A DNA stretch of 64,000 bases from an uncultured Opitutia bacterium (GTDB lineage: Bacteria > Verrucomicrobiota > Verrucomicrobiia > Opitutales > Coraliomargaritaceae), in NCBI GenBank assembly GCA_937136395.1, contig CAKZOI010000104.1, positions 1 through 64,000 on the forward strand, read 5' to 3'. The notes beneath the pieces are model-generated. The model was given only the letters and a program-made list of their open reading frames with translations. It was not told where the DNA came from and did not search any database. The position numbers were made by a program, and so were the translations under genes. Numbering within the stretch: position 1 is the first letter of the stretch; every line of letters begins with the position of its first letter. Shown here piece after piece: positions 1 through 64,000 of the stretch.

Positions 1-15
1 TTTCGCGCTCGCGGT

Positions 16-1296
16 TCAGAGTAAATCCTGGAGGCTTCCAAGCTCTTCGGGCGATTCGGAACTGAGGCGTTCGAGGGCTTCGCCGATTAAGTAGAGTGAC
101 CCTGTGATGACAATGGTGTCGCCTGGATTACCGAGTGTGCAGGTGTTGGGCGCGGGTATGATGTCGACGAGTTGTCTATGCGTGACGGGAAAGTCGCGGT
201 CTTTTGGCAGGCAGCTTTCGAGAAAGGACGATGCGGTGGCACGTGGTTGCTGTGGCTCAACAAGGTATAGCTCGCGAGCGTAAGGTGTTACTGCGTGTAT
301 CAAGCTGCGGCCTCGATCTTCGCCTAAAGCCCCAGCAACTATGAGGGGCTTTTTACCTGTATGTTCGATAAGCCTGCCCAGGTTTTCCTGCAATGCGAGG
401 GCGCCTTCTGGATTGTGAGATGCATCGAGAATGAGTGTGCGGTCGGCGAGTGGAATCGTTTGCCAGCGGCCTGCCCAGTCGATGTGCATGAGGGCTTGGG
501 TCGATTTTATGGGGAAACGATCTGCCAAGAGTTCGGTTGCATAGGTCGCGACGGCAGCATTCCAGCGCTGGTAGGTGCCTTCAAGATTGGTGAGTGGCAG
601 CTCCTCTGTGTGAGGGTAGCGCTCGGTCACGGAATAGATCGGGGCGCTGCGTTGTTGCGCGATCTCACGAATCAATGTTTCCGCTTCAGAGGGTAGCTTG
701 CCGAGTAAGACGGGGACGCCCTGTTTGATGATGCCTGCTTTTTCTCGTGCTATGGCTTCAATCGTATCGCCGAGTAGTTCAGTGTGATCGAGGCTGATGG
801 ACGTGATGATCGAGAGTTCGGGTGTGACGACATTCGTAGCATCCAGGCGTCCGCCGAGACCAGTTTCGAGCAGTGCGATGTCGACTTTGGATTCGGCGAA
901 CCGCAGGAAGGCCATCGCGACCATGAACTCGAAGAAAGAGGGGTGGCAATCGGGGTCATCTTTACCCAGAGCTTCGGCTACGGGGCGGAGCTGCTCGGTG
1001 TAGTCGACGATGGCGGAGTGGGGCAGTATTTGACGATTCACTTGCACTCGCTCGCCTTGATGCACTAAGTGTGGAGAGTTGAAGAAGCCAGTGCGGTAGC
1101 CGTTGTCGCGATAAATCGCTTCCAGCATCGCGCAGGTGGAACCCTTGCCATTGGTGCCAGCAACGTGGATACTCGGGAAACGTTGTTCGGGATGATGCAG
1201 TGCCTCGACGAACAGCCGCATGCGATCAATGCCATACTTAGAACCTTGGTTTTTGAGCCCGTAGAGGTAGTGGCGTGTTTCGATGTAGTTTGGCAT
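16..1296 (-). CDS. folC: Bifunctional folylpolyglutamate synthase / dihydrofolate synthase
   Basis: Mur-ligase family enzyme that ligates glutamate to dihydropteroate and to folates in the cytoplasm. About 426 residues, normal for FolC. The P-loop GTNGKGST lies near residues 47-54, followed by a typical central ATPase domain ([14 protein letters not shown], a metal/ATP-site motif) and a C-terminal ligase domain with [11 protein letters not shown]. An ATG at 1314 would add six residues, but it falls at the edge of a repeated AACATCG tract, so I prefer the internal ATG at 1296, where family similarity begins. It follows accD on the same strand, and an accD-folC pairing is common in bacteria. 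No clear Shine-Dalgarno sequence is visible. The family call is secure; the exact start is inferred. Confidence 0.93.
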
Positions 1297-1309
1297 CTGG
1301 AAACGGGGA

Positions 1310-1391
1310 AACATCGGACGTTGAACATCGAACGTCGAATTTTGAATGGTAATGTCGCGTGGTCGCTTGAGAACTATTCGATGTTCAGCGT
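1310..1391. repeat. Heptad array upstream of folC with short inverted partner
   Basis: Five consecutive 7-bp units at 1310-1344 (AACATCG, GACGTTG, AACATCG, AACGTCG, AATTTTG) lie just 5' of the folC start. An 11-bp stretch of this array (1322-1332) is exactly repeated in inverted orientation at 1377-1387. The tract fills most of the accD-folC gap. The same words occur at 3922-4055. Read directly from the sequence; function unknown. Confidence 0.75.
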
Positions 1392-1416
1392 TTAAGCGGC
1401 TCGCACCCGCGACTCG

Positions 1417-2271
1417 CTATCCTGCTTTTTCTGATCGGTAGAGTGCTTTGAGCAAGTTGATCATTCGATCACGCATTTCTAGGCGAGAAACGATCAGGTC
1501 GATCAAGCCACGCTCAAGCAGGAACTCGGAAGTTTGGAAGCCCTCTGGTAAATCTTGTTGGGTGGTTTCTTTAATCACTCGAGGTCCAGCAAAGCCGATG
1601 AGGGCTTCCGGTTCGGCAATGATCACATCGCCTAAGGATGCGTAACTAGCCATCACGCCAGCCATCGTTGGATTGGTGAGGATCGAAAAATAAGGAATAC
1701 CAGCTTCATTGAGGCGCGCTAGAGCAGCACTGGTTTTAGCCAGTTGCATGAGGCTTAGGATCCCTTCTTGCATGCGCGCACCACCTGAGGCGGATACGAT
1801 AATCACGGGGATATTTTGCTCGACGCCGCGCTCGATCGCGCGTGTTAATTTTTCACCTGCGGCTGATCCGAGGCTGGCCGCCATGAAGCGAAAATCCATT
1901 ACTGCAATACTAACCGGAATGCCACCCATTTTGCCGACGCCTGAAATGACGGTGTCTGTTTCCTTGGTCTTGGCTTGGTTCTGCTTGAGCTTTTCCGGGT
2001 AGGAAGAGGTTGCGTTGAACTCGAGGGGGTCTAGGGAGCTGACGCCCATATCCATCTCCTCGAAGCTGCCTTCGTCGAGCATAGATGCGATACGGTCTCG
2101 GGCTTTGAGTGGGAAATGGTAGCCGCTGTTAGGGACGACCATTAGGTTCTCTTTCAGAATTTTATTATAAATGATCTCTCCAGTCTTTGGGCATTTTGTC
2201 CAAAGATCTTTAGGGATGTCCTTTTTCTTAACCGTGACGGTTGAGTATTGTGGTTTTCCAAATAGTGCCAT
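1417..2271 (-). CDS. accD: Acetyl-CoA carboxylase carboxyltransferase subunit beta
   Basis: Beta subunit of the acetyl-CoA carboxylase carboxyltransferase, which with AccA moves CO2 from carboxybiotin to acetyl-CoA in the first step of fatty acid synthesis. The crotonase-fold core is intact: [11 protein letters not shown], the PTMAGVMAS segment and [11 protein letters not shown] are all present, and the 284-residue length is normal. The N-terminal zinc ribbon is not intact. The four positions that are Cys27, Cys30, Cys46 and Cys49 in the E. coli protein are here Cys27, Thr30, Val46 and Ser49 in an otherwise colinear segment, so zinc binding is probably lost. It lies between comF-like and folC on the same strand. 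Confidence 0.95.
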
Positions 2272-2277
2272 GAGTCT

Positions 2278-2312
2278 GAATTAGGAATTGAAAAATATAA
2301 ATTACGAATGAG
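2278..2312. repeat. Heptad array upstream of accD
   Basis: Five 7-bp units in a row (GAATTAG, GAATTGA, AAAATAT, AAATTAC, GAATGAG) end 6 nt before the accD start codon on the minus strand. In mRNA sense this reads as AU-rich words such as CTAATTC. A close relative is at 14057-14091 upstream of the RlmB-like gene. It fills almost the whole gap between the ComF-like gene and accD. Confidence 0.65.
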
Positions 2313-2316
2313 TCGC

Positions 2317-3054
2317 TTAGCCATGCCCGAGAGTGGCGACCTTTAGGCGGGTAGCTCCTGCGGCTTGCAAAATTTGTGCGCAAGCGTTGAGAGTTGATCC
2401 GGTGGTAAAGACGTCATCGACGAGGATGTATTGTTGATCTGGGATTACAACCGCATCGGAGGCCAAAGCAAAGGCATTTTTCACGTTTTGGTGACGTTGT
2501 TCTCGATGTAGACGGGTTTGAGTTTGTGTAAAACGGGTCCGAATGAGCAAATTTTCGACTTTTGAGCGCTGTTTTGTGACATTTTCGAGCATTTTGGCTA
2601 TTTTTTCGCTTTGATTGTAGCCGCGCTCTCGAAGCTTTGTCGGATGTAGTGGCACAGGCACTAAAATTGCATTATCGATGTATTTTTGGTAAAAAGGCGC
2701 CTGTTCGATCATCTTAGCGGCATCTTCCAAGATGTAGAACCCACTGTGATATTTGAGCTCGTGAATCATGGATCGTGCCGGGCCTTTCGCCAAAAAAAGG
2801 GTTTTGCCTTCGTCAAACAGTGGATTGAGCTCGGCGCAATGTGGGCAAATCTTCGGTCCTGCGAGCATTCCAAAAAAGGGAAATCCACAGGTAGAGCATG
2901 CAGGTGGCATGGATAGAAAGATCTCACGAGCACAGGTGCTGCATAGAAAATCGTAGGAAGACTCTTCCACCGCGTCGCCACAGTGCACACAGCTACGCGC
3001 GAAAAAAATATCGGCGAGTGATCGAGCAATGGATGGAATGCTGAGTGAGGGCAT
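2317..3054 (-). CDS. ComF family amidophosphoribosyltransferase-like protein
   Basis: Member of the ComF/GntX family. In naturally transformable bacteria ComF acts in DNA uptake, but most homologues outside those systems have no assigned role. The N-terminal part carries zinc-finger pairs (CVHCG, CSTC, CSTCG, CPHC; residues about 22-75). The C-terminal part is a type I phosphoribosyltransferase fold with the PRPP-binding motif [12 protein letters not shown] at about residues 209-220. Length 245 aa is typical. It sits between truA and accD on the same strand. No other competence gene except cinA (about 50 kb away) is visible, so a competence role is not established here. Confidence 0.88.
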
Positions 3055-3066
3055 TGAGTCGGAAAA

Positions 3067-3101
3067 GAAGTTAGAAGTGAGTCCTTAGAAGTTATCCAGT
3101 C
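3067..3101. repeat. Heptad array upstream of comF-like gene
   Basis: Units GAAGTTA, GAAGTGA, GTCCTTA, GAAGTTA, TCCAGTC follow each other without gaps, beginning 12 nt upstream of the ComF-like start codon. They occupy about a third of the gap to truA. The pattern is degenerate but the 7-bp period is clear in the first four units. Confidence 0.6.
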
Positions 3102-3154
3102 TGCCTGCGAACTTTGTGTGACGGTGTTCGAGTGTGGAATCCGTATTTAGAAGG

Positions 3155-3895
3155 CTACGAATAGAAAACTTTATCGAGAAATAACCCTCTAGCGGGAGCT
3201 GTGACGATGCGGTGTGTGCGTTCTTTGGAATCGATGATTTCGCGAATGTCTTCCGGTGTTAGGCGACCGCGGCCCACGGCGTAAAGAGCGCCAGTCATAC
3301 TGCGAACCATGCGGTAAAGGAAACCGCTGCCTTCGGTATCGATTCGGATGTGGTTTCCTTGTTTTTTGATGGCGACACGATGGACTGTTTTTACGGGGTT
3401 CGGGTCGGCATCTTTACCATGTGTCGCACTGAGTGCGGTGAAGTCTTGCGTGCCGACCATCTGTGCAGCAGCGGCCCGCATGGCCTCTAGGTCGAGGGGT
3501 AACTCGCGGCAATCCCAGACATAACGGGCATCGATTGGGTCGGGTCTGCCTAGGGTGATGCGATAGATATAACGTTTACCAGTCACTGAAAAACGAGCGT
3601 GAAAATCGTCGCTGACCTTCTTTAGCGATTTGATCTGAATGCTCTTTTCAAGATTCGCATGTAGCGCTCTAACGAGTTTTTTAGGTTCATGTTTCCAGTC
3701 GGCATCGAAATGGAAGCATTGCCCCCGTGCATGCACACCTGCGTCGGTGCGTCCACTACCTTGGATTTGTATGGGCGTGGCAAAGATCTGTGAAAGTGTT
3801 GCCTCTAAGTGATTTTGCACCGCGCTACCATTTGGTTGCCGCTGCCAGCCCTCAAAATCAGTGCCATCGTAGGCGCAGATACATTTCCATCGCAT
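3155..3895 (-). CDS. truA: tRNA pseudouridine(38-40) synthase
   Basis: Converts uridines 38, 39 and 40 of the tRNA anticodon arm to pseudouridine. The catalytic aspartate is in GRTDAGVHA (Asp at about residue 51 from the chosen start), and the C-terminal half contains [12 protein letters not shown], typical of TruA. The open frame extends upstream to 3982, but that part encodes translated heptad repeat with no family similarity. I therefore choose the ATG at 3895, giving [14 protein letters not shown] and about 246 aa. It is divergent from the TauE/SafE gene, with a paired repeat in the gap, and is followed by the comF-like gene. Confidence 0.93.
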
Positions 3896-3921
3896 AGGAA
3901 GCGACTGTGTCCCATTTTGTG

Positions 3922-4055
3922 GAGTTGTGAAGTGTGAAGTTGAGAACATGGGAACGTTGAACGTCCAACATCGAACGTCCAATGTTGAAACTGGGCGGAA
4001 ACGGCGGTCAATTTAAATTCATGATTCGAAGTTGGACGTTCGATGTTCGATGTTC
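3922..4055. repeat. Inverted pair of heptad arrays between truA and tauE
   Basis: The left array (about 3922-3987) contains GAGTTGT, GAAGTGT, GAAGTTG, then after a 10-base interruption AACGTTG, AACGTCC, AACATCG, AACGTCC, AATGTTG. The right array (4028-4055) is GAAGTTG, GACGTTC, GATGTTC, GATGTTC, the reverse-complement sense of the same words. Arms at 3957-3989 and 4026-4056 are near-complementary over about 30 bp, around a spacer of roughly 36 bp. Each arm reads GATGTTC-type words in the mRNA sense of the gene it precedes (truA minus, TauE/SafE plus). It could fold as a long hairpin. Confidence 0.8.
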
Positions 4056-4070
4056 AAAGTCTCTGTTTGA

Positions 4071-4820
4071 ATGTATTCGTTGGAATTATGGCAGTATGGT
4101 TTGATCGCCCTGGGCGCGTTTTTTGTCGGTCTTGGCAAAGGAGGGCTTCCCGGTGTGGGCAATTTGACGGTGGTCTTATTAGCCTTGGCACTTCCAGCTA
4201 AGGCGTCGGTTGGTATATTGCTGCCGATTCTGATCTCTGCTGATATCGTGGCGGTGATTGTTTACCGACGCCATGCATTGTGGTCATACATCTTCAAACT
4301 CGCGCCGAGTATGGCTGTCGGGATTTTGATTGGCTATGTTGTGTTTAGTCGGGTGGATGATGCGCAAGTGCGCGGGATGATCGGCGCGATCTTGCTTGGA
4401 ATGACCGCAGTGCATTTTATCCGTAAATGGCTGCGCCGAAAGTCTACGGAGGCCGATCGCTTGCCGCACCATCCTGTTTTTATTACGTCGACGGGTATCA
4501 TTGGTGGCTTTGCGACCATGGTCGCAAATGCGGCCGGGCCGGTTGCGGCCTTGTATTTTATTGCATCAGGCTTGCCAAAGTATGCTTACATAGGCACGTC
4601 AGCATGGTTTTTTCTGCTGGTCAATTGCTTCAAGGTGCCGTTCATGATGGAGCTTGGAATCATTGATCTGGAGTCCCTGCGCTTTAGTGGCAGCTTTATG
4701 CTTTTCTCGGTTCTGGGAGCAGTGATCGCACCGTTTATCGTGAAGCATATTAATCAAAAAGCATTCGAAATTTTAATTTGGGTCTTTGTTGTCATTGGTG
4801 GGTTGAAGCTCATTCTCTAA
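4071..4820 (+). CDS. TauE/SafE family sulfite exporter-like permease
   Basis: Integral membrane protein of 249 aa with about seven or eight hydrophobic segments and the family's glycine-rich first helix ([16 protein letters not shown]). The second half repeats the pattern ([19 protein letters not shown]), the internal duplication usual in TauE/SafE transporters. Characterised members move sulfite, sulfoacetate or other small organic anions; the substrate cannot be told here. A heptad array ends 15 nt before the start. It precedes ruvC on the same strand by 39 nt. Confidence 0.85.
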
Positions 4821-4859
4821 TGGTCAACTTCTCATCCCTTTCCTTTAGACTTCTTTTCA

Positions 4860-5447
4860 ATGGCACGACAATCCTCACGTAAATTATGGGCCGAGTATGT
4901 GGCGCGCGGTGGTAAGGCTGCAGAGAAGTCGACAGGAACGAAGGCATCGCTTCGTTTACCAGGTCAGTTTACAGGATTGGTATTGGGGATCGATCCAAGT
5001 TTACGCGCGAGTGGTTTTGCGGTTTTGGACTATCGTTCAAGCTCGGATATACGGGTCATTGAGGCGGCCACGTTGAGGTTAAAGCGAGAGCTCTCGCAAA
5101 TCGAATGTCTCGGTGCGATCGGCAATCAAGTGGAAGACTTTATTGATCAGCATGCAATTAAGCATGTTGCGATTGAGCAGACGATCTACGTGCAGAATTT
5201 TCAGACAGCGCAAATTCTTGGCGCCGCCCGGGGTGCTGCGATCGCGGTGGCCTCGATGCGAGGTTTGCCGGTGTATGAGTATGCGCCGCTACGTGTGAAA
5301 CAGGCGGTCGTTGGTGCTGGACGAGCGAGTAAGGAGCAGGTTGCGCGGACTTTACAAAGTCTCACGGGCGTCGATTTTGAGTCGCGTTTAGATGAGTCGG
5401 ATGCCGCCGCAGTTGCCTTGTGCCATGCGTTTACGTGGCGCGCTTAG
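4860..5447 (+). CDS. ruvC: Crossover junction endodeoxyribonuclease RuvC with N-terminal extension
   Basis: Holliday-junction resolvase. The RNase H-like fold begins at [14 protein letters not shown] (first catalytic Asp at residue 45). The second acidic residue is in VAIEQ (Glu106), and the C-terminal acids are in [14 protein letters not shown] (Asp178/Asp181). The first 38 residues are a basic, low-complexity extension that standard RuvC lacks, since most begin almost directly at the GIDP motif. No internal ATG gives a shorter standard form. The helicase partner ruvB is at 14159-15229, so the system is split. The 3' end overlaps the convergent YHYH gene by 17 bp. Confidence 0.9.
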
Positions 5448-6378
5448 TGGAGGCTTTAGTAGGTAGCGGCGGAGGGCGAGTCGCCCCGTGGGGCGCACCG
5501 CGTCGATTGCGGTTACCTCGGATATTAAAGCTTGGGTCTGGTGTGCCACGGAACATACGTGGGATAAATGGATAGTCGTCGGTTAGCACATAGTAGTAAG
5601 TGCCCGCTGGGAATTCTGGCGTTACACCATAGCGACCACCGCATTCATCTAGATCGCCACTGCCTTCGACGAATTTATAGTCGAGAGTGAAGGAACCGTC
5701 GTAGGCGCCGCCAGGCGAATTGGAGCCTGATGGGCGCTTACCTTGTTTAAGTTGGTAGCTGGATGTTAATTGCCGGAGCGCGGAAGTTGCATCAGTGGCG
5801 ACTTTGTGGCCATACACGCCGTAAATGGGGAATCCATCTGCGGCCCAACCGAGCAAAGTCATGGATTCATCGTTCTTTTTGAGCGCCTTAAACAGTGCGG
5901 TTGGTATCCCGTGATAGTGATAGGCTCCATTGGGCTGCACATGAGCATGGTTCTCATCGAGACCAAGTGGACGAGTGCCGCTACTGAGTGCTTCGTAATT
6001 CCATTCAGAGCTTCGGTCTTTTTGATAATACTCGGCGGTTCCGGGGTCGAAGAGCACTCCGTTGAGTGCGATGCCGAACGGTTGGCGAATTAGTGGGCTT
6101 GGTTTTTTAGCAACGCTTGGATACGCAGACACTTCGAATCTGTAGTCCTGTGCTGCTATTTGGTGTGGATTACCGCTGTTTGGAAAGAGGGCGACAGTGT
6201 GATTAGGTATTCCGTTGGCGTGAAATACACGTTTGCCGTCTTTGATGAAGGTTTCGAGGACAGGTTTCGTCTGTAGGGTCTCGGTCGCTGGTATCAGTTT
6301 GTCGTGAGTGTTGCCAGTGTGTGCCCATGCGGTTGAGGCGATGAGGCCGAGGAGTAAGCTCTTTATCAGTGAATACAT
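5431..6378 (-). CDS. Secreted YHYH domain protein
   Basis: 315 aa with an N-terminal signal peptide (hydrophobic stretch at residues 3-18 ending AWA) and the name-giving motif in [14 protein letters not shown]. Conserved surroundings include [26 protein letters not shown] and [15 protein letters not shown]. The YHYH family is uncharacterised. The many His and acidic residues suggest metal binding, but that is inference. The protein is predicted periplasmic or secreted. Its Pro/Lys-rich C-terminus is encoded in the segment overlapping ruvC on the other strand, so that tail may be poorly conserved. Confidence 0.85.
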
Positions 6379-6444
6379 TGTGGAGGGGGCGAATGAGTGA
6401 AGTATTTGTATTCACAGGTATCGTAGATTTGCTACGATTGTTAC

Positions 6445-7155
6445 ATGGGTAAATATGTTTTCATAACAGGGGTGAGTTCCGGCTTAGGCTATGGTCTCGC
6501 AAAGCGATACTTAGAGCGAGGGGATTGTGTCTATGGATGCAGTCGCCGAGCGCCGAAGGATTTGATTGGAAAAGGTCTGCAGCATCTGCAAATTGATTTA
6601 TCAGATGCTGCCAAAGGTGAGGGCCTATTGGGGGATTGGATGCCTGCTATGAGAGTGCTCGACCTTGTGATCTTGAATGCTGGAAAGCTTGGTCAAATAC
6701 GTGATATGGCTGAGACACCGTTGGAGGATTTACGTGAGACGATGGAAGTGAACGTGTGGTCGAACAAATGGATTTTAGATGTGCTCTTAAGGGATGTTGA
6801 AGTGGTTCGCCAAGTCGTCGCCATTTCATCGGGCGCGTCGCAATCCGGCAGTCGCGGCTGGAATGGTTACAGTGTATCAAAAGCGGCTCTGAATATGCTC
6901 GTGAAATTGTATGCAGGTGAAGCGCTCAATACGCATTTTACATCACTCGCTCCTGGCTTAGTGGATACAGCTATGCAGGATTATTTAACGAACCTACCCG
7001 CTGATGATCGTTATGCACCATTGGAAATATTGAAGGCTGCAAAAGGCACAGAAGTCATGCCTGATGGAGAAACCTGTGCCACGAAACTAATGGAGGTTTT
7101 TCCTCAGTTACTTGAGTTGGAGAGTGGTAGTTATGCGGATATTAGAAAGCTGTAA
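6445..7155 (+). CDS. Short-chain dehydrogenase/reductase family oxidoreductase
   Basis: Classical SDR of 236 aa. The Rossmann NAD(P)-binding motif [10 protein letters not shown] is at residues 8-17, the LNAG motif is at about 76-79, the catalytic serine is in ISSGAS, and the catalytic YSVSK (Tyr-x-x-x-Lys) is near residue 142. The Arg pair after the second strand (CSRR) suggests NADP preference, which is inference. The substrate is unknown. It is divergent from the YHYH gene with a 66-bp gap, and is followed by a broken coiled-coil gene with no clear link. Confidence 0.85.
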
Positions 7156-7258
7156 ATTGTATTGAATTAGCTGATACTGTTTGATGCTTGCGCTCCCTAT
7201 AACTCCCTGTAAGGCGACAGTCTGTGGGGTCTGAGTAGTATTGCCATCGCGGTCTCAT

Positions 7259-7698
7259 ATGCAGATTGATAATATGCGTGCCTCGTTTTATGCAAATGCG
7301 GCAGTAGCGACCTCGGTCCGCCGTTTGTCGGAACCTAAAGTAGCGCCGCAACAAGACCTTGATGATGCCAATGCGCGTGCGAGCCAAGCGGAGGAAGATG
7401 CTGCTAAATTAATGGAACGTTGCGAAGAAGAAGCGGCAACGAATCAAGCTTTGGTCGATGAGCTTGAGGCCTTACGTTCTAAAATTATAGACGAATCTAG
7501 CTTGAGCCAGAAAGCAGAAGAGCTTCAGGATCGCCTTGCGCAGCTCGATAGCGCGAGCAAGAATTGCAGCTCATGGAAGAAGAGATGGTTACACGTATGA
7601 ACGAGTATATGGAGAAAATGGCACAGTTAGAGCAGTGGGAGGAGGACCTTTTTCACCGAGAAACGGCTCTTAAGAAAGCGGAAGCAGATTCTGCCTAA
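7259..7698 (+). pseudogene. Coiled-coil protein gene broken by a frameshift
   Basis: From the ATG at 7259 the frame encodes a strongly charged heptad-like helix (for example DDANARASQAEEDAAKLMER) to about 7555, then runs into unrelated sequence and stops at 7600. In the -1 frame, open from 7552, the coiled coil resumes (REQELQLMEEEMVTRMNEYM and on to ALKKAEADSA) and ends at a TAA at 7696-7698. One inserted base between about 7552 and 7560 would restore a single ORF of roughly 145 aa. No family is recognised. It could be a genuine pseudogene or a sequence error; there is no obvious slippery site for programmed shifting. It converges on mrdA with a 16-bp gap. Confidence 0.6.
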
Positions 7699-7714
7699 GC
7701 AGTTTGCCTTCTCG

Positions 7715-9673
7715 CTATTCTCTAGCTGTTGGAAATCCTGCCCGTTCAGGGTATTTATCGATAAACTTTAAAAACACATCTTTGGCGACAGGGCCAGCAG
7801 TGGAGCCGCCATGGAAACTGTCGCTTGATTTGGTGCCTTCAACCATCACGGCGACAGCAATTTGCGGATTATTGGCAGGGGCGAAACCGATAAACCAAGC
7901 TAGGTTCACGTCTTTGCCATGTGCGCGAAAATCAGCAGTTCCAGTTTTGCCAGCGATGGGGAGTCCGTCGATTTGAATGAGCCTTCCAGTTCCGTCGGGA
8001 CTGACGACTCGCTGCATACCCTCCCAGAGTTTCTGATATTGTTTTTGAGTCAGACCAATGGGCTCTCCGCCATGGTTGACCTGCATCCCTTCTTCGCGAC
8101 TCAAGGCTTTAAGTGTGGGAATCGTGCGCGTTTCGCCGCGAGCGATCGATGCTATTACTGTCGCCATTTGTAGTGGTGTCACCAGTAGAAAACCTTGCCC
8201 GATTGCAGTGTTTGCCGTGTCGCCCGGAACCCAACCAGCACCAATGTGCTCACGTTTCCAATCTTTGGTTGGCACGACAAGGCGACTTGTTTCATAAGGC
8301 ACTTCAATGCCAGTTTTTTGATCGAGCCCGAAACGTTTCGCTTCGGCACTGATCACATCGATGCCCATATTGAGCCCTTCGGAGTAATAGAAGACGTTGC
8401 AACTGCCTTCAATGGCTGCGGCTAGGTCGGTAATCCTATGGCCATAACGCGCGTGGCAGCGAAAGATACGGTTGCCCAGTCGATAGACACCTTGGCAGTC
8501 GTGTGTGGTCTCGGTGTCGAATATACCTGCGCGTAAGCCTGCGATGGAGGTGATTAGTTTGAAGGTCGAACCCGGTGGGTAGGAGAGTTGTAAAGTCCGG
8601 TTCAACCAAGCACCACGTTCGTTTATTTCGTTAAAGGTTGTGCGAGGGATGAAGGGGCTGAGATCGTTGAGATCGTAATTCGGGTGGCTTGCAATGGTGA
8701 GTATTTCACCAGTTCGCACATCTATAGCGACGACCGCTCCAGTGCGCTCACCAAGTGCGGTTTCCGCTGCGATCTGTAGATCGATGTCGATACTGGTAAT
8801 TAGATCTTTACCTTGCTTCGGAGGGCTCATTTTAAGTCGTGTATCTTGAAAGCCTAGGGGGTCGACCCGCCACATCTCTGTGCCAGTAGAGCCAGATAGC
8901 GATTCATCAAAAGAGCGTTCGAGCCCAGTTTTGCCGCGCTTCTTCTTAAACGTGAACGTCTTGATTCCGTCGCTAGGGATTTCATCAGCGTCGGGGTTGA
9001 CGTTTTGGACGTAGCCGATCGTGTGCGAGGCAGCGCTCCCGTAGGGGTAGTAGCGGGCGGTATCTGTGTGGATTTGAATCGGTGAGTTTTTGGGATGTAG
9101 TTGCTCGATCAGCCGTGCGTAGTGGTCGGGGCTAAGGTCCTCGGCGAGTGGCAGTGGGAGCAGCAACTTTTCATTGAAATGGCGCATCACTTTACTTTGT
9201 GAGAGTGTGTCGCTGCGCCCAGTGATTTGGTTTATCTGATCCACATAGCGTTGAATGACATTCATCCGTGCGGTCCAAGCGCAGTCGCTACGATTCGCTA
9301 TAGGTGGTTTGTCGGGGCGCTCATCGATGGGAGTCTCTTGAAATACTTGTAGAAGGGTGGCATCGGCCTCGTTGCGGACGGTTACAAATTCTTTGCGAAA
9401 TTCTTTACGCAAGTCATCGAGATATACGGCTGCAGAGTAGTGCGGGCGATTGCCAACGAGTAAATTACCATTCCGATCGTAAATGTCGCCACGTGGCCCA
9501 GGTTTAAGAATTCGGCGCTCCGTCTGGCGCTTCTCTAGTTCTTTAAACTCATTGGTCGCAATCAGCTGACTCCATGCGAGTCCAATAATGAGCACTCCTG
9601 CCGAAGCGATCACTAGCCAGAGGAAAAGCAAGATGCGCGGGTTCTCCCCTTTGTGCACATCGAACTGACTCAT
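7715..9673 (-). CDS. mrdA: Penicillin-binding protein 2 (peptidoglycan transpeptidase of the elongasome)
   Basis: Class B PBP, 652 aa, that cross-links peptidoglycan during side-wall growth. A single N-terminal membrane anchor (residues about 13-36) is followed by the pedestal domain and the transpeptidase domain. The catalytic triad motifs are clear: STFK (Ser369, Lys372), SCN (424-426) and KTG (576-578). Its start overlaps the stop of mreD by 4 bp, so it is the last gene of mreB-mreC-mreD-mrdA. rodA, which often follows, is absent here. Confidence 0.95.
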
Positions 9674-10200
9674 AGTATTGGGAAATCCTCCGGCTCAGTT
9701 TCAAGTCTGCAGAGCTCAAATAACAGTCTTTGTAGGTCGAAAAACCATGGGGCGACAATGGTTAGAAGGCCATGCGAAAGCACTGTTGTGATGAGTATTT
9801 GTATCCATAAAGATGATGCACTTAGGTATTCAAATCCAGTCGCGATGCTGATGAGAGCTATGCAAAATAAGTTACAGCTGTGTGAAAGGATGATTGGATG
9901 GTAGTTGTGCTCGGCGCGAAAACGAAATCGGATTTGAAAGATGCATGCACCTGCGGTGAGAAAGCCCAAGGTGAGTAAGCCGAACTGGCAGGGGAGCGCG
10001 GCATCGACCCATAGCCCAGTGAGTAGTATGCAGAGCAAATAGGACCGATGGCGTAAAAAGATGGCGGGCAACACAAGCATCGGCCCCAGTAAAACGAGAT
10101 AGAGCGACCAGCTGCTGAGTGCTGAATTGACCAGTAAACTCAGATAAAGCAGCAAGGCGTTGGCGCCAAACATAATGAGTATGCGCGGATCAAGGAACAT
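9670..10200 (-). CDS. mreD: Rod shape-determining protein MreD-like membrane protein
   Basis: About 176 aa and almost entirely hydrophobic, with five or six membrane segments, as in MreD. It is assigned mainly by position between mreC and mrdA, because MreD sequences are weakly conserved. The open frame continues upstream to 10335 inside mreC in another frame. I place the start at the ATG at 10200 ([17 protein letters not shown]), which overlaps the mreC stop by 11 bp and gives a first membrane helix directly. Translationally coupled at both ends. Confidence 0.8.
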
Positions 10201-11041
10201 CGTTGTTGAGTTCAAGGGGATTGAGCGGTATGAGCACGGATACTTCGTGCAAGCTAAGCAGTCGTTCGTCGAGAGTGACTTCTCCTGCTTGGAAAATCCC
10301 AGTGCTGCCTGGTTCGAGCCAACTAACGGTGCCAATCGTCAACCCTGGCGGGAAGGTGCCACCTAAGCTGGTTGAAACGAGCTTTAGTGGAGCCTGTGAA
10401 TTGGCGATGATGTCTTGGGGCGCGTCATTCACGGAACCAGTGGCACGTCCGAAGCCGCTTTGCACGACACCTTGATAAATGACTGGGCGCCCGTCGGTTT
10501 CGAAGGTCGCAGCCATGCGGAAATTCGGACTGGTCACAAGTTCGATGCGACTGGTGAATGCATTGACTTCAACGACACGACCAACCACACCGCTAGAAAA
10601 GATGACTGCGGCACCTTCAGGGATATTGTAGTCACGCCCCTTGCGGATAATGATCTGTTGCCACCATGCACTCAGATCACGACGCACGACGCGTGCGACT
10701 TCGTAGCGGAACTCCCGGCGGGTCGGCATGTGGAGAATCGATTCTAGGCGATCGACTTCGGCTTCAAGCGATTCGTTACGCTGGGCAATGTATTGGTAGT
10801 AGGCTTTTTTACGAGCCAACTCGCGACCTGCTTCAATGAGCTCGATCTTCGAATGACTACGTCTTGCCCAGAAACCTTGGATATCTTCCAGGTAAGAGCT
10901 GACGACCCATGAAGGTGCTTGAAATTCAGTGAAGCTGATTTTTAAAAACGATTTAATCACTGGGGGCATAATCCACCAGGCGATTAGAAAGACGCCAAGA
11001 GCGACTAGTGGTTTCAGCTTATCGAGGCGTAGTTTCGCCAC
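10190..11041 (-). CDS. mreC: Rod shape-determining protein MreC
   Basis: Bitopic protein of 283 aa that links cytoplasmic MreB to the periplasmic elongation machinery. One N-terminal transmembrane segment (about residues 12-32) is followed by a coiled-coil stretch (residues about 65-105: ELARKKAYYQYIAQRNESLE and onward), then the double beta-barrel domain with GVVGRVVEVN and the ITSPNFRM-like segment (LVTSPNFRMAATF). It begins 9 nt after mreB and overlaps mreD. Confidence 0.92.
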   Translation of the reverse strand: MAKLRLDKLKPLVALGVFLIAWWIMPPVIKSFLKISFTEFQAPSWVVSSYLEDIQGFWARRSHSKIELIEAGRELARKKAYYQYIAQRNESLEAEVDRLESILHMPTRREFRYEVARVVRRDLSAWWQQIIIRKGRDYNIPEGAAVIFSSGVVGRVVEVNAFTSRIELVTSPNFRMAATFETDGRPVIYQGVVQSGFGRATGSVNDAPQDIIANSQAPLKLVSTSLGGTFPPGLTIGTVSWLEPGSTGIFQAGEVTLDERLLSLHEVSVLIPLNPLELNNDVP

Positions 11042-11050
11042 CTGTCTATG

Positions 11051-12073
11051 CTAGCTTTTAGGGTTACCAGTAAGGTCTTTCAAGAGAAAGGCCAGTTCGT
11101 GTAGCACCATACCAGTGCCGTTGGCAACCGCGCTAAGCGGGTCTTCGGCGATGATGACTGGAAGGCCAGTGGCATCGCTGAGCTGTTGGTCTAGGCCGCG
11201 AATCATCGCGCCACCACCTGCGAGGAAGAAGCCGCGATTAACTAGATCGGCCGATAGTTCTGGAGGGCAGCGCTCCAAGGCATTGCGAACCAAGTCAACG
11301 ATCGATGCAATTGTATCAGAAAGGGCTTCGCGAATTTCCTGTGAGCTGATGGTGATCGTCTTTGGCAAGCCTGCAACGGAGTCGCGACCGCGCACTTCCA
11401 TAGTCACTTCTTCTTCGAGTGGAAATGCAGAGCCGATCTTGATTTTAATTTCTTCTGCGGTGCGTTCACCGATCATTAAATTGTAGGCACGCTTCATGTA
11501 GTTCACGATAGCCGTGTCAATTTCGTCGCCGCCGACACGGATGCTCTTGGTGAAAACTACGCCAGCGAGGGAGATGATCGCCACTTCAGTCGTGCCGCCG
11601 CCAATATCGACGATCATATTTGCAGAGGGTTCGTCGATCGGCAGGCCGACGCCGATAGCTGCAGCCATCGGCTCTTCGAGGAGCACGACGTCGCGCGCAC
11701 CCGCACGGATCGCAGAGTCTTTCACTGCGCGACGCTCCACTTCGGTGATGCCAGAGGGCACCGCCACGACGATGCGAGGGGCGACAAACGTTTTCTTACG
11801 GTTCACCTTATTGATAAAATACCGTAGCATCGCTTCAGTAATCTCAAAGTCGGCGATCACGCCATCCTTCATGGGGCGAATCGCGGTGATGTTACCTGGT
11901 GTGCGACCGAGCATTTTCTTCGCCTCAGAGCCAACAGCGCAGACCTTCTTAGTCGAGGTGTAGATCGCCACAACACTGGGCTCGCGTAGGACGATGCCTT
12001 TTTCTTTGGCGAACACGAGTGTGTTTGCCGTGCCGAGGTCGATGCCTATGTCGTTGGAGAGAAATCCGATCAC
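11051..12073 (-). CDS. mreB: Rod shape-determining protein MreB (actin-like)
   Basis: Bacterial actin homologue, 340 aa, that organises lateral wall synthesis. Actin-fold nucleotide-binding motifs are all visible: phosphate 1 [13 protein letters not shown], phosphate 2 [12 protein letters not shown] and the adenosine motif [12 protein letters not shown]. Also typical are [11 protein letters not shown] and [10 protein letters not shown]. First gene of the mre-mrdA operon; 110 bp separate it from tyrS upstream on the same strand. Its presence implies a rod or ovoid cell. Confidence 0.97.
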
Positions 12074-12183
12074 GTGATGCGAGTTGGTTAAATGCGAGCG
12101 TTTGCCAGTGTTTTACTGAGCTGAGTTCTCCTATGAAAGCATTTGAATGTCAAATAATTACCATGCACTCAGGCAATCATTGT

Positions 12184-13365
12184 TTAGCCGACAATTTTGA
12201 AGAAAATACGCTTACCTGCTTGAAAAATACTTTCGCCCTGAGGGGGGGTGATCGTGAGGTTGGGATCACTCTGTTTTTCACCATCAATCTTAACACCACC
12301 TTGCTGAACCAAGCGGCGAATCGCTCCCTTGCTTTCGAAAAGTTCGGATTGGGCCATCACCTCGAACAGCGGGGCACTTTCAGCGTCGCCGAGTAGGTCG
12401 CTCCAGGTGAAGGTTGGCATGTCATCGGGTATTTTATTTTTAGAAAAGACCTGCTCGAATTGTTCCAGCTCGTATTTGCCAGCTTTCATGGAGTGAAACT
12501 GTCCGACGAGTGCGCTCGCGAGGTGTTTCTTCGCGTCCATGGGGTGTCCCGCTTTAAGTCTTTCGATCTTTTCGTCAGAAGCTTCGAGAAGTAGGCGGTA
12601 GTAATCCCACATTGTGTCGTCACTGATGGACATGATTTTACCAAACATATCTTTGCTGTTGTCGGTGAAGGCGATGTAGTTGTCGGCGCTCTTCGACATT
12701 TTCTTGGTGCCATCGAGGCCGATGAGCAGTGGCATGGTGATGACTGCTTGCTCTTGTTTGCCTGCATCTTTTTGTAGCGCACGGCCGACCAGCATATTAA
12801 AGAGTTGGTCAGTGCCGCCGATTTCGACATCGGCATTCAGGATTAAAGAGTCGTAGCCTTGGATGAGCGGATACATGAACTCGATCATTGAGATCGGTGC
12901 ATTGCTCGCATAGCGCTTGGCAAAATCGTCGCGCTCCAACATGCGAGCCACCGTCATCTTACGTGCTAGCTTGAGGCAATCTTCAAAGCTCATTTTGTCG
13001 AACCACTCACTATTGTAAACAACAGTGGTCTTGTCTTCATCGAGGATTTTAAAGGCTTGTTCGAGATAGGTTTCTGCATTCTCGATGATTTCCTCTTTGG
13101 TGAGCACTGGGCGTGTGCTGGAGCGACCAGAAGGGTCGCCAATCAGCGTGGTGAAGTCACCGATAATGAGCACGGCCTCGTGTCCCAGATCTTGAAACTG
13201 TCGAAGTTTGTTGAACACCACAAGGTGCCCAAAAGTGAGGTCGGGACGCGTCGGATCGACGCCGAGTTTGACGCGCAAGGGGCGATTCCCGTGCATGCGA
13301 TCTTCGAGTTCAGCTTCACCGATAATGGTTTCGGTGTTGTTGCGGATGGTTTCAATAAGGCTCAT
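12184..13365 (-). CDS. tyrS: Tyrosyl-tRNA synthetase
   Basis: Class I aminoacyl-tRNA synthetase that charges tRNA-Tyr. The HIGH-equivalent motif is FGHL in TRPDLTFGHLVVF, and the KMSKS loop is present as LDGTKKMSKSADN. The C-terminal end is an S4 RNA-binding domain (AIRRLVQQGGVKIDGEKQ). Length 393 aa fits the TyrZ-like bacterial type. The start at 13365 gives MSLIETIRNNTETI. No convincing Shine-Dalgarno sequence is seen before it. Confidence 0.95.
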   Translation of the reverse strand: MSLIETIRNNTETIIGEAELEDRMHGNRPLRVKLGVDPTRPDLTFGHLVVFNKLRQFQDLGHEAVLIIGDFTTLIGDPSGRSSTRPVLTKEEIIENAETYLEQAFKILDEDKTTVVYNSEWFDKMSFEDCLKLARKMTVARMLERDDFAKRYASNAPISMIEFMYPLIQGYDSLILNADVEIGGTDQLFNMLVGRALQKDAGKQEQAVITMPLLIGLDGTKKMSKSADNYIAFTDNSKDMFGKIMSISDDTMWDYYRLLLEASDEKIERLKAGHPMDAKKHLASALVGQFHSMKAGKYELEQFEQVFSKNKIPDDMPTFTWSDLLGDAESAPLFEVMAQSELFESKGAIRRLVQQGGVKIDGEKQSDPNLTITPPQGESIFQAGKRIFFKIVG

Positions 13366-13462
13366 TGGAAAAAGAAGTCAGGAGGCGGGAGTTAGCATGT
13401 AGACGCCCTCCTGCTGGATGTTTAAAACTGAGAGGCTTCGAGCAGTCGTAAAGGAAAAACAG

Positions 13463-14041
13463 TTATTGTTTAATTTTCAAACGCTGGCGCACCGTTTCGT
13501 AAAGGCAGACGCCGGCAGATACGGAGACATTTAAGCAATCGACCGTGCCCGCCATCGGGAGGCTCACGAGCTGGTGACAGTGATCGCCTGTAACTTTACG
13601 TAGCCCCCATCCCTCACTGCCAAGGATGAATGCGGTGGGAATCTTTAAGTTCTGGTCGTAAAGTGAGTGCGTGCCTCGGTCGGATGTGCCGATGATCTGA
13701 ATGCCTGCATCTTTTAGCTTTTTTATTAGCTGGCTGAAGTTTTTAATCTTCAAGAACGGCACGTCGTCAGCACCGCCACAAGAGATGTCGCGCACTGTCG
13801 GCGTGATTCCGACCGCCCCCTTGACTGGTGCGAGGACTGCAGTCACGCCTGCTCCGGAAGCGGAACGAAGGCAGGCGCCCAAGTTGTGAGGGTCTTGCAC
13901 GCCCTCGAGAATCAGCAATAGCGGGTTTTCCGTGCGTTCGATTAGATCGAAGAGATCGTCCTCATTTTCAAGGAAGACGACAGTCGGTCCTTTCGAGTGA
14001 CGAGGTGGTTTTTTGATTTTGTGAATAGAATTTCTTCCCAT
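13463..14041 (-). CDS. TrmH/RlmB-family (SPOUT) RNA 2'-O-methyltransferase, short form
   Basis: The SPOUT methyltransferase domain is complete, with ILEGVQDPHNLGACLRSA (motif 1), AFILGSEGWGLR (motif 2) and LPMAGTVDCLNVSVSAGV (motif 3) forming the trefoil-knot SAM site. At 192 aa it lacks most of the N-terminal L30e-like substrate-binding domain found in RlmB of about 245 aa; a basic tail (residues 1-20) stands in its place. It resembles enzymes that methylate 23S rRNA G2251, but the target is not proven. Upstream lie a heptad array, a REPIN-like repeat and ruvB. Confidence 0.85.
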   Translation of the reverse strand: MGRNSIHKIKKPPRHSKGPTVVFLENEDDLFDLIERTENPLLLILEGVQDPHNLGACLRSASGAGVTAVLAPVKGAVGITPTVRDISCGGADDVPFLKIKNFSQLIKKLKDAGIQIIGTSDRGTHSLYDQNLKIPTAFILGSEGWGLRKVTGDHCHQLVSLPMAGTVDCLNVSVSAGVCLYETVRQRLKIKQ

Positions 14042-14056
14042 GGTGATGAGTCTTAA

Positions 14057-14091
14057 GAATTAGGAATTAAAAATTAGGAACTATGAGGTTA
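14057..14091. repeat. Heptad array upstream of the RlmB-like gene
   Basis: Units GAATTAG, GAATTAA, AAATTAG, GAACTAT, GAGGTTA run in register, beginning 15 nt upstream of the start codon of the minus-strand methyltransferase gene. Very similar to the array before accD (2278-2312); both also share AGACTCAT in mRNA sense near the start codon. Confidence 0.65.
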
Positions 14092-14096
14092 ACTAA

Positions 14097-14160
14097 AGTG
14101 GAAGCGACACTCTTGTCGCTTTGGATGTCTGGGTAAAGCGACAAGAGTGTCGCTTCTACT
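14097..14160. repeat. REPIN-like inverted pair of hairpins after ruvB
   Basis: Two 26-bp arms (14097-14122 and 14135-14160) are reverse complements with one mismatch, around a 12-bp spacer. Each arm is itself a hairpin, AGCGACA-CTCT-TGTCGCT. It lies exactly in the ruvB/RlmB-like gap and overlaps the ruvB stop codon by two bases. This is the layout of a REPIN (paired REP sequences). No RAYT transposase is in the window. It may also act as a transcription barrier. Confidence 0.8.
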
Positions 14161-15229
14161 AAATGAGCTCCGCTTGTTTGCCGCCGAGTGGTTCCAGGCC
14201 GATGACTTGCCAGCCCTTGTTTGTGAGGACGCGGCCTTGAGCGGTGCGTTGCAGGTAGCCTTCTTGAATCAGGAAAGGTTCGTGAACTTCTTCGAGGGTG
14301 TGGGCCTCTTCGCCGACAGCGACGGCGACGGTGCCAAGCCCGACGGGGCCGCCCTTGTAGTTTTCAGCCATTATACGCATGACTTGTTTGTCCATTTCAT
14401 CGAGGCCGCGTTGGTCAATCTCAAGGAGTTCGAGTGCGGCGGCAGCGATCCGTTGGGTGATGATGCCGTCGCCACGTTGTTGTGCGTAGTCGCGGCAGAA
14501 GTTGACCAAATTGTTGGCAATACGCGGGGTGCCCCGCGCGCGACGGGCGATTTCAGCAGCGCCATCGCTTTGAAAGTTTACATCGAGTAGTTTACAGGTG
14601 CGTTCGATGATGCCTTGCAGGGTGGTATGATCGTAGTAGCTGAGGCGTGACTGCAAGGTGAAGCGGCTACGCAATGGGGCGGTGAGCAGTCCCATACGAG
14701 TTGTCGCGCCGAGTAGTGTGAAGCGCGGTAGGCTGAGGCGCACACTGCGGGCGTTGGGTCCTTGGTCGATCATGATGTCGATCCGGAAGTCTTCCATCGC
14801 AGAGTAGAGATACTCTTCGACGTTTTTGGGGATTCGGTGAATCTCGTCGATGAAGAGAATGTCGCCTTCTTGTAGGTTTGTGAGTAGACCAGCAAGGTCG
14901 GCGGGTTTGTCGATTACAGGGCCTGAAGTGATACTCACCTGCTTGCCCATTTCGTGGCCGAGCAGTAATGATAGGGTGGTCTTACCCAGTCCTGGGGGGC
15001 CGCTGAGCAAAATATGATTGAGCGGTTCACCGCGATCACGCGCCGCACCAACCATCACCTTTAGACGCTCGATGGTCTTGGGTTGCCCCGCAAAGTCGTC
15101 GAACGAAAGCGGTCGCAGCATCGACTCTTCCGAGCTGACGGGATCGGCGAGTGTTTGCTCGATAAATTCAGTGCCGGTGGGCGGATCTTCGGGTGTGAAT
15201 GGCATGATACGATGTGACTTTGTGTGCAC
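14159..15229 (-). CDS. ruvB: Holliday junction branch-migration helicase RuvB
   Basis: AAA+ motor of the RuvAB complex. The Walker A motif is GPPGLGKT (within ILLSGPPGLGKTTLS), Walker B is LFIDEIHR, sensor 1 is LLGATTRMG, and the C-terminal winged helix contains EPFLIQEGYLQRTAQGR. 356 aa is normal. A second ATG (15205) eight codons in gives MPFTPEDPP, so the exact start is open. ruvA is not in the window, and ruvC is 9 kb away. Confidence 0.96.
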   Translation of the reverse strand: MHTKSHRIMPFTPEDPPTGTEFIEQTLADPVSSEESMLRPLSFDDFAGQPKTIERLKVMVGAARDRGEPLNHILLSGPPGLGKTTLSLLLGHEMGKQVSITSGPVIDKPADLAGLLTNLQEGDILFIDEIHRIPKNVEEYLYSAMEDFRIDIMIDQGPNARSVRLSLPRFTLLGATTRMGLLTAPLRSRFTLQSRLSYYDHTTLQGIIERTCKLLDVNFQSDGAAEIARRARGTPRIANNLVNFCRDYAQQRGDGIITQRIAAAALELLEIDQRGLDEMDKQVMRIMAENYKGGPVGLGTVAVAVGEEAHTLEEVHEPFLIQEGYLQRTAQGRVLTNKGWQVIGLEPLGGKQAELI

Positions 15230-15261
15230 TTAGCACATCAACAGATCGACGCTAGTCAATC

Positions 15262-15312
15262 AATCCGAGGAGACTGTGTTTAGAATCCGATTCATTTGGC
15301 AGGCCTCGGATT
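15262..15312. other. Intergenic 9-bp inverted repeat between murA and ruvB
   Basis: AATCCGAGG at 15262-15270 is matched by CCTCGGATT at 15304-15312, enclosing a 33-bp loop. It lies in the 145-bp gap downstream of murA and upstream of ruvB (both minus strand). There is no U-tract, so it is not a classical terminator; it could be a regulatory stem or chance. Confidence 0.35.
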
Positions 15313-15374
15313 ACTCAGTGAATCTGTAGACTTTAGCCTGAGCGTAGGTTGGAGGTGAAGCGCGGTTGCTTGGC

Positions 15375-16670
15375 TTATTCCTCCAGTAGCTCCTTCGGCA
15401 TGTCTTTGTCGCTAAGACGTTCTATCTTGGCTCCGATGGCGGTCAATTTCTGTTCAAAGCTCTCGTAACCACGGTCGAGGTGGTAGATGCGTTGGATCCA
15501 GGTGTCACCTTCGGCGGCGAAAGCTGCGAGAATGAGTGCGGCGGATGCGCGGAGGTCGGACGCCATCACGGGTGCTCCTGAAAGCTTGCTCGCTCCTTTG
15601 ATAATCGCGCTGGGGCCTTCCATTGCGATGTCTGCGCCCATACGCTGTAGCTCAGGCACGTGCATGAATCGGTTTGGATAGATGCGCTCGGTGATGATGG
15701 AGATGCCCTCGGTTTGAGTCATCAATGCGCCAAGTTGTGCTTGTAAATCGGTGGGATAGCCGGGGTGGGGAAGGGTGATGATGTCGACTGGCTTGAGTGA
15801 GCCTTCGTAAGGTAACACGCGGATGTAGTCTTCGCCGAGCTCCATCGGCAGGCCGGCTTCTTCGAGTTTATCGAGGAAGGCGCTGAGCAGTTTAGGGGCG
15901 ATTCCTTTGACGGTGACGTCGCCGCGTGTGATCGCTGCGGCGACTACAAATGTTCCAGCTTCGATACGGTCGGCGATGACTGAGTGCTGGCAGCCGTGTA
16001 GCTTCTCGACACCTGTGATGATCAGCTCGGGGCTACCGATGCCATCGATTTGCGCACCCATTTTTACGAGCATATTGCAGAGGTCGACGACTTCGGGTTC
16101 GCATGCCGCGCACTCGAGGCGTGTGATGCCGGGTGCAAGCACGGCAGCCATCACAATATTTGCGGTGCCGGTTACGGTGCTGCCACTACGGCCACCGAGA
16201 AAGATTGGGCCGCCTTTGATGTTAGAGGCATCGACATGCACGTAGCCATTGGAGATCTCGACCTCGCAGTTGAGTTTTTTGAGCCCCTTAATATGGAGGT
16301 CAATCGGGCGTGGTCCGATCACACAGCCACCGGGGATCGAGACCTCGGCTTTGCGCATGCGGGCGACGAGTGGTCCGAGTAAGCAAACGGAGGCGCGCAT
16401 CTTACGGACTAATTCGTAGGGTGCGATATGCGTCAGTTTCTTGGCAGTGATTTCCCAAGTGCCAGGTTCTGGTTGGACAGTTTCTGCGCCGACATGGCGG
16501 AGGATTTCCACCATGAAGCGCATATCGCTGAGATTGGGCACGTTTTTAAGCGTGACTGTTTCCTCGGTGAGTAGTGTGGCAGCGAGAATGGGCAGTGCCG
16601 CATTCTTTGCACCGCCGACGACGATTTCGCCATTTAGAGGACCGTTGCCGCTGACTTTAAAGACATCCAT
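15375..16670 (-). CDS. murA: UDP-N-acetylglucosamine 1-carboxyvinyltransferase
   Basis: Catalyses the first committed step of peptidoglycan synthesis, transferring enolpyruvate from PEP to UDP-GlcNAc. 431 aa. Lys22 (GGAKNAALP) and the catalytic loop SIPGGCVIGPRPIDLH are conserved. The active-site cysteine (Cys116) is kept, so the enzyme is of the fosfomycin-sensitive type by residue, which is family knowledge. It follows the Arg/Gly-rich protein gene with an 18-bp gap, suggesting cotranscription. Confidence 0.96.
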   Translation of the reverse strand: MDVFKVSGNGPLNGEIVVGGAKNAALPILAATLLTEETVTLKNVPNLSDMRFMVEILRHVGAETVQPEPGTWEITAKKLTHIAPYELVRKMRASVCLLGPLVARMRKAEVSIPGGCVIGPRPIDLHIKGLKKLNCEVEISNGYVHVDASNIKGGPIFLGGRSGSTVTGTANIVMAAVLAPGITRLECAACEPEVVDLCNMLVKMGAQIDGIGSPELIITGVEKLHGCQHSVIADRIEAGTFVVAAAITRGDVTVKGIAPKLLSAFLDKLEEAGLPMELGEDYIRVLPYEGSLKPVDIITLPHPGYPTDLQAQLGALMTQTEGISIITERIYPNRFMHVPELQRMGADIAMEGPSAIIKGASKLSGAPVMASDLRASAALILAAFAAEGDTWIQRIYHLDRGYESFEQKLTAIGAKIERLSDKDMPKELLEE

Positions 16671-16688
16671 GTGGGGCTGCGGCTGAAA

Positions 16689-17486
16689 TTAAGACTCGTT
16701 ACTGAGAGAGGCAGCGGTGTGGCGTTTTTCGCCGCTAGCTTGGCGGCGGCCTTTGCCCTCGCGGTTGCCACCTTGGCGGCGATTTTGACCTTTTCCACCT
16801 TTACCGCGGTTCTGACCGCCACGACGGTTTTGGTTGCCGCGGTTGCCTCCCTTACCACGATTCTGACCGCCACGGTTACCACTGGTTTTTTTGGCAGGCT
16901 CTGGTTCCGCGCCGAAAAGTTTGCCGAAAAATCCTGTGATGGCGGCGATGATGCCTCCCTTAGGCTGTGGCTTATTACGAGGTGCTTTTTTAGCAGTCTT
17001 TTTAGCTGCTGGCTTGCGCTCTTTTTTCGCTGGTCGGTTTTTGTCTCGTTCGGCACGACGTGCATCGCGTTCAGTTTTGCGCTCAGCGAGGCGTGCTTCG
17101 ACAGTGGCAATAGCGGCGAGTGTTTCTGCGCTTGGCTGAGGGTTGGCCACTGGGCGTTCCTTGCGAGGCGCACGCTCTTTGCGTGGTTTATCTTCGCGGG
17201 CAGGGCGCTCAGAGCGGGGCGCACGTTCTTTACGGGGTGCATGTTCCGAACGCTCGGAGCGAGGTGCCGAATTGGCCGCGGCTGGTTGGCCACTGCCACT
17301 GAGCTTTTCTTCTTTGAGTGCTTCCGTTGGATTTACTGGGCCCATGTTGCCCTTGCTAGCGGAAGCCGCGTCAGTTTTAAAGCCACCGCTACGACGGCGT
17401 GTGCGTGGTTTTGCAGTCGCATCTGTGCTGGGTGTGTAGCTTTCGGCTTGGCTGTCAGTTTGTTGGTGTTCTTCGAATTCTGGCAT
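16689..17486 (-). CDS. Arg/Gly/Lys-rich low-complexity protein upstream of murA
   Basis: About 265 aa from the ATG at 17486 (MPEFEEHQQ); an in-frame ATG at 17531 is possible. Not a recognised family. The N-terminal half is Pro/Ser/Arg/Glu-rich with repeated RSER and RKER units. The middle (about residues 120-190) is a charged helix then a Lys/Ala-rich stretch resembling histone-H1-like tails. A short hydrophobic segment follows (GGIIAAITGFFGKLFG), and the C-terminal 70 residues are RGG/QNR-rich (for example NRGGQNRGKGGNRG). The composition suggests an RNA- or DNA-binding disordered protein. It is probably cotranscribed with murA. Reading-frame periodicity and absence of stops support real coding. 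Confidence 0.7.
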   Translation of the reverse strand: MPEFEEHQQTDSQAESYTPSTDATAKPRTRRRSGGFKTDAASASKGNMGPVNPTEALKEEKLSGSGQPAAANSAPRSERSEHAPRKERAPRSERPAREDKPRKERAPRKERPVANPQPSAETLAAIATVEARLAERKTERDARRAERDKNRPAKKERKPAAKKTAKKAPRNKPQPKGGIIAAITGFFGKLFGAEPEPAKKTSGNRGGQNRGKGGNRGNQNRRGGQNRGKGGKGQNRRQGGNREGKGRRQASGEKRHTAASLSNES

Positions 17487-17775
17487 CTTATGTCTATGTT
17501 TTGGGTGTAGTTTACTGGCTAGAGCAGTCATAGCGGGTAAACGTGTCGTGGCGACACAGGAGGTGAGAGCAATGGAAGGCTGTGAAGGTTCCAGCCGACT
17601 TCCGTGACCGGGCGTAGAGCTCTGGTTCGCTTCGCGTGTCGTGGAGTGTATCGGTAGAGAAGGAAATTTTCTCTCGCAAGTGTTAAGTTCGATCTATTGC
17701 TACTTGTTGGCTGAAAGTTATTTGGATAGTGGAATCCGCTTGCTTGCGCTGAGATGTGAACCTACGAATTTGCAC

Positions 17776-18147
17776 ATGGACAAACTTGAAGAAATTTTTG
17801 CGATGCAGGACACGCTGAATAAGCGTATCGGAGTCAACACTGACGGCATGTCAGACGAAGAAAAGGCGAAGTGGGTGCTGAATTACACCCGTGCCATGCA
17901 GCAAGAAATGTCTGAGCTAATCGACTCTGTGCCATGGAAATGGTGGGCAAAATACCAAGAGTTCGATGAGCAAAATGCGAAAGTCGAGGTCGTGGACCTC
18001 TTTCACTTTCTCATTTCGTTGGCTCAAGTGCTCGGTATGACCCCAGAGGATGTTTACGAGGCTTATCTTAAGAAGAATAAGGTGAACCATGAGCGCCAGG
18101 ATAGTGGCTACGTTAAAAAGGACGAAGACGACTCGAGACACATTTAA
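17776..18147 (+). CDS. Dimeric (all-alpha) dUTP diphosphatase-like protein
   Basis: 123 aa from the ATG at 17776 (MDKLEEIFAMQDTLN); the upstream extension to 17641 is not supported. It matches the all-alpha NTP pyrophosphatase type of dUTPase, which hydrolyses dUTP to dUMP. The metal ligands of the EExxE...ExxD pattern are visible: Glu44, Glu47, Glu71, Asp74 in MQQEMSELID and VEVVDLFHFL. Trp-rich SVPWKWWAKY follows helix 2, as in this family. It is the first gene on the plus strand after a 289-bp divergent gap holding only a GTGTCG-TGG-CGACAC hairpin near 17550. Confidence 0.82.
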   Translation: MDKLEEIFAMQDTLNKRIGVNTDGMSDEEKAKWVLNYTRAMQQEMSELIDSVPWKWWAKYQEFDEQNAKVEVVDLFHFLISLAQVLGMTPEDVYEAYLKKNKVNHERQDSGYVKKDEDDSRHI

Positions 18148-18163
18148 TCGCGAAGCGATTAAA
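18143..18163. terminator. Stem-loop at the dUTPase stop codon
   Basis: TTTAATCGC (18143-18151) and GCGATTAAA (18155-18163) pair perfectly over 9 bp with a GAA loop. The stem includes the last sense codon and stop of the dUTPase gene. There is no long U-tract, so it may be a transcript-end stabiliser rather than an intrinsic terminator. Confidence 0.4.
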
Positions 18164-18179
18164 TGACTCATAACTAACA

Positions 18180-18235
18180 GGTAATAACTAATGAATAATT
18201 ATTAGCTATTACCCATTATCCATCACCCATTTGCG
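18180..18235. repeat. Heptad array and imperfect palindrome upstream of the CPBP gene
   Basis: Eight 7-bp units follow each other: GGTAATA, ACTAATG, AATAATT, ATTAGCT, ATTACCC, ATTATCC, ATCACCC, ATTTGCG. The first 34 bp (18180-18213) form an imperfect palindrome, so the array switches sense in the middle. It ends 13 nt before the CPBP start codon. Confidence 0.65.
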
Positions 18236-18248
18236 CGCAGCGCTCCCT

Positions 18249-18851
18249 ATGACCGAAAACCCCATTCTGATTCTCATCTACGTAGGTGTGGCTGCCTATG
18301 TGGGGAATATGTATTGGGCTGATTACAAAGCCAGTAAAACGGCTGAGTCTAGTTCAGGGGCAATGCCTGGGGCACGTGCGACTACAGCGGCAGCCTTACT
18401 GATCGGTGTGCTCGGTTCGTTATTGATTCTCGCTGCAGAAACTGGTGGTGAGATTGCGCTTGGAGTTGCTGATGAGCAAAGCGAGATGGTTTGGTATTTT
18501 GTTTTCGCGATCATCTGTGCGGGTGTCGTCGAAGAAGTTGTTTTCCGAGGATATTTGGTGGTGGAGAACAAAGGCAAGGCGGCTTTGATTGGCAGTTGTA
18601 TCGGGTTTTCGCTGTTGTTTGCACTGATTCATCCGCAACTCTGGAGCATGGAGGATGGCTTTGAGCTGACGCTGACGGCAAAGGGTTTTTTCAGCACTGG
18701 TATCTTGTTCGCGAACTCGTTGTGGTTTTATAGCTGTCGTTTTGGCCCGTGGAATAAAACCAACTCAATTTTTCCCTGCATGCTGGCGCACGCCGCAAGT
18801 AACCTTGGCGTCTTTGTTGTGAAGCTTGCTCAGGGCTATGTGATCTTTTAG
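18249..18851 (+). CDS. CPBP family intramembrane glutamic endopeptidase
   Basis: 200 aa from the ATG at 18249 (MTENPILILIYVG), with five or six membrane segments. It has the Abi/CPBP signature: GVVEEVVFRGYL (EExxxR motif, motif 1), FALIHPQ (motif 2 His) and HAASNLGVF (motif 3 His/Asn). Family members are Rce1-like membrane proteases; in bacteria they process peptides or act in bacteriocin self-immunity. The substrate here is unknown. The next gene starts 11 nt downstream, so it is likely cotranscribed with the exonuclease. Confidence 0.88.
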   Translation: MTENPILILIYVGVAAYVGNMYWADYKASKTAESSSGAMPGARATTAAALLIGVLGSLLILAAETGGEIALGVADEQSEMVWYFVFAIICAGVVEEVVFRGYLVVENKGKAALIGSCIGFSLLFALIHPQLWSMEDGFELTLTAKGFFSTGILFANSLWFYSCRFGPWNKTNSIFPCMLAHAASNLGVFVVKLAQGYVIF

Positions 18852-18862
18852 TCGTCGCTTGG

Positions 18863-19342
18863 ATGCCCCACACCTTTACTGCAATCGATTTTGAGACGGC
18901 TCATTCGGCCCGCTCGACAATATGTCAAGTGGGTCTGGTGCGCGTGGAGCGTGGGAAGGTGGCTCGTGAGTTCAGCATACTGGTTCAACCTCCTGGTAAT
19001 CTATATAATTATTACAATACACAGGTGCACGGATTGACTGAGGACGATACTTGGAATGCTCCGTTTTTTGATACGGTTTGGCCTGAGATTCGTGGCTTCA
19101 TCGAAGGGTGCACGTTGGTCGCGCATAACGGGGCATTCGATTTTTCCTGTCTTCGTAAGACGCTGGATTTCTATGGGATGTCTGAGCCGTCTTATGAGCC
19201 GCAGTGCACCTATAAGTTGTATAAGAAAAAGCTCAACGTGCTTTGTGATCAGTTTGGTATCGAGCTGAATCACCACGATGCCTTGTCCGACGCGAGGGCG
19301 TGCGCAGAGTTGTATTTGAGGCATTGTCGTCGTTCAACTTGA
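18863..19342 (+). CDS. DEDDh-type 3'-5' exonuclease (DnaQ-like)
   Basis: 159 aa. The four acidic residues and the histidine of the DEDDh fold are in AIDFETA (Asp/Glu), AHNGAFDFSCL (Asp) and HHDALSDARA (His/Asp). It resembles the stand-alone exonuclease domain of the DnaQ/epsilon family and of PolC-like exonucleases. It is not fused to a polymerase. Likely cytoplasmic DNA repair or oligonucleotide turnover. Start MPHTFTAIDFE is at 18863. Confidence 0.88.
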   Translation: MPHTFTAIDFETAHSARSTICQVGLVRVERGKVAREFSILVQPPGNLYNYYNTQVHGLTEDDTWNAPFFDTVWPEIRGFIEGCTLVAHNGAFDFSCLRKTLDFYGMSEPSYEPQCTYKLYKKKLNVLCDQFGIELNHHDALSDARACAELYLRHCRRST

Positions 19343-19425
19343 TGTATTCGTCTGTGGAGATTCTTTGATGTTCAAGATCACTAAATTGCAGTCTAGATTT
19401 AGTGGATTGTTTAAGTATTGCTGTA

Positions 19426-19959
19426 ATGATGCCGCAAGAAGATCAATTGAAACGTTATCTACTCAAAATCGAATTGAAGGGGGTGCACTTGCCGATTTGG
19501 CGTGAAGTCATTGTTCCTTCGGATATTAATTTGGGAGATTTGAGCCAAGTCATACAGACGGCGATGGGATGGGAAGAGGAGCATCTACATATGTTTATGA
19601 AGGATGGCGTGCGCTTCGAGTCGATGGAAGATAGTATTGAAGAAGTGGAGAACCCCGAGGAGCTTGTCGACTTGGATCAGCTGCTGAAGAAGCCGCGCGA
19701 TTCGATGCAGTATGTCTATGACTTTGGTGATGATTGGATGCACACAGCCACTTTGAAGAAAGTGCTGCCCTGGGATGAGGATGCTATTTTCGTTTGCACC
19801 GACGGTAGCGGCGCCTGCCCACTGGAAGATTGCGGTGGCCCTCCTGGACATGAGCGTGCATGCCGATCTGGGGAGATCCGGTTTCCTGAAGTTTTCGAAC
19901 CCAATCGGACGAATTATGCGCTGGCAGAACTATTGGATTTTTTGCGAAATGAGGAGTAA
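19426..19959 (+). CDS. pRiA4b ORF-3-like domain protein, probably the N-terminal part of a broken larger gene
   Basis: The conserved plasmid pRiA4b ORF-3 domain covers nearly the whole product: LLKIELKGVHLPIWREVIVP, TAMGWEEEHLHMF, YVYDFGDDWMHT and CPLEDCGGPPG with two Cys. Function is unknown. The frame ends with a TAA at 19957-19959, but the same frame stays open downstream, without an ATG, into an acidic linker and then the DUF6930/DUF7309-like region. I infer one original gene interrupted by a nonsense codon. Starts at 19426 or 19429 are equivalent. Confidence 0.8.
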   Translation: MMPQEDQLKRYLLKIELKGVHLPIWREVIVPSDINLGDLSQVIQTAMGWEEEHLHMFMKDGVRFESMEDSIEEVENPEELVDLDQLLKKPRDSMQYVYDFGDDWMHTATLKKVLPWDEDAIFVCTDGSGACPLEDCGGPPGHERACRSGEIRFPEVFEPNRTNYALAELLDFLRNEE

Positions 19960-20064
19960 CTATTTGGAGAGGTTTATGATGAACTCGAAGAGGACGGATT
20001 CTTTGATGAGGGTGAAGCTCTGGAGCTTCCTGGTTTTTCAGACTTAGGTTTCGATGGTGATGAG

Positions 20065-21167
20065 GTGGATGAAGAGATGCTGCATCCATATGAAGAGTTG
20101 AGGAAGCAGGATCAGCTGCAATTTAAACGTTTATTTAGCGCAGGCGAAGCGGTTCGCACTGCGGAGCCTTGGAAAGATTTGTGGGATCAAGATGTGTTTT
20201 GCGTGAAAGACCCAGAGACGGGCTTATTGGATTTTGTCTCCGTGCTGGGACGTGCAGGTGAGGTGTTTGCGATCCATGTGCATACTGCGCCAGAGTGCTA
20301 TGAATATTGGCGTCAAACAAAAGAAGGCACTTTGCCAATGGATTCGATGGACGAATTTTTGCGTCTAGTGCGAATGATTGAGCTAGAGTTTGTCGATAAG
20401 TCAGAGATGGAGGGTGACGATTTAGACCTGTATTCTAAAATCGGATACAAGGCCCCTTCTCGTGGTCGTCAAAAGTGGATGCGGGTGCGTCGGTATCATC
20501 CGCGTTCGATGCCATATTTTCCGACGGCGGATCTGCTGCCTCGTCTAATTCGAGGCGCACAGTTAGCGGTGCGCTTTGTCGCGGCAGTGCGTGGGGAGGC
20601 AAATCGTGCGCAATCGAAATGGATAGAGAAGGGAGAACGAAAGGCAGATTTGCCAAAGATGTTGCCCGTATTTACTCTGAATACGAAATGTAACGAGAAT
20701 GATTGGGCGGCATGGACGTTTGAGAATGAGATCGTAGATTGGAGTCCGAAGGGCTTGGCTGATGGAATTTATCAACCGACAGAATTTGATTTGAAGCGAG
20801 TGGCGCAAATCCCGCAAACATCCAAAGAGTGGGAATGCGGCGCGATATTTTTAGAGACTCCTGTGCCATCGAAGGCGGGGCCCGTTAAGCCAGTCCTTGC
20901 GATAGTTGCGCCAACCATTATGCAGGGGATCCACCTGAGCCGTATATCTCTGCGGATATGGACGAGTCACCTGGTAGCTGTTTATGGCAGGCATTTGTAG
21001 CTACGGCGATTGCACGTGGAGAGCGTCCGAAGCAATTGAATGTGATGACGGATATTGCAGAAAAGACCTTTCAGCCATTTGCAGATGAATATGGTATGAA
21101 CTTGAAGCGAGTGGAGAAGCCACAGTTGATACATCAGTTCTTTAACATTGTTCGAGGCACACTTTGA
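20065..21167 (+). pseudogene. DUF6930/DUF7309-like protein, frameshifted
   Basis: The largest uninterrupted part runs from a GTG at 20065 to 21000. Its sequence (EPWKDLWDQDVFCVKDPETG, FVSVLGRAGEVFAIHV, PRSMPYFP) resembles uncharacterised proteins I recall as DUF7309/DUF6930, which is unverified. After codon ATG-CAG-GGG at 20920-20928 the frame becomes non-homologous. The -1 frame continues sensibly (DPPEPYISADMDESPGSCLW to FFNIVRGTL) and stops at 21165-21167. One extra G in the GGGG run at 20925-20928 would restore it. The frame is also open upstream to the TAA at 19957, with no good start codon. It is best read as the C-terminal part of the same broken gene as 19426-19959. Confidence 0.65.
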
Positions 21168-21177
21168 GTTTATAAAA

Positions 21178-21210
21178 AGAGCGTAGCAGTTTAATTAACC
21201 GTTACGCTCT
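21178..21210 (+). terminator. Stem-loop terminator after the DUF6930-like gene
   Basis: AGAGCGTA at 21178-21185 pairs with TACGCTCT at 21203-21210; the loop is AT-rich (AGTTTAATTAAC). It lies between two convergent genes and is followed by GTGTGCTTTT, a weak U-tract. On the minus strand an A-run before the stem would give a U-tract, so it may act for the porin gene too. Confidence 0.55.
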
Positions 21211-21239
21211 GTGTGCTTTTAGATTTTGCCAGCTTCCAG

Positions 21240-22328
21240 TTAGAATGTCATCTGCCAGCCAATGGTGATGACTGAATCGGTTTCCAGTTGGTAGCCGTTC
21301 AAGTCTTGCCATAGGGGTAGGCGGACGTCGATGGCGATACGTTGGCCCTTGAATACACCTTTGGGCGCGTAGAGGTTGATGCCAAAGATCGCATCAAGGC
21401 GTTCGCCACCATAGTTCTCTTCAAATGCAGTGGTCACTGAACGCCCATTGGGCCCCATCAAGCCGACATCTTTTTGATCGCCTTTGAGTTTACCCGTGTA
21501 GCCATAGCTGAGACCTGTGTTGAGGCCTAACCACTTGTTCAGGTTGTAGCCTGCCCATGTGGTAAGACCGAACTTATTACCGAGCTGGTAGTCATGATCG
21601 TTCTCACTTTCAAGGCGGATGACTGCGTTGGCCTGTGCGCCGTAAGACCAGTTGCCGAATTGTTGCACGTACGTCAGAGATGGCAAGAGGTCGACTGTGC
21701 CCGAGCCGAGTTGCATCGGCGCGGGAAGTTGACGCTTGGCTGGGCCACCCATTCCAGGTGTGGTATCTTTCTCATCGATGGATCCAGTTGGTAGGCTGAG
21801 GCTGAGCCCGAAGTGCGCTTTGCGGTTTTCTTTGAGATAAAAGCGATAGAGACCGCCAATCTTAAGGTCGCCGATGCCACTTGTTTTTGTGGTGAAGGTG
21901 GTATCTCCGGCATGGATCATGTTGGCAGCCATCTGCGAAAAGATGCGGTGATCCATTTCTGTCTCAATGTAGTTTGCCATCAACATCAGTGTGAGTTTGT
22001 CGGTGGGTGCATACATGAGGCCAAGCATGTGCATATCCATGGTCATACTCTCCGGACTCACAGTGTAGCCGTTGGCGAAGACATCGCTAGTAGACACGCG
22101 GTCGGTGCCGTGGCGCATGCCGTCCATGTTCATTTGCATGTAGCGATAGGAGACCATCCAACCGTCTTTGGCGTGCGTATGGTCGCCCATGACCGATATG
22201 GGCGCATGCTCGTCGGGTCGGCCGACGTGTTCGGGATCTGTTGCGCAGCAACTGAAAGCGGGCGCGGCTTGAGCGGCTGTGGCCGCAGTGAGTGAGATAG
22301 ATAAAAGTGTTTTTGTAAAAGTGTTCAT
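21240..22328 (-). CDS. Outer-membrane beta-barrel transporter-like protein (MetA-pathway phenol-degradation porin family)
   Basis: 362 aa from the ATG at 22328, which gives a clean signal peptide (MNTFTKTLLSISLTAATAAQ cleaved near AQA). The body is alternating beta strands ending in Phe (TIGWQMTF), the usual outer-membrane barrel signature. The N-terminal mature region is very rich in Met and His (CCATD, GDHTHAKDGW, YMQMNMDGMRHG, MTMDMHML). The family is often annotated just as transporter. A role in metal (copper-like) handling is suggested by composition and the adjacent small CxxC protein, but not shown. A REPIN-like repeat lies directly upstream. Confidence 0.75.
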   Translation of the reverse strand: MNTFTKTLLSISLTAATAAQAAPAFSCCATDPEHVGRPDEHAPISVMGDHTHAKDGWMVSYRYMQMNMDGMRHGTDRVSTSDVFANGYTVSPESMTMDMHMLGLMYAPTDKLTLMLMANYIETEMDHRIFSQMAANMIHAGDTTFTTKTSGIGDLKIGGLYRFYLKENRKAHFGLSLSLPTGSIDEKDTTPGMGGPAKRQLPAPMQLGSGTVDLLPSLTYVQQFGNWSYGAQANAVIRLESENDHDYQLGNKFGLTTWAGYNLNKWLGLNTGLSYGYTGKLKGDQKDVGLMGPNGRSVTTAFEENYGGERLDAIFGINLYAPKGVFKGQRIAIDVRLPLWQDLNGYQLETDSVITIGWQMTF

Positions 22329-22350
22329 TGTGTGTGTGAAAGGAGGATTG

Positions 22351-22426
22351 CAATCGGTAGGGCTCGTTGTCCTCAACGAGCCGTCCATGCAGCAGCGGTT
22401 CGATAGGGATATCGCACCCTACCAAT
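22351..22426. repeat. REPIN-like composite hairpin element
   Basis: An outer stem, GGTAGGG (22356-22362) with CCCTACC (22417-22423), encloses two hairpins: GGCTCGTTG-TCCT-CAACGAGCC (22361-22382) and CGATA-GGGA-TATCG (22401-22414). It lies between the small CxxC gene and the porin gene (both minus strand). The architecture matches the elements at 58085-58148 and 52629-52710. Confidence 0.7.
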
Positions 22427-22444
22427 AACCAAGCATTTTGGTTC

Positions 22445-22834
22445 CTAGACCCGCCTCGGTGGCGGTGTCGGCACGACCATCAGCGCATCCAAGGGGCGCT
22501 TGTTTTCACACAAAGTATAAGAGGTGTCCGTTTCGGGAGCCTGTATCTGAATCGCTTGGGCAAGACCTAACATGAGGGTGAGCTTGCTGGATTCGGAAAG
22601 CTTTAGTGGGCTTTTCTCCTGTGATTCATCAACTGCGGTGATGATTTTGCACATTTCGCAGGGGCGGTCGCCGCCGAAGGTCTCTTTGAAGGCTTGCTCG
22701 ATACTGCTCTCTTGTGAGTAGCTGGCGAGCATCCACGTCCATGCGCCCAATTGCAGTAGTAGCTGAGGCCCAGTGAGGAGCCAGCAGCAGAGCAGTAAGA
22801 GCAGGGTTTTGCTGAGACGAGAAAGCACGGTCAA
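22445..22834 (-). CDS. Small exported or membrane-anchored protein with CxxC motif
   Basis: 129 aa and not a family I can name. The N-terminus is a strong hydrophobic stretch (residues 8-35: LSKTLLLLLCCWLLTGPQ onward) that would be a signal peptide or anchor. The soluble part has GGDRPCEMCKII, with Cys58 and Cys61 in a CxxC arrangement, then a Leu-rich helix and a Pro-rich C-terminus. It starts 14 nt after purM and precedes the Met/His-rich porin on the same strand. The context and CxxC suggest metal handling together with the porin, which is inference. Confidence 0.6.
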   Translation of the reverse strand: MTVLSRLSKTLLLLLCCWLLTGPQLLLQLGAWTWMLASYSQESSIEQAFKETFGGDRPCEMCKIITAVDESQEKSPLKLSESSKLTLMLGLAQAIQIQAPETDTSYTLCENKRPLDALMVVPTPPPRRV

Positions 22835-22848
22835 GTAAATGGATCAGC

Positions 22849-24045
22849 CTAGTGCTGAATTTCGTAGGTCAGTGTCTTGCCTGCGTGCTGGATGGTGACG
22901 TGGTTTTGACCGTCATCGCGTTGCGTGGCTTCTGTGCGGCCGACGATTTGGGCGGGGATGCCGAAGGCCTCACTCTTGGCGATGATGTCTGCGGCGGCTT
23001 CTGGCTCACAGTAGATATCCATGCGGTGGCCCATGTTGTAGACGCGGAACATTTCCTCGTCGCTGGTGCCACTGGCTTTTTGGATCGCTTTAAAGATCGG
23101 TGGGATGGGAAGAAAGTTGTCCTTAATATGGTGCACGCCTGTGCCGAAACGAATACATTTGGTTTGGCCGCCGCCGGAGCAGTGCACCATGCCGTAGATT
23201 TGGTCGCGGTTCTCCGTAAGGAGTTGTTTGATAATGGGCGCGTAGGTGCGTGTGGGACTAAGAAGTGCGTCGCCGACGGTCATGTTGGAGTCGGGCAGGG
23301 GATCGCTCATTTTATAGGGACCGCAGTAAAGGTATTGTTTGTCGGTGGTGAGATCGACGGTTTCAGGGTATTTTTCGAGGTAGTAGGGGCTGAGCAAATC
23401 GTGACGAGCGCTAGTAAGGCCGTTGCTGCCGATTCCTGAGTTTTCGAAGGTTTCGTAAGTCGCTTGACCTGATGAGGCGAGCCCGACGATCATAAGACCT
23501 GGTTTGATATTTGCATTATCAACCACGTCTTTGCGATCCATCACGACGACGGCACAGGAATCGACGGTGACTGTGCCCGTGAGGTCACCTACGTCGGCAG
23601 TTTCGCCACCGCCGCTATGCACGCCGACTCCGTAGTCGCGAAGCGTGGCGAGGAAGTCTTCAGTGCCAGAAATCAGTTGGCCAAGTGCTTCTGCGGGGAT
23701 CGACCGCGCATTTCGGTTCACTGTGCTGGATATGAGAATGCCATTAATCGCGCCAACGCAGAGAAGGTCGTCGATATTCATCACGAGGCTATCTTGTGCG
23801 GTTTTGCGGAAGCCTGTTGGATCGCCGGTTTCTTTGTAATGAAGGTAGGCGAGTGTGCTCTTGGTGCCAGATCCGTCTGAGTGTATGATGTTACACTTGT
23901 CAGGGTTTCCTGTCAGTATGTCGGATCCGATTTTGCAGAATGCACCTGGGAAGACCCCGCGATCGAGCTTATCCACGACGGCGTGGACTTCGGATTTTGA
24001 AGAAGAAACGCCGCGTTGGGCGTAGCGATCAGTGGAATTGCTCAT
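22849..24045 (-). CDS. purM: Phosphoribosylformylglycinamidine cyclo-ligase, long Bacteroidetes-type
   Basis: ATP-dependent ring closure of FGAM to AIR in purine synthesis. 398 aa, longer than the usual 345-aa PurM but matching the Bacteroidetes/Verrucomicrobia variant that starts with [15 protein letters not shown]. Key segments are [43 protein letters not shown] and [13 protein letters not shown]. The AIR-synthase N and C domains are both present. Its leader contains the left copy of the 30-bp repeat bounding the GxxExxY element, 16 nt before the start codon. Confidence 0.92.
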
Positions 24046-24061
24046 GAAATTGAAGAGTTGT

Positions 24062-24091
24062 AACCGTTAATGAACGTGAATGGACGTTAAT
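24062..24091. repeat. Left 30-bp terminal inverted repeat of the GxxExxY element
   Basis: Begins AACCGTTAATGAACGTG and ends GACGTTAAT. It is identical, as reverse complement, to 24469-24498 with no mismatch over 30 bp. In the mRNA sense of purM it can also be read as consecutive 7-bp words (TAACGTC, CATTCAC, GTTCATT, AACGGTT), the layout seen before other genes in this window. Confidence 0.9.
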
Positions 24092-24159
24092 TTATGACTA
24101 GGATGATGGGTGGTAGGTGACTTTGCGCCACTCTAATTTTGGATGTTTAAAATTTAAGA

Positions 24160-24480
24160 TCAGTCCCGTCGCTTTTTTGTGATTTTCAAGTAGTTGATGA
24201 TTTGGCCGATGTCATCGTTGTGAATGGCTTCGACCGCCTTAGTGTCTACTACTATTAGGTCATCGACTTCAAGGTCGGGAATGTATTCGTCGACTTTTAC
24301 ATCTCTGTATATGATGGGATATCTGCTTTGCTGGCTGTAGCGTATTCCTTGGTGTTGAAGTTCTACGATCAGAGCCCGTTCATATGTTTTTTCTCTTAGG
24401 CCGTGCCCGATTACGTTGTGCACTGTCATTGCGGCACCAACTACTTTAAAAACTAAATCGTCTATTTGATTAACGTCCAT
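24160..24480 (-). CDS. GxxExxY family protein (PD-(D/E)XK nuclease-like), C-terminus lost to a frameshift
   Basis: 106 aa in the uninterrupted frame. The name-giving motif is Gly27-x-x-Glu30-x-x-Tyr33 in GHGLREKTYE. A nuclease-like core follows: Pro68-Asp69 and Asp79-Thr-Lys81 (VVDTKAVE), matching the PD-(D/E)XK pattern of this family. The normal C-terminus is missing because the frame ends at KKRRD. In the -1 frame the expected family ending appears (GLILNFKHPKLEWRKV) and stops at 24098-24100. Adding one base to the six-base A-run (T6 at 24173-24178 on the plus strand) restores a full-length protein spanning 24098-24480. Function of the family is unknown. It lies between purM and plsC, enclosed by 30-bp inverted repeats. 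Confidence 0.8.
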   Translation of the reverse strand: MDVNQIDDLVFKVVGAAMTVHNVIGHGLREKTYERALIVELQHQGIRYSQQSRYPIIYRDVKVDEYIPDLEVDDLIVVDTKAVEAIHNDDIGQIINYLKITKKRRD

Positions 24481-24498
24481 TCACGTTCATTAACGGTT
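24469..24498. repeat. Right 30-bp terminal inverted repeat, containing the GxxExxY start codon
   Basis: Reverse complement of 24062-24091 with no mismatch. The ATG of the GxxExxY gene (24478-24480, minus strand) is inside it, so the repeat encodes the first residues (MDVN). The base at 24498 is also part of the plsC stop codon. Confidence 0.9.
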
Positions 24499-25139
24499 CA
24501 AATTATCGTTGTTTGCGGTGCTTTGAGTTTCGTGATGCGCTCCATGATTCGGCGGGAGGCTTCTAGGTAGCGCTCTGGGTGGTCTTTGCCCGGGTCGATC
24601 TCGGCGGTGGTCATCGGCTTACCGTAGGCGATGTGGATTTGGCCGCCAATTTTAGGGATTTTATCGTGGCGACTGAAGACTTCGTAGGTTCCAAAAAGTC
24701 GAGTCGGAATCACTGTGGCTTTGGATTTGCAGGCAATCATTCCTGCGCCGGCTTTGGGCTCCATGAGCTCACCAGTGTCCGAGCGGGTGCCTTCCGGGTA
24801 GATGGCAATCGCCCCCTTTTTTTTGAGTGCACGGAAAATTGCTTTCAGAGAGGCGACATCTGCATTTTCGCGGGCGACTGGAATCGCTTCGAGGCGATGG
24901 AGCGCTTTGCCTAGGGTTCCTTTGAAGAGAGAGTCACGTGCAAAGTAGTTGATATGGCGATGGACTTGGCAGCCGATTGCTGGAGGATCGAAAAAGCTGA
25001 TATGGTTTGCCGCGAAGATGACGCTGCCGTCGAGCGGAACGTTTGAGATTCCCGAGGTGCTAAAATTGTAGAATGTGCTGAAAAACCAATCAGAAGTAAT
25101 TCGGACGCCATTATAGAATGTCGGTATCTTTGGGTGCAT
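24498..25139 (-). CDS. plsC: 1-acyl-sn-glycerol-3-phosphate acyltransferase family protein
   Basis: Membrane-associated acyltransferase that makes phosphatidic acid from lysophosphatidic acid. The NHxxxxD motif is NHISFFDPP, and the second motif is IYPEGTRSDTGEL. 213 aa. It follows cmk by 7 bp, and cmk-plsC is a frequent operon pair, so the phospholipid role is likely, though acyl specificity is not visible. The stop codon coincides with the end of the GxxExxY element, so the element lies exactly at the 3' end of this operon. Confidence 0.9.
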   Translation of the reverse strand: MHPKIPTFYNGVRITSDWFFSTFYNFSTSGISNVPLDGSVIFAANHISFFDPPAIGCQVHRHINYFARDSLFKGTLGKALHRLEAIPVARENADVASLKAIFRALKKKGAIAIYPEGTRSDTGELMEPKAGAGMIACKSKATVIPTRLFGTYEVFSRHDKIPKIGGQIHIAYGKPMTTAEIDPGKDHPERYLEASRRIMERITKLKAPQTTII

Positions 25140-25146
25140 CTTCGAA

Positions 25147-25809
25147 TTAGGATGAAATGATGTCTGCGATCTTGTTGATCACCTCTTCTAGGGTGAGTGG
25201 CGCGGTGTCGATTTGAGTGGCTCCTTCAGGGCAAACTAATGGCGCGGTCTTGCGCGTGGTGTCCATTTGATCGCGTTTGAGTATGGAGTCGGTTTGTCCT
25301 TCGCTTGCACGACGGGCTGCTCGAGTGGTCTCATCCGCGTGGAGGAAGAAACGATGATCTGCGTCTGGAAATATAACGGACCCGATGTCGCGTCCTTCCA
25401 TGATTAGACCAGAGAAGTTTTGTTTGCGAGCGAGCTCGGCGAGTGAACGCTGGTAGTCGAATAACTTATGTCGGACGGTCTCAATTGCTGCAAATTTAGA
25501 GACATGAGCATTCACTTTGGGCGAACGTAGTTCGGCATCTGCCGGCACTACACTGTTGATGCCTAGACGGGCGCTGCGGCCGTCGATCTGGGTGCTGAGC
25601 GATAGTGCTTCGAGATATTTGAGTATGTTGCTGTTGTTGTCGGCGCTGGCCCCAGCTTGAATCAGTGCGTAGGTTAGGCTGCGATAGTGTGCACCGGTAT
25701 CGACGTGCATGAGGTTTAGCTTTTCGGAAAGGCCTCTGGATGTTGAGGATTTTCCCGTGGCTGCACCGCCGTCGATGGCAATGATTTTGAATGCGGAAAG
25801 TTCAGGCAT
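25147..25809 (-). CDS. cmk: Cytidylate kinase
   Basis: Phosphorylates CMP/dCMP with ATP. The P-loop is IDGGAATGKSSTSRGL (residues about 13-28); the usual second-position Pro is replaced by Gly. The HVDTGAHYRSLTYAL segment, the CMP-binding EGRDIGSVIFPDAD and the lid region with Arg pairs (TTRAARRASEG) are present. 220 aa. It lies between aroA (15 bp upstream) and plsC (7 bp downstream), in the tyrA-aroA-cmk-plsC run. Confidence 0.94.
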   Translation of the reverse strand: MPELSAFKIIAIDGGAATGKSSTSRGLSEKLNLMHVDTGAHYRSLTYALIQAGASADNNSNILKYLEALSLSTQIDGRSARLGINSVVPADAELRSPKVNAHVSKFAAIETVRHKLFDYQRSLAELARKQNFSGLIMEGRDIGSVIFPDADHRFFLHADETTRAARRASEGQTDSILKRDQMDTTRKTAPLVCPEGATQIDTAPLTLEEVINKIADIISS

Positions 25810-25824
25810 ATATTTTGAATCGAA

Positions 25825-27180
25825 CTAGGCTCTGCGTAGGCTGTCGAGCACTTCAAAGAAATTCGGGAAGGTTTTTCCACAGCAGGCGGGGTCATTAATC
25901 GCGAGCCATGGTTCTCCATCTTCGAGTAAGTCAAAGCTCCCTAGGATCGCAAAGCTCATTGCGAAACGGTGGTCTTCGTAGGTGTCGATGGCGAGAATTT
26001 CACCTTGGTTGCGAGCTTTTAGGGCGCGTGCACGTAATTCATTTGGTTTGATGGCTATAGTCAGGGCATCGTCTTCTTCTTTTACGAGTAGCCCTAGCTT
26101 GGAGAGTTCGGTGGCCATGCCTGCAATACGGTCTGTTTCTTGGTGCCGTGTGTGGCCGATCCCGTAGATACGAACCGAGCCTCCGAGTAGAGGAGCGATC
26201 GCTGCGTAGGTGAGAAAGGTGTCGGAAATGGTATTGAAGTCGATTTCACGGTGCCCCCGCTGAATATCGCTCGGGTCGGCACAGGCAACTGTCCATGTGT
26301 TGTTGTCTACATCGACACGCAGGCCGTGGTGACTGAGCACATCGACAAAGTGCGCATCTCCTTGTAGTGGATTGGCGCCCACTTTGGGGATTTGTAAGTT
26401 ACCACCTTGTATGGTCGTCAGCGCCAGAAAGTAGCTGGCAGCGGAAAGATCCGGTTCGATGGCATAGGTGCCTGGGCTCTTGTATTTTGTGGCGGCAAGG
26501 GTGTAGTTGCCGTTCTCGTCTGCCTCAATGAATGGAGCGCCGAAGGCTTCGCGGAGCCTATGAGTGAGTGTGACATAAAAAGGGCGCACTCCGGGAGAGC
26601 TCAGTGTGACGGCGTCTTTTCCAGCAGGAGCCGCGAGTAAGAGGGCGGAAAGGATTTGGCTGCTGCTACTTGCATCGACATGTGCTTTACCGCCATTGTA
26701 GCCTTTGGCTTTTAAAGTGAATGGGAAATGGCGAGTTTCACCGTGAAATTCGAATTCTGCGGCATTGAGCTCTGTCAATGCGTCGAGTAGGCCAGACATC
26801 GGGCGTTCACGCATAGCGGGATCGCCGTCGAGCGTGTAGGTGCCGCCAGCATTGAGTGCGAGAAAAGCCGTAAGGAAGCGAGCTGCCGTGCCCGCATTGC
26901 CGACGTGGATTTCGGCTTCATTGGATGGAATGTGCCCGCCTTCACCAGTTACAGATATCGTTTGTGCATCTTCGTCAGCATGGCACAGGAAGCCTAGAGT
27001 CTTCAATGCGCTGAGCATTATGTGAGTGTCGCGACTGAAGAGCGCTCCTTCGAGCCGTGTCTCGCCTTCCGCGAGTGCGGCTAGGATGAGCGCGCGATTG
27101 GTGATGCTTTTCGAGCCTGGTAGCTCGACATTTGTATCGAGCGGAAGCGTGAAAGGTGAAATTGGGAGCGGATCGTTCAT
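25825..27180 (-). CDS. aroA: 3-phosphoshikimate 1-carboxyvinyltransferase (EPSP synthase)
   Basis: Sixth step of the shikimate pathway: shikimate-3-phosphate plus PEP gives EPSP. 451 aa. PEP and substrate sites are visible in LPGSKSITNRALILAAL and NAGTAARFLTAFL, with DGDPAMRERPMSGL after. The C-terminus contains TYEDHRFAMSFAI and DPACCGKTFPNF. The residue pattern NAGTAAR (Ala rather than Gly after NAGT) is worth noting for glyphosate response, but no class is assigned. It follows tyrA with an octamer repeat in the gap. Confidence 0.95.
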   Translation of the reverse strand: MNDPLPISPFTLPLDTNVELPGSKSITNRALILAALAEGETRLEGALFSRDTHIMLSALKTLGFLCHADEDAQTISVTGEGGHIPSNEAEIHVGNAGTAARFLTAFLALNAGGTYTLDGDPAMRERPMSGLLDALTELNAAEFEFHGETRHFPFTLKAKGYNGGKAHVDASSSSQILSALLLAAPAGKDAVTLSSPGVRPFYVTLTHRLREAFGAPFIEADENGNYTLAATKYKSPGTYAIEPDLSAASYFLALTTIQGGNLQIPKVGANPLQGDAHFVDVLSHHGLRVDVDNNTWTVACADPSDIQRGHREIDFNTISDTFLTYAAIAPLLGGSVRIYGIGHTRHQETDRIAGMATELSKLGLLVKEEDDALTIAIKPNELRARALKARNQGEILAIDTYEDHRFAMSFAILGSFDLLEDGEPWLAINDPACCGKTFPNFFEVLDSLRRA

Positions 27181-27187
27181 TTTTATA

Positions 27188-27227
27188 GAAAAGCTGAAAA
27201 GCTAAAAAGCTGACAGGCAGAAAGGAG
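27188..27227. repeat. Octamer tandem repeat between tyrA and aroA
   Basis: Five 8-bp units GAAAAGCT, GAAAAGCT, AAAAAGCT, GACAGGCA, GAAAGGAG run up to 7 nt before the aroA start (minus strand). It occupies the same position relative to the start codon as the heptad arrays elsewhere in the window, but with period 8. Confidence 0.65.
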
Positions 27228-27228
27228 G

Positions 27229-28074
27229 CTACGAGAGTCGGTCGCGGTAGTGTTTACCTCGCTCGAGGATCGCTGTTAGCTTGTGCGTCTCTTTATTGAG
27301 AAGGGCGGTCTTGAGCAGGTGGAGTTCATCTTCAAAGGTATCAATCGCACGTATGACTTCATCGCGATTTTGTTCGAGGATCTGTTTCCACAAGCTGGGG
27401 TCGCCTGAGGCAACTCGGGTGCAGTCCTTTAGGCCAGCACCGGAAAAATGCCCCCAGTTGGCGTCTTTTGATGCGAGCAGGCTGCATAGAGTGGATGCGA
27501 GCAAATGTGGTAAATGACTAATGTGGGCGACGATTTCGTCGTGTTGTTCTGGGGAGACTGTGGCGATCTGCATGTCGAGCGCTTCCCAGAAGGCAATTAG
27601 TTGAGCGAGTGGTTTTGTGGGGCTATCAGCGAGTGGTGTCACGAGGCAGGTCGCCTTTTGAAAGAGGGTAACACTTGCATATTCTAGCCCGTTGCGCTCA
27701 GAGCCTGCCATCGGATGAGAACCAATGAATGTCGCGCGCTCAGGCACGACAGTGACCGCCTGCCTGCAGATTAGGCTCTTGGTGCTGCCAACATCTGTGA
27801 CGAGTGCGCCTTCTTTTAAGGACTTACTGATTTGTTGGATGAGTGGAGTGATGGTTTCGACTGGGGTGCAAATGACGATTAGATCACTGCCTTGGCAGGC
27901 TTCGCTGGCGGTTTCAAAGACGGCGTCGCACCAGTCTTTATTGACGCACTTCGCACGTGTTTCTGGTCTGCGCGACCAAGAGTGCACAGTCCTTGTCAGC
28001 CCTCGCTCCTTAACGGCCATTGCGAGGGATGCACCGAGAAGTCCCGGTCCGAGGATCGTAATCTGCTCAAACAT
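27229..28074 (-). CDS. tyrA: Prephenate dehydrogenase
   Basis: Oxidative decarboxylation of prephenate to 4-hydroxyphenylpyruvate in tyrosine synthesis. 281 aa. The Rossmann motif is ILGPGLLGASLAM (residues 8-20), and the catalytic region shows GSHPMAGSERNG and HISHLPHLLAS. No chorismate mutase or ACT domain is fused, so it is the stand-alone type. First gene of the tyrA-aroA-cmk-plsC run; divergent from the FGE-like gene with a 133-bp gap. Confidence 0.93.
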   Translation of the reverse strand: MFEQITILGPGLLGASLAMAVKERGLTRTVHSWSRRPETRAKCVNKDWCDAVFETASEACQGSDLIVICTPVETITPLIQQISKSLKEGALVTDVGSTKSLICRQAVTVVPERATFIGSHPMAGSERNGLEYASVTLFQKATCLVTPLADSPTKPLAQLIAFWEALDMQIATVSPEQHDEIVAHISHLPHLLASTLCSLLASKDANWGHFSGAGLKDCTRVASGDPSLWKQILEQNRDEVIRAIDTFEDELHLLKTALLNKETHKLTAILERGKHYRDRLS

Positions 28075-28207
28075 ACAAGTTACTTGAAACTTTCTTTAGT
28101 GTTTGAAGTCGAGTGATAAAACCATGGTGTTGCCTTTTGCCTTGCCGCTTCGTCGAAGCGCACTCATTTAGGCAGATTGCATATTTAGTGCCAGTCCGAA
28201 TTACCAT

Positions 28208-29965
28208 ATGGCTAAATTAAACAAGTCCCCTGAACGTCATCTCTCCCATGAGCCTACAGCATTCAAACGCTTTATGCTGGTTTTGCTGGTCCTCTTTATT
28301 GCTGTCGCGGTATTGGTTGGCTTCTGGTTTTTAAGTAAACTGGGTCCGCAGAACGTCGATTATCGCGAGGTTCGGGCAGGCCTCGAGGTGTCGGACGATA
28401 TTCTCGCATTGAAGGCCAAAAGTATCGAACTGGAAGCTCAATTTGCAGAGGTCTTAGCTATTCGCGAAGCAGAATCCCAGGATATTGCGATATTAAAGCA
28501 AGCTCTGGACTTGCAGGAACAGTATTTAGACCAATACCCAGGCGTCGATTCGGATGCTCAGAACCGTCGCACGAATTTACGTCAACGCTATCAAGACCTC
28601 GCAGCAAGTAGCCTGCGCGAGGAGAGTCTTATTTTGGAGCAGGATGCCGAAGCGCTCGCCGCGGAGGAAGATTACGAGGCTGCCCGGGCTAAATATCAAG
28701 AAGCGTTGGTAAAGCAGAAACGTATTAATGAGGAATTCTCGATTAGTTCAGCATACAACATTGGCCGCGCGACACGTCTGGAGCGTCAGGCGCGCTATTT
28801 GACTGCTCAGCCATTGTATGAGCGTAGTCTCGATTTAGAAAAGCAGTCGGAGGAATATATCCAGGCTCAGAATTGGGAGAAAGCTGAGGAGCGCCTACAG
28901 TTGGCAATTGCTATTCAGGATCAGTTAAATCGAGAGTATCGAGGCGCCAATCAAGCCAGTGTTTCACGCTTTGAAGAGTTGCGCGTCAAGTTGGTCGGTA
29001 TTCGCTCAGGGCAAAGCTATCTTGAGGTAGAAGCCGTTTCCGACCTCGCAGATGCGAGTCGCGCAAAGGGGGATAACCTTGAGGCAGCGAGTTTGTATCT
29101 GGAAGCTGCTCGATTGCAGCGCCAATTGAATGAGCAATACGTGGATAGTCCATATGCGTCTTCAGAGCAGGTTTCTGAATTTCAGCGTAAAGCGCAGACC
29201 GCAGAGAGCTTTGAGTTGGGCCGCGATATTGAGCGTAACCACGATCGTTTGAAAGAATTGTTGGCCGAGCGTCGCACTTACGACGCAGCTGAAGTGATTG
29301 CCGAGTTGCGCCGTCATATCAAGCAGATGGAGGAATCATATCCACGCAGTTCGTTAAATGATGAAGAGCTTCAGGTGAAGGTGCGCTACCTGAACCTTGT
29401 CCAAAACGATCTCGAATTTATTCAAGACCGAGTGTATGATACGATGTTGCCAATTCCCGAGGAAGCCGACTGGTTAATGCTGCGGACAGAGGTGCCGCAG
29501 GCATTGTATTCACTGATAATGGGCACGAATCCGAGCCGCAATCAAGGCGATGTCTTGCCTGTTGACTCTGTAAGTTGGACCGAGGCGAAAAGTTTTTGTG
29601 AGCGACTTTCGTGGATCTTGGGTAAGACGGTTCGCCTGCCCACTGAAAATGAGTTTCGACAGGCTTTAGGGCGCTTACGGTATGTGGTATTAGAGGATCA
29701 TGTATGGTGTGCGGCTTCCAGTGGAGGTGTCGCCAAGGGGGTCGGTGAAAAAGCGCCCTTCGCGAGTGGATACTATGATTTGTTGGGAAATGTTAGTGAG
29801 TGGCTTGAATCGGTAGATCGCTTTGAAGATGAAGATGCCCTTCATATTGGTGGTAATGCGCAAGATCGATTGGAGACCATTTTTACGGTGCCCAGACGTG
29901 AAGCATCTCGTGGGGAGCGTAATCGTATGACGGGTTTTCGCTTCGTTGTGAACGTAGGCTTATAA
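28208..29965 (+). CDS. Membrane-anchored helical-repeat protein with C-terminal formylglycine-generating-enzyme (SUMF1) domain
   Basis: 585 aa. A short cytoplasmic N-terminus and one transmembrane helix (about residues 22-46) are followed by about 370 residues of charged helices. These contain several related units with LNxxY-type words (QDQLNREYRG, QRQLNEQYVD, QKRINEEFS, LQEQYLDQYP), probably TPR-like hairpins. The C-terminal 150 residues match the FGE-sulfatase fold: GTNPSRNQGDVLPVDSVSW, TVRLPTENEFRQAL, YYDLLGNVSEWLE and TGFRFVV. Catalytic ability is doubtful, because the paired cysteines used by true formylglycine enzymes are not evident. It could be a binding scaffold. Confidence 0.8.
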   Translation: MAKLNKSPERHLSHEPTAFKRFMLVLLVLFIAVAVLVGFWFLSKLGPQNVDYREVRAGLEVSDDILALKAKSIELEAQFAEVLAIREAESQDIAILKQALDLQEQYLDQYPGVDSDAQNRRTNLRQRYQDLAASSLREESLILEQDAEALAAEEDYEAARAKYQEALVKQKRINEEFSISSAYNIGRATRLERQARYLTAQPLYERSLDLEKQSEEYIQAQNWEKAEERLQLAIAIQDQLNREYRGANQASVSRFEELRVKLVGIRSGQSYLEVEAVSDLADASRAKGDNLEAASLYLEAARLQRQLNEQYVDSPYASSEQVSEFQRKAQTAESFELGRDIERNHDRLKELLAERRTYDAAEVIAELRRHIKQMEESYPRSSLNDEELQVKVRYLNLVQNDLEFIQDRVYDTMLPIPEEADWLMLRTEVPQALYSLIMGTNPSRNQGDVLPVDSVSWTEAKSFCERLSWILGKTVRLPTENEFRQALGRLRYVVLEDHVWCAASSGGVAKGVGEKAPFASGYYDLLGNVSEWLESVDRFEDEDALHIGGNAQDRLETIFTVPRREASRGERNRMTGFRFVVNVGL

Positions 29966-29997
29966 ATATCGACTAATTTTGATAAGTTCTATTGCCA

Positions 29998-30020
29998 GCT
30001 AAGGTGTTTTCCTTAGTTTT
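29998..30020 (+). terminator. Short stem-loop with U-tract after the FGE-like gene
   Basis: CTAAGG (29999-30004) pairs with CCTTAG (30011-30016) around TGTTTT, then TTTT. The stem is only 6 bp, so it is a weak intrinsic terminator or attenuator before the small ORF. Confidence 0.4.
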
Positions 30021-30026
30021 GAAAAT

Positions 30027-30173
30027 GTGAGTCCATCCGTTCGAGATAACAACAAGCCATCTTCTTCGAAGCAGGCAAGGCGTGTTCAGAGTATTATTTA
30101 CATCATTATGGCGGTCTTTATGTTGCTACCGTTTCTGGTCGCGTGGATGGCGGGGGCCCTTAACTTTAATTAG
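30027..30173 (+). CDS. Possible small single-pass membrane protein
   Basis: A GTG-initiated frame of 48 residues. The N-terminal 22 are polar and basic (VSPSVRDNNKPSSSKQARRV), then a hydrophobic helix follows (IIYIIMAVFMLLPFLVAW), ending AGALNFN. It ends 12 nt before the PIN/TRAM gene, whose N-terminal half is also membrane. The amphipathic order (basic then hydrophobic) looks like a real small membrane protein, but no ATG start at the N-terminus and no homologue are known to me. Confidence 0.4.
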   Translation: MSPSVRDNNKPSSSKQARRVQSIIYIIMAVFMLLPFLVAWMAGALNFN

Positions 30174-30185
30174 CCATTTATCCTG

Positions 30186-31199
30186 ATGAAAAAAACACTG
30201 CTGATATTTCGTCTATTCTTCCTAGTTGTTAGTTTCTGTGGATGCGCGTTGATGGCTTACGTCGTTGCGGACTGGAGCCTCTTTTTGGTTTTTAGTGTAG
30301 GCATGAGCATTGCGGCGCTAGTCATCCTTACCGATATGCTTTTGGAAGGGTTTTCGCTGCGCGGGCTGTCTGCCGTGACCTTTGGTTTGGCGATTGGTGC
30401 CTTAATTGCATTTCTCATTTCTAATTCTCCTTTGTTTGAACCACTAGAGGATGTGCCTGAACTTGCGCAGATGCTTTTTCTAGTTCGATTAACCTTATAT
30501 GTCGTGACGATGTATTTGGCGACAGTCATCGCTCTGCGAGGCAAGGATGAGTTTAACTTGGTGATTCCTTACGTCAGTTTTAGCCCTCAAAATGTTGAAA
30601 GTCGCCTAGCGGTTATGGATACGAGTGCGCTTATCGACGGGCGTATTGTCGAGATTTGCCAAAGTGGTTGGTTTGTTTACCAGATTGTCGTTCCGCGATT
30701 TGTTTTAGATGAACTTCAAGCTATTGCGGATTCCAGTGATGCGTCGCGTAAAGAAAAAGGTCGCAAGGGTTTGGATGTGTTGAATCGCTTGCGTAAAATT
30801 GAGAGTATTGACTTACGCATCCATGAAAGCGATGTCCCGGATCGAGATGCTGTTGATTCTAAACTGATCTACTTCTGTGATTCGATGAAGGCGAAATTGC
30901 TGACGATGGACTTTAATTTAGCGAAGTTGGCCGAATTCCACGGAGTGGGGTGGTTGAATTTGACGAGTCTGGTGAAGGCATTGAATCAAGAGATTTCCGC
31001 CGGTGCACGAGTTACGACTCAACTTGTGCGGGCGGGCAAGGACTCGGATCAAGCGATCGGCTACCTGCCCGATGGTTCGATGTTAGTGGTGAACAAGGGG
31101 CGAGACTACATTGGACAAGAGATCTGCGTAGAAGTCGACTCGGTGGTGCCGTCCGCAGGTGGCAAGATGGTTTTTGCGACTTACACTCCCGATGAATAA
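30186..31199 (+). CDS. Membrane PIN/TRAM domain protein (YacL-like)
   Basis: 337 aa. Four hydrophobic segments fill residues 1-120. A PIN nuclease domain starts at RLAVMDTSALIDGRIVEIC (catalytic Asp) with further acids in LDELQAIADSSD, DRDAVDSKLI and LTMDFNLAKLAE. The C-terminal 60 residues are a TRAM RNA-binding domain (GYLPDGSMLVVNKGRDYIGQ). The order TM-PIN-TRAM is that of Bacillus YacL. Likely a membrane-bound RNA nuclease or RNA-binding protein; the target is unknown. Confidence 0.88.
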   Translation: MKKTLLIFRLFFLVVSFCGCALMAYVVADWSLFLVFSVGMSIAALVILTDMLLEGFSLRGLSAVTFGLAIGALIAFLISNSPLFEPLEDVPELAQMLFLVRLTLYVVTMYLATVIALRGKDEFNLVIPYVSFSPQNVESRLAVMDTSALIDGRIVEICQSGWFVYQIVVPRFVLDELQAIADSSDASRKEKGRKGLDVLNRLRKIESIDLRIHESDVPDRDAVDSKLIYFCDSMKAKLLTMDFNLAKLAEFHGVGWLNLTSLVKALNQEISAGARVTTQLVRAGKDSDQAIGYLPDGSMLVVNKGRDYIGQEICVEVDSVVPSAGGKMVFATYTPDE

Positions 31200-31339
31200 A
31201 TGGAGTAATTGTATGTTCACCATTTAGGTCTCTCAAAAAAAAGAATCTTGGATTTTCTGTAATAGATGCTAACAGGACTGCTGGGTTATTGGGTTTCAGC
31301 CTGATACCTTCATATATCATACATAATAATATCTCAGTC

Positions 31340-31699
31340 ATGAGTATCCATAAGCAACAAGGTTTCACACTTGTTGAAATCATGATCGTAGTCGTCATTA
31401 TTGGGCTACTCGCTGCGATGGCGGTTCCCGCCTTCCAGAAAATTCGCGGTGTGTCGCAAGGCAAAGCCGTCGTTAATAACCTCCGTCAACTCGCTACCGG
31501 AGGGGATCAATACTTCCTTGAAAATGGTCAATCGACGATTTCTTCAAGTATATTGGTTGGCTCTGGGTCTACTTTTTATGTTAAAAAGTTTACATCCGTT
31601 GCAGACGAGACTTACCCCGCAACTATCACCACTACAAAGAACTCTCTAGCGATTACTGCTAAGGGAGGTCTGCGTAAAACCCTCTCGATACAGTTTTAA
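31340..31699 (+). CDS. Type IV pilin / type II pseudopilin-like protein, copy 1
   Basis: 119 aa from the ATG at 31340. Prepilin peptidase site KQQG|FTLVEIM with Glu at +5 of the mature protein, then the usual hydrophobic N-helix (IVVVIIGLLAAMAVPAFQ). The globular part is short (about 75 residues), without Cys, and ends KTLSIQF. It is a close paralogue of the next gene, also 119 aa. An upstream ATG at 31289 would add 17 residues before the leader and is unlikely. It is the first of a tandem pair after the PIN/TRAM gene. Confidence 0.87.
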   Translation: MSIHKQQGFTLVEIMIVVVIIGLLAAMAVPAFQKIRGVSQGKAVVNNLRQLATGGDQYFLENGQSTISSSILVGSGSTFYVKKFTSVADETYPATITTTKNSLAITAKGGLRKTLSIQF

Positions 31700-31704
31700 C
31701 TGTG

Positions 31705-31733
31705 CGCCGAGGAAGTATGGAAACATACAGGCG
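31705..31733 (+). other. Stem-loop between the two pilin genes
   Basis: GTATG-GAAA-CATAC (31715-31728) is capped by a GNRA-type tetraloop and extended by CGCC (31705-31708) with GGCG (31730-31733) around an internal bulge. There is no U-tract, so mRNA stabilisation or partial termination between pilin copies is more likely than full termination. Confidence 0.45.
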
Positions 31734-31864
31734 AAGAAGTTAAAAATTGTTAAAATCAGAAAACTGAAGAGAATTAACTTGGATATTTGTCAAAATTCAA
31801 CAGATTCATCTACGAATATCGGAGAGATCTCTTCGAAAATAACACTATAAAAAGGAATGTCATT

Positions 31865-32224
31865 ATGCAAAAAAAATCAAAAAAAGGCTTCACCCTAGTT
31901 GAAATCATGATCGTTGTTGTTATCATCGGTCTACTCGCTGCAATGGCGATCCCAGCGTTCCAAAAGGTTCGTGTTACATCTCAGAACAAGACTGTGATCA
32001 ACAACTTGCGCCAATTGGCATCTGCTGCTGACCAATACTTCCTCGAAGAAGGTGCGTCTACAGTTGACTCTGTGCTTCTGGTGGGTTCTGGTTCAACCTT
32101 CTATGTTAAGAAGTTCAAGTCTGTCGCTAGCGAATCTTACCCTAGAGAAATCACAAACTCACAGACATCTATCGCTCTTGCTACTAAGGGTAGCTTGCCC
32201 AAGACATTGTCCATCCAGTTCTAA
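31865..32224 (+). CDS. Type IV pilin / type II pseudopilin-like protein, copy 2 (probable major copy)
   Basis: 119 aa from the ATG at 31865, with an AGGA Shine-Dalgarno-like sequence about 8 nt upstream. Leader MQKKSKKG|FTLVEIM fits a prepilin peptidase substrate. The body parallels copy 1 (NNLRQLASAADQYFLEEGAS, LLVGSGSTFYVKKF, KTLSIQF). The 165-bp leader contains a 10-bp palindrome AGAGATCTCT at 31823-31832. It has its own strong terminator. No pilus assembly genes are in the window, so it could serve a type IV pilus or a type II secretion pseudopilus. Confidence 0.88.
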   Translation: MQKKSKKGFTLVEIMIVVVIIGLLAAMAIPAFQKVRVTSQNKTVINNLRQLASAADQYFLEEGASTVDSVLLVGSGSTFYVKKFKSVASESYPREITNSQTSIALATKGSLPKTLSIQF

Positions 32225-32248
32225 GTCGTTTGCGCTTCTAATTTTTCG

Positions 32249-32280
32249 AAAGCTGCCTACTGATGTAGGCAGCTTTTTTT
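32249..32280 (+). terminator. Rho-independent terminator after pilin copy 2
   Basis: AGCTGCCTAC (32251-32260) pairs perfectly with GTAGGCAGCT (32264-32273 region) around TGA(T), followed by seven T. A strong intrinsic terminator. The next ORF's first ATG is at 32281, directly after the U-tract, so its expression would need read-through or a start further in. Confidence 0.88.
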
Positions 32281-34104
32281 ATGTCTACACGTCACCTCAT
32301 GTTTTTGTTGTTATGCTTAGCATCTGTATGCTCGGTGTGGCTGGCCTTCTTCGCCTTTGAGAGTCCACAGGCAATCTATCTAGTCAAAAAGTTCGGTTAT
32401 TGGCTGATGTTGGCCAACGCGAGTGCGGTTGTCCTTCTTGCTTTTCGGTGTTACTTCAGGGGCCTTTTCACTGCCGTCGGAGCGTTGAGGCGACGTCGGT
32501 TCCCAGTGCTGTTTGTGCTTGTCTGTGCGGGCATTTTACAAGTGTTACAGCCGCATGGCTTTAAGATTGTAATGGATGAGCCGGTGCTCGCTTCCACGGC
32601 CTTGCGAATGCACGAGTATAAAGAGGTGATGGTCACCGTTCGTGCACACGAGATCAATGGTGTCTTTCGGCAATTGGATGGTTATGTCGATAAGCGCCCT
32701 TTCTTTTATCCTTTCCTAGTCAGTTTAGTTCACGACGTGGTCGGGTTTCATGCGGATAACCCCATTTTCCTGAACGGCTTACTGTCGCTTCTCTTTTTAG
32801 CCCTGCTATTCTATACTGGAGAGCAGTGCTGCCCGAAGTATGGAGGGTATTTGTCGGTAGCACTTGTCATGACGATGCCATTACTGGCAATGAGTGCAAC
32901 TGGTGGGGGCTTCGGCATCTTAAATTTGCTGATGATTCTTTTGCTTGCTCAGTTGGCAATGAACTACCTGAGAGTGGGTAGTATCGATTCGATGAATTTG
33001 CTTATTTTTACGGGCTTACTGCTCGCCCAAACTCGCTACGAGTCAGCTGTATTTGTGCTGCCGATTGCCTGTGTCGTATTGTATGGCTGGATTCGATCGA
33101 AGCAAATACAGCTTTCTAAGCTGACCTTATGTGCCCCATTCTTGATGATTCCATACGGTCTTCAGCGTGTGATATTTGACGGTAGTTCATTGGCATATGA
33201 GTTGAGGGAGGGGGCCACTCAGGCTTTTTCGCTTTCATACATTCCGGAGAATTTAATACACGCTGCTGAGTTCTTTTTTAATTGGAAGACTGTAGAGTAT
33301 TCAAACAGTGCATTGCTTAGTGGAGGCTTTATCGTCGCGAGCATACTTCTTTTGTTTTGTGTTCTTCGCAAGCAGGTCGAAATTGATATTAAGCAACCAG
33401 AGAGCTTTGTATTGTTTGGTTTTTCCGCCGTAATCATTTTTAATTTCTTTTTGTTGATGGCCTATCACTGGGGGCAATTGAATGATATCATGGCGACTCG
33501 AATTGCGCTGCCGTTCATGCTGCTTCAGACCTTGGTCTGTGCCCTTGCTGTGCGTGCGCTGGCGTTACGGAGCGCTGTGAAAAATGTGATTTTGGGCATC
33601 GTAGCGGTTTTCTTTGTTGGTTTTACCCTCCCCTCAGTTGCGAAGAACGATTATCTTCAGTGGGTGCCTGGTAGCCACGAAGCTGCTTGGGTGCAAAAAA
33701 AATCCCAAGCGTATAAGGATAAGAATGTGTTATTTATCTCCTACACACATCTCATGTCGATTGCCGAGCGCGTGCCGACAATTGCTCAATTTTGGGCGAA
33801 GCGAAATAAGGCGAAGCTTAAATTTCATCTAGATTTACACACATACGAAGCGATTTACATCATACACATAATGGTTGCAGATCCTAATAGTGATACGGCC
33901 ATGATTCCGGCAACTCCTGTTTATCGAGATTATGAACTAGAGTTAATTGATGAAAGTAAACTAGGTGAAAAACGCTATATTCGGATGAGCCGAATTATAG
34001 ATGTGCGACTTTCAAAGGAAGAGCTTGAAACCTTAGAATCTTTCAGAAATGTGCCCGAGACGGATCTGGAACGCTTAGCATTTATCGCGAAGACACTGCC
34101 ATGA
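32281..34104 (+). CDS. GT-C-type membrane glycosyltransferase-like protein, paralogue 1
   Basis: 607 aa with about 11-12 transmembrane segments and an extracytoplasmic C-terminal domain. The first large loop holds KIVMDEPVLASTALRMHEY, with the Asp-Glu pair expected of GT-C enzymes (PMT/ArnT fold), and GYVDKRPFFYPFLVSLVHD. Such enzymes move sugars from polyprenyl-phosphate donors to a protein or glycan. Acceptor unknown. It has two paralogues in the window (34101-35897 and 41936-43801). It follows two pilin genes after a terminator and overlaps the next gene by 4 bp. ATG 32299 is an alternative start. Confidence 0.78.
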   Translation: MSTRHLMFLLLCLASVCSVWLAFFAFESPQAIYLVKKFGYWLMLANASAVVLLAFRCYFRGLFTAVGALRRRRFPVLFVLVCAGILQVLQPHGFKIVMDEPVLASTALRMHEYKEVMVTVRAHEINGVFRQLDGYVDKRPFFYPFLVSLVHDVVGFHADNPIFLNGLLSLLFLALLFYTGEQCCPKYGGYLSVALVMTMPLLAMSATGGGFGILNLLMILLLAQLAMNYLRVGSIDSMNLLIFTGLLLAQTRYESAVFVLPIACVVLYGWIRSKQIQLSKLTLCAPFLMIPYGLQRVIFDGSSLAYELREGATQAFSLSYIPENLIHAAEFFFNWKTVEYSNSALLSGGFIVASILLLFCVLRKQVEIDIKQPESFVLFGFSAVIIFNFFLLMAYHWGQLNDIMATRIALPFMLLQTLVCALAVRALALRSAVKNVILGIVAVFFVGFTLPSVAKNDYLQWVPGSHEAAWVQKKSQAYKDKNVLFISYTHLMSIAERVPTIAQFWAKRNKAKLKFHLDLHTYEAIYIIHIMVADPNSDTAMIPATPVYRDYELELIDESKLGEKRYIRMSRIIDVRLSKEELETLESFRNVPETDLERLAFIAKTLP

Positions 34105-35897
34105 GCTATCATCAAATGAAACAGTATCTGGTGTCCGTTTTGTTGCCGACACTATCACGCACGCGACTGCTATGTAGTGTCGTCGGAGTGCTGGTGCTAC
34201 TGGCGACTTATGTCTGCGTGCCTATTGAAGCGGCGGAGTCATTGGTTCGCTATACAGGGTATTGGTTCACTTTTTCTGCGGCAGTTTGCTTTGCTTATTA
34301 CTGTGTCTGCCAGCGTGCCATTTTGCTGGATAAGCTGAAGGGCCTTGGTAAAAAGACGCTATGCTATCTACTCGGCGGATGGTGTATTGCAGGGCTATTG
34401 TTATTTGCTCATGCCAATTTTGGGCCGAAAGTAATGATGGACGATGCGGTATTGGAGTCCACAGCAAGAAGCCTTCACGAGAATCGAGAGGTCTATGTCT
34501 CGACGTATGGGCGCGCTATTGAGAATGCCTTTGTCTCATTTGATGGCTATGTCGACAAGCGCCCTTGGTTGTATCCATTCGTCGTATCCATTGTGCATGA
34601 TATTACAGGCTATCGTGTTGCGAATGCATATGCGGCCAACGCGATCGCTGGAGTCTTGTTCCTGGGCCTACTACTTGCTATCGGATTTCAGATTGCTCGA
34701 TTGAGAGGTGCCTTGCTATTGATACTCCTATGGTTGTCGATTCCGTTGTTTGCTCAAAACGCGACAGGTAGTGGTCTGGATATGGTCAACCTGCTTATGC
34801 TTTCCGTGGTTTGTGCAGCCGCATTCATGTATCTGAAGCAGCCTTCCTATGAGTCCGAGGGCTTGTTAAGTCTGGCGGGTGTGTTGTTAGCGTATAGCCG
34901 CTACGAGTCGGTTTTATTTTGCATATGCGTATTCGCTATCATTGTTGTTGGGTGGTTGCGTTGCGGCCGGATTTGGCTTTCAGCGGGATCCATATTGGCG
35001 GCTCCTCTATTGATCGGCTTGGCGATGCAGCAAAAGTTTTTCTCAGCGAGCGATACTCTGTGGGAGTTACACTCGGGGACTGTGTCGCCCTTCGGGTTGG
35101 AGCATTTGGGTGATAACCTAATTAGAGCATTGAACTTCTTTTTTCATACGAGTGATCAAATGGGAAATTCGTTATTAGTTGCGATTTTGGGCTTTGCGTC
35201 AGTTTTTTTACTACTGTTTCGCTTGCTGAAGCATTCTGGGAATATGGCAGCTGCGTCGCCTACACAATTGGTTGTCGGGCTGATGAGCGTTTTCTTATTT
35301 GCGCACTTAGCCATCATTCTTTGCTACCATGATGGCACTTTGGACCGCTTGTTTGCATCGCGTTTTGCGTTGCCGTTTTATTTGTTGCTCACCATTCAAA
35401 TCGTCCTGTGTTTAGAGCAGGTTTCGCTTTCGAAATATCAGTGGCATACTGCTTTTGTGCTGGTGGCGCTATTTGTCATCGGTGTAAGTATGCCGAATCA
35501 TGCAAAGGCAGTATTCACTCATCGAAACTTTGTAGTGCGAGAGTTGAATTGGATCGAACGCGTTTATCGAGATGAGGCGGCGCCACGAGCTCTTTTGGTT
35601 GATAGTTATGGGGTCTATTGGTCGCTTCGAGATGTGTCTGCGTTGTCGCAGTCAATGACTTTACTGAGCGCTGGGCGGCTCGCTCAGGAAGTTCGTAATG
35701 GAAAATTCCCTGAAGTCTTTGTCGTGGACCGTCGCCAATTGAGAATGGATGACGGGCACCTCGTTAAGGAACCATCAGAATTTGAGTCTGAGTTTTTTGA
35801 GTTAGAGCTACTAGAGCAGTCGAGCTTCAAGCCATTTGAAATGACTGAAATCTACCGTGTTACGAATTTGAAGCCAGACTTTGCTGGGGATCTATAA
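34101..35897 (+). CDS. GT-C-type membrane glycosyltransferase-like protein, paralogue 2
   Basis: 598 aa, the same architecture as the preceding gene. Loop motifs KVMMDDAVLESTARSLHE (here Asp-Asp replaces Asp-Glu), GYVDKRPWLYPFVVSIVHD and, in the membrane, FAQNATGSGLDMVNLLML. The start overlaps the upstream stop (ATGA), so translation is coupled. The C-terminal soluble part differs more from the paralogue, as expected if acceptors differ. It ends 9 bp from a convergent gene, with a 12-bp palindrome ACTAAGCTTAGT at 35900-35911 in between. Confidence 0.77.
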   Translation: MSYHQMKQYLVSVLLPTLSRTRLLCSVVGVLVLLATYVCVPIEAAESLVRYTGYWFTFSAAVCFAYYCVCQRAILLDKLKGLGKKTLCYLLGGWCIAGLLLFAHANFGPKVMMDDAVLESTARSLHENREVYVSTYGRAIENAFVSFDGYVDKRPWLYPFVVSIVHDITGYRVANAYAANAIAGVLFLGLLLAIGFQIARLRGALLLILLWLSIPLFAQNATGSGLDMVNLLMLSVVCAAAFMYLKQPSYESEGLLSLAGVLLAYSRYESVLFCICVFAIIVVGWLRCGRIWLSAGSILAAPLLIGLAMQQKFFSASDTLWELHSGTVSPFGLEHLGDNLIRALNFFFHTSDQMGNSLLVAILGFASVFLLLFRLLKHSGNMAAASPTQLVVGLMSVFLFAHLAIILCYHDGTLDRLFASRFALPFYLLLTIQIVLCLEQVSLSKYQWHTAFVLVALFVIGVSMPNHAKAVFTHRNFVVRELNWIERVYRDEAAPRALLVDSYGVYWSLRDVSALSQSMTLLSAGRLAQEVRNGKFPEVFVVDRRQLRMDDGHLVKEPSEFESEFFELELLEQSSFKPFEMTEIYRVTNLKPDFAGDL

Positions 35898-35906
35898 TCA
35901 CTAAGC

Positions 35907-37178
35907 TTAGTTCGAAGTTGGGCGTATATTGGGGACTAAAGAGAGGATGTCTTGCTTCAATATTACTGTCGCGAGCATGATATTTGTAGTGATCATTACC
36001 CACGAGGCGCTGTGCTCTACAATTGAAAAAATTTGATAGGTCTTTAAGTGGATGATCCAGTTGAGTTCTATGGTGTTAAATACTGACCAAAAGTAGATAT
36101 ATTCGGGCCAAGCGGTTAGCAGTATTGAGATGCAATAGAGCGCTGCAGTTGATTTGACGAATCGATGAGGCGACTGTAGCAGCTGAAGCATCAATGGTAT
36201 GGTTGGAATGACAAAAACCAATCTGTAATCCCAATTACCACTGAGGAAGAAGCAGAAAGTGAGCACCGAGCTGCCTAGTAAAAAGTATAATTCGTGCTCC
36301 TGCTTGCTTTCTTCTTTTTGAATGCGTGGGTGTAGTAGAGTCGTCAATGCGCAGATTCCAACAACTAGGATACCAAATATGAACAGAGGTGTGTGGTAAG
36401 AGCTCTCCAGGTCGATTGCCTGAAAGAGTAGAGTTTTTCCAAATGCACAGTTGTTGGGGGGATCAGGGAAGCGCCCTGAGACGTTACTTAATTCGTCTTG
36501 AATGAGCCATAAGAGACCTGAAACAAATACAGCTGACACTGCTGTATAGATAGCCAGTTCCTTTATGCTTTTTAGACGGTGCACAAAGAGGGAGTAGATG
36601 ACTGCCGGATAGTATTTCATCGGAGTCAGTAAGCTGATAACTAGCCACCCGAGAGGTTTTCCCCAGGCAGATTTACTTGCGAGTAGTAGTGGGACAAAGC
36701 AAATAAATGTGTAGATAATAATATCGTCGTTCGCCCTTTCTATAAGTGTCAGTGCAGGGGGGGACAGCAGGATCGAAAGTATAATGATCAGCTCGATAAA
36801 GGAGCGTGGGCGCAGTAGCCAAAAATTCCAAAGTAGATAGGTTGCGCAGAACAGAACGCCCATCGGAATGGTATGGCTTTTGTCTAGCCCTAAGAACGAG
36901 AGGATGGTTACCGTATAGAGTGGCTTATTGTTGAGTGCGTGCGGGTTACCGTAGGGGTTGACTTCATTGTTGACGTCGATGCCGTTGGTGATGCCTTCTG
37001 CGACTCCGAGTCGCGCCATCATATCGGCAAAAGGATAGCCCAATTGTAAGTTATGGAGTGGTCCGATTACGTAAAACCAGTGCTCGTGTGAGGAATAGAT
37101 CAGCGCGATGGTCGCAAGAGTGATGGTGATGAGCGCAATGCGTAGACCATTAAGCTTTTTTTGTGTGGGGGGATGCAT
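35907..37178 (-). CDS. Polytopic membrane protein, GT87-like (DUF2029 type)
   Basis: 423 aa with about 10 hydrophobic segments. The periplasmic loop after helix 1 has GIDVNNEVNPYGNP, and a conserved-looking block LIERANDDIIIYTFICFVPL then SLLTPMKYYPAVIYSL resembles polyprenyl-phosphate-mannose-dependent GT87 mannosyltransferases. Those add sugars to cell-surface glycans. It is the only gene of the first half of the island on this strand, and the assignment is by overall pattern, not by a decisive motif. Confidence 0.6.
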   Translation of the reverse strand: MHPPTQKKLNGLRIALITITLATIALIYSSHEHWFYVIGPLHNLQLGYPFADMMARLGVAEGITNGIDVNNEVNPYGNPHALNNKPLYTVTILSFLGLDKSHTIPMGVLFCATYLLWNFWLLRPRSFIELIIILSILLSPPALTLIERANDDIIIYTFICFVPLLLASKSAWGKPLGWLVISLLTPMKYYPAVIYSLFVHRLKSIKELAIYTAVSAVFVSGLLWLIQDELSNVSGRFPDPPNNCAFGKTLLFQAIDLESSYHTPLFIFGILVVGICALTTLLHPRIQKEESKQEHELYFLLGSSVLTFCFFLSGNWDYRLVFVIPTIPLMLQLLQSPHRFVKSTAALYCISILLTAWPEYIYFWSVFNTIELNWIIHLKTYQIFSIVEHSASWVMITTNIMLATVILKQDILSLVPNIRPTSN

Positions 37179-37257
37179 ATGGTAGGGGCCTTTGATAGTA
37201 ATCTTTGAGCTAGAGTTCTGATTGCTATTCTAGCTAATGTGAAGAGTCTTTTTATTT

Positions 37258-38061
37258 ATGTATGAACATCCCGTATATGGTGCTGTAATCCCTGAGAAGT
37301 CTTGGGTGCCTGCGCCGAGATATTTGCTGCGTCGCGACCGGATTCTACGCTGGCTGGCCACTCAGCCTAAGGGGAGCGTTTTGGAGGTCGGACCTGGAAG
37401 CGGCGCTTTATTGAAAGATTTCTCGAATTTAGGTTGGGACTGTGTCGGCTTGGATGTTTCAGCAGCAGCATTAGATCTAACTGGGTATGTGACTGAAGAA
37501 TGTGAAAATGTTGAGTTGTACGCTTCCGCGGAGAAACTGGGAGATCGGAAATTTAACCTCGTTGTTGCTTGTGAGGTGCTTGAACACATTGAACAAGATC
37601 AGGAGATGTTTGATGAATGGGCTGCATTCTTAAAACCCGGAGGGCACTTGTTAATCTCAGTGCCCGCTCATATGAAGCGGTGGGATGCCACAGATGTGTG
37701 GGCTGGGCATTTTCGTCGTTATGAATACGAAGACCTCGTTCATTTAACCCGAAAGAGTGATATGCGGGTCAATCAGATTGAATGCTACGGGTTTCCACTC
37801 GCCCTATTTACATCGACCTTTCGCTCCAATTATTTGTCGAAGAAAGATCGAGCGGAGAAAAATAACCCAGGAGGCAAGCAAGAGAAGACTGAGCAGAGTG
37901 GGGTGAATCGCGGCTTTGAAATGCGCTATTTTGGAATACAAAAATCTTGGTTGGGTGTCTGTGCTTTACATTTTGGAATGTGGTTACAGCACTTATTTGT
38001 AAGCCGCCCTTATGGGAATGGTTATCTTTTGTGGGCGCGAAAAGATGAAAATTGCGATTAA
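37258..38061 (+). CDS. Class I SAM-dependent methyltransferase
   Basis: 267 aa. SAM-binding motif I is VLEVGPGSGALLKDF (about residues 42-56), then LDVSAAALDL, and motif IV is VACEVLEHIEQDQEM. The middle and C-terminal parts (WAGHFRRYEYEDLV) resemble UbiE/COQ5-type methyltransferases of surface-glycan clusters. The C-terminal half carries a hydrophobic end (LGVCALHFGMWLQHLFV), so it may sit at the membrane. The next gene starts inside its 3' end (17-bp overlap). Confidence 0.85.
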   Translation: MYEHPVYGAVIPEKSWVPAPRYLLRRDRILRWLATQPKGSVLEVGPGSGALLKDFSNLGWDCVGLDVSAAALDLTGYVTEECENVELYASAEKLGDRKFNLVVACEVLEHIEQDQEMFDEWAAFLKPGGHLLISVPAHMKRWDATDVWAGHFRRYEYEDLVHLTRKSDMRVNQIECYGFPLALFTSTFRSNYLSKKDRAEKNNPGGKQEKTEQSGVNRGFEMRYFGIQKSWLGVCALHFGMWLQHLFVSRPYGNGYLLWARKDENCD

Positions 38062-38992
38062 ATGGGTCGGCGCTGCAGTGGCCTGTCTGGCGCTATTGTA
38101 TTTTGGACTGAAATTTAAGGATCAGTTACGAGATGCTCTGCCGCTTCTCTTGGAGTCAGATAGTTTAATTTGGTGTATCTTCGGTGCATGTGCCGTGAGT
38201 GCTCAAACGGCATGCGCTGGGCTCGCATGGCAACGAATCCTTTTGATTTTAGGTGTTTCCATTCGTTCAGTAGATGCGATTCGTATTTTGTTTATTGCTC
38301 AGTTTGCACGCTATATTCCAGGGAACATTGGCCACCATATTGGCAAGTTGGCGATGATTAGGTCGGAAGGTGTGAGCCTCAAACTGGGTGCGCTTTCCTT
38401 ACTTGTCGAAACCGTGTTGGTCTTGATGCTGGGGATGTTTCTGTCGTTGGTATTTATGCCGAGCGACTTCTACGCTTACGTGACTCAGGGTAATTGGGTT
38501 GTGCCAGCTATGGTGCTTGCTTGTTTGGTCCTTGCCGTGGGTGTCTATCTATTGAAGCGAGGTGCGAAAGCTCAGATCATATTCGATGCTCGTGAGGCTA
38601 TTCTGAAAAATTGGAAAGGGCAGCTGGTTCGCATCTCAGAAATTGTTACGTATTATCTAATCAATTTTTTGTTTTTAGGATGGTTGGCATGGCTGTTGGC
38701 GACTCAAGTATTTGATGTGCATTCGCTCTCGATGCTTCAGCTCACATCAATTATGGCATTTTCGTGGACGGTCGGTTTTGTGGCTCCTGGGGCACCTGCC
38801 GGTATCGGGGTGCGTGAGGTCATCGCACTGTCATTGTTGTCGACGACTTTTGATACGGGTGTAGCCGCTCGTTTGGTAATGCTACACCGACTGGTGCTTA
38901 CATTTGGAGACTTGATCACTTTCTTGCTTGGTTTGTTGATGAGCGTAGTTTCTGGTAAGCAATTGGGGGTGAATAAAGAAGAGAGCTTATGA
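38045..38992 (+). CDS. Flippase-like integral membrane protein (lysylphosphatidylglycerol synthase TM-region/UPF0104 family)
   Basis: 315 aa from the ATG at 38045 (MKIAIKWVGAAVACLA), with about eight membrane segments. Family motifs are FARYIPGNIGHHIGKLAMI and GFVAPGAPAGIGVREVIAL. Related proteins are associated with lipid or polyprenyl-sugar transport and frequently occur in polysaccharide clusters. It overlaps the methyltransferase gene by 17 bp and the GT4 gene by 4 bp, so the three are translationally coupled. Confidence 0.82.
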   Translation: MKIAIKWVGAAVACLALLYFGLKFKDQLRDALPLLLESDSLIWCIFGACAVSAQTACAGLAWQRILLILGVSIRSVDAIRILFIAQFARYIPGNIGHHIGKLAMIRSEGVSLKLGALSLLVETVLVLMLGMFLSLVFMPSDFYAYVTQGNWVVPAMVLACLVLAVGVYLLKRGAKAQIIFDAREAILKNWKGQLVRISEIVTYYLINFLFLGWLAWLLATQVFDVHSLSMLQLTSIMAFSWTVGFVAPGAPAGIGVREVIALSLLSTTFDTGVAARLVMLHRLVLTFGDLITFLLGLLMSVVSGKQLGVNKEESL

Positions 38993-40065
38993 AGCCTAAG
39001 ATTCTATTTGTTGCATCTAAGCAGCCGAATTATTCGCGCATTAAACTGCTCAAAGCCTCACTGGAGCAGGAGTTTGATGTGACTTGTTTGTTTTCAGAAT
39101 GTAGCTCATACCCAATGCGTTTATTAGACGTGTGTTGGCGTTTCATTTGGATGAATAAAAAAGACTATGACTTAGTCGTTGTTGGTTTTTTTGCACAGTT
39201 GCTATTTCCGTTTATTCGATTCTTTTGGCGCGGTAAAATAATCTCCGATTGTTTTATTTCTCTATATGATTCACTGATTTTTGACCGTTCTAAATTCAAA
39301 GAGGGAGGCATGGTCGCAGGCTTTGCGCGTTGGATGGATGCCTATATGTTATGTCATTCGGATTTAACACTGACGGATACGCAGTCACATGCGGATTATC
39401 TAGTAGAGGAGTTTTCGATCGATCCACGTCAAGTTATCGCGGTTGCAGTGAGTGCCGATGAGCGAGTGTTTCCGTATTCTCCGGCGCATGTTGAGGACTA
39501 TTGTGAAGGGGATGTATTCAATGTGGTGTTTTATGGTGCCTATATTCCTTTGCAGGGAACGGATGTGATTGTGCGCGCGGCCAAGTTGCTGGAGGGGCAT
39601 CCAGTCGAATTGCACATGGTTGGAGATGGACAGACCTATGAGGCGACCTATCAAATTTCGAAAGAACTGAATGTGCGAAATGTGACCTTTCACGGGTTAC
39701 AGAGTCTAGAACGTTTAGCTGAAATGTCCTGTGGGAGCCATCTCTTGCTGGGCATTTTTGGCACGACTGAAAAGGCAAAGCGTGTGATTCCGAATAAAGT
39801 CTTTGAAGCGGTGTCCCTTGGACGGCCAGTGATCACTGGAGATTCAAAGACGGTTCGCGGGTATTTTGCAGACGGAGAAACCATCTTGTTAGTGCCATTT
39901 GGAGATCCATGTAGCTTAGCGGATAAAATTTTATGGGCGATGAAGCATTATGCCGATGCGGTGCGTATTGGCATAGCTGGCCATGAAGTTTTTGCGCAGC
40001 AGTTATCACCTTCACATGTGTGCGATTGCCTCAACGCTGCGGTGCAATCTTTATTCGAGGATTGA
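38989..40065 (+). CDS. Glycosyltransferase family 4-like enzyme
   Basis: 358 aa, GT-B fold. The N-domain begins with KILFVASKQPNYSRIKLLKA. The C-domain has VFYGAYIPLQGTDVIVRAA (the GxxxxxKG-like donor-side strand), LHMVGDGQTYEATYQI and the EX7E-like region around VIPNKVFEAVSLGRPVITG. The enzyme would act on a cytoplasmic lipid-linked sugar. Coupled to the flippase-like gene by a 4-bp overlap. It ends 2 bp from a convergent gene. Confidence 0.83.
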   Translation: MKPKILFVASKQPNYSRIKLLKASLEQEFDVTCLFSECSSYPMRLLDVCWRFIWMNKKDYDLVVVGFFAQLLFPFIRFFWRGKIISDCFISLYDSLIFDRSKFKEGGMVAGFARWMDAYMLCHSDLTLTDTQSHADYLVEEFSIDPRQVIAVAVSADERVFPYSPAHVEDYCEGDVFNVVFYGAYIPLQGTDVIVRAAKLLEGHPVELHMVGDGQTYEATYQISKELNVRNVTFHGLQSLERLAEMSCGSHLLLGIFGTTEKAKRVIPNKVFEAVSLGRPVITGDSKTVRGYFADGETILLVPFGDPCSLADKILWAMKHYADAVRIGIAGHEVFAQQLSPSHVCDCLNAAVQSLFED

Positions 40066-40067
40066 GT

Positions 40068-40937
40068 TTATTTGGAGGCCCAATTGTCGAGTGCCCGTTC
40101 GATGGCTTCTTGAATTGGTGTGAGTGTAATTCCCGCTCGTTGAAGCTTTGCTGAGCTTAGGGTGCAATTGCTGCGTGGTGTGATCGCCGCTTTTTGCATG
40201 AACTCGCTCTCGTCTTTGAAGAATTTGAATGCTTTATCGCTTAGACCACTTGCTAGAATGAGCTTAGTGACTTCTTTCGTCGTAACAGCCCCTGGGTTTG
40301 TGACGTTATATATGCCAAATGGTATTTTATTAAGCCAGCAGTCGAGGCTGGCAGCAGCGAATTCATCGAGTTGTGAGATGCTGTTTGTGGCTTGTAGCAA
40401 ATTCTCGTAGCTCATGAGCTTCTTGAGATAATTTCTTGGGTGATCGCAATGATTGAAGGGGATGCGCACACGCCAGATATAGATGTTATTAAATGGAGCC
40501 AGCACTTCTTCGCCGAGTGCCTTGGTGCCTGAGTAAAATGAGCAATTGTTCTGGCGAAAGGTAAAGTTTGGCGTGTCTTCTTCGGTGAAGCCACTGCCGT
40601 CAGGTCTAGATCCAGTAAATATGCAACCTGATGAAACGTGCCCCCAAGGGGTGTCGGTTGCCTCGCAGGCTTCCGCTACCTTGCCTGGTAAAACGGCGTT
40701 GCCGAAGAGGCAATTTGCTTTGTCGCTTTCACAAGCATCTACATTCGGTTTACCTGTGTAACCGGCTGCGTTGATTAAAAAGTCTGGTTTGTCTATTTGT
40801 AGAGCCTGCTTGAGCACATCGACTTGTGTGTAATCAATTTCGGCGCGGCTGAGACTTTTATATTCGATCTGCCGCTGCTGTAAAAGTTTTTGGTATGCTT
40901 GGCCTATGTAACCGGAACCGCCTAGGAGATAAATCAT
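40068..40937 (-). CDS. RmlD/SDR-extended family sugar-nucleotide reductase-like protein
   Basis: 289 aa, extended SDR. The N-terminal GGSGYIGQ is the NAD(P)-binding motif and INAAGYTG follows strand 4. The active-site region is YSGTKALGEEVL (Tyr-x-x-x-Lys). The pattern is that of RmlD (dTDP-4-dehydrorhamnose reductase) and related NAD-dependent epimerases, but the deoxysugar substrate cannot be named. It lies 2 bp downstream of a GT2 gene on the same strand and is probably cotranscribed with it. Confidence 0.8.
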   Translation of the reverse strand: MIYLLGGSGYIGQAYQKLLQQRQIEYKSLSRAEIDYTQVDVLKQALQIDKPDFLINAAGYTGKPNVDACESDKANCLFGNAVLPGKVAEACEATDTPWGHVSSGCIFTGSRPDGSGFTEEDTPNFTFRQNNCSFYSGTKALGEEVLAPFNNIYIWRVRIPFNHCDHPRNYLKKLMSYENLLQATNSISQLDEFAAASLDCWLNKIPFGIYNVTNPGAVTTKEVTKLILASGLSDKAFKFFKDESEFMQKAAITPRSNCTLSSAKLQRAGITLTPIQEAIERALDNWASK

Positions 40938-40939
40938 TG

Positions 40940-41908
40940 CTATTTAAGTGAATTACAGTTGGGGGTTTTCGATTGTATGTGGCTTTGCTCGTTGGTGTTG
41001 CGTATGGATCGATTGATCATTTCGGCAATGAGTCCGATGGAGATGAGTTGAACTCCTAGTAGTAGCAGTAGTATGCCGAGAAAGAAGAGCGGCCTGTTTC
41101 CAATCGGGTGACCGAGGAAAATTTTAGCGAATGATAACCATGTCAGCACGGCGAAGCCTGTGGCTCCTGCGGCGATTCCAAAGCCACCAAATATATGCGC
41201 AGGTCGGCGCAAATAGCGTGTGGTGAAAGTTACCGTGAGCAGGTCTAGAAAGCCTTTCAGGAAACGTTTGCCGCCATACTTCGAAACGCCATGTTCGCGT
41301 GGGTGGTGTTTTACGGAGAGTTCCCCAATCCGATATCCTTCAGCGTGTGCAAGTATCGGCACGAAGCGGTGGAGCTCGCCGAAGAGTTGAATGTCTTGTG
41401 TGACGTTTTTGCGATAGGCCTTAAAGCCGCAATTGAAGTCGTTTAGATGGACACCACTCAGCGCTCGTGCGAGTGCATTAAAAACTTTAGAGGGTAGGGT
41501 TTTTGAAATCGGGTCGTGGCGGACTTGTTTCCAGCCAGAGACCAAGTCGTAGCCTTCGTCTAGCTTGCGAATGAATGCTGGAATTTCACTCGGGTCATCT
41601 TGCAAGTCGGCGTCCATTGTGAAAATGATGTCACCGTCGACATTTGAGAAGCCTGCCTGTAGCGCATCTGCTTTACCAAAATTGCGCCTGAAGCGTAAGC
41701 CCATGGTATGACTGTCTTCCTCGGCCAATGACTCGATGATTTTCCATGAGCCATCTGTGCTACCATCATCTACAAAGCAGATATCATAGGACTGAATATT
41801 CACACTTGATACAGTCTCTGTAATTCGAGTGTGAAGAGTCCGAATAGTAGCTTCCTCGTTAAATACGGGGATGACGACGCTTATTGAAGGGTGATGCGAT
41901 TCGGGCAT
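40940..41908 (-). CDS. Polyprenyl-phosphate glycosyltransferase (GT2, ArnC/DPM-like) with C-terminal membrane helices
   Basis: 322 aa. The GT-A domain starts ISVVIPVFNEEATIRTLH, with IVFVDDGSTDGSWK (here ICFVDDGSTDGSWKII) and the DxD-like FTMDADLQDDPSEIP. RRNFGKADALQAG and DFNCGFKAYRK are typical of undecaprenyl-phosphate sugar transferases. Two C-terminal membrane helices anchor it. It would make polyprenyl-phosphate-sugar, the donor that GT-C enzymes such as its neighbours use, so context and role agree. Confidence 0.87.
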   Translation of the reverse strand: MPESHHPSISVVIPVFNEEATIRTLHTRITETVSSVNIQSYDICFVDDGSTDGSWKIIESLAEEDSHTMGLRFRRNFGKADALQAGFSNVDGDIIFTMDADLQDDPSEIPAFIRKLDEGYDLVSGWKQVRHDPISKTLPSKVFNALARALSGVHLNDFNCGFKAYRKNVTQDIQLFGELHRFVPILAHAEGYRIGELSVKHHPREHGVSKYGGKRFLKGFLDLLTVTFTTRYLRRPAHIFGGFGIAAGATGFAVLTWLSFAKIFLGHPIGNRPLFFLGILLLLLGVQLISIGLIAEMINRSIRNTNEQSHIQSKTPNCNSLK

Positions 41909-41935
41909 GAGTATTTTAGCGAGAATACATAAAAG

Positions 41936-43801
41936 TTATGTTTGTGGTATTAAGGGGAGTGCCTGTTTCAAGTATAGCTTCGCTGCCTCTGGGTCGTCTT
42001 GGGGCAATTCGCCTATAGGTGGTAGGTTTTGTTGAAGTGTTGCGTTGCCTGGACCTGCTTTGTGTAAAGCAGTTATTTGACTGATACGATAAAACGAATT
42101 CCTTGAAAAGGCTTTTTGCGCGAAATGCGTCAGAGCAAAGCGCTTCGACAAGCGATTTGCACCCAGAGGAGGCATGGTTTCATACGCGTCACCGAAATCG
42201 ACAAGGCTCTCAACGACGTAGATCTGGTCATAGAAGTTGATATCCAGTAGGTGCAGGACTCGTTCAGGCATATTATTGGCTACCGTTATCGGAATCGCAG
42301 GGAAGTCGTAGAGTTGTATGCCGATGGCTCCGTCGCTTATAATTAGACTTTTGTTTGTGGGGACATTTTGGGTGATCCAGTTAAGTGCCCAATGATTGCC
42401 TGATGTGATCAATAAGCGTGTTTCATTATTGATACGTATGCTTGTTGAACTGCTTACAGTAACTGTGAATACAATACATGCGATCGATGGCCAAATCGGG
42501 AGCTTTCGAATCTTGAAGCAGTGGTATAGGGCCAGTGCCGGCGCTATCGCGAAGAATAGCTGCAGGGGTAATGAGAAGCGGGCAGTCATGGGGTCTGTCC
42601 ATGCCCCCCAATAACAGGTGAGCGCTAAGAAGGTATTGAGTGCTACGATTGCAAAGACCGCGAGTAACGGGGTTAAGTAGCCACGCGAAATGTGTGATAA
42701 ATTGAATTTCCTAATAATGAATACAGCTAGGATGAGTAGAGCGCTCACTCCAACTAAACTGAGGAGAGCTGAGTTTGAAAAATCTCCCTGAAGATCGAAT
42801 AAATAGCGTGTGGCGGCTTTCAGGTTGGTGGCTAAATGTGCGATACTGAAAAAGTTTTCATTGGTCGTTTGAATGAAGCGCTCGTTCGAGGTAAAAATGG
42901 CATAGCTCAAGAGTGGAGGTATCAAGGCGATTGGGCTTATGGAGGTGAACCAAGTGAGCCTTATTTGCTTTTGCTGTAGACATTTTATTCCGCAAAGCAC
43001 AACTGGCACTAAGGTGTAAAGGATCGACTCATAGCGAGTGCTAGCCAGTAGCACGGCGATGATGGTAACCAGGTTGAGCCCTTCAGTTCCGTTGCTTTTC
43101 AGGTAGCGCATGCCAGCTAATACGAGGCTCGCAATGAGACATAAGTTTAAGAGTTCATATCCTCCTCCTGTAGAGTTTTGAGCGAGCAATGGTAAGCTCG
43201 TGAACAATAAAATAGAAAGGTAGGCATACTTCTTATCGCAAGTGCGATAAACGATCAAATACAGGAGTGTGAGCAAAAGTGCCGTTAGGCCGCTGTTCAG
43301 CCAAAATGCATTGCTGGGGCGATAGCCTGTGAGTTGGTGCAGCACCGCCACGCAAAAAGGAAAGAGGCATGGCCGTTTATCCACGAAACCAGCTTTAGCG
43401 ATGACTTCCCCGTCCATTTGATGCGAAGCAGCTTGAACGAGTGCATGACCATCGGTGTAGAAGTTCATGGCGGTTGAATTTAATGTGTATTCGTCATACA
43501 GAATTTTAAAGCCTCGGTCGACGTGTAGATGGAGGTATCCTGTTGCGAAAAGGATGAGGAGTAGTGCAGGGCCGTGTCGTTTTAGTGCTGATTTGATCTC
43601 GGCTAGGCCTAAATGCTTTATAGGGTTTCGTAGCTCGAAAATGAATACGAGAACGGTGCCAAGTGTCAGCCAGAGCCCATAGTGTTTGATGATGTAGACA
43701 GCTTGTTTGGGTGACGTGAGATAAAACGAAATGAGTAGGGCTGCTATGGATGCTAGGGTAGCTAGTCCGATTTGCAGTATGGCTATCTTTTGTATTCGCA
43801 T
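41936..43801 (-). CDS. GT-C-type membrane glycosyltransferase-like protein, paralogue 3
   Basis: 621 aa, paralogous to the genes at 32281 and 34101. Loop motifs are KILYDEYTLNSTAMNFYTD (Asp-Glu pair) and GFVDKRPCLFPFCVAVLHQ, with the membrane block LAQNSTGGGYELLNLCL. About 11 hydrophobic segments and a soluble C-terminal domain. Sits directly after the FkbM methyltransferase gene and before the GT2 that could supply polyprenyl-linked sugar. Acceptor unknown. Confidence 0.77.
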   Translation of the reverse strand: MRIQKIAILQIGLATLASIAALLISFYLTSPKQAVYIIKHYGLWLTLGTVLVFIFELRNPIKHLGLAEIKSALKRHGPALLLILFATGYLHLHVDRGFKILYDEYTLNSTAMNFYTDGHALVQAASHQMDGEVIAKAGFVDKRPCLFPFCVAVLHQLTGYRPSNAFWLNSGLTALLLTLLYLIVYRTCDKKYAYLSILLFTSLPLLAQNSTGGGYELLNLCLIASLVLAGMRYLKSNGTEGLNLVTIIAVLLASTRYESILYTLVPVVLCGIKCLQQKQIRLTWFTSISPIALIPPLLSYAIFTSNERFIQTTNENFFSIAHLATNLKAATRYLFDLQGDFSNSALLSLVGVSALLILAVFIIRKFNLSHISRGYLTPLLAVFAIVALNTFLALTCYWGAWTDPMTARFSLPLQLFFAIAPALALYHCFKIRKLPIWPSIACIVFTVTVSSSTSIRINNETRLLITSGNHWALNWITQNVPTNKSLIISDGAIGIQLYDFPAIPITVANNMPERVLHLLDINFYDQIYVVESLVDFGDAYETMPPLGANRLSKRFALTHFAQKAFSRNSFYRISQITALHKAGPGNATLQQNLPPIGELPQDDPEAAKLYLKQALPLIPQT

Positions 43802-43819
43802 ATTACTGACACTACAAAA

Positions 43820-44692
43820 CTAGTGGAAGGTGGGCATGCACTTGTCTCGCGGAACGATGACCACATTACGACTGGCACCTGCAGGAATGGTTGCGGCGAG
43901 TTTTTCCGAATCGGCAGGCAGCGGCTTGCCTTCAAAACTATAAAATACATAGCCGATCCCTGTGAGCAGCTCGTGTATGTTGTAAAAGCCTTTGGTGTGG
44001 TTGGGCGTATGGTAGTCGGGTGCGACTTCCATCAGTAGCACGGGTTGCATGCTCGTGAGTGTGTTTTGGCCACCTGCTAGCACATCCGACTCGTTGCCAT
44101 CGACGTCGATCTTAATTAAATCAAGACGCTCGATTCCTTGTGCTTTTACGTAGTCATCTAGGCAAGTGATCGGGGCGGTTCCTGTCGTTTTAAACACCCC
44201 TTGGTGGGACTCGTGTCTCTCTGAGTCCGTTTCGAATGGCCAACTTGAGTGAATTTCGATACCGTCGTTTGGCGATGCTTGACTCGAAAAAATGCTGTGA
44301 GTTGTGGTGATGTTTTTCTCGATCGATGGATTTAGGCGAATATTATCTGTAAGTTTCTCATACGCGTATTCGGTGGCTTCGATTGCATAAGCACGTCCGG
44401 TTTTACCGACGCTTTTACCCATCATCAGTGTGTGTGCTCCGATATTTGCACCGATATCCATGACCACCTCGCCTTCCTTCACATTGCGGCTGATAAATCG
44501 ATTTAAGTAGCCTTCAAAACTCCCGGTCAAAAAGATCATAAAGTCGACCACCTCACGCAGATCTAGTTGCCAGGTAAATCCACTGCGAGTAAATGTGCCT
44601 GACATTCTTTTGCCGCAGACTGTGCGAGCGAATCGAATACCTCGAAAGAGCAAGGATGCTAAGAGTATCTTGTGCTTGGTCTTAAGGGTCAT
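43820..44692 (-). CDS. FkbM family methyltransferase
   Basis: 290 aa. SAM site VVMDIGANIGAHTLMMG (about residues 76-92), acid AIEATEYAYEKL, then LDLIKIDVDGNESDVLAGG, a hallmark of the FkbM family (O-methylation of sugars or small molecules). Its neighbours suggest O-methylation of a surface glycan. It overlaps the upstream GT39-like gene by 4 bp. Confidence 0.87.
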   Translation of the reverse strand: MTLKTKHKILLASLLFRGIRFARTVCGKRMSGTFTRSGFTWQLDLREVVDFMIFLTGSFEGYLNRFISRNVKEGEVVMDIGANIGAHTLMMGKSVGKTGRAYAIEATEYAYEKLTDNIRLNPSIEKNITTTHSIFSSQASPNDGIEIHSSWPFETDSERHESHQGVFKTTGTAPITCLDDYVKAQGIERLDLIKIDVDGNESDVLAGGQNTLTSMQPVLLMEVAPDYHTPNHTKGFYNIHELLTGIGYVFYSFEGKPLPADSEKLAATIPAGASRNVVIVPRDKCMPTFH

Positions 44693-46602
44693 GGAGTCTC
44701 TATACTTATGGATGGAGCGAAGATATTGTTCAAAGTCTGCTTAACGAACGAATGCGTTGGGGCTGTTTTGGCGATGATCGCGGCTTCTAGCAGGTTGAAA
44801 GCTTTGTCCCCTTGGTAAAGGCTCAATTCCTCTGCTGTGGGTGTTGCGCTGTGGCCTGTCCAATACAAGCAGGCACGCGCGAAAGGGTAAGCGTGGGAAT
44901 GCGCTTCCCATTTTTTAAGTGCTGGTGAGGCATCTCCTAGTTTCCAATAGTAAATGCCGATAATGGTCTGGATGTTCGGGTTGTTGCTATTGTAGTGCTT
45001 GGCTATATCCAACAGCTCCGTTGTTTCGTTTTGAGTGAGTGCCTTTGGTGTTTCAGATAGTGCCCATTTGTTAAAGTGCGCTTGGGTGAGGGTATCTTGC
45101 ATGTCCTCACGAGTAGGATTCATTGCTAATGCTTTGCCTGCCCAATGGATGGTTGCGTTATCTTGATTAGTGCGCATTGATGCATTCGCAAGTAATGCGT
45201 AATCTTCTTCCCAGGTGCTTTTATCGGAAACATTGAACCAGTTTGAATAAGTGATGGTGCAGGTGAGTAGAGCGCAGGAAAGGAAAACGAGTTTCCACTT
45301 CTTTTGTGATGTAAGCCAGATCGCTTTGAGGGACAGTATCCCGCCCGAGAGTAGGCAAAGAATGGGTATCATCGGCACTCGAAAGCGATTGGGAGTATAG
45401 AACCAGATCGTTCCAGCGGCATAGAGTGCAAATACTAGAATCATTGCGATGAATGCATGGCTCTTTAGATCTGTGCGTTGAAGGCCGACGAGTGTTCCGC
45501 CAACTGCAATGAGCAGTATAGCTCCCCAATGGATCGGGTTCCAGCGCAAGGGCCAGTGTATATTCTTATGCAAGTTATAGGTCTTGTTGTCGTATTGTTC
45601 GTAGTTATTGAGAAAGAAGTAGGCTTTGCGGGTCATCAGACCAATCCAGTCTACAGGGTGCTGTAAGATGTGAGCGAAGGCTTTGCTTTTCCAGTGAGCA
45701 TTCATATCTGAAATGGAATGCGGTGCGTGGTTTCCTGTTTCTAACTCGTATAGTTTGATGGATTCTAGCTTAGCTGGGTTGTCGTATTGGTTCTCGAATT
45801 CGATACGTATTTGCTGAGTATAGATTTTCCCTGAGGCTTGTGGACCGTTGCCAGCCCACAGGTTATAAGCGCCTTGCCAAGGCAGCACACGGAATTCGTT
45901 GGCGACTTTATAATTAGCAACACCCAAAAGCAGACAGCTCAATACTAGCGGTGCCGCAGCACAAGCGGCGTATGAACACTTTTTGGACGCATGGATGAAT
46001 AGGCATGCGATTGGCCATATGATTGCTAGAGGCAGCAAATGTGAGCGTAATGCGGCTCCTATTGCAAGATAGGCACCAATGAGTAAAGTGCCTCGTAATG
46101 TCGGCTGCTTAAGCCAATCAAGCGATCGATGCAGTGCAAGGCAAAGGCATGCGGTGGCTGGCAGGATGTCGAATGGGTCAGCCGCGAAAAATAAAACAAC
46201 TGGGTTCAGGCCTATTAGGAGTCCGCTAAGCCATCCGGCAGCAGTGCTTTTCCAAAGTCGCATGGATGCGACACATATTGTTGAGGTGCAAATGAGTAGG
46301 GCGCAGGCATTTAAAATCCTCGCCATAGAGGGGAGCACTTCAAATGAGAGGCCCATTTTTAAAAATAGTGATAGTAGGAATGGGTAGAACGGAGCTCGAT
46401 GGAATGACTCCTGCGGTAGCGCTCCTTTAGCAATTTGTTGCGCTAGCAGAAGCGTCTGCTGGTTATCCAACGCAGGAGACATTCCTAGTGGAGTTTGCGC
46501 GTATTCAAATAACCAAATGGCTGTGTAGCTTAGCGTTATCAATAAGACCCATAAAAGTGTGCGCCTAGAGAAGAAAGGTGTGTCTGTCTCAGCGCTCATC
46601 AA
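44689..46602 (-). CDS. GT39-like membrane glycosyltransferase with C-terminal helical repeats
   Basis: 637 aa. About 10 transmembrane helices. The first loop has MSPALDNQQTLLLAQQIAKG then SFHRAPFYPFLLSLFLK, the common ArnT/PMT (GT-C) pattern. The last 160 residues are soluble TPR-like helices (AGKALAMNPTREDMQDTL, IIGIYYWKLGDASPALKKW). Such a tail may bind the acceptor or partner proteins. It overlaps the next gene of the operon by 4 bp and the preceding one by 14 bp. Confidence 0.78.
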   Translation of the reverse strand: MMSAETDTPFFSRRTLLWVLLITLSYTAIWLFEYAQTPLGMSPALDNQQTLLLAQQIAKGALPQESFHRAPFYPFLLSLFLKMGLSFEVLPSMARILNACALLICTSTICVASMRLWKSTAAGWLSGLLIGLNPVVLFFAADPFDILPATACLCLALHRSLDWLKQPTLRGTLLIGAYLAIGAALRSHLLPLAIIWPIACLFIHASKKCSYAACAAAPLVLSCLLLGVANYKVANEFRVLPWQGAYNLWAGNGPQASGKIYTQQIRIEFENQYDNPAKLESIKLYELETGNHAPHSISDMNAHWKSKAFAHILQHPVDWIGLMTRKAYFFLNNYEQYDNKTYNLHKNIHWPLRWNPIHWGAILLIAVGGTLVGLQRTDLKSHAFIAMILVFALYAAGTIWFYTPNRFRVPMIPILCLLSGGILSLKAIWLTSQKKWKLVFLSCALLTCTITYSNWFNVSDKSTWEEDYALLANASMRTNQDNATIHWAGKALAMNPTREDMQDTLTQAHFNKWALSETPKALTQNETTELLDIAKHYNSNNPNIQTIIGIYYWKLGDASPALKKWEAHSHAYPFARACLYWTGHSATPTAEELSLYQGDKAFNLLEAAIIAKTAPTHSFVKQTLNNIFAPSISIETP

Positions 46603-48589
46603 TGTCTAGGCGTTTGGTAATGACGTGGCCATAGTCGTCGTCACAGTGTTGTGCCAAATGGTAGGGAACTCCAGCTGGCATTGGACCGACGATGACGCAG
46701 TATTCTAAATTGCTCTGGATAAATTTACCTAGAGCCGACACGGTATCAATCTCTCCGTATTGACGACTGCCGTTTAATGGAAGCCAATTGATATCTGGAC
46801 GCGCCCAATAGAAATTGATGTGCCCCAAATGGCCGAAGCCAATGATGGCGACATCGGCACCTGAGGGTATTTTAGCGAGTAATTCATTCGGGTTCCCCGG
46901 ATTCGGGCGATTGCCATTGAGGACTTTGACCCAAGTTCCGTTGCCTTCTGCAAACGAATATTCAAATACTTTTTGCGGCGTTATTGGAATGCCTCGGGAT
47001 ACCATTTTCCCGACAGCAAAAACCGATCGATTGAAATCAGTCGTTTTGACAACGATGAGTGATAGGATCGCAATCGTCGTGAGGGTCGCTGTCAGTAATT
47101 TACTCGAAAATCGGTCTAGGAAAATAGCGAGTGCAGGCGTTAGCGTAATAAAGAATAAGGTCATGAAACGCCCGTTCCAGATCATCCAAGAGATAGATCC
47201 AGCAATCAGTAAGTAGTAGAGGACCGCTGGTATTAGATAGATGAATGCTCGCCTCTGGAGGCACCCTGCTGTTGGTAAGCAGATGAATAGGATACATGCG
47301 CCGAGTGGGCCAAACCAGCTGTAGTCTTCCTGTGTGAGTGAGTTTGCGTAGAATGCGCCGCGCTCCGAACCTGCCTCGTTGAAGTAGGGCTGCAGGTATG
47401 TATCATAAAATTGAGTCGTGGTTTCCGAGAGTGAAGGTATTCCAAGGTTTTGGCTGATGACGCTGTTGGTTAAAAACCCGATTTCGAAGCTATGTATCGA
47501 ATAGCGAATTGTATTGGCGGCGAAGCCTTTGATTCCATCGTTTTGAGTGTGTCGCTGAGTGAAACTTTCGGGCCCTGACCAGCCTTCGTAGTGCTTAATG
47601 TTCCAGGCATATAGCCATATTTGGGAGCTAATGAGCAAGGGGATGACCAACGCTATCTGAAGCTTTGGGTGCTTGAATGCTTCATGTATTAGGCGACGAT
47701 AGACTTTGCTTCTCCATAGCTTTGTTTTGCATATTACGATTATTGCGAGGCCAGGTAGAAAGAGTGCAAAGGTTGTTTTAGTGGAAAGGCCGAATGCACA
47801 AATGCAGAGGAGTAGTAGCAGCTTTTTGTAGGATGTTTTTTCGCTAAATCGAATGGCAATCAGGTAAGCGGCAATGCCAGCATTGGCCATCAGGATGTCG
47901 TTTTTTACCGATGCCGCTTGTAGCACAATCATGGTGAGACTCATCATGATAAGCATACAGACGCCCGCATTGCGTCGGTTTGTAAACTGAGTGGCTATGC
48001 TGTATACGCCTGCGCCGATTGCCAGATAACTGCTTAAACTGAAGATGGCTAAGCCAGTCGTTACTTTTAGGGATAAAAAGGGGTAGAATAGGATGTCCGC
48101 GCCCACGGGGAAAATGACCTCGTGGTAGCGTGTGAAATTTTCGAGAAATAAAGTATTTTGCTGAATGAATAGCCAAACCCTAGGGAAATGATAGGTTTGC
48201 GCATCGATGTTTGTATTCGGCAGGAGTAGCACCTGCGCTAGCGTGTAAATGCAGCATAAGGATAGCGGTAGCGAAATCCAGAAACATCGCTTGGCTTCAT
48301 GGACGAAGCGTTGACCATCTTGGAGTAGATGTGCTCGACGTTGCCAGACTTCTCTGGCGCTCCAAGTAATGAATGCAGCGCTTAATATGACCCCGATGAA
48401 TGGTAGCTCGGCTAAAAAACGTAATTGAAAAATGACTGAGTAGATTGCTTGATTGATCGGTATGGAGACGGCGATGCTCGCCATGATTCTCCAACGCAGG
48501 CTACGTAGCTTTGCAAAAATGGCTACTGCGGAGACTAGGTAGAGTCCTACGAGAAGGAGACTTATTAGCAGCTCTGTGAGAGAGGGCAT
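46589..48589 (-). CDS. Large GT-C-type membrane protein
   Basis: 666 aa with about 12 membrane segments. The first extracytoplasmic loop contains NTNIDAQTYHFPRVWLFIQ, similar to the Y-H-x-P-R-V block of a GT-C subfamily of glycan mannosyl/arabinosyl-type enzymes, and later VLQAASVKNDILMANAGI. First gene of a six-gene minus-strand run (46589-40068) that ends with the GT2/RmlD-like pair. It is divergent from the GT2 gene at 48745. Substrate unknown. Confidence 0.7.
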   Translation of the reverse strand: MPSLTELLISLLLVGLYLVSAVAIFAKLRSLRWRIMASIAVSIPINQAIYSVIFQLRFLAELPFIGVILSAAFITWSAREVWQRRAHLLQDGQRFVHEAKRCFWISLPLSLCCIYTLAQVLLLPNTNIDAQTYHFPRVWLFIQQNTLFLENFTRYHEVIFPVGADILFYPFLSLKVTTGLAIFSLSSYLAIGAGVYSIATQFTNRRNAGVCMLIMMSLTMIVLQAASVKNDILMANAGIAAYLIAIRFSEKTSYKKLLLLLCICAFGLSTKTTFALFLPGLAIIVICKTKLWRSKVYRRLIHEAFKHPKLQIALVIPLLISSQIWLYAWNIKHYEGWSGPESFTQRHTQNDGIKGFAANTIRYSIHSFEIGFLTNSVISQNLGIPSLSETTTQFYDTYLQPYFNEAGSERGAFYANSLTQEDYSWFGPLGACILFICLPTAGCLQRRAFIYLIPAVLYYLLIAGSISWMIWNGRFMTLFFITLTPALAIFLDRFSSKLLTATLTTIAILSLIVVKTTDFNRSVFAVGKMVSRGIPITPQKVFEYSFAEGNGTWVKVLNGNRPNPGNPNELLAKIPSGADVAIIGFGHLGHINFYWARPDINWLPLNGSRQYGEIDTVSALGKFIQSNLEYCVIVGPMPAGVPYHLAQHCDDDYGHVITKRLDIDER

Positions 48590-48744
48590 CGTGACGGTTG
48601 GGATTGTCTATATCTTGAATCAGCCGGAATCATTGCTGAGGATATGTTTTAGGCAAGCTGTGTTTAAGCATGAAATACCCTTAAGCGAATGGCTCTCGTG
48701 ATATTGGGTTGCTTTGCAGGCTTCGTATGCATGATTTAGTATGT

Positions 48745-49437
48745 ATGAATGTCTCGATAGTGATCCCCATCTATAACGAAAAAGAGACCCTGCACGAAAT
48801 CATTAGTCGAGTGCGGGCGGTCGATGAGATGGATATTAAGGAAATCATCCTTGTAGATGACTTCTCCAGCGATGGAACACGCGCAATCCTAGAGCAGGAG
48901 TTTGAAGACGCCGTATTCAAAAAGCTTTATCACGATGTGAATCAAGGGAAAGGCGCGGCGTTGCGCACAGGATTCGCTGCAGCTACGGGTGATATCGTAG
49001 CAGTTCAAGATGCGGATTTGGAATACGACCCTGCCGAGCTTCCAGGTTTAATTAAGCCAATAATTAACAATCAAGCAGATGTGGTCTTTGGTTCACGATT
49101 CGTCGGTGGCGGGGCGCATCGAGTGGTGTTCTTTTGGCATATGATGGGCAATAAGTTTTTAACTTTATTGAGTAACATGATGACTAACTTGAATCTAACA
49201 GATATGGAATGCTGTTATAAATTGTTTCGTCGAGAAGTGCTTGAAAAGATTACGATTGAGGAAGACCGATTCGGAGTCGAACCCGAGGTGACCGCCAAAG
49301 TTTCGAAGTTAAATGCTCGAATTTTTGAAGTGGGAATTTCTTACTACGGTCGAACATACGATGAAGGTAAAAAAATCGGCTGGAAAGATGGCGTGCGAGC
49401 GATCTATGCGATTGTGAAATACGGCTTGTTCCGCTAA
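48745..49437 (+). CDS. GT2 family glycosyltransferase (DPM1-like)
   Basis: 231 aa from the ATG at 48745 ([17 protein letters not shown]); upstream ATGs at 48709 and 48727 are less likely. Motifs are [46 protein letters not shown] (DxD-like) and [14 protein letters not shown]. No membrane helices, so it resembles soluble dolichol/undecaprenyl-phosphate mannosyltransferases. It stands alone between the divergent GT-C gene and a convergent pseudogene. Confidence 0.87.
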
Positions 49438-51002
49438 TCAGCGTATTTCCTGTATCCAGAGCGTTTCATTCCCAAATTGTTTATATAGCTTGAAAGGCAC
49501 GGCGTCTGCGCTACCTGGCGAACCATCTGAAGGTGGTCTCATGTTGGAACCTTGAACGATGATCGTGTCTGCAATAGGGGCGAGTTCGCTCAAGTGGACG
49601 CGACTACGTTCAATGTAGAAGCGCGAAGCCCAAACGGAAAACCACAAGTGGTCGCTGTAAATTTATTTAATATGGCTTTCGTAATGTGAGCCAGCAAAGA
49701 TGTCGCCAAATATCAGTGCGAAGGTCTGGTTTGAGGATCCATAGGCATTGGCAACAATTGTTGTAGCCGGTAGAGCCTTTGTGAAGCTCTCTGCTGCGGC
49801 GCTCTGCGTGCGATTCTGTTGAGCCTCAGCAATGGCTAATTGGTAGCGAACTCCAAGTAGGGTGAGACATAGGCCGATCACTACAATGGCTAACGGGCTG
49901 GCATGGCGATGTAGACGGCTACAATAGAGACGCGCATTATCGAAATAACATACAATTGTTAAGGCTAAAAAGGTAGAGCTGGGCTCAAATAATGAATATT
50001 TGGCTGCTTCAAGATGATGACAAAGAACCCCACTTGAAAGTAACACAACAGGCATAGTGGTTGGCTGAGCGTGTGTATGACGCATCTGGGGGAGCGTTCT
50101 CGCCTAAGGCTTGAGATTAGTTTCCAAGTCGCTAGACTTGCGGAACATAGTAATAGGAGACTGTAGATGGGCTCGTCCAATATGATTGTCTCGATGAACT
50201 TAAGATTGTCTATGTCCATCAACCCGATGTCACCTTTACCATATGCTTCAGTGTGTATGGCTAAACCAACGATCCACGAAATGTAATAATCGAATCTAGG
50301 GATTAGAAGAACCGCCCATGCGCTCATTGTGAGAAGGCTGGATGCTAAGTAAGTGATTCGAGCGCGCTTTCCTTGTATCAGCAAGAGGACGAGGAGGAGG
50401 ACTGGGATGAAAGTCATCTTAGTCATGATCCCGCATGCCACGATTATGCCGAGTCCAATTGACAACCTTAGTGGTGTGCTTTGCTTATCTTGGCGATCAT
50501 CTAAGGGCTTAAATAGCATGAGGCATAAGCCATACCCAATGATTAGTAGCGGCGATTCTTCATGTATCCGAGCCATGGATACTGGAACGGTATAAAACCA
50601 TAATGGGCTACCCTGAGCTAGCGTGAAGAGTAGCGCGCAGAAGGCGCTCAATAGCGTCAGTTGAATCGTATTTTAGTAGTGCTCGGGCAGATGGAGGACT
50701 GATTTCTCCAGCGTGGAGTGCGTCTCGCCTGTTTTGAGCGTATAGGTGGCTTTAGTTGCTAGGGCGCTCCATAGCTGTAATGGGGTCCCCGGGTGGTCGA
50801 CTTGGTGAGGTGGGAAGCCTTGGGTTAGGTTGAGCGCATTGAGTAGATAGGCATACTCCGGGTCATCATTAAACCCGTAATAGTAGGGCCCCCTTGCTTC
50901 CTTTATTTGTAGGACAATACAAAAGAAAACCACTGGCAGGATCAGCAGAGCGAATCGCTGCTTCGCCTTTATTGAGTCGTCTTTGCATTTCGAGGGCTGC
51001 AT
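49438..51002 (-). pseudogene. Degenerate GT-C membrane glycosyltransferase gene
   Basis: Reads as one about 520-codon gene with three lesions. Start ATG 51002 (MQPSKCKDDSIKAKQRF); loop YYYGFNDDPEYAYLL and HQVDHPGTPLQLW look like a GT-C first loop. TAA at 50673-50675 interrupts it in frame, after which NTIQLTLLSAFCALLF continues. The five-base T-run (A5 at 49967-49971 on plus) lost a base; one more T would give PFLALTIVCYF and continue. A second in-frame TAA at 49663-49665 precedes IYSDHLWFSVWASRFY and the end at 49438. Hence pseudogene (or poor sequence). It directly abuts the GT2 gene. Confidence 0.8.
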
Positions 51003-51064
51003 GTTTTAAAGGTGCTGGTGCCATTTGCCATCGGGCGATATGGAATGTTTCCAACTGTAGTGGT

Positions 51065-52543
51065 TTAGTCGATATTTGAATTGAAAAATGCGATCAATCG
51101 TTTTGCAGTGATTTTACCAATGCCTTCCAGTTCGACGAGCTCATCAATTGTGGCTGCGCGTAGTTTTTTAAGCGATCCAAAGTGTAAGAGTAGCTGTTGC
51201 TTTCGTTTAGATCCTAAGCCTGGGAAGTCGTCTAGGATCGATTCACGTAGGCGTTTGCTGCGTAGTTCAGCATTAAAACTATTGGCGAAATGGTGAGCTT
51301 CATCACGTATGTGTTGTAGTAGTCGCAGTGCAGGGTCGTGATGTGGGAGGTTGAGTGGTTCGCGTCCATCGCTAAAGATGATCGTTTCGTTGCGTTTGGC
51401 GAGTCCGATGAGCTCGGGAGGTTCGAGGCCTTGTTCTAGAAATGCTTTGAGTGCTGATGTTACCTGTCCGGCGCCACCATCAATCACGATTAGATCTGGA
51501 AAGGCTTTGCGTTCTTCATGAAGTCGTCGATAGCGACGGCCGACGACTTCTTCCATTGCGCGAAAATCGTCGTTGCCGATGAAACTTTTGATTTTGAAAC
51601 GTCGGTAGTTCTTACGATCCGGTTTGCCATCTCTGAAAGCGACCATTGATGCGACACAGAAACTGCCCGAGATGTGAGAGATGTCGAAACACTCCATATG
51701 CTTTGGTGCTGTGGAGAGGGCCAGTTCCGATTGCAGACGTTTGACAACTTGGAGATGATTGTGCGTGCCGAGTAAGTTGCGTTCAAATTTACGCGTGCGG
51801 TTTGCGGTTTGTTCGAGGGCTTCGATCATATCGCGCAGAGCGGCGGCTTTTTCGTAGGCGCGATTCTCCGCGGCGTGCTCCATGTGTTCTTTAAGTTCGG
51901 CAAGCCATTCACGGGCTTTGCCGTCGAGAAAGTTGCAGGCGGCTTCGAGACGCTCCTGATATTCTTTTTCGGTGATCTCATTTTCGTGTTCGTAGATTTC
52001 CGCTCGGGCATCGTCGTAGAGCCGCCATTTGCCATCGCCGAGGTCGGTTGGTTTGGCATCGCTGAGTAATATTCCAAATTTGCGGCGTAGTTCGGCGAGT
52101 GTTTTACGCAAGTGGCTTGAATGGGCGAAGGGGCCGTAATAGCGTGAGTTGCTGTCGGTGCGATTGCGGGTGAGTCGAAAGCGAGGTAAGGTCTCACGGG
52201 GATCGATACGCACGAGTAGGAAGCGCTTGTCGTCGGTGAAGTCAGTATTGTAGCGAGGCTTATACTTTTTGATCAGCTGACCTTCGAGGAGCAGAGCTTC
52301 GGCCTCCGACTTGACGATGATGATATCGAAATCGCGGATAAGGTCGATCATCGCGCGCACTTTGGGTTGGGCGACCATCAGCTTGCGGGACGCCTGAAAG
52401 TAGGTGGACACGCGTTTCTTTAAGTCCTTTGCTTTGCCGACATAAATCGTCTGCCCGAGTCGATCTTTCATTATGTACACGCCCGGGCGGTGCGGTAGCC
52501 TGCGGACTTTTTCTTTGATATTAACTTTGGCCGACTCTGGCAT
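51065..52543 (-). CDS. uvrC: Excinuclease ABC subunit C, short form
   Basis: Nucleotide-excision-repair endonuclease. 492 aa versus about 600 for E. coli UvrC. Order: GIY-YIG nuclease domain (GVYIMKDRLGQTIYVGKAKD, residues about 21-40), UVR-like helix (ENRAYEKAAALRDMIEAL), RNase H-like nuclease (MECFDISHISGSFCVASM, VIDGGAGQVTSAL) and C-terminal helix-hairpin-helix (LDDFPGLGSKRKQQLL, LEGIGKITAKRL). The missing length lies mostly between the first half and the RNase H-like domain. All catalytic regions appear present. Confidence 0.92.
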   Translation of the reverse strand: MPESAKVNIKEKVRRLPHRPGVYIMKDRLGQTIYVGKAKDLKKRVSTYFQASRKLMVAQPKVRAMIDLIRDFDIIIVKSEAEALLLEGQLIKKYKPRYNTDFTDDKRFLLVRIDPRETLPRFRLTRNRTDSNSRYYGPFAHSSHLRKTLAELRRKFGILLSDAKPTDLGDGKWRLYDDARAEIYEHENEITEKEYQERLEAACNFLDGKAREWLAELKEHMEHAAENRAYEKAAALRDMIEALEQTANRTRKFERNLLGTHNHLQVVKRLQSELALSTAPKHMECFDISHISGSFCVASMVAFRDGKPDRKNYRRFKIKSFIGNDDFRAMEEVVGRRYRRLHEERKAFPDLIVIDGGAGQVTSALKAFLEQGLEPPELIGLAKRNETIIFSDGREPLNLPHHDPALRLLQHIRDEAHHFANSFNAELRSKRLRESILDDFPGLGSKRKQQLLLHFGSLKKLRAATIDELVELEGIGKITAKRLIAFFNSNID

Positions 52544-52628
52544 AGTATGAATAGCTAAAGGTAAGAGGGTTAAAGGGGAATGGTACTAACTCAAGAAGCT
52601 TTATTGGGATGACATTCATAACTTCATT

Positions 52629-52710
52629 TGGAGGGCAATGCTTCGTCATTGTCGTTGAAACACTTAAACGCTGCAAACTGTCGACGGTTGCGACGGAGCG
52701 CAACCCTCCA
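52629..52710. repeat. REPIN-like composite hairpin element between uvrC and cinA
   Basis: Outer arms TGGAGGG (52629-52635) and CCCTCCA (52704-52710) enclose two hairpins: CAATG-CTTCGT-CATTG (52636-52651) and GGTTGCG-ACGGAG-CGCAACC (52686-52705). It occupies the middle of the 268-bp divergent gap, which otherwise shows nothing else clear. Confidence 0.7.
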
Positions 52711-52811
52711 GCTTTTACCGAACACTTTGTTATGTTCGTGCCATTTGGTAAATGGGCAATCGATCTTCATGTTTGCATTTTAAGCTATTTAGCGCTCATT
52801 TCCAGTCACCT

Positions 52812-54095
52812 ATGCCGTATCCTATCAAAGTCGAAGTCATTAATTTTGGAGACGAACTCCTTGTCGGTATTCGCGACAACGCGCACCTCACTTACCTTGG
52901 AGAGCAACTCGCACGCTACGGATTGCCGATCCATCGGGCGCGTATCATTACTGATGACCTCGATGAGATCAAGAAAGCGTTCACGGATGCATGGGCACAC
53001 TCAGATGTTGTGATCACGACGGGTGGCTTAGGGCCGACTGCGGATGATATGACTCGCGAGTCGATCGCGGAAGCACTGGGTGCTGAGCTTGTGTTCGACC
53101 CGTCGATAGAAGAGGCGATTCAGGCTCGTTTTAAGGTAATGGGTCGTTCGATGGCCGCTCATCATTTGAAGCAGTGTTATCGCTTCAAGGATGGCATAGT
53201 ATTGCCCAACGACCGTGGCACTGCTCCTGGTTTATCTTATCGAGCTGGTGGGAAATGGCTCATTATGTTGCCTGGCCCGACACATGAGCTACAGCCGATG
53301 TTTGAAAAAACGGTTTTAGCGATGTTGCAATCCGCTGGGGTGCTTACTGAAGAGGAGGCTTATTTGCAGATTCGCACTTGTGGCTCGGGAGAATCGACAG
53401 TTGAGCAAGTCTTGCAGCCGCTCATCGAGCGTTATCCTTCGGTGGCGGTCGCTTTTTGTGTTCACTATGGCATTGTTGATGTTCGCTTGAGCAGCCGTGG
53501 TGGATCGATGACCTCGGCTGAGTTGAAATTAATCGGGCAAGAGGCACGCGAATTAGTTGGTGATGATTTTGTCTGTTTTGGGCATTGTTCCTTGGCTAAA
53601 GTGGTTTTTCATGAATTGCGTGCGTTAGATCGCACACTTGCGGTCGCTGAATCGTGCACAGGTGGAGCATTGGCCGACACATTTACAAATATTTCCGGAG
53701 CGTCTAAAGTGTTCGCTGGAGGGGTCGTTTGTTATACGAATGATGTGAAAATGGATATTTTAGGCGTGCCCGAATGCTTACTTGATCAGCATGGTGCCGT
53801 GAGCTCGGAATGCGCGGTTGCCTTAGCGTCTGGAGTCGCGGAGAAGTTCTCAACTGATTATGGCTTGAGCATCACAGGTTTCGCTGGCCCAGGTGGTGGA
53901 GATGAAGCCAACCCTGTGGGCACCATACATCTAGGTTATCATTCGCCTGTCGGCGTATGGTGCAAGACCGTGCGTTATACCGGAGGGCGTTTGGACGTTA
54001 AGGCGCGCGCGGTGCATGCCGCGCTGGACTGGATGCGCCGCAAGTTGAAAAAGTATAAGATGGAAGAGATGCTTTGCTGTGGTGGTAAAGACTAG
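52812..54095 (+). CDS. cinA: CinA family protein / nicotinamide-nucleotide amidohydrolase
   Basis: 427 aa from the ATG at 52812 (MPYPIKVEVINFGDELL); the ATG at 52752 would add 20 residues of no similarity. The N-terminal MoaB-like domain has TTGGLGPTADDMTRE. The C-terminal CinA/PncC domain has AESCTGGALADTFTN and GFAGPGGGDEANPVG. PncC-type enzymes deamidate NMN in NAD salvage; CinA is linked to competence in some bacteria. The downstream gene holA starts 70 bp later. Confidence 0.93.
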   Translation: MPYPIKVEVINFGDELLVGIRDNAHLTYLGEQLARYGLPIHRARIITDDLDEIKKAFTDAWAHSDVVITTGGLGPTADDMTRESIAEALGAELVFDPSIEEAIQARFKVMGRSMAAHHLKQCYRFKDGIVLPNDRGTAPGLSYRAGGKWLIMLPGPTHELQPMFEKTVLAMLQSAGVLTEEEAYLQIRTCGSGESTVEQVLQPLIERYPSVAVAFCVHYGIVDVRLSSRGGSMTSAELKLIGQEARELVGDDFVCFGHCSLAKVVFHELRALDRTLAVAESCTGGALADTFTNISGASKVFAGGVVCYTNDVKMDILGVPECLLDQHGAVSSECAVALASGVAEKFSTDYGLSITGFAGPGGGDEANPVGTIHLGYHSPVGVWCKTVRYTGGRLDVKARAVHAALDWMRRKLKKYKMEEMLCCGGKD

Positions 54096-54165
54096 AGGTT
54101 AGCTTGATATTTTTATTGATGAAGCTTGGACTCTGTGTGGCAATTTGCTTTGATTCCCGCTAACT

Positions 54166-55260
54166 ATGTCATCCAAGCCATTCACATTTATTTGCGGAGA
54201 AGACGATTATCTCGTTTCAGAGAAGGGACGTGCTTGGTTTGCTCAGCAAACCAAGGATATTGAAGATGATTTATCGAAGGAAACCATTGACGGTCGTGCC
54301 GGGAATGTTGCGGAAGTAGAGGATGCGTTGAATCGCTTTACAAGCGCGGTGCAGACCTTGGATATGTTTGGTGGTCGCAAAGTGGTCTGGTTGAAAGATG
54401 TGAATTTCATGGCGAACAGTCAGACCGGCAATGCGCAGGGCACTTTGGATTTGATCGAAAACCTGAAGGATTTGCTGGGCACGATCGATCCGAGCGCCGT
54501 GGGCGTGTTGATCACCGCGCATCCCATTTACAAGGTGCGCAGTTTTTACAAGTGGGTGAAGGCGAATGCCGATTTTACCCTAATCGAGGGTGGCAAAGAT
54601 TCTGCCGCTGGTTTGGCTGTGATCATTCAGGAAGAGTGTGATAAGGCAGGCGCCTCCATCACCCGCGATGCGGTGCAATTGTTGATCGGCAAGGTCAATG
54701 GTAACACACGTTTGATCGTCGAGGAGACGCGTAAGTTGGTAACCTTTGTGGGCACAGATGGGGGCGAAATTACAGATCGATTGGTGGCCGATTTGGTGCC
54801 GAACTTTGGCGATGCCGATTTCTTTGAAGCGGCAGATGCCTTTTACTCGCTGAAGTTGGATTGGACACTGGAAGCATTGAAGCGGCACTTTTTTACCAAT
54901 AGTGAATCACGACCACTTTTAGGCAGTCTGCAGAAACGGAACCGTTTACTGATTCAGTTGCGAGTGTTGATGGATGCCGGGGCGATACGCCTGGGTGGGC
55001 GCGGGATTGCAAAGTCAGATCTCGAAGCCGCGGCTCGCACCTATGGTCACCATTTCGGGGATGCCGAAGATAAGAGCCTCAATGTCTTTTTGCAGAATCC
55101 CTGGTATCTGGGGCGATTAGCGCAGACCGCAGCTAAAGTGCCGCTAAAGAAATTGGTGGATTTTCAACTCTCTTTTACAGAGGCCTTTGAGGCGATTATT
55201 GAGCGCCCGAATGATCAAGAAGAGGTCTGCCGTGAGCTTGCGGTGAAGTGCTTGAGCTGA
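54166..55260 (+). CDS. holA: DNA polymerase III subunit delta
   Basis: Clamp-loader subunit that opens the beta sliding clamp. 364 aa. N-terminal FTFICGEDDYLVSEKGR matches the usual FLVYGEDxYLx opening, followed by VVWLKDVNFMANS. The middle shows LLIGKVNGNTRLIVEETRKL and the C-terminal helical collar LGSLQKRNRLLIQLRVLMD. Weakly conserved family, but the order and length fit well. Ends just before a terminator hairpin. Confidence 0.9.
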   Translation: MSSKPFTFICGEDDYLVSEKGRAWFAQQTKDIEDDLSKETIDGRAGNVAEVEDALNRFTSAVQTLDMFGGRKVVWLKDVNFMANSQTGNAQGTLDLIENLKDLLGTIDPSAVGVLITAHPIYKVRSFYKWVKANADFTLIEGGKDSAAGLAVIIQEECDKAGASITRDAVQLLIGKVNGNTRLIVEETRKLVTFVGTDGGEITDRLVADLVPNFGDADFFEAADAFYSLKLDWTLEALKRHFFTNSESRPLLGSLQKRNRLLIQLRVLMDAGAIRLGGRGIAKSDLEAAARTYGHHFGDAEDKSLNVFLQNPWYLGRLAQTAAKVPLKKLVDFQLSFTEAFEAIIERPNDQEEVCRELAVKCLS

Positions 55261-55266
55261 GCGCAC

Positions 55267-55295
55267 AAAAAAAGCCGTCTCGAAAGACGGCTTTT
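55267..55295. terminator. Bidirectional rho-independent terminator
   Basis: AAAAGCCGTCT (55270-55280), loop CGAA, AGACGGCTTTT (55285-55295) form a perfect 11-bp stem between convergent genes. The plus strand gives TTTT; the minus strand gives seven U (A7 at 55267-55273). It best serves the PEP-CTERM gene on the minus strand and also holA. Confidence 0.88.
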
Positions 55296-55315
55296 GGAAA
55301 ATATGTGTGTCTAAA

Positions 55316-55933
55316 CTACTTACGGCGACGAACCATCACATAGCCAAGAGCCAATAGGCCGGCTAATGATGCGTAAGTGCTTGGTTCGGGGACAACGGTT
55401 AAGCCAAGTTGTTGTAGCGAAATATTAGATGTGGCCGAACTACCTGTTACGATGATGGATTGCCCTGCTGTGAGTAACAAAGCTGATGTTGGTGTGTAAA
55501 TATCTGATCCCCCGTCAAATGTGCCACCGATCCCTGGGGCATTAGTATAGAGAGTAATAGACGGCCCGAGTCCAACGGTAAGCGAAGCTCCCTCGCTGGC
55601 CGCTTGTGCTTCGGTGCCAACTCCAGATAAATCGATGAAATTAAACTCAACATTAGTGCTGAATGTTAACGTGATCGATTCTGTTGTTCCGTCGATTACA
55701 TCATTCCCAATGCCAAAGGCCGATGCATTTGAGTTTAAGTTGCCTCCAGCACCAGTTACATTCATGAAGGTTGAAAATCCAGTGTCGGTATCACTAATCG
55801 AGATGGAATTAACAAACGCATTGCCGTCAAAGGTTCCCCCCTGACCAGTGAAATCAAATGTGACTGCGGCGCTGGTGCTGAGTGTCAAGCAGCTGGCTGC
55901 TAAGATTGATGCTGAAAGAATTTTAAGCTTCAT
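55316..55933 (-). CDS. PEP-CTERM sorting domain protein
   Basis: 205 aa from the ATG at 55933 ([20 protein letters not shown] signal peptide). The body is Gly/Ser/Thr-rich, beta-type, with VTFDFTGQGGTFDGN and a low-Cys composition (exported surface protein). The C-terminus is VPEPSTYASLAGLLALGYVM followed by RRRK, a canonical PEP-CTERM sorting signal handled by an exosortase (EpsH/XrtA type). No exosortase gene is in this window, so it must be elsewhere. Likely an extracellular-matrix or envelope protein. Confidence 0.88.
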   Translation of the reverse strand: MKLKILSASILAASCLTLSTSAAVTFDFTGQGGTFDGNAFVNSISISDTDTGFSTFMNVTGAGGNLNSNASAFGIGNDVIDGTTESITLTFSTNVEFNFIDLSGVGTEAQAASEGASLTVGLGPSITLYTNAPGIGGTFDGGSDIYTPTSALLLTAGQSIIVTGSSATSNISLQQLGLTVVPEPSTYASLAGLLALGYVMVRRRK

Positions 55934-55996
55934 ACTATGAGTTGGTTTACAGTCAAGGCACGCAGCAATTGTGCCAGTTGGCAATATATTAATGGT

Positions 55997-56026
55997 ATTA
56001 TCCAAATGTATCTATTTGACAGTCAA
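55997..56026 (-). promoter_or_regulatory. Possible sigma70-type promoter of the PEP-CTERM gene
   Basis: On the minus strand, TTGACT (56021-56026) and GATAAT (55997-56002) are separated by 18 bp, upstream of the ATG at 55933. The -35 region overlaps the small palindrome TTGAC-A-GTCAA (56016-56026). Only a consensus resemblance. Confidence 0.4.
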
Positions 56027-56044
56027 CTGTTTACAACTTTGTGA

Positions 56045-56060
56045 ATACTTGCGCAAGTAT
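56045..56060. promoter_or_regulatory. 16-bp perfect palindrome between the PEP-CTERM gene and sufT
   Basis: ATACTTGCGCAAGTAT (56045-56060) is a perfect 16-bp palindrome, 18 bp past the sufT stop and about 20 bp upstream of the candidate -35 of the PEP-CTERM gene. It could be an operator for that gene or a transcript-end stem of the suf operon. Confidence 0.4.
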
Positions 56061-56077
56061 GGGCTAACAAATGTGGA

Positions 56078-56626
56078 TTACACCAATCCCAAGACCATTT
56101 TGCCTTCTTCGGTGATCATGTCTTGGTTCCAGGGCGGATCCCAGACGATCTCGACTTCGGCTTCGGCGACGCCGGGCACGCTTTCGAGGCGCATCTTGGC
56201 ATCTTCCGCAATGACGGGACCCATGCCGCAACCGGGAGCCGTCAGTGTCATATCCATGCTTACTTTATGTCCACCTTCGGGGCGCTCGGCACACTCCAAG
56301 GAGTAAACGAGTCCGAGATCGACGATGTTGACCGGGATTTCAGGGTCGAAGACGGTTTTGAGGGCTTCCCAAAGCGCTTCGGTCTCGACCGGGTCGTTGG
56401 CGCCTTCAGCTTCAGCATCTGCAGCCGTGCTGGTGATTTCTTCGCCAAGGGCGTCGGCATTGGCTCCGCTGATGCGGAACATACCGTTGTGAGTCATCAC
56501 GGTGAAGTTGCCGCCGAGGCGGTGGGTGATGGTCACCGTTTCACCCTCGGGCAGGCTCATGGGTGTGCCTTGTGGGATGAGTGTAACTTCAACTTCGCGA
56601 GTGAGTGTGCGTAAATCGTCGGGCAT
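56078..56626 (-). CDS. sufT: Putative Fe-S cluster assembly protein SufT (MIP18/DUF59 family)
   Basis: 182 aa. N-terminal part with a [20 protein letters not shown] stretch, then the DUF59 domain: [20 protein letters not shown], and the Cys-bearing [12 protein letters not shown] loop. SufT helps mature Fe-S proteins. Last gene of the sufC-sufB-sufD-sufT run, which supports the function. A heptad array precedes the start by 5 nt. Confidence 0.88.
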
Positions 56627-56631
56627 TGTTA

Positions 56632-56744
56632 TTAATGGCTAATGAATAATAGCTAATTGGTAATGGATGCTGGTTAAATGGAAATGGCAAATGTTTCGGT
56701 CTCGGTATCCTTAGCGATTAGCCATTATCGATTAGTCATTAAAT
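56632..56744. repeat. Heptad arrays in inverted pair between sufD and sufT
   Basis: Left units TTAATGG, CTAATGA, ATAATAG, CTAATTG, GTAATGG (56632-56666) start 5 nt from the sufT start. A right arm at 56715-56744 (about ATTAGCC, ATTATCG, ATTAGTC, ATTAAAT) is the reverse-complement sense; about 22 of 26 positions match. The spacer is about 48 bp. Confidence 0.65.
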
Positions 56745-56763
56745 TAAGTATGCGTATATGCGC

Positions 56764-58065
56764 TTACTTAATTTTCGATTCGAACTTGTTGCGGATGAGG
56801 ATGCGAAGGTTTTCGGCTAGTTCGTCGCTTTCGACTTTTTCGATGACTTCCTCGAAGAATCCGAAGACCATCAACTGCATCGCGACACGTTTTGAAATAC
56901 CACGGCTCATCATGTAGAAGAGTTCGTCTTCGTCGACGTTGCCGGTGGTGGCTCCGTGAGAGCATTTCACATCGTTGGCGAGGATCTCAAGGCCGGGCAG
57001 CGCGTTGGCTTCAGCTGTGGGATCCAGCAATAGGTTGCGATTGGTTTGATAGGCATCGGTTTGCTGTGCGCCTTCGGCGACTTTGATCAAGCCAGAGAAA
57101 ATGGTGCGCGCATTGTCGAGCAGTGCGTTCTTGTAGAGCAGGTCGGAAACGGCGTTGCCGGCGTTGTGCGTCTGGAAGGTGCGTTGGTCGAACTCTTGGT
57201 TCTCCTCAGCGACGGTGAGTGAATACATTTTCACGTCTGCGCCGGGGCCTTCGATACGTGTTTGGTTTTCGAAGCGTGCGCGTTCGGCACCGATGTTGAC
57301 GGCGACGTTCTTAACTTGTGCGTCGCGGTCTGCCACGGTGGTGTCGAGCTGGAAGGACACTGTCTTTTCGTTCCAGTCTTGCACGATCTTACGGAAGACG
57401 TTGGCACCAGCACCAGCGTGTATGTTGGAAACGGATACATTGAGCGCTTCATTCTCTTCTGTTTCGGAGAAGAAGATGTCGACTACGGATGCCTTGGCAT
57501 TGTCTTCGGCAATCACGAGCGTGTGTGGGAAGACGGCGGCTCGGGCACCACTGGTCCAGTAGTAATTGACGAAGGGCTTTTCGATTTCGACGCCCTTGGG
57601 AACGTAGAGCACCGAGCCGGCTTTAACGGATGCGGCGTGGAGACCGAAGAACTTCTCGGAGCCGAGCTCGGTCGATTCCTTGAGGAAGTATTTCTCCATG
57701 AGTTCCGGATGCTGAGCAATGGCTTCTGCGATTGGCAGATACACGACGCCCTTGGCGGAAAGCGCTTCGCTGATGCCTTCGAATGCAGCGGGCGAATCGT
57801 CGACATATACGCTGAGGCCTTCGCGCTTAGTGATGAGGTTAGAGCGCTCGACAAGTGCGGTGAGTGTTTCAGCCGCAGGTGCATCGGTTACGTTGAAGCC
57901 GTCGATGCTGAGGCGTCCTACCGATGCGAAGCGCCACATTTCGTCACGGGCGGATGGCATCGGTAAGGCTTTGAATTGCTCAAGTCCAGCGGTGCGACGA
58001 TCAGCGAGCCATGCAGGTGCATTAGCGAGAGTGGTTTGTGTTGGATTTTCCAAAATAGTATTCAT
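56764..58065 (-). CDS. sufD: Fe-S cluster assembly protein SufD
   Basis: 433 aa, part of the SufBCD scaffold that builds Fe-S clusters. The N-terminal helix-rich part is followed by a right-handed parallel beta-helix, with [40 protein letters not shown] and C-terminal [19 protein letters not shown]. The GATTG pattern and overall size separate it from SufB. Downstream of sufB in the same direction with a 97-bp gap containing a REPIN-like repeat. Confidence 0.94.
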
Positions 58066-58084
58066 TTCTAAAGATTTTTTGATT

Positions 58085-58148
58085 TGTAGAGCCTCCGCTT
58101 GCGGAGTGCCGATTGAAGTTTTGCGGCGTCGAGCAAGCTCGAGCCCTA
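58085..58148. repeat. REPIN-like composite hairpin element between sufB and sufD
   Basis: GTAG (58086-58089) and CTAC (58145-58148) bracket two hairpins: CTCCGC-TT-GCGGAG (58093-58106) and TCGAGC-AA-GCTCGA (58129-58142). The same outer GTAG...CTAC and double-hairpin plan as at 22351-22426. Lies in the sufB-sufD gap. Confidence 0.65.
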
Positions 58149-58162
58149 CGATTCAAGCTTGT

Positions 58163-59581
58163 TTATCCGACGCTGCCTTCCATTTCCATGTCGATAAGGC
58201 GCTTGAGCTCGACGGAGTATTCCATCGGGAAAGCTTTCATTAGGTCATTTACGAAACCGTTCACGGCGAGCGACATCGCTTCGCCTTCGGAAAGACCGCG
58301 CTGCATCATGTAGAAAATCTGCTCGGCGCTGACTTTGGATACACTGGCTTCGTGCTGCACGGTGTTATTTTCGCCGCGTGTAGTGATCGCGGGATAGGTG
58401 TCGGTCCGGCTGTTGGTGTTGATCAACAGAGCATCGCACTCGGTATTGTTCTTACAATTTTTGAGATGCTTCGGCATGTGGACTTGGCCGCGATAAGTGG
58501 AGCGTCCTTTGCCGATGGAAATCGACTTAGAGATAATGTTACTCGTGGTGTTGTCCGCGAGGTGCATCATTTTCGCACCAGTGTCTTGGTGTTGTCCGTC
58601 GTTGGCGAGTGCGATAGAGAGCACTTCGCCGCGAGCACCTTTACCCTTAAGGACTACGCCCGGATATTTCATGGTGAGGCGTGAACCGATGTTGCAATCG
58701 ATCCATTTCACTTCGGCGCCTTCGTCAGCCATGCCGCGTTTAGTGACGAGGTTGAAGACATTGGACGACCAATTTTGAACGGTGATGTATTGGATCTTGG
58801 CGTTTTTCAGTGCGACAAGCTCGACCACTGCACTGTGTAGTGTGGCGGTTTCAAACTTCGGCGCGGTGCAGCCTTCCATGTAGGTGATTTCGGAGTCTTC
58901 GTCGGCGATGATGAGCGTGCGCTCAAACTGACCGAAGTTTTCCGCGTTGATACGGAAGTAAGCTTGTAGGGGCTGCTTGAGTTTCACGCCTTTGGGCACG
59001 TAGATGAAGCTGCCGCCTGAGAAAGTAGCACTGTTGAGTGCGGAGAATTTGTTGTCAGCGGTCGGAATGACTTTGCCGAAGTAGGGGCGGAAGATTTCCG
59101 GATACTTGGCGAGACCTTCTGTGGAGCCGACGAAGATAACACCTTCTTTTTCCAAGTCTTCCTTCATGCGTGAGTAGGAAGCTTCGGAGTCGAATTGTGC
59201 TTCAACACCTGCGAGGAACTTGCGCTCTTGTTCGGGTATGCCGAGACGCTCGAAAGTTTCTTTCACGTCGTCAGGCACATCGTCCCAAGAGCGAGCAGGC
59301 ACTTGCCCCTTGGAGAGATAGTAACGGATTTTGTCGAAGTCGATATTCTCTAGATCTTTGTCGGCCCAATTGGTCGGCATAGGTTTCTTTTTGAATACTT
59401 CGAGTGCCTTGAGGCGGAATTCGCGCACCCATTCGTCGTCGTTTTTAACGTCGCTGATGTATTTGATGGTGTCTTCGGTCAGACCCACGCCAGCGTCGAA
59501 CTCGTAGTTCTCGGGATACTTGAAGTTTCCCTTCTCGGTATCGACTTTGATTGCTTCGTCTTGAATGTCGGTATCGGACAT
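58163..59581 (-). CDS. sufB: Fe-S cluster assembly protein SufB
   Basis: 472 aa; SufB is the scaffold subunit that assembles the nascent Fe-S cluster with SufC and SufD. Conserved blocks: [60 protein letters not shown] (with Cys) and [21 protein letters not shown]-terminal [20 protein letters not shown] ends the beta-helix. Same strand and immediately after sufC (47-bp gap). Confidence 0.96.
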
Positions 59582-59589
59582 AATTTAAA

Positions 59590-59617
59590 TGGTTTATGAT
59601 TAATGAATAATGACTAA
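59590..59617. repeat. Heptad array upstream of sufB
   Basis: TGGTTTA, then TGATTAA, TGAATAA and TGACTAA (59597-59617), the last three fitting TGANTAA perfectly. It starts 8 nt before the sufB start codon, in the 47-bp gap after sufC. Confidence 0.65.
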
Positions 59618-59628
59618 GAGAAGAATGC

Positions 59629-60390
59629 TTATGCCGGTGCGCCGACAAATTCTTCTTTGACCCAGTCGTAGCCTTTGGATTCGAGCTCCTTGGCAAGTTC
59701 GGCGTCGCCACTGTGGACGATACGCCCGTCGAACATGACGTGGACAACGTCGGGCACGATGTAATCGAGCAAGCGTTGGTAGTGAGTGATCACGAGGAAA
59801 CCGCGTTCTTCGGAACGCATGAGGTTCACGCCTTCAGAGACGATACGGAGTGCATCGATGTCGAGACCAGAGTCAGTTTCATCCATGATGCAATACTTTG
59901 GATCAAGCATCGACATCTGGAGGATTTCACAGCGCTTTTTCTCGCCACCGGAGAAGCCTTCATTGAGTGAACGTGCGGTGAACTTGCGGTCCATCTTGAG
60001 CGCGTCCATTTTGGCGTAGAGCTCTTTGTAATATTCGACGGCGTTGATGTCTTCACCTTCTGGTAGACGAGCTTGGCGAGCGGCGCGAATGAAGTTGGCG
60101 ATCGAAACACCAGGGATTTCTAAAGGATACTGAAAGGCTAGGAAGAGACCGGCTTTTGCGATATCGTCTGGCTCGCCACCGAGGATGTTGACGCCGTCGA
60201 GTAAAACTTCGCCGCTTTCGACGGTGTAGTCTTCGTGACCGGCGATGACCTTAGCCAGTGTGCTCTTGCCAGTGCCATTTGGACCCATGAGTGCGTGCAC
60301 TTCGCCCTTTGGAATGGTCAGGCTGAAGTCTTTAAGGATGGCTTGGCCATCGATGGATACGTTTAGATTTTTGATTTCTAGTGTGTTCAT
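59629..60390 (-). CDS. sufC: Fe-S cluster assembly ATPase SufC
   Basis: 253 aa ABC ATPase of the Suf system. Walker [16 protein letters not shown], signature [13 protein letters not shown], Walker [13 protein letters not shown], switch His in [13 protein letters not shown]. SufC powers SufB/SufD rearrangement. First suf gene after the Fur-family gene; the gene order C-B-D-T is a little unusual compared with B-C-D. Gap of 79 bp to the regulator contains a heptad array. Confidence 0.96.
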
Positions 60391-60398
60391 TTTAATAA

Positions 60399-60461
60399 GA
60401 AGTTAGAATTTAGAATTGAGTGAATTTAAATTTCAGCGTTTTAGATTTTCAGTATTTCAGC
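60399..60461. repeat. Heptad arrays between the Fur-family gene and sufC
   Basis: Units GAAGTTA, GAATTTA, GAATTGA, GTGAATT, TAAATTT, CAGCGTT, TTAGATT, TTCAGTA, TTTCAGC run through the whole gap, starting 8 nt from the sufC start codon. The sense changes around TAAATTT (GAA-type words first, TTC/TCAG-type words afterwards), so it is internally inverted. Confidence 0.6.
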
Positions 60462-60469
60462 GTTTATCG

Positions 60470-60901
60470 TTAGTCGTGGCAGCAGTTGCATTTGCCATCG
60501 TAAGCGATGTCGATATGGCTGGCAGAAAATCCTTCGGGAAGGACTGTCATTAAGTGGTCGATTAGCTCATCGGGAAGTTCGATATCGACGATTTCGCCGC
60601 TTTCGCGGCAATAGAAGTGAGCGTGCTTCGTGAGGTTGGGGCAGTAGCGGGTGGGTTCGCGCTCGAAATTGACTTGGCGTATTAGGCTTGTTTCGACAAG
60701 CGTCTCTAAGCAGTTGTAAACCGTTGCCAGAGATATAGATGGCATTCCTTCGCGGGCACGGGCATAAACTTCGTCGGCGGTCGGATGATCGCGTTTCTCT
60801 AGTAGAACAGAGAAGATATGTTCGCGCTGCTTGGTTGAGCGCTGGCCACTGTGCTCGAGAGCTTCATCGAGACGGGCTTTATATTCAGGTGCGAGATTCA
60901 T
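60470..60901 (-). CDS. Fur-family metalloregulator, PerR-like, heading the suf cluster
   Basis: 143 aa from the ATG at 60901; an extra upstream ATG (60970) adds 23 residues without similarity. The DNA-binding helix is [20 protein letters not shown] with [18 protein letters not shown] (His93, His95) gives the family's metal-site residues, and Asp106 in GEIVDIE aligns with Asp104 of B. subtilis PerR, where Fur has Glu. One cysteine of the structural CxxC is replaced (Cys98, Ser101); Cys138, Cys140 and Cys141 are at the C-terminus. It likely represses itself and perhaps the suf genes; two operator-like sites lie upstream. Confidence 0.85.
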
Positions 60902-60926
60902 GTGGGATTGGTAGTCGGTGTAGTAT

Positions 60927-60941
60927 TTAGAATAATTCCTA
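60927..60941. promoter_or_regulatory. PerR/Fur-type operator, imperfect copy
   Basis: TTAGAATAATTCCTA has the 7-1-7 form of a PerR/Fur box, with TTAGAAT on the left and a two-mismatch right half. It lies 26 bp upstream of the Fur-family start codon (60901, minus strand), so it fits autoregulation. Confidence 0.6.
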
Positions 60942-61003
60942 GTATCATTAGTAATGAGACTGAGTAGCAATAAAGCCCGGATTTGGTATATATCAAGTAA
61001 TAA

Positions 61004-61018
61004 TTAGAATAATTCTAA
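61004..61018. promoter_or_regulatory. PerR/Fur-type operator, perfect 7-1-7 palindrome
   Basis: TTAGAAT-A-ATTCTAA is a perfect 15-bp 7-1-7 palindrome, like the PerR box consensus (TTATAAT-N-ATTATAA). It is in the divergent gap, 93 bp before the GT-C gene (ATG 61112) and about 100 bp upstream of the Fur-family gene. The rest of this 210-bp gap shows no other clear element. Confidence 0.65.
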
Positions 61019-61111
61019 AAAAGTGGGCATACCTGTATAGATGCTGGGTCTGTGGCTGGGTATAGGTTGACCACTAACGGCGGGCTCGCATACTCCTCAG
61101 CTTTTAGAGCT

Positions 61112-62593
61112 ATGTTGCAGAGGTTGATAAAACAGCGGTGGTTTGAAGTCCTATTGAGCACCGTCGTTGCGATTGGTTTAATGTGGCGGCTGTGTTTCTA
61201 TTTCTGGGATGTCAGTTTGTGGCATGACGAACTATTGTTGGCTCTGAACATTGTTGAGCGCGGCCCTATCGAATTAATGGGGCTATTGGATTACAACCAA
61301 GCGGCGCCACTTTTATTTTTATTGGTTGTGGAGTGCTTTACGCTTCTATTCGGCGATGCAGAATGGGTCTTACGGTTATTGCCCTGTTTGAGTGGCTGTA
61401 TGGCCGTGGTTTGGATGGCATATTTTGGGTGGAAATACTTAGACAGGGGTGTCGCACTATTTGCCTGTGGTCTGATCGCTTTTGCCAATCCGTTGACGAT
61501 GTATACGGTTCAATTTAAGCAATACTCTGGTGATTTATTGGCCTCTGTAATTGCACTGCATCTGTTTACTTTGGTGCCGAAGTCGAGCAGGAGAGGTGTG
61601 GCATGTGCATTGTTAATTATGCTGCTGCCTTGGTTCTCTTTTTCGTCGATTTTTGTGATAGCAGGTTTAACTGGAGGATACGGTTTATTCTATTTCTTTC
61701 AAAAAGACCGTGATCAAGTGGTTCGGGTCGCTACTCTGGGACTGGTTGGTGGCTTGAGCTTCATCGTTTACTATTATTTTTTGATTCGGCCAATGTCGGC
61801 AAATCAAGAGCTCGTTGATTTTTGGCAGGACTTTTATTTTTGGGAGCCGTGGCTGAGCGGGCGAAACTATCAACTGTTTCAGGCGGGGATGTTCTATATC
61901 GTCAAAATCCATTCCGTTGGGACCATGCTAATGCTGTTTGTTGCGGCTCTCATTGGTCTTTGGAAGCAACCGAAAATCACTTTGCCCTGCTTGATGGTCT
62001 TGCTGGTGACGGTTGTGGCGTCTGCCATGCATAAATATCCGTTTTGCGAACGGCTTATTGTGTTTCTGTTTCCTTTTGTCGCGATTGTTCTTGGGCAATG
62101 GTTTGTATTGTTGGCTCGGATGGAAAGGGTGACGCGTTTGCTTGCTGCATTGACAGTCATTGGCCTGTTCTTGATTCACTATCCAAAGAATTGGAAATAC
62201 TTGTTGAACTCGCCCGTGTATCAAGAGGTCCGAGAGAGTTTTTCTTACGTCGAGGAGAATCGGGTAGCGGGAGATCATGTGTATCTGGTCCCCCCCTTTG
62301 ACCGGATGGGCATTTATTATGACGACTACACTTTGGTCTCTGACGCATCGGTGCTAGGCAGCCTTTCTGATGGCTTATTATTGAAATCGATTTCTCAAAA
62401 CGCGCCGTTTTGGGTTTTGTCCGAAGCTCGTCGAGCAGATCAATCGGAATTTCTAATCCAAGTGGTAGACCGTGTAGAGGCTTTAGCCGAGGAGTTTGGT
62501 GGCGATGATCACTATGATTTGTTTTATATCGAATTTGAGCGAACGATGCTTCTGTATTTTAAACCAAAATCTGCCCAGGAAGGTAGTCTGTGA
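61112..62593 (+). CDS. GT39-like (GT-C) membrane glycosyltransferase
   Basis: 493 aa from the ATG at 61112 (MLQRLIKQRWFEVLL); a GTG at 61052 is an alternative. About 11 hydrophobic segments. The first periplasmic loop holds VSLWHDELLLALNIVERG and GLLDYNQAAPLLFLLVVE, with the His-Asp-Glu arrangement of GT-C enzymes. PMT/ArnT-like. Ends in a 4-bp overlap with the next GT gene (GTGA), so translation is coupled. Lies divergent from the Fur-family regulator with a perfect operator in between. Confidence 0.78.
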   Translation: MLQRLIKQRWFEVLLSTVVAIGLMWRLCFYFWDVSLWHDELLLALNIVERGPIELMGLLDYNQAAPLLFLLVVECFTLLFGDAEWVLRLLPCLSGCMAVVWMAYFGWKYLDRGVALFACGLIAFANPLTMYTVQFKQYSGDLLASVIALHLFTLVPKSSRRGVACALLIMLLPWFSFSSIFVIAGLTGGYGLFYFFQKDRDQVVRVATLGLVGGLSFIVYYYFLIRPMSANQELVDFWQDFYFWEPWLSGRNYQLFQAGMFYIVKIHSVGTMLMLFVAALIGLWKQPKITLPCLMVLLVTVVASAMHKYPFCERLIVFLFPFVAIVLGQWFVLLARMERVTRLLAALTVIGLFLIHYPKNWKYLLNSPVYQEVRESFSYVEENRVAGDHVYLVPPFDRMGIYYDDYTLVSDASVLGSLSDGLLLKSISQNAPFWVLSEARRADQSEFLIQVVDRVEALAEEFGGDDHYDLFYIEFERTMLLYFKPKSAQEGSL

Positions 62594-63321
62594 AAATTCA
62601 TTTTTTCACGGTGGTTCTAAACGGCCAGCCCTACATCGAATACCATAAGCGACTCATGGAGCACTTGCCGATGCATTGGCATTGGCACGTGATAGAAGGT
62701 ATGGTGCAAGACGCGGGTTTGCCTAGTAGATATCATTCTGGCGGGCGTAGTGTGGATGGGACTTCCGAATACTTAGATATGATCGAAGAGGGCGATCCAG
62801 AGCGTATCACGATTTACCGCAAGCCATTGGGTAAGCTTTGGGAGAGTGCGTGTGAAATGCTGAATGCTCCACTTGGCCGGATCGATGAGGCATGCTTACT
62901 CTGGCAAATCGATCCTGTTGATTTGTGGACTATCGAGCAAATAGAGCAAGTGTGCCGTTTGTTCGAATCGCAGCCCTCGAAGTCGGCGGCGTATTTTTGG
63001 TGCTGGTTTTTTATTGGGGAGAACAAAGTGATTTCCACTCGATATGGTTTTTCAGCAGATCCACAAAAACAATGGCTACGTGTATGGCGCTATTTGCCGG
63101 GAGATCATTGGATCGGGGATGAATCGCCCCGCTTACAGCGCCGCGGGTGCTTCGGCAGCTGGTTGGATGTTGCGATGCTAGATCCGCTTCCGCATGAAGC
63201 GACTGAATCGGTTGGTGCTGTATTCGTGCGCCGAGCATATGTGTTGCGGGAGCAAGTGCTCTTGGAGCAAGCGTATGGTGCGAGTGCCAATTTAGTTGAT
63301 GCCTGGGAGCGGTTGCAGTAG
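62590..63321 (+). CDS. Glycosyltransferase-like N-terminal domain of a fusion protein, ends at an in-frame TAG
   Basis: 243 aa before a TAG at 63319-63321. It starts with a GTG overlapping the upstream stop. IHFFTVVLNGQPYIEYHKRL resembles the start of GT2-like domains with FFTVVLNG-type openings, followed by HSGGRSVDGTSEYLDMIEEG. The motif order is not typical of any GT I can name. The frame continues past the TAG into a GT4 domain with good coding character (see 63322-64000), so this looks like a single large gene with a nonsense codon. Confidence 0.72.
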   Translation: MKIHFFTVVLNGQPYIEYHKRLMEHLPMHWHWHVIEGMVQDAGLPSRYHSGGRSVDGTSEYLDMIEEGDPERITIYRKPLGKLWESACEMLNAPLGRIDEACLLWQIDPVDLWTIEQIEQVCRLFESQPSKSAAYFWCWFFIGENKVISTRYGFSADPQKQWLRVWRYLPGDHWIGDESPRLQRRGCFGSWLDVAMLDPLPHEATESVGAVFVRRAYVLREQVLLEQAYGASANLVDAWERLQ

Positions 63322-64000
63322 TCGAAAGGACCTGTTGCTTTAAGCGATTATTTTGAATGGGGAGCAGCTTCTGTATGGGTCGACGATGCAGAAGCCCTGA
63401 GCTTGCATCAGCTAGCGGGGCATCGCTTCGGGGAGAATGTCGCACCAGATGCTCGTCCTTCATCTAAGCCTGTCGTGGTGGTCGATTGTGAGTTTTTCCA
63501 ATATTCGGAGTTTTCGGGAATCACTCGTTATTGGCGCTCGATTCTGAAGGAATGGGTGGTTTCAGGTTTTGCCGACCATGTCATATGTTTGGTGCGCGGA
63601 AAGCATTTTCCAAATGTTGAAGGAGTGCACTATTTTCCTATTCGTCGATATTCAAACAAGATGCCGGCGACCGAGAGCCTTTATCTACAAGCGATTTGCG
63701 ACTTACTCGGAGCCGATGTGTTTGTGTCTTCGTATTTTTCCAGTCCTATTGAGACACCGACTGTTTTTGCTGGGCACGATATGATACCGGAGCGTATGGG
63801 CTTTGATTTGGCGAAGTCGTTTTGGCAGCAGAAAGCTCATTCGATCCAAAATGCGAAGGCGCATGTGATGGTCTCTGAGAATTCTGCAAAGGATCTAGAG
63901 GCACTGTATCCATGTGTCCCCAAGGGGAGCACGGTCGTTGCACACAATGGTGTGAGCGATGATTTTCAGCCCGCAAGCGAAGAGGCGGTGACTGCCTTTC
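63322..64000 (+). pseudogene. GT4 domain continuing in frame after a TAG; runs off the window
   Basis: Same frame as 62590-63321 after the TAG, open to the window edge. No ATG lies near its beginning. It encodes SKGPVALSDYFEWGAASVW, then a GT4 N-domain (VVVVDCEFFQYSEFSGITRY) and VFAGHDMIPERMGFDLAKSF, a common GT4 motif, with MVSENSAKDLEAL and VVAHNGVSDDFQ at the end. The upstream part has no start codon that fits well, so nonsense mutation of a fusion gene is preferred. Partial at the right edge. Confidence 0.65.

Follow-up and report, generated by a model that had tools for sequence, protein, structure and literature searches.

GxxExxY genes between inverted arrays of short repeated units: a compact element at the plsC–purM junction of a Coraliomargaritaceae genome and its relatives

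The element between plsC and purM

The window analysed here (the whole stretch of 64,000 nucleotides) carries, between plsC and purM, a compact element in which a small GxxExxY gene is enclosed by inverted repeats. Its parts and neighbours are as follows:

22849..24045, minus strand: purM, downstream neighbour (named in the first-pass annotation)
24062..24498, minus strand: the whole 437-bp element between plsC and purM, from arm match and junction comparison
24062..24091, plus strand: downstream terminal arm, the exact reverse complement of the upstream arm
24098..24172, minus strand: C-terminal coding remnant in another frame (ending in ATGLILNFKHPKLEWRKVTYHPSS and a stop), from comparison with intact relatives
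24160..24480, minus strand: GxxExxY ORF of 106 aa, shortened by a frameshift (TIGR04256 / PF13366, PD-(D/E)XK-like)
24173..24178, minus strand: A6 run where the ORF slips out of the frame used by intact relatives, from comparison with L079
24469..24498, minus strand: upstream terminal arm, reading AACCGTTAATGAACGTGAATGGACGTTAAT in gene sense
24498..25139, minus strand: plsC, upstream neighbour, whose TGA stop meets the element end (named in the first-pass annotation; synteny kept in most of 30 genomes)

As the first-pass annotation had stated, the two arms are exact inverted repeats of 30 nt; they are 100% complementary and lie 377 nt apart, and the arm sequence is found at two sites in the window when up to three mismatches are allowed, against 0 in 100 dinucleotide shuffles. 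The upstream arm consists of three tandem 10-bp units (CGTTAATGAA CGTGAATGGA CGTTAAT). It supplies the ATG and first four codons (MDVN) of the GxxExxY ORF, and it begins with the base that closes the TGA stop codon of plsC; the earlier reading of a repeat that both encodes the start of the protein and meets the plsC stop holds. The genes cmk, plsC and purM form an operon-like array on one strand, and the GxxExxY gene, also on the minus strand, runs in the same direction as plsC and purM; the junction occupied by the element lies inside this array and not at an operon end, where insertion had been proposed. Elements of this kind have no visible room for a promoter of their own.

The window copy carries a frameshift, seen on comparison with intact relatives, and is probably dead. 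Beyond the A6 run another frame carries on as KKATGLILNFKHPKLEWRKVTYHPSS up to a stop, and the ORF is without the last ~24 residues of those relatives, the conserved N110 and F111 among them. A recent insertion in the window was considered and ruled out, as the junction is common to several genera and the copy is decaying.

The GxxExxY protein

The window ORF scores above the curated cut-off of TIGR04256 (101.9 bits, cut-off 35) and that of PF13366, PDDEXK_3 (99 bits, cut-off 22). Among 54 aligned relatives G27, E30 and K81 are invariant and Y33 and D69 nearly so, which upholds both the family and the motif residues named in the first-pass annotation; the most conserved residues of the family include G27, E30, D69, K81 and N110/F111. 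The structure predicted for an intact relative (L079; pLDDT 93.7, from input rows without plasmid-derived sequences) has its secondary-structure elements in the order expected for PD-(D/E)XK nucleases, and among PDB structures Foldseek places it nearest to lambda exonuclease, LHK-Exo, SSO0001, Cas4 and a Holliday-junction resolvase, although the E-values are modest (about 4e-3 to 4e-2); a sequence search of the PDB with the GxxExxY protein gave no match. By predicted fold and by the conserved E30, D69 and K81, the protein fits the PD-(D/E)XK superfamily and is a putative nuclease.

Family profile searches of the element matched GxxExxY and PDDEXK_3 only: no transposase was recognised, the protein being PDDEXK_3 and not a Y1/HUH (REP-associated tyrosine) transposase, and the window element holds no four-helix-bundle (S23p) ORF. 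PADLOC returned no defence match for the element, and membership of a defence system was dropped on that ground; a phage origin was likewise dropped, since PHROGs gave no match better than E=0.017, with only a distant halovirus hit. Among environmental bacteria GxxExxY proteins are common, being present in 71 of 145 sampled genomes of the window's phylum. In the literature searched, whose scope leaves out preprints and most subscription journals, no paper ties GxxExxY, TIGR04256 or PF13366 to repeats or gives the family a role, and within the same scope the arm sequences occur in no relevant context.

Repeated units, protein clades and gene-less arm pairs

Inverted repeats accompany GxxExxY genes generally. 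Within the window's GTDB family they flank about 50 of 72 such genes, standing above most mispaired flanks (n=212, maximum 18, median 9; for control windows inside the loci, n=133 and maximum 20). Of 73 further loci outside the family (69 spread over the phylum, four on plasmids), 58 pass the 2% threshold set by mispaired controls. Arms escape detection at about a fifth to a third of loci; among nine plasmid loci they are clear in four (Bacteroides, Bernardetia, Gemmatirosa, Sphingomonas) and not in five. Related genes devoid of flanking repeats would have spoken against the compact gene-plus-terminal-repeat unit first described in the window; that outcome did not arise, and the unit is now seen to recur; its alternative, duplicated leader sequences, fails to account for so general an association. 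Across 106 arm pairs the median element length is 468 bp and the internal periodicity of the arms peaks at 9–10 bp, a typical arm comprising about three tandem 9–10 bp units. Arms need not share a sequence even within one genome: the window's own genome holds two other GxxExxY genes with arms of other sequence (CTCACGCAAAGGCGCAGAGA at L001, GAGGCAGAATGATTTTACGGCAGAATAATT at L003). The consensus of the element end, TTT(T/G)AACC, itself contains TAA or TGA.

Some arrangements are more elaborate. At L077 and L080 the arms are oppositely oriented, with the array facing the other way, perhaps reflecting overlapping elements. In Coraliomargarita SDUM461004 and the MAG NP23 the inverted repeat of the plsC–purM element extends to about 51 bp, and further repeats of ~20 bp (GACTTGGAAATACGT...) lie beside the arms (L010:2798-2990, 3400-3527; also L012).

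In insertion sequences and MITEs a gene is framed by terminal inverted repeats, and there are also short pairs that are non-autonomous. GxxExxY elements resemble them in having a gene between terminal inverted repeats and short gene-less pairs, but differ in that they have no known transposase and no target-site duplication above chance (in 44 elements, direct repeats were equal to the mispaired control), and in that their ends are kept as repeated units. The classical transposase-plus-terminal-repeat model of the first-pass annotation is therefore unsupported, and the data are more like a homing or REPIN-type system.

Unit sequence varies from one protein clade to the next and mirrors the protein tree. 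Seven unit types, assigned by hand from the arms ahead of tree construction, require 6 changes on it, the minimum possible (shuffled mean 32; 0/200), and automatic labels across the phylum require 13 against 46.6 when shuffled (0/200); many elements of the same type sit at one junction, so shared ancestry of entire loci accounts for part of this match. Such tracking of protein clade by unit type would be predicted for a protein that recognises the ends of its own element. The earlier proposal of a nuclease-like protein tied to its own ends is accordingly borne out as regards anatomy and the match of unit to clade, and the mechanism that it implies is likely. Within elements the units also change in concert: in the leuB–alaS group (CRCRGAT/CRCGAAT) all six units of an element carry one and the same purine (CGC.. 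or CAC..), and which of the two is used varies from element to element. A joint change of six units is hard to explain unless a shared constraint or a copying process acts on them. This concerted change, and the presence of several unit types at the gatA–gatB junction, go further than the inheritance of entire loci.

What is kept in the arms bears on how the elements relate to RNA. The closest described anatomy is that of the intervening sequence (IVS) in Coxiella 23S rRNA, with 428 nt, a 28-bp terminal stem and one small S23p ORF (PMC4990558). It is like the window element in size (428 nt against 437 bp), in terminal inverted repeats of about 28–30 bp and in its single small ORF; it is called selfish and its ORF is decaying, and four-helix-bundle elements share the plsC–purM junction here. 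It differs in that the GxxExxY ORF encodes an unrelated PD-(D/E)XK protein, in that GxxExxY elements lie in protein operons and not in rRNA (the window copy between the cistrons plsC and purM), and in that their arms are repeated 9–10 bp units in which pairing is not kept at the spacers. An IVS-like RNA element, whose arms would pair in the operon mRNA and let RNase III remove the element, protecting the host, with mobility a separate matter, would suit both this anatomy and the operon-internal, co-directional placement. Arms are on the whole complementary, but mismatches across arm pairs have no G-U preference (41 G-U-compatible against 72 non-pairing transitions and 104 transversions), which suggests that the unit is conserved and not an RNA stem. 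Among CRCRGAT elements, two of the spacer positions agree between the arms in just 0–14% of cases although the units are conserved; six units changing jointly while spacers often stay unpaired points to unit recognition over an RNA stem. Neither G-U bias nor spacer pairing supports a stem as the conserved feature, and we consider the RNA reading quite improbable.

Arms also occur as inverted pairs with no gene between them. The window's own genome holds four further relatives of the arm within three mismatches, beyond the two window arms, and a looser arm motif finds 17 sites there (the two window arms included), compared with none for the reversed pattern. Gene-less pairs of CGTNAAT arms, measuring ~153 bp, are present in G000, G010, G018, G019 and G025, and pairs of CRCRGAT units, mostly of ~75–85 bp, in G010, G012, G015, G018, G021, G026 and G033; the reversed-pattern control for gene-less pairs gave no hit. 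In the pairs inspected, the AACC ends point outward. Outside gene elements, genomes in which only the CGTNAAT-type gene is present have 37 CGTNAAT against 9 CRCRGAT sites, those with only a CRCRGAT-type gene 9 against 31, and in eight of nine informative genomes the gene type matches the commoner dispersed unit. The link is not strict, as G018 and G012 hold copies without a detected gene of the type.

In these respects the elements are like REPIN-RAYT systems (PMC3116915), where inverted repeats flank a gene and recur genome-wide as gene-less inverted doublets at fixed spacing. The differences are that the GxxExxY enzyme has a PD-(D/E)XK fold and is not a Y1/HUH transposase, that its repeats number about ten to twenty copies rather than hundreds, and that its ends comprise three tandem units.

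Two features of the gene-less elements are recorded here in their own right. The sequence GCTTCGCCATCTACGGCAGACCTCCGTCA occurs six times in the window's own genome, always within the right-hand arm of a gene-less CGTNAAT element (e.g. G000:C21:172151-172179, C70:100028-100056), and a similar sequence lies upstream of plsC in G019 and also beside L066. A 193-bp gene-less arm pair flanked by two unrelated genes (L100:1922-2114, on G010:C42) has a left arm identical to the window arm, and no GxxExxY gene with such arms was found in G010.

The architecture is shared with a second kind of gene. In the same genomes, TIGR02436 four-helix-bundle genes (L120–L149) are flanked on both sides by inverted arrays whose units measure ~7 bp (TTAGAAG, TGATGAA, TCGGTGA), with 19 of 25 loci above the 5% level of a heavy-tailed control and a lag-7 autocorrelation of 0.38 against a background of ~0.29; these elements may be a parallel class that includes the 23S rRNA IVS. 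This architecture, then, is not unique to the nuclease-like protein, and since four-helix-bundle elements use the plsC–purM junction too, and one GxxExxY copy lies inside a different MITE, the protein might be a passenger: inverted unit arrays would be moved in trans by other machinery, with small genes of either kind riding along, possibly for some unrelated purpose, for instance defence or addiction. Against this, unit type and period are specific to protein family (9–10 bp versus 7 bp) and to clade, the element has room for no other gene, and the PADLOC search was negative, and we regard a passenger role as rather unlikely.

Junction turnover, homogenisation and the preferred reading

The elements lie within housekeeping operons, and at 88 of the 124 loci with both neighbours identified the gene is co-directional with both flanking genes. 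Junctions used recurrently are plsC–purM, leuB–alaS, gatA–gatB, rseP–ispG, metK–ahcY and guaA–carB, names that we assigned by reading the translated neighbours, and the Sphingomonas plasmid element lies, per annotation, at fabD–fabG. One junction may house different elements: gatA–gatB is occupied, depending on the genome, by elements of three unit types, whose proteins belong to different clades. In 13 of 84 cases, several of them from the plsC–purM lineage, an element end falls on the stop codon of an adjacent ORF, compared with about two at outward-shifted positions.

Relatives hold the plsC–purM junction with the unit, without it and with a decayed one. Across the genomes examined there are intact GxxExxY elements, broken ones and 3′ remnants, some genomes have a four-helix-bundle element instead, and the empty state consists of gaps of 16–92 bp; in G019 an element lies at cmk–plsC, where the relatives examined have none. 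The plsC–purM element is old and partly vertical, as it would be if GxxExxY were an ordinary conserved operon gene with immobile flanking repeats serving as regulatory hairpins or duplicated leaders. That account is very unlikely: decay, absence and replacement recur at plsC–purM, one junction hosts different element types, gene-less pairs are dispersed, and elements occur in many unrelated operons.

In close species the gene and its upstream arm are nearly identical while the flanks differ more, and third-position differences in the gene can be rarer than in the neighbouring genes at the same site by a factor of up to ten or more. The figures are 0/113 in the gene versus 204/786 (26%) in flanking ORFs for L043/L057, 1/117 versus 152/908 (16.7%) for L034/L035, and 3/112 versus 121/633 (19%) in plsC and purM for L083/L098, which are MAGs under different project names. 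The effect is smaller in other pairs, is not significant in the close pair L047/L075, and in four-helix-bundle elements is weak and not found in all pairs. Some constraint might in principle account for the low divergence at third positions, but distant pairs show the reverse pattern of gene and flanks, which makes a strong general constraint unlikely. A gene homogenised at a fixed site would be the trace left by homing or by gene conversion limited to the element.

Free-standing (intergenic) homing endonuclease genes are small nuclease genes at fixed intercistronic sites that pass through a cycle of occupied, decayed and empty states. GxxExxY elements resemble them in that a small gene of nuclease fold occupies fixed sites between the cistrons of conserved operons, in the occupied, decayed and empty states of those sites, and, for close pairs only, in homogenisation of the gene between species relative to its flanks. 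They differ in their terminal inverted repeats and dispersed arm pairs, and in the PD-(D/E)XK fold of the GxxExxY family, whose cutting is putative.

We therefore favour, at a probability of roughly 0.6, a reading of the window unit as a frameshifted member of a large, widespread family of elements of roughly 450 bp, selfish and homing- or REPIN-like, whose PD-(D/E)XK protein recognises its own ends. Direct support comes from the association of gene and repeats, the architecture, the match of unit to clade, the concerted units, the dispersed pairs, the placement, the turnover and the homogenisation. From these we infer unit recognition, cutting, mobility and arm-pair dispersal: the protein would bind the repeated units along a single face of the DNA, where roughly one unit falls in each helical turn, and nick or cut at bound units, whereupon repair or recombination would copy the element into unoccupied or diverged copies of the site, as in homing. 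More rarely, arm pairs would be dispersed to new places in a REPIN-like manner. Copies would persist by ending flush with the neighbour's stop codon inside operons, and then decay.

More tentatively, and with somewhat less than even confidence, GxxExxY elements might form a separate class of DNA element over several phyla, defined by a PD-(D/E)XK protein of ~125 residues, ends of tandem units spaced by the helical turn, a specificity that co-evolves with six units, homing into intercistronic sites of essential operons and dispersal of gene-less pairs, with four-helix-bundle elements, the 23S rRNA IVS being one case, as a parallel class of 7-bp units. A widespread element family suggests a role for GxxExxY proteins, which previously had none assigned, and the correspondence of protein clade to repeat unit turns a family of unassigned function into testable protein–DNA pairs and accounts for a class of odd dispersed repeats. 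It also suggests an architecture common to GxxExxY elements and the long-puzzling 23S rRNA intervening sequences. If true, the family would offer a small, nuclease-like protein in many natural specificities, each of which can be read off the neighbouring repeats, and so a rich system in which to study the evolution of DNA recognition.

Finally, one GxxExxY element sits within a larger repeat whose outer ends read TATACTG...CAGTATA. It occurs twice in one genome (L066 on G022:C16 and L088 on G022:C24) with 98.5% gene identity, the only near-identical pair of copies within a genome. This duplication was dropped as proof of transposition by the GxxExxY element, as the duplicated unit has other outer repeats; the outer repeat may be an apparent second MITE family carrying the element.

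What the first reader, a model, noticed from the sequence alone, without database searches (positions are those of the whole stretch)
24062..24091. The GxxExxY terminal repeat looks like a heptad leader of purM, linking the two repeat systems
Seen: read in purM mRNA sense, the left repeat forms consecutive 7-bp words (TAACGTC, CATTCAC, GTTCATT, AACGGTT) and ends 16 nt before the purM start, the same layout as the arrays before other genes. The paired arrays at truA/TauE (spacer about 36 bp) and sufD/sufT (spacer about 48 bp) are inverted pairs without an ORF. Inference: solo and paired heptad arrays may be gene-less versions or remnants of GxxExxY elements, mobilised in trans, as MITEs are by autonomous transposons.
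Basis: inference. Interest (0 to 1): 0.7.

Follow-up and report, generated by a model that had tools for sequence, protein, structure and literature searches.

The report
Repeat-ended gene cassettes and their relics
The repeat before purM is one end of a tiny one-gene cassette with 10-base repeats; the 7-base repeat arrays nearby belong to a sister cassette with a different gene, which offers an origin for puzzling 7-base repeats seen in many bacteria.

Summary
A perfect 30-bp inverted repeat (24062-24091 / 24469-24498) encloses a 106-aa GxxExxY gene between a plsC-like gene and purM, 16 nt before purM. It is not a heptad array: its period is 10.

Heptads lead to another gene. In the own and 56 related genomes, GxxExxY arms with a clear period have 8-11, never 7; four-helix-bundle genes (PF05635, the protein of 23S rRNA intervening sequences) have arms mostly of period 7. 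Eleven of 11 window arrays resemble the latter best (9 above shuffles); the window repeat resembles only the former. Array motif tracks protein, in one clade across phyla.

The plsC-purM spacer shows a decay series: empty, GxxExxY, four-helix-bundle, then a purM leader keeping one arm. Arrays differ at 6 of 9 junctions between congeners. Some copies ride in MITEs with their own CCTA/TAGG ends, which 0 of 105 gene-bearing elements show.

Best model: sense-oriented operon-spacer cassettes resembling 23S intervening sequences; after gene loss the 3' arm persists as a host leader. Protein-array binding and the route of movement are inferred.

The parts
24062..24091 (-). 3' arm of the GxxExxY element (purM side), period-10 array, 16 nt before the purM start
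24469..24498 (-). 5' arm, perfect reverse complement; overlaps the plsC-like stop codon by one base and contains the ATG of the GxxExxY ORF (24480)
24160..24480 (-). GxxExxY ORF, 106 aa (TIGR04256 101.9 bits; PF13366 PDDEXK_3 99 bits); the conserved C-terminus lies in another frame, so this copy is probably frameshifted
22849..24045 (-). purM, downstream host gene
24498..25139 (-). PlsC-like acyltransferase, upstream host gene
1308..1345 (-). period-7 array, GAACRTC family; a pair with a similar spacer stands at this junction in G002
3064..3094 (-). period-7 array, AGAAGTT family, absent at this junction in G002
3950..4062 (.). gene-less inverted pair of GAACGTC-family heptad arrays (3954-3989 / 4025-4060); a similar pair in G002
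14053..14084 (-). period-7 array, TTAAGAA family
18182..18231 (+). TTAGCCA-family heptads (short inverted pair; match to known arms not above shuffles); G002 has an AGAAGTTAG-family pair at this junction
27188..27214 (-). period-8 GAAAAGCT array, matches the four-helix-bundle element L072 of G001; absent here in G001 and G002
56630..56744. gene-less inverted pair of TAATGGC/TTAGCCA heptads; solo in G001, absent in G002 (56630-56672 not above shuffles, 56711-56744 above)
59589..59618 (-). period-7 array, 7 nt before the start of the 58163-59581 ORF; similar arrays in G001 and G002
60398..60424 (-). period-7 array, AGAAGTT family, 7 nt before the start of the 59629-60390 ORF

Best explanation
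24062-24091 is the 3' arm of a 437-bp single-gene cassette: a GxxExxY (PD-(D/E)XK-type) gene between two inverted 30-bp arrays of 10-bp units, inserted in sense in the plsC-purM spacer. The heptad arrays are the arms, or relics of the arms, of a sister cassette built the same way around a four-helix-bundle gene (PF05635, TIGR02436). SHOWN: the architecture, the period split in these relatives, motif-protein co-variation, sense orientation in operon spacers, turnover and decay at one junction, polymorphism of arrays at identical junctions, and the 3'-arm orientation of arrays before start codons. INFERRED: each protein recognises its own array (the four-helix bundle perhaps as a ring reading 7-nt units); the cassette is transcribed with the host operon and its arms form a stem that may be cut, as in 23S rRNA intervening sequences; it behaves as a selfish element; once the gene decays, the 3' arm remains because it has become the leader of the downstream gene.
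For: Inverted arms (score >=14): 55 of 71 GxxExxY and 54 of 88 four-helix-bundle loci, against 1 of 64 and 0 of 84 displaced controls; 49 of 79 four-helix-bundle loci from many phyla against 0 of 72; 12 of 30 in five of those genomes, one a cyanobacterium, against 0 of 30 (it includes the loci of these genomes again). Period split. Window arrays match four-helix-bundle arms best, 11 of 11, 9 of 11 above the maximum of 20 shuffles; the window repeat scores 27.5 against GxxExxY arms and 8.0 against four-helix-bundle arms. Array and protein similarity correlate, 0 of 999 permutations as high, in both families; AGRAGTYAG motif upstream in sense in 18 of 34 and downstream in antisense in 23 of 34 loci at 55-70% identity to L038, controls 0 and 1, falling to 1 and 2 of 27 at 40-50%. 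Same protein and arrays at different sites. Sense orientation between co-directional genes 38 of 48 and 33 of 43, antisense 3 of 48 and 3 of 43, while co-directional spacers are 64% of intergenic bases. Decay and turnover at purM. 10 of 10 four-helix-type arrays before start codons, and the purM-side arm, have the 3'-arm orientation. RNA stem, z -7.1.
Against: 34 of 88 four-helix-bundle and 16 of 71 GxxExxY loci show no inverted arms at this threshold, and 26 of the 109 that do have no clear period. The period split is a rule of these relatives, not of the family: in other phyla four-helix-bundle arms have period 7 (29) but also 8 (8), 10 (4) and 9 (1), with 7 unclear. Correlations are modest (Spearman 0.17 and 0.28). 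Many protein pairs at 50% identity or more share flanks, that is, one inherited site (43 of 64 four-helix-bundle, 72 of 237 GxxExxY); of pairs at different sites only 8 of 21 and 29 of 165 share arrays. No insertion with an exact empty site or target duplication was found for a gene-bearing element. The four-helix bundle has no catalytic residues that I know of. Sense bias could be selection against polarity alone. No binding, expression or processing data exist here. For TAACTGA arrays in the cyanobacterium no parent gene was found.
Confidence: 0.62

Rival explanations
1. Mobile regulatory switch: the protein is an RNA-binding regulator, the array before a start codon is its operator (on its own gene first), and solo arrays are recruited operators of other genes.
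For: Arrays lie at or within a few nt of many start codons; arms contain start and stop codons in G002 (by eye); MacGregor 2015 (PMC4679880; abstract, sections 3 and 10 and found passages read) proposed translational control for TAACTGA arrays; close solved relatives have five chains per entry.
Against: Before host genes the arrays have the 3'-arm orientation (10 of 10), complementary to the strand that precedes the cassette's own gene; array families change at one junction between congeners, which is odd for a conserved regulon.
Confidence: 0.17
2. Ordinary DNA transposon: the arrays are terminal repeats cut by an unidentified transposase, and the two genes are accessories.
For: Dispersed copies with the same ends (L030/L032, 94% identical proteins in two genera); array-carrying MITEs with 5-bp duplications exist.
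Against: 0 of 105 gene-bearing elements have the MITE ends with a 4- or 5-of-5 duplication; the cassettes at purM have room for one small gene only; strong sense bias.
Confidence: 0.12
3. Replication slippage makes short-period arrays by itself and the genes beside them are incidental (the slippage idea of Mrazek et al. 2007, as reported in PMC4679880, section 3).
For: Arm lengths differ between copies at a shared site (L065 33 nt, L067 48 nt).
Against: Arms are inverted and matched across about 400 bp, family-specific in period, and co-vary with the protein.
Confidence: 0.05
4. One reading: heptad arrays are gene-less GxxExxY elements.
For: Same overall layout; GxxExxY-type gene-less pairs do exist, with their own periods of 8 (L001) and 11 (L097).
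Against: Period and sequence differ.
Confidence: 0.04

Closest known systems
23S rRNA intervening sequences (IVS) with the S23p ORF, e.g. Coxiella (PMC4990558; abstract and introduction read)
   Same: One small ORF of the same protein family (PF05635) between complementary ends that can form a stem; 428-444 nt in Coxiella, while the plsC-purM spacer that holds a four-helix-bundle cassette is 407-458 bp; called parasitic there, with horizontal transfer proposed.
   Different: Cassettes here lie in protein-coding operon spacers, their ends are short-period arrays matched to the protein clade, and a second, unrelated protein (GxxExxY) uses the same plan. Whether rRNA IVS ends are also periodic was not tested.
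Intergenic heptamer repeats: TAACTGA of Beggiatoaceae, Cyanobacteria and Bacteroidetes (MacGregor 2015, PMC4679880); STRR of cyanobacteria (recalled)
   Same: Period 7, two to several units, often just before start codons, differing between relatives.
   Different: The main text has no 's23' or 'four helix'; here several heptad families are the arms of four-helix-bundle cassettes.
MITEs, including one containing a minisatellite in Porphyromonas gingivalis (PMC4596501; search listing only)
   Same: Gene-less, fixed-length dispersed copies, inverted repeats, target duplications, arrays inside.
   Different: The MITE ends (CCTA/TAGG) are not the arrays and were not found on gene-bearing cassettes.
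REP sequences with RAYT transposases (recalled)
   Same: A small protein gene flanked by inverted short repeats, with many solo repeats in the same genome.
   Different: The cassette gene is PF13366 or PF05635, not a Y1 transposase; presence of RAYT genes in these genomes was not searched.

Membership tests
GxxExxY / PDDEXK_3 protein family | Match above the curated cut-off | tested here: met
   TIGR04256 101.9 bits (cut-off 35), PF13366 99 bits (cut-off 22)
GxxExxY / PDDEXK_3 protein family | Nuclease activity | not testable with these tools
   Window copy probably frameshifted near its C-terminus
Heptad array (period-7 intergenic repeat), window repeat 24062-24091 | Period 7 | tested here: not met
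   Period 10
IVS-type element (four-helix-bundle cassettes) | S23p-family ORF | tested here: met
   PF05635 in 3 of 4 proteins scanned; loci found by TIGR02436 or by tblastn
IVS-type element (four-helix-bundle cassettes) | Complementary ends | tested here: met
   54 of 88 loci against 0 of 84 controls
IVS-type element (four-helix-bundle cassettes) | Location inside 16S or 23S rRNA | tested here: not met
   Three intact copies lie between plsC-like and purM genes; 36 of 43 four-helix-bundle cassettes have a downstream ORF in the same direction. Not every locus was checked for rRNA
IVS-type element (four-helix-bundle cassettes) | Excision by RNase III | not testable with these tools
   Only the predicted stem of the window GxxExxY element
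MITE (window arrays) | Fixed-length copies with terminal repeats and target duplication | tested here: inconclusive
   Fixed-length families elsewhere in G000, G002 and G010: of 20 loci read, 5 of 5 duplication in 8 and 4 of 5 in 3, ends chosen for the best duplication; the window's own arrays were not shown to belong to them
MITE / DNA transposon (gene-bearing cassettes) | CCTA/TAGG ends with 5-bp duplication as in the array-carrying MITEs | tested here: not met
   0 of 105, searched up to 70 bp outside the arms
REP/RAYT system | Y1 transposase in the cassette | not tested
   No search for Y1 transposases was run; the cassette genes identified are PF13366 or PF05635

The most novel reading that the evidence does not exclude
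A widespread class of minimal selfish cassettes exists in bacteria in which one small protein (a ring-forming four-helix bundle, or a GxxExxY nuclease) reads a short tandem array at both ends, each protein clade with its own unit and spacing, and spreads between cistrons of operons, possibly at RNA level. rRNA intervening sequences are its special case, and many of the intergenic heptad repeats of bacteria are its footprints, kept as leaders of host genes.
Probability: 0.4. Interest if true: 0.88.

Novelty: new variant of a known kind. Interest (0 to 1): 0.74.

Why it matters
Heptamer repeats before bacterial genes have been reported for years, with slippage or unknown regulators offered as explanations (PMC4679880). 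Tying many of them to a named gene family gives a testable parent and a predicted binder for each array family, and a lead on the role of two poorly understood families (PF05635, PF13366). The purM spacer series also shows, in one place, how a cassette decays into the leader of a housekeeping gene.

Tried and rejected
Heptad reading of the window repeat: rejected. One common origin of GxxExxY ends and heptads by sequence: rejected for the window's arrays. Gene-bearing cassettes as CCTA/TAGG transposons: rejected (0 of 105). TAACTGA arrays of the cyanobacterium G061 as arms of its four-helix-bundle genes: no support; four exact arrays found and no match of my query proteins beside them. A solved structure for GxxExxY: none at E <= 1. 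Start-codon proximity of all period-7 arrays: only modest with crude gene calls (2 of 16 inside ORFs; of the other 14, 9 within 25 nt, against 34% of random intergenic positions).

Selections: 72 of 123 GxxExxY matches and 89 of 112 four-helix-bundle matches (sums) were analysed, mostly the full-length ones; 1 of each lay too near a contig end. The score cut-off of 14 and the period cut-off of 0.55 were mine. In one search, 79 of 80 loci were used (L256 at a contig edge). In one search, 75 of 80 (L254, L255, L256, L260 and L289 left out as partial or at an edge). In one search, 48 of 55 and 43 of 54 elements had both neighbours callable; several are one inherited site in several genomes, so counts are not independent. 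The 11 window arrays were picked and by eye; one search uses 10 of them (not 56711-56744, which is the outer member of its pair). In one search, 30 of the 45 matches had loci and were used. The reading of the nine junctions is by eye.

Full report
OBSERVATION. The window carries a perfect 30-bp inverted repeat, 24062-24091 and 24469-24498. Between and partly within the arms lies a 106-aa ORF on the minus strand (24160-24480) that matches TIGR04256 GxxExxY at 101.9 bits and PF13366 PDDEXK_3 at 99 bits. The neighbours are purM (22849-24045) and a PlsC-like acyltransferase (24498-25139), both in the same direction. The left arm ends 16 nt before the purM ATG, as reported. The right arm overlaps the acyltransferase stop codon by one base and contains the ATG of the ORF. 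The conserved C-terminus of the GxxExxY protein is found in another frame, so this copy is probably broken, or the assembly has an error.

PERIOD. The repeat is three 10-bp units; lag-10 identity is 0.75 and the next lags are 0.42 and 0.38. The heptad reading fails. The window does hold true period-7 arrays, and in 452,652 bp of window plus syntenic contigs period 7 is the commonest of periods 4-13: 16 arrays against a mean of 0.0 in shuffles.

TWO CASSETTES. The own genome has three GxxExxY matches and five four-helix-bundle matches; it and 56 relatives hold 123 and 112. Of analysable loci, 55 of 71 and 54 of 88 have inverted arms, against 1 of 64 and 0 of 84 displaced controls. Clear periods: GxxExxY 10 (17), 9 (10), 8 (8), 11 (1) and 19 unclear; four-helix-bundle 7 (33), 8 (6), 12 (4), 6 (2), 9 (1), 13 (1) and 7 unclear. 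Eleven of 11 window arrays match four-helix-bundle arms best; 9 exceed the maximum of 20 shuffles. The two that do not are 18182-18231 (13 against 14) and 56630-56672 (13 against 13.5). The window repeat matches GxxExxY arms (27.5) and not the others (8.0; shuffle maximum 11). Two array families of the window have a four-helix-bundle cassette in the same genome: GAACGTC (L064) and AGAAGTT (L038).

PROTEIN AND ARRAY TRAVEL TOGETHER. Array similarity follows protein identity (Spearman 0.17 for four-helix-bundle, 0.28 for GxxExxY; 0 of 999 permutations as high in either). Pairs at 60-90% identity share arrays in 56% (four-helix-bundle) and 36% (GxxExxY); pairs under 35% in 0.00 of cases. Many similar pairs share a site, but not all: of 21 four-helix-bundle pairs at different sites 8 share arrays, and of 165 GxxExxY pairs 29 do; L030 and L032, in two genera, have 94% identical proteins. 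A scan of named genomes, cut at the best 80 loci, gave four-helix-bundle loci from many phyla: 49 of 79 have arms, controls 0 of 72; periods 7 (29), 8 (8), 10 (4), 9 (1) and 7 unclear, so outside the relatives the period is less strict. Within the clade nearest to L038 the motif AGRAGTYAG is shared across phyla, in sense upstream (18 of 34) and in antisense downstream (23 of 34), controls 0 and 1. In a cyanobacterium (title of L215: Sphaerospermopsis) 4 of 6 analysed copies have heptad arms, with AATTGAY-, TAATTCG-, AAGTCAA- and GGTAATT-like units.

ONE JUNCTION, MANY STATES. I compared the plsC-purM spacer in 30 genomes of the family. It is 19-34 bp and empty in G005, G012, G016 and G008. It holds a GxxExxY cassette in G000 (probably frameshifted), G001, G004, G011 and G018; broken ones in G014, G027, G032 and G034; the last 26 residues and an end in G024; end-like pieces (by eye) in G015, G028, G022, G033 and G025; and a four-helix-bundle cassette in G002, G010 and G030. 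G031 keeps residues 60-102 of a four-helix-bundle protein followed by a heptad leader directly before purM. The rest: G019, G059 and G057 (82-90 bp, with short end-like pieces by eye), G009 (50 bp), G007 (96 bp) and G060 (146 bp, with N) gave no protein match, and in G021 the upstream gene was not found. G036, not among the 30, has a four-helix-bundle match about 50 bp before purM. The GxxExxY proteins at this site do not follow their hosts: G000 and its congener G001 are 64% identical (purM 95%), while G000 is 79% identical to the copy upstream of plsC in G010 and G001 is 81% identical to G011, both from other genera. So the site has been refilled more than once, or exchanged between lineages.

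POLYMORPHISM. Nine window junctions were set beside G002, four of them also beside G001 (read by eye). Six differ from G002: 3066 and 27188 are absent there (27188 also in G001); 56630-56744 is absent there and solo in G001; at 18182 G002 has an AGAAGTTAG-type pair instead of TTAGCCA-type heptads; at 14053 and 60398 G002 has other short repeats. Three are alike: 1308, 3950-4062 and 59589. Tested, 10 of 10 window arrays that stand before a start codon resemble the 3' arm of four-helix-bundle cassettes better than the 5' arm, as expected for relics whose last part became the leader of the next gene; the purM-side arm does so among GxxExxY cassettes.

POSITION. Cassettes lie in sense between co-directional genes: 38 of 48 GxxExxY and 33 of 43 four-helix-bundle; antisense 3 and 3; the rest between genes of opposite direction. 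Co-directional spacers are 64% of intergenic bases in the sampled contigs. Median distances from upstream stop to arm and from arm to downstream start are 16.5 and 37.5 (GxxExxY) and 10 and 10 (four-helix-bundle) nt (crude ORF calls). As RNA, the window arms close into one long stem (-125.5 kcal/mol, z -7.1).

MITES. Pattern counts show many more arrays than genes: the AGRAGTYAG pattern has 53 matches (overlaps counted) in G000 and 200 in G010, and the decad pattern 20 and 30; the reversed control pattern gives 0 and 5, and 0 and 0. Some form fixed-length gene-less pairs. Twenty such loci, read with flanks, include MITEs of 205-211 bp (decad arrays inside) and 141-143 bp (heptad arrays inside) ending CCTA...TAGG; 8 of 20 have a perfect 5-bp duplication and 3 have 4 of 5, the ends being chosen for the best duplication. 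Gene-bearing cassettes showed no such ends (0 of 105). So arrays also ride inside a separate, conventional MITE.

MECHANISM. I favour an IVS-like selfish cassette. Shown: anatomy, period split in the relatives, co-variation, orientation, turnover and decay. Inferred: protein-array recognition, stem processing, movement. The 23S rRNA IVS of Coxiella is 428-444 nt, bordered by complementary sequences, with an S23p ORF, and is cut out by RNase III; S23p of Xanthomonas is a homopentamer (PMC4990558, abstract and introduction). Relatives of L038 in the PDB, 2gsc and 2rld, have five chains each. A ring that reads one 7-nt unit per subunit is an attractive but untested idea.

LITERATURE. Searches for GxxExxY (two papers; passages of one seen, the other as a listing), four-helix-bundle protein with inverted repeats or intervening sequence (20 of 301 listed) or as rRNA-intervening sequence protein (20 of 21), heptamers (25 of 5,264), long simple repeats (15 of 17), STRR (12 of 77), PDDEXK_3 (one), IVS with inverted repeats (12 of 83) and heptamer repeats with MITE or four-helix bundle (10 of 219) showed me no paper that, by title, start of abstract or passages read, links heptad arrays to these genes. 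Most of these lists were cut, and the library lacks most subscription journals.

Noticed in passing
L001 1470-2560 (own genome, contig C22): Next to an octad-armed GxxExxY gene, the first 26 codons of a gene I recognise (recalled) as gatB occur three times in tandem (starts at 1931, 2194, 2466), each copy preceded by octad arrays; the first two read on through the arrays as open frames of 77 and 80 codons.
   Followed up: partly
G000, G002 and G010, e.g. L328-L333, L335, L337: MITE family of about 206 bp, CCTA/TAGG ends, 5-bp AT-rich target duplications, with inverted decad arrays inside; present in two genera. Its transposase was not sought.
   Followed up: partly
L339-L345 (own genome): A second MITE, 141-143 bp in L343 and L345, with the same CCTA/TAGG ends but heptad arrays inside.
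   Followed up: partly
window 14097-14160: GC-rich hairpin repeat (AGCGACACTCTTGTCGCTTT) just upstream of a heptad array; looks REP-like.
   Followed up: no
L097 (G004): Gene-less ACCGCTTAA-family inverted pairs stand on either side of a GxxExxY gene of the same array family.
   Followed up: no
G043, contigs C16, C17, C92: Near-identical four-helix-bundle or GxxExxY copies, some at contig ends, suggest recent multiplication.
   Followed up: no
L003 (own genome, contig C71): Third GxxExxY-like match sits in a 242-aa open frame near 34-bp inverted arms of period 16; may be a distinct subtype.
   Followed up: no
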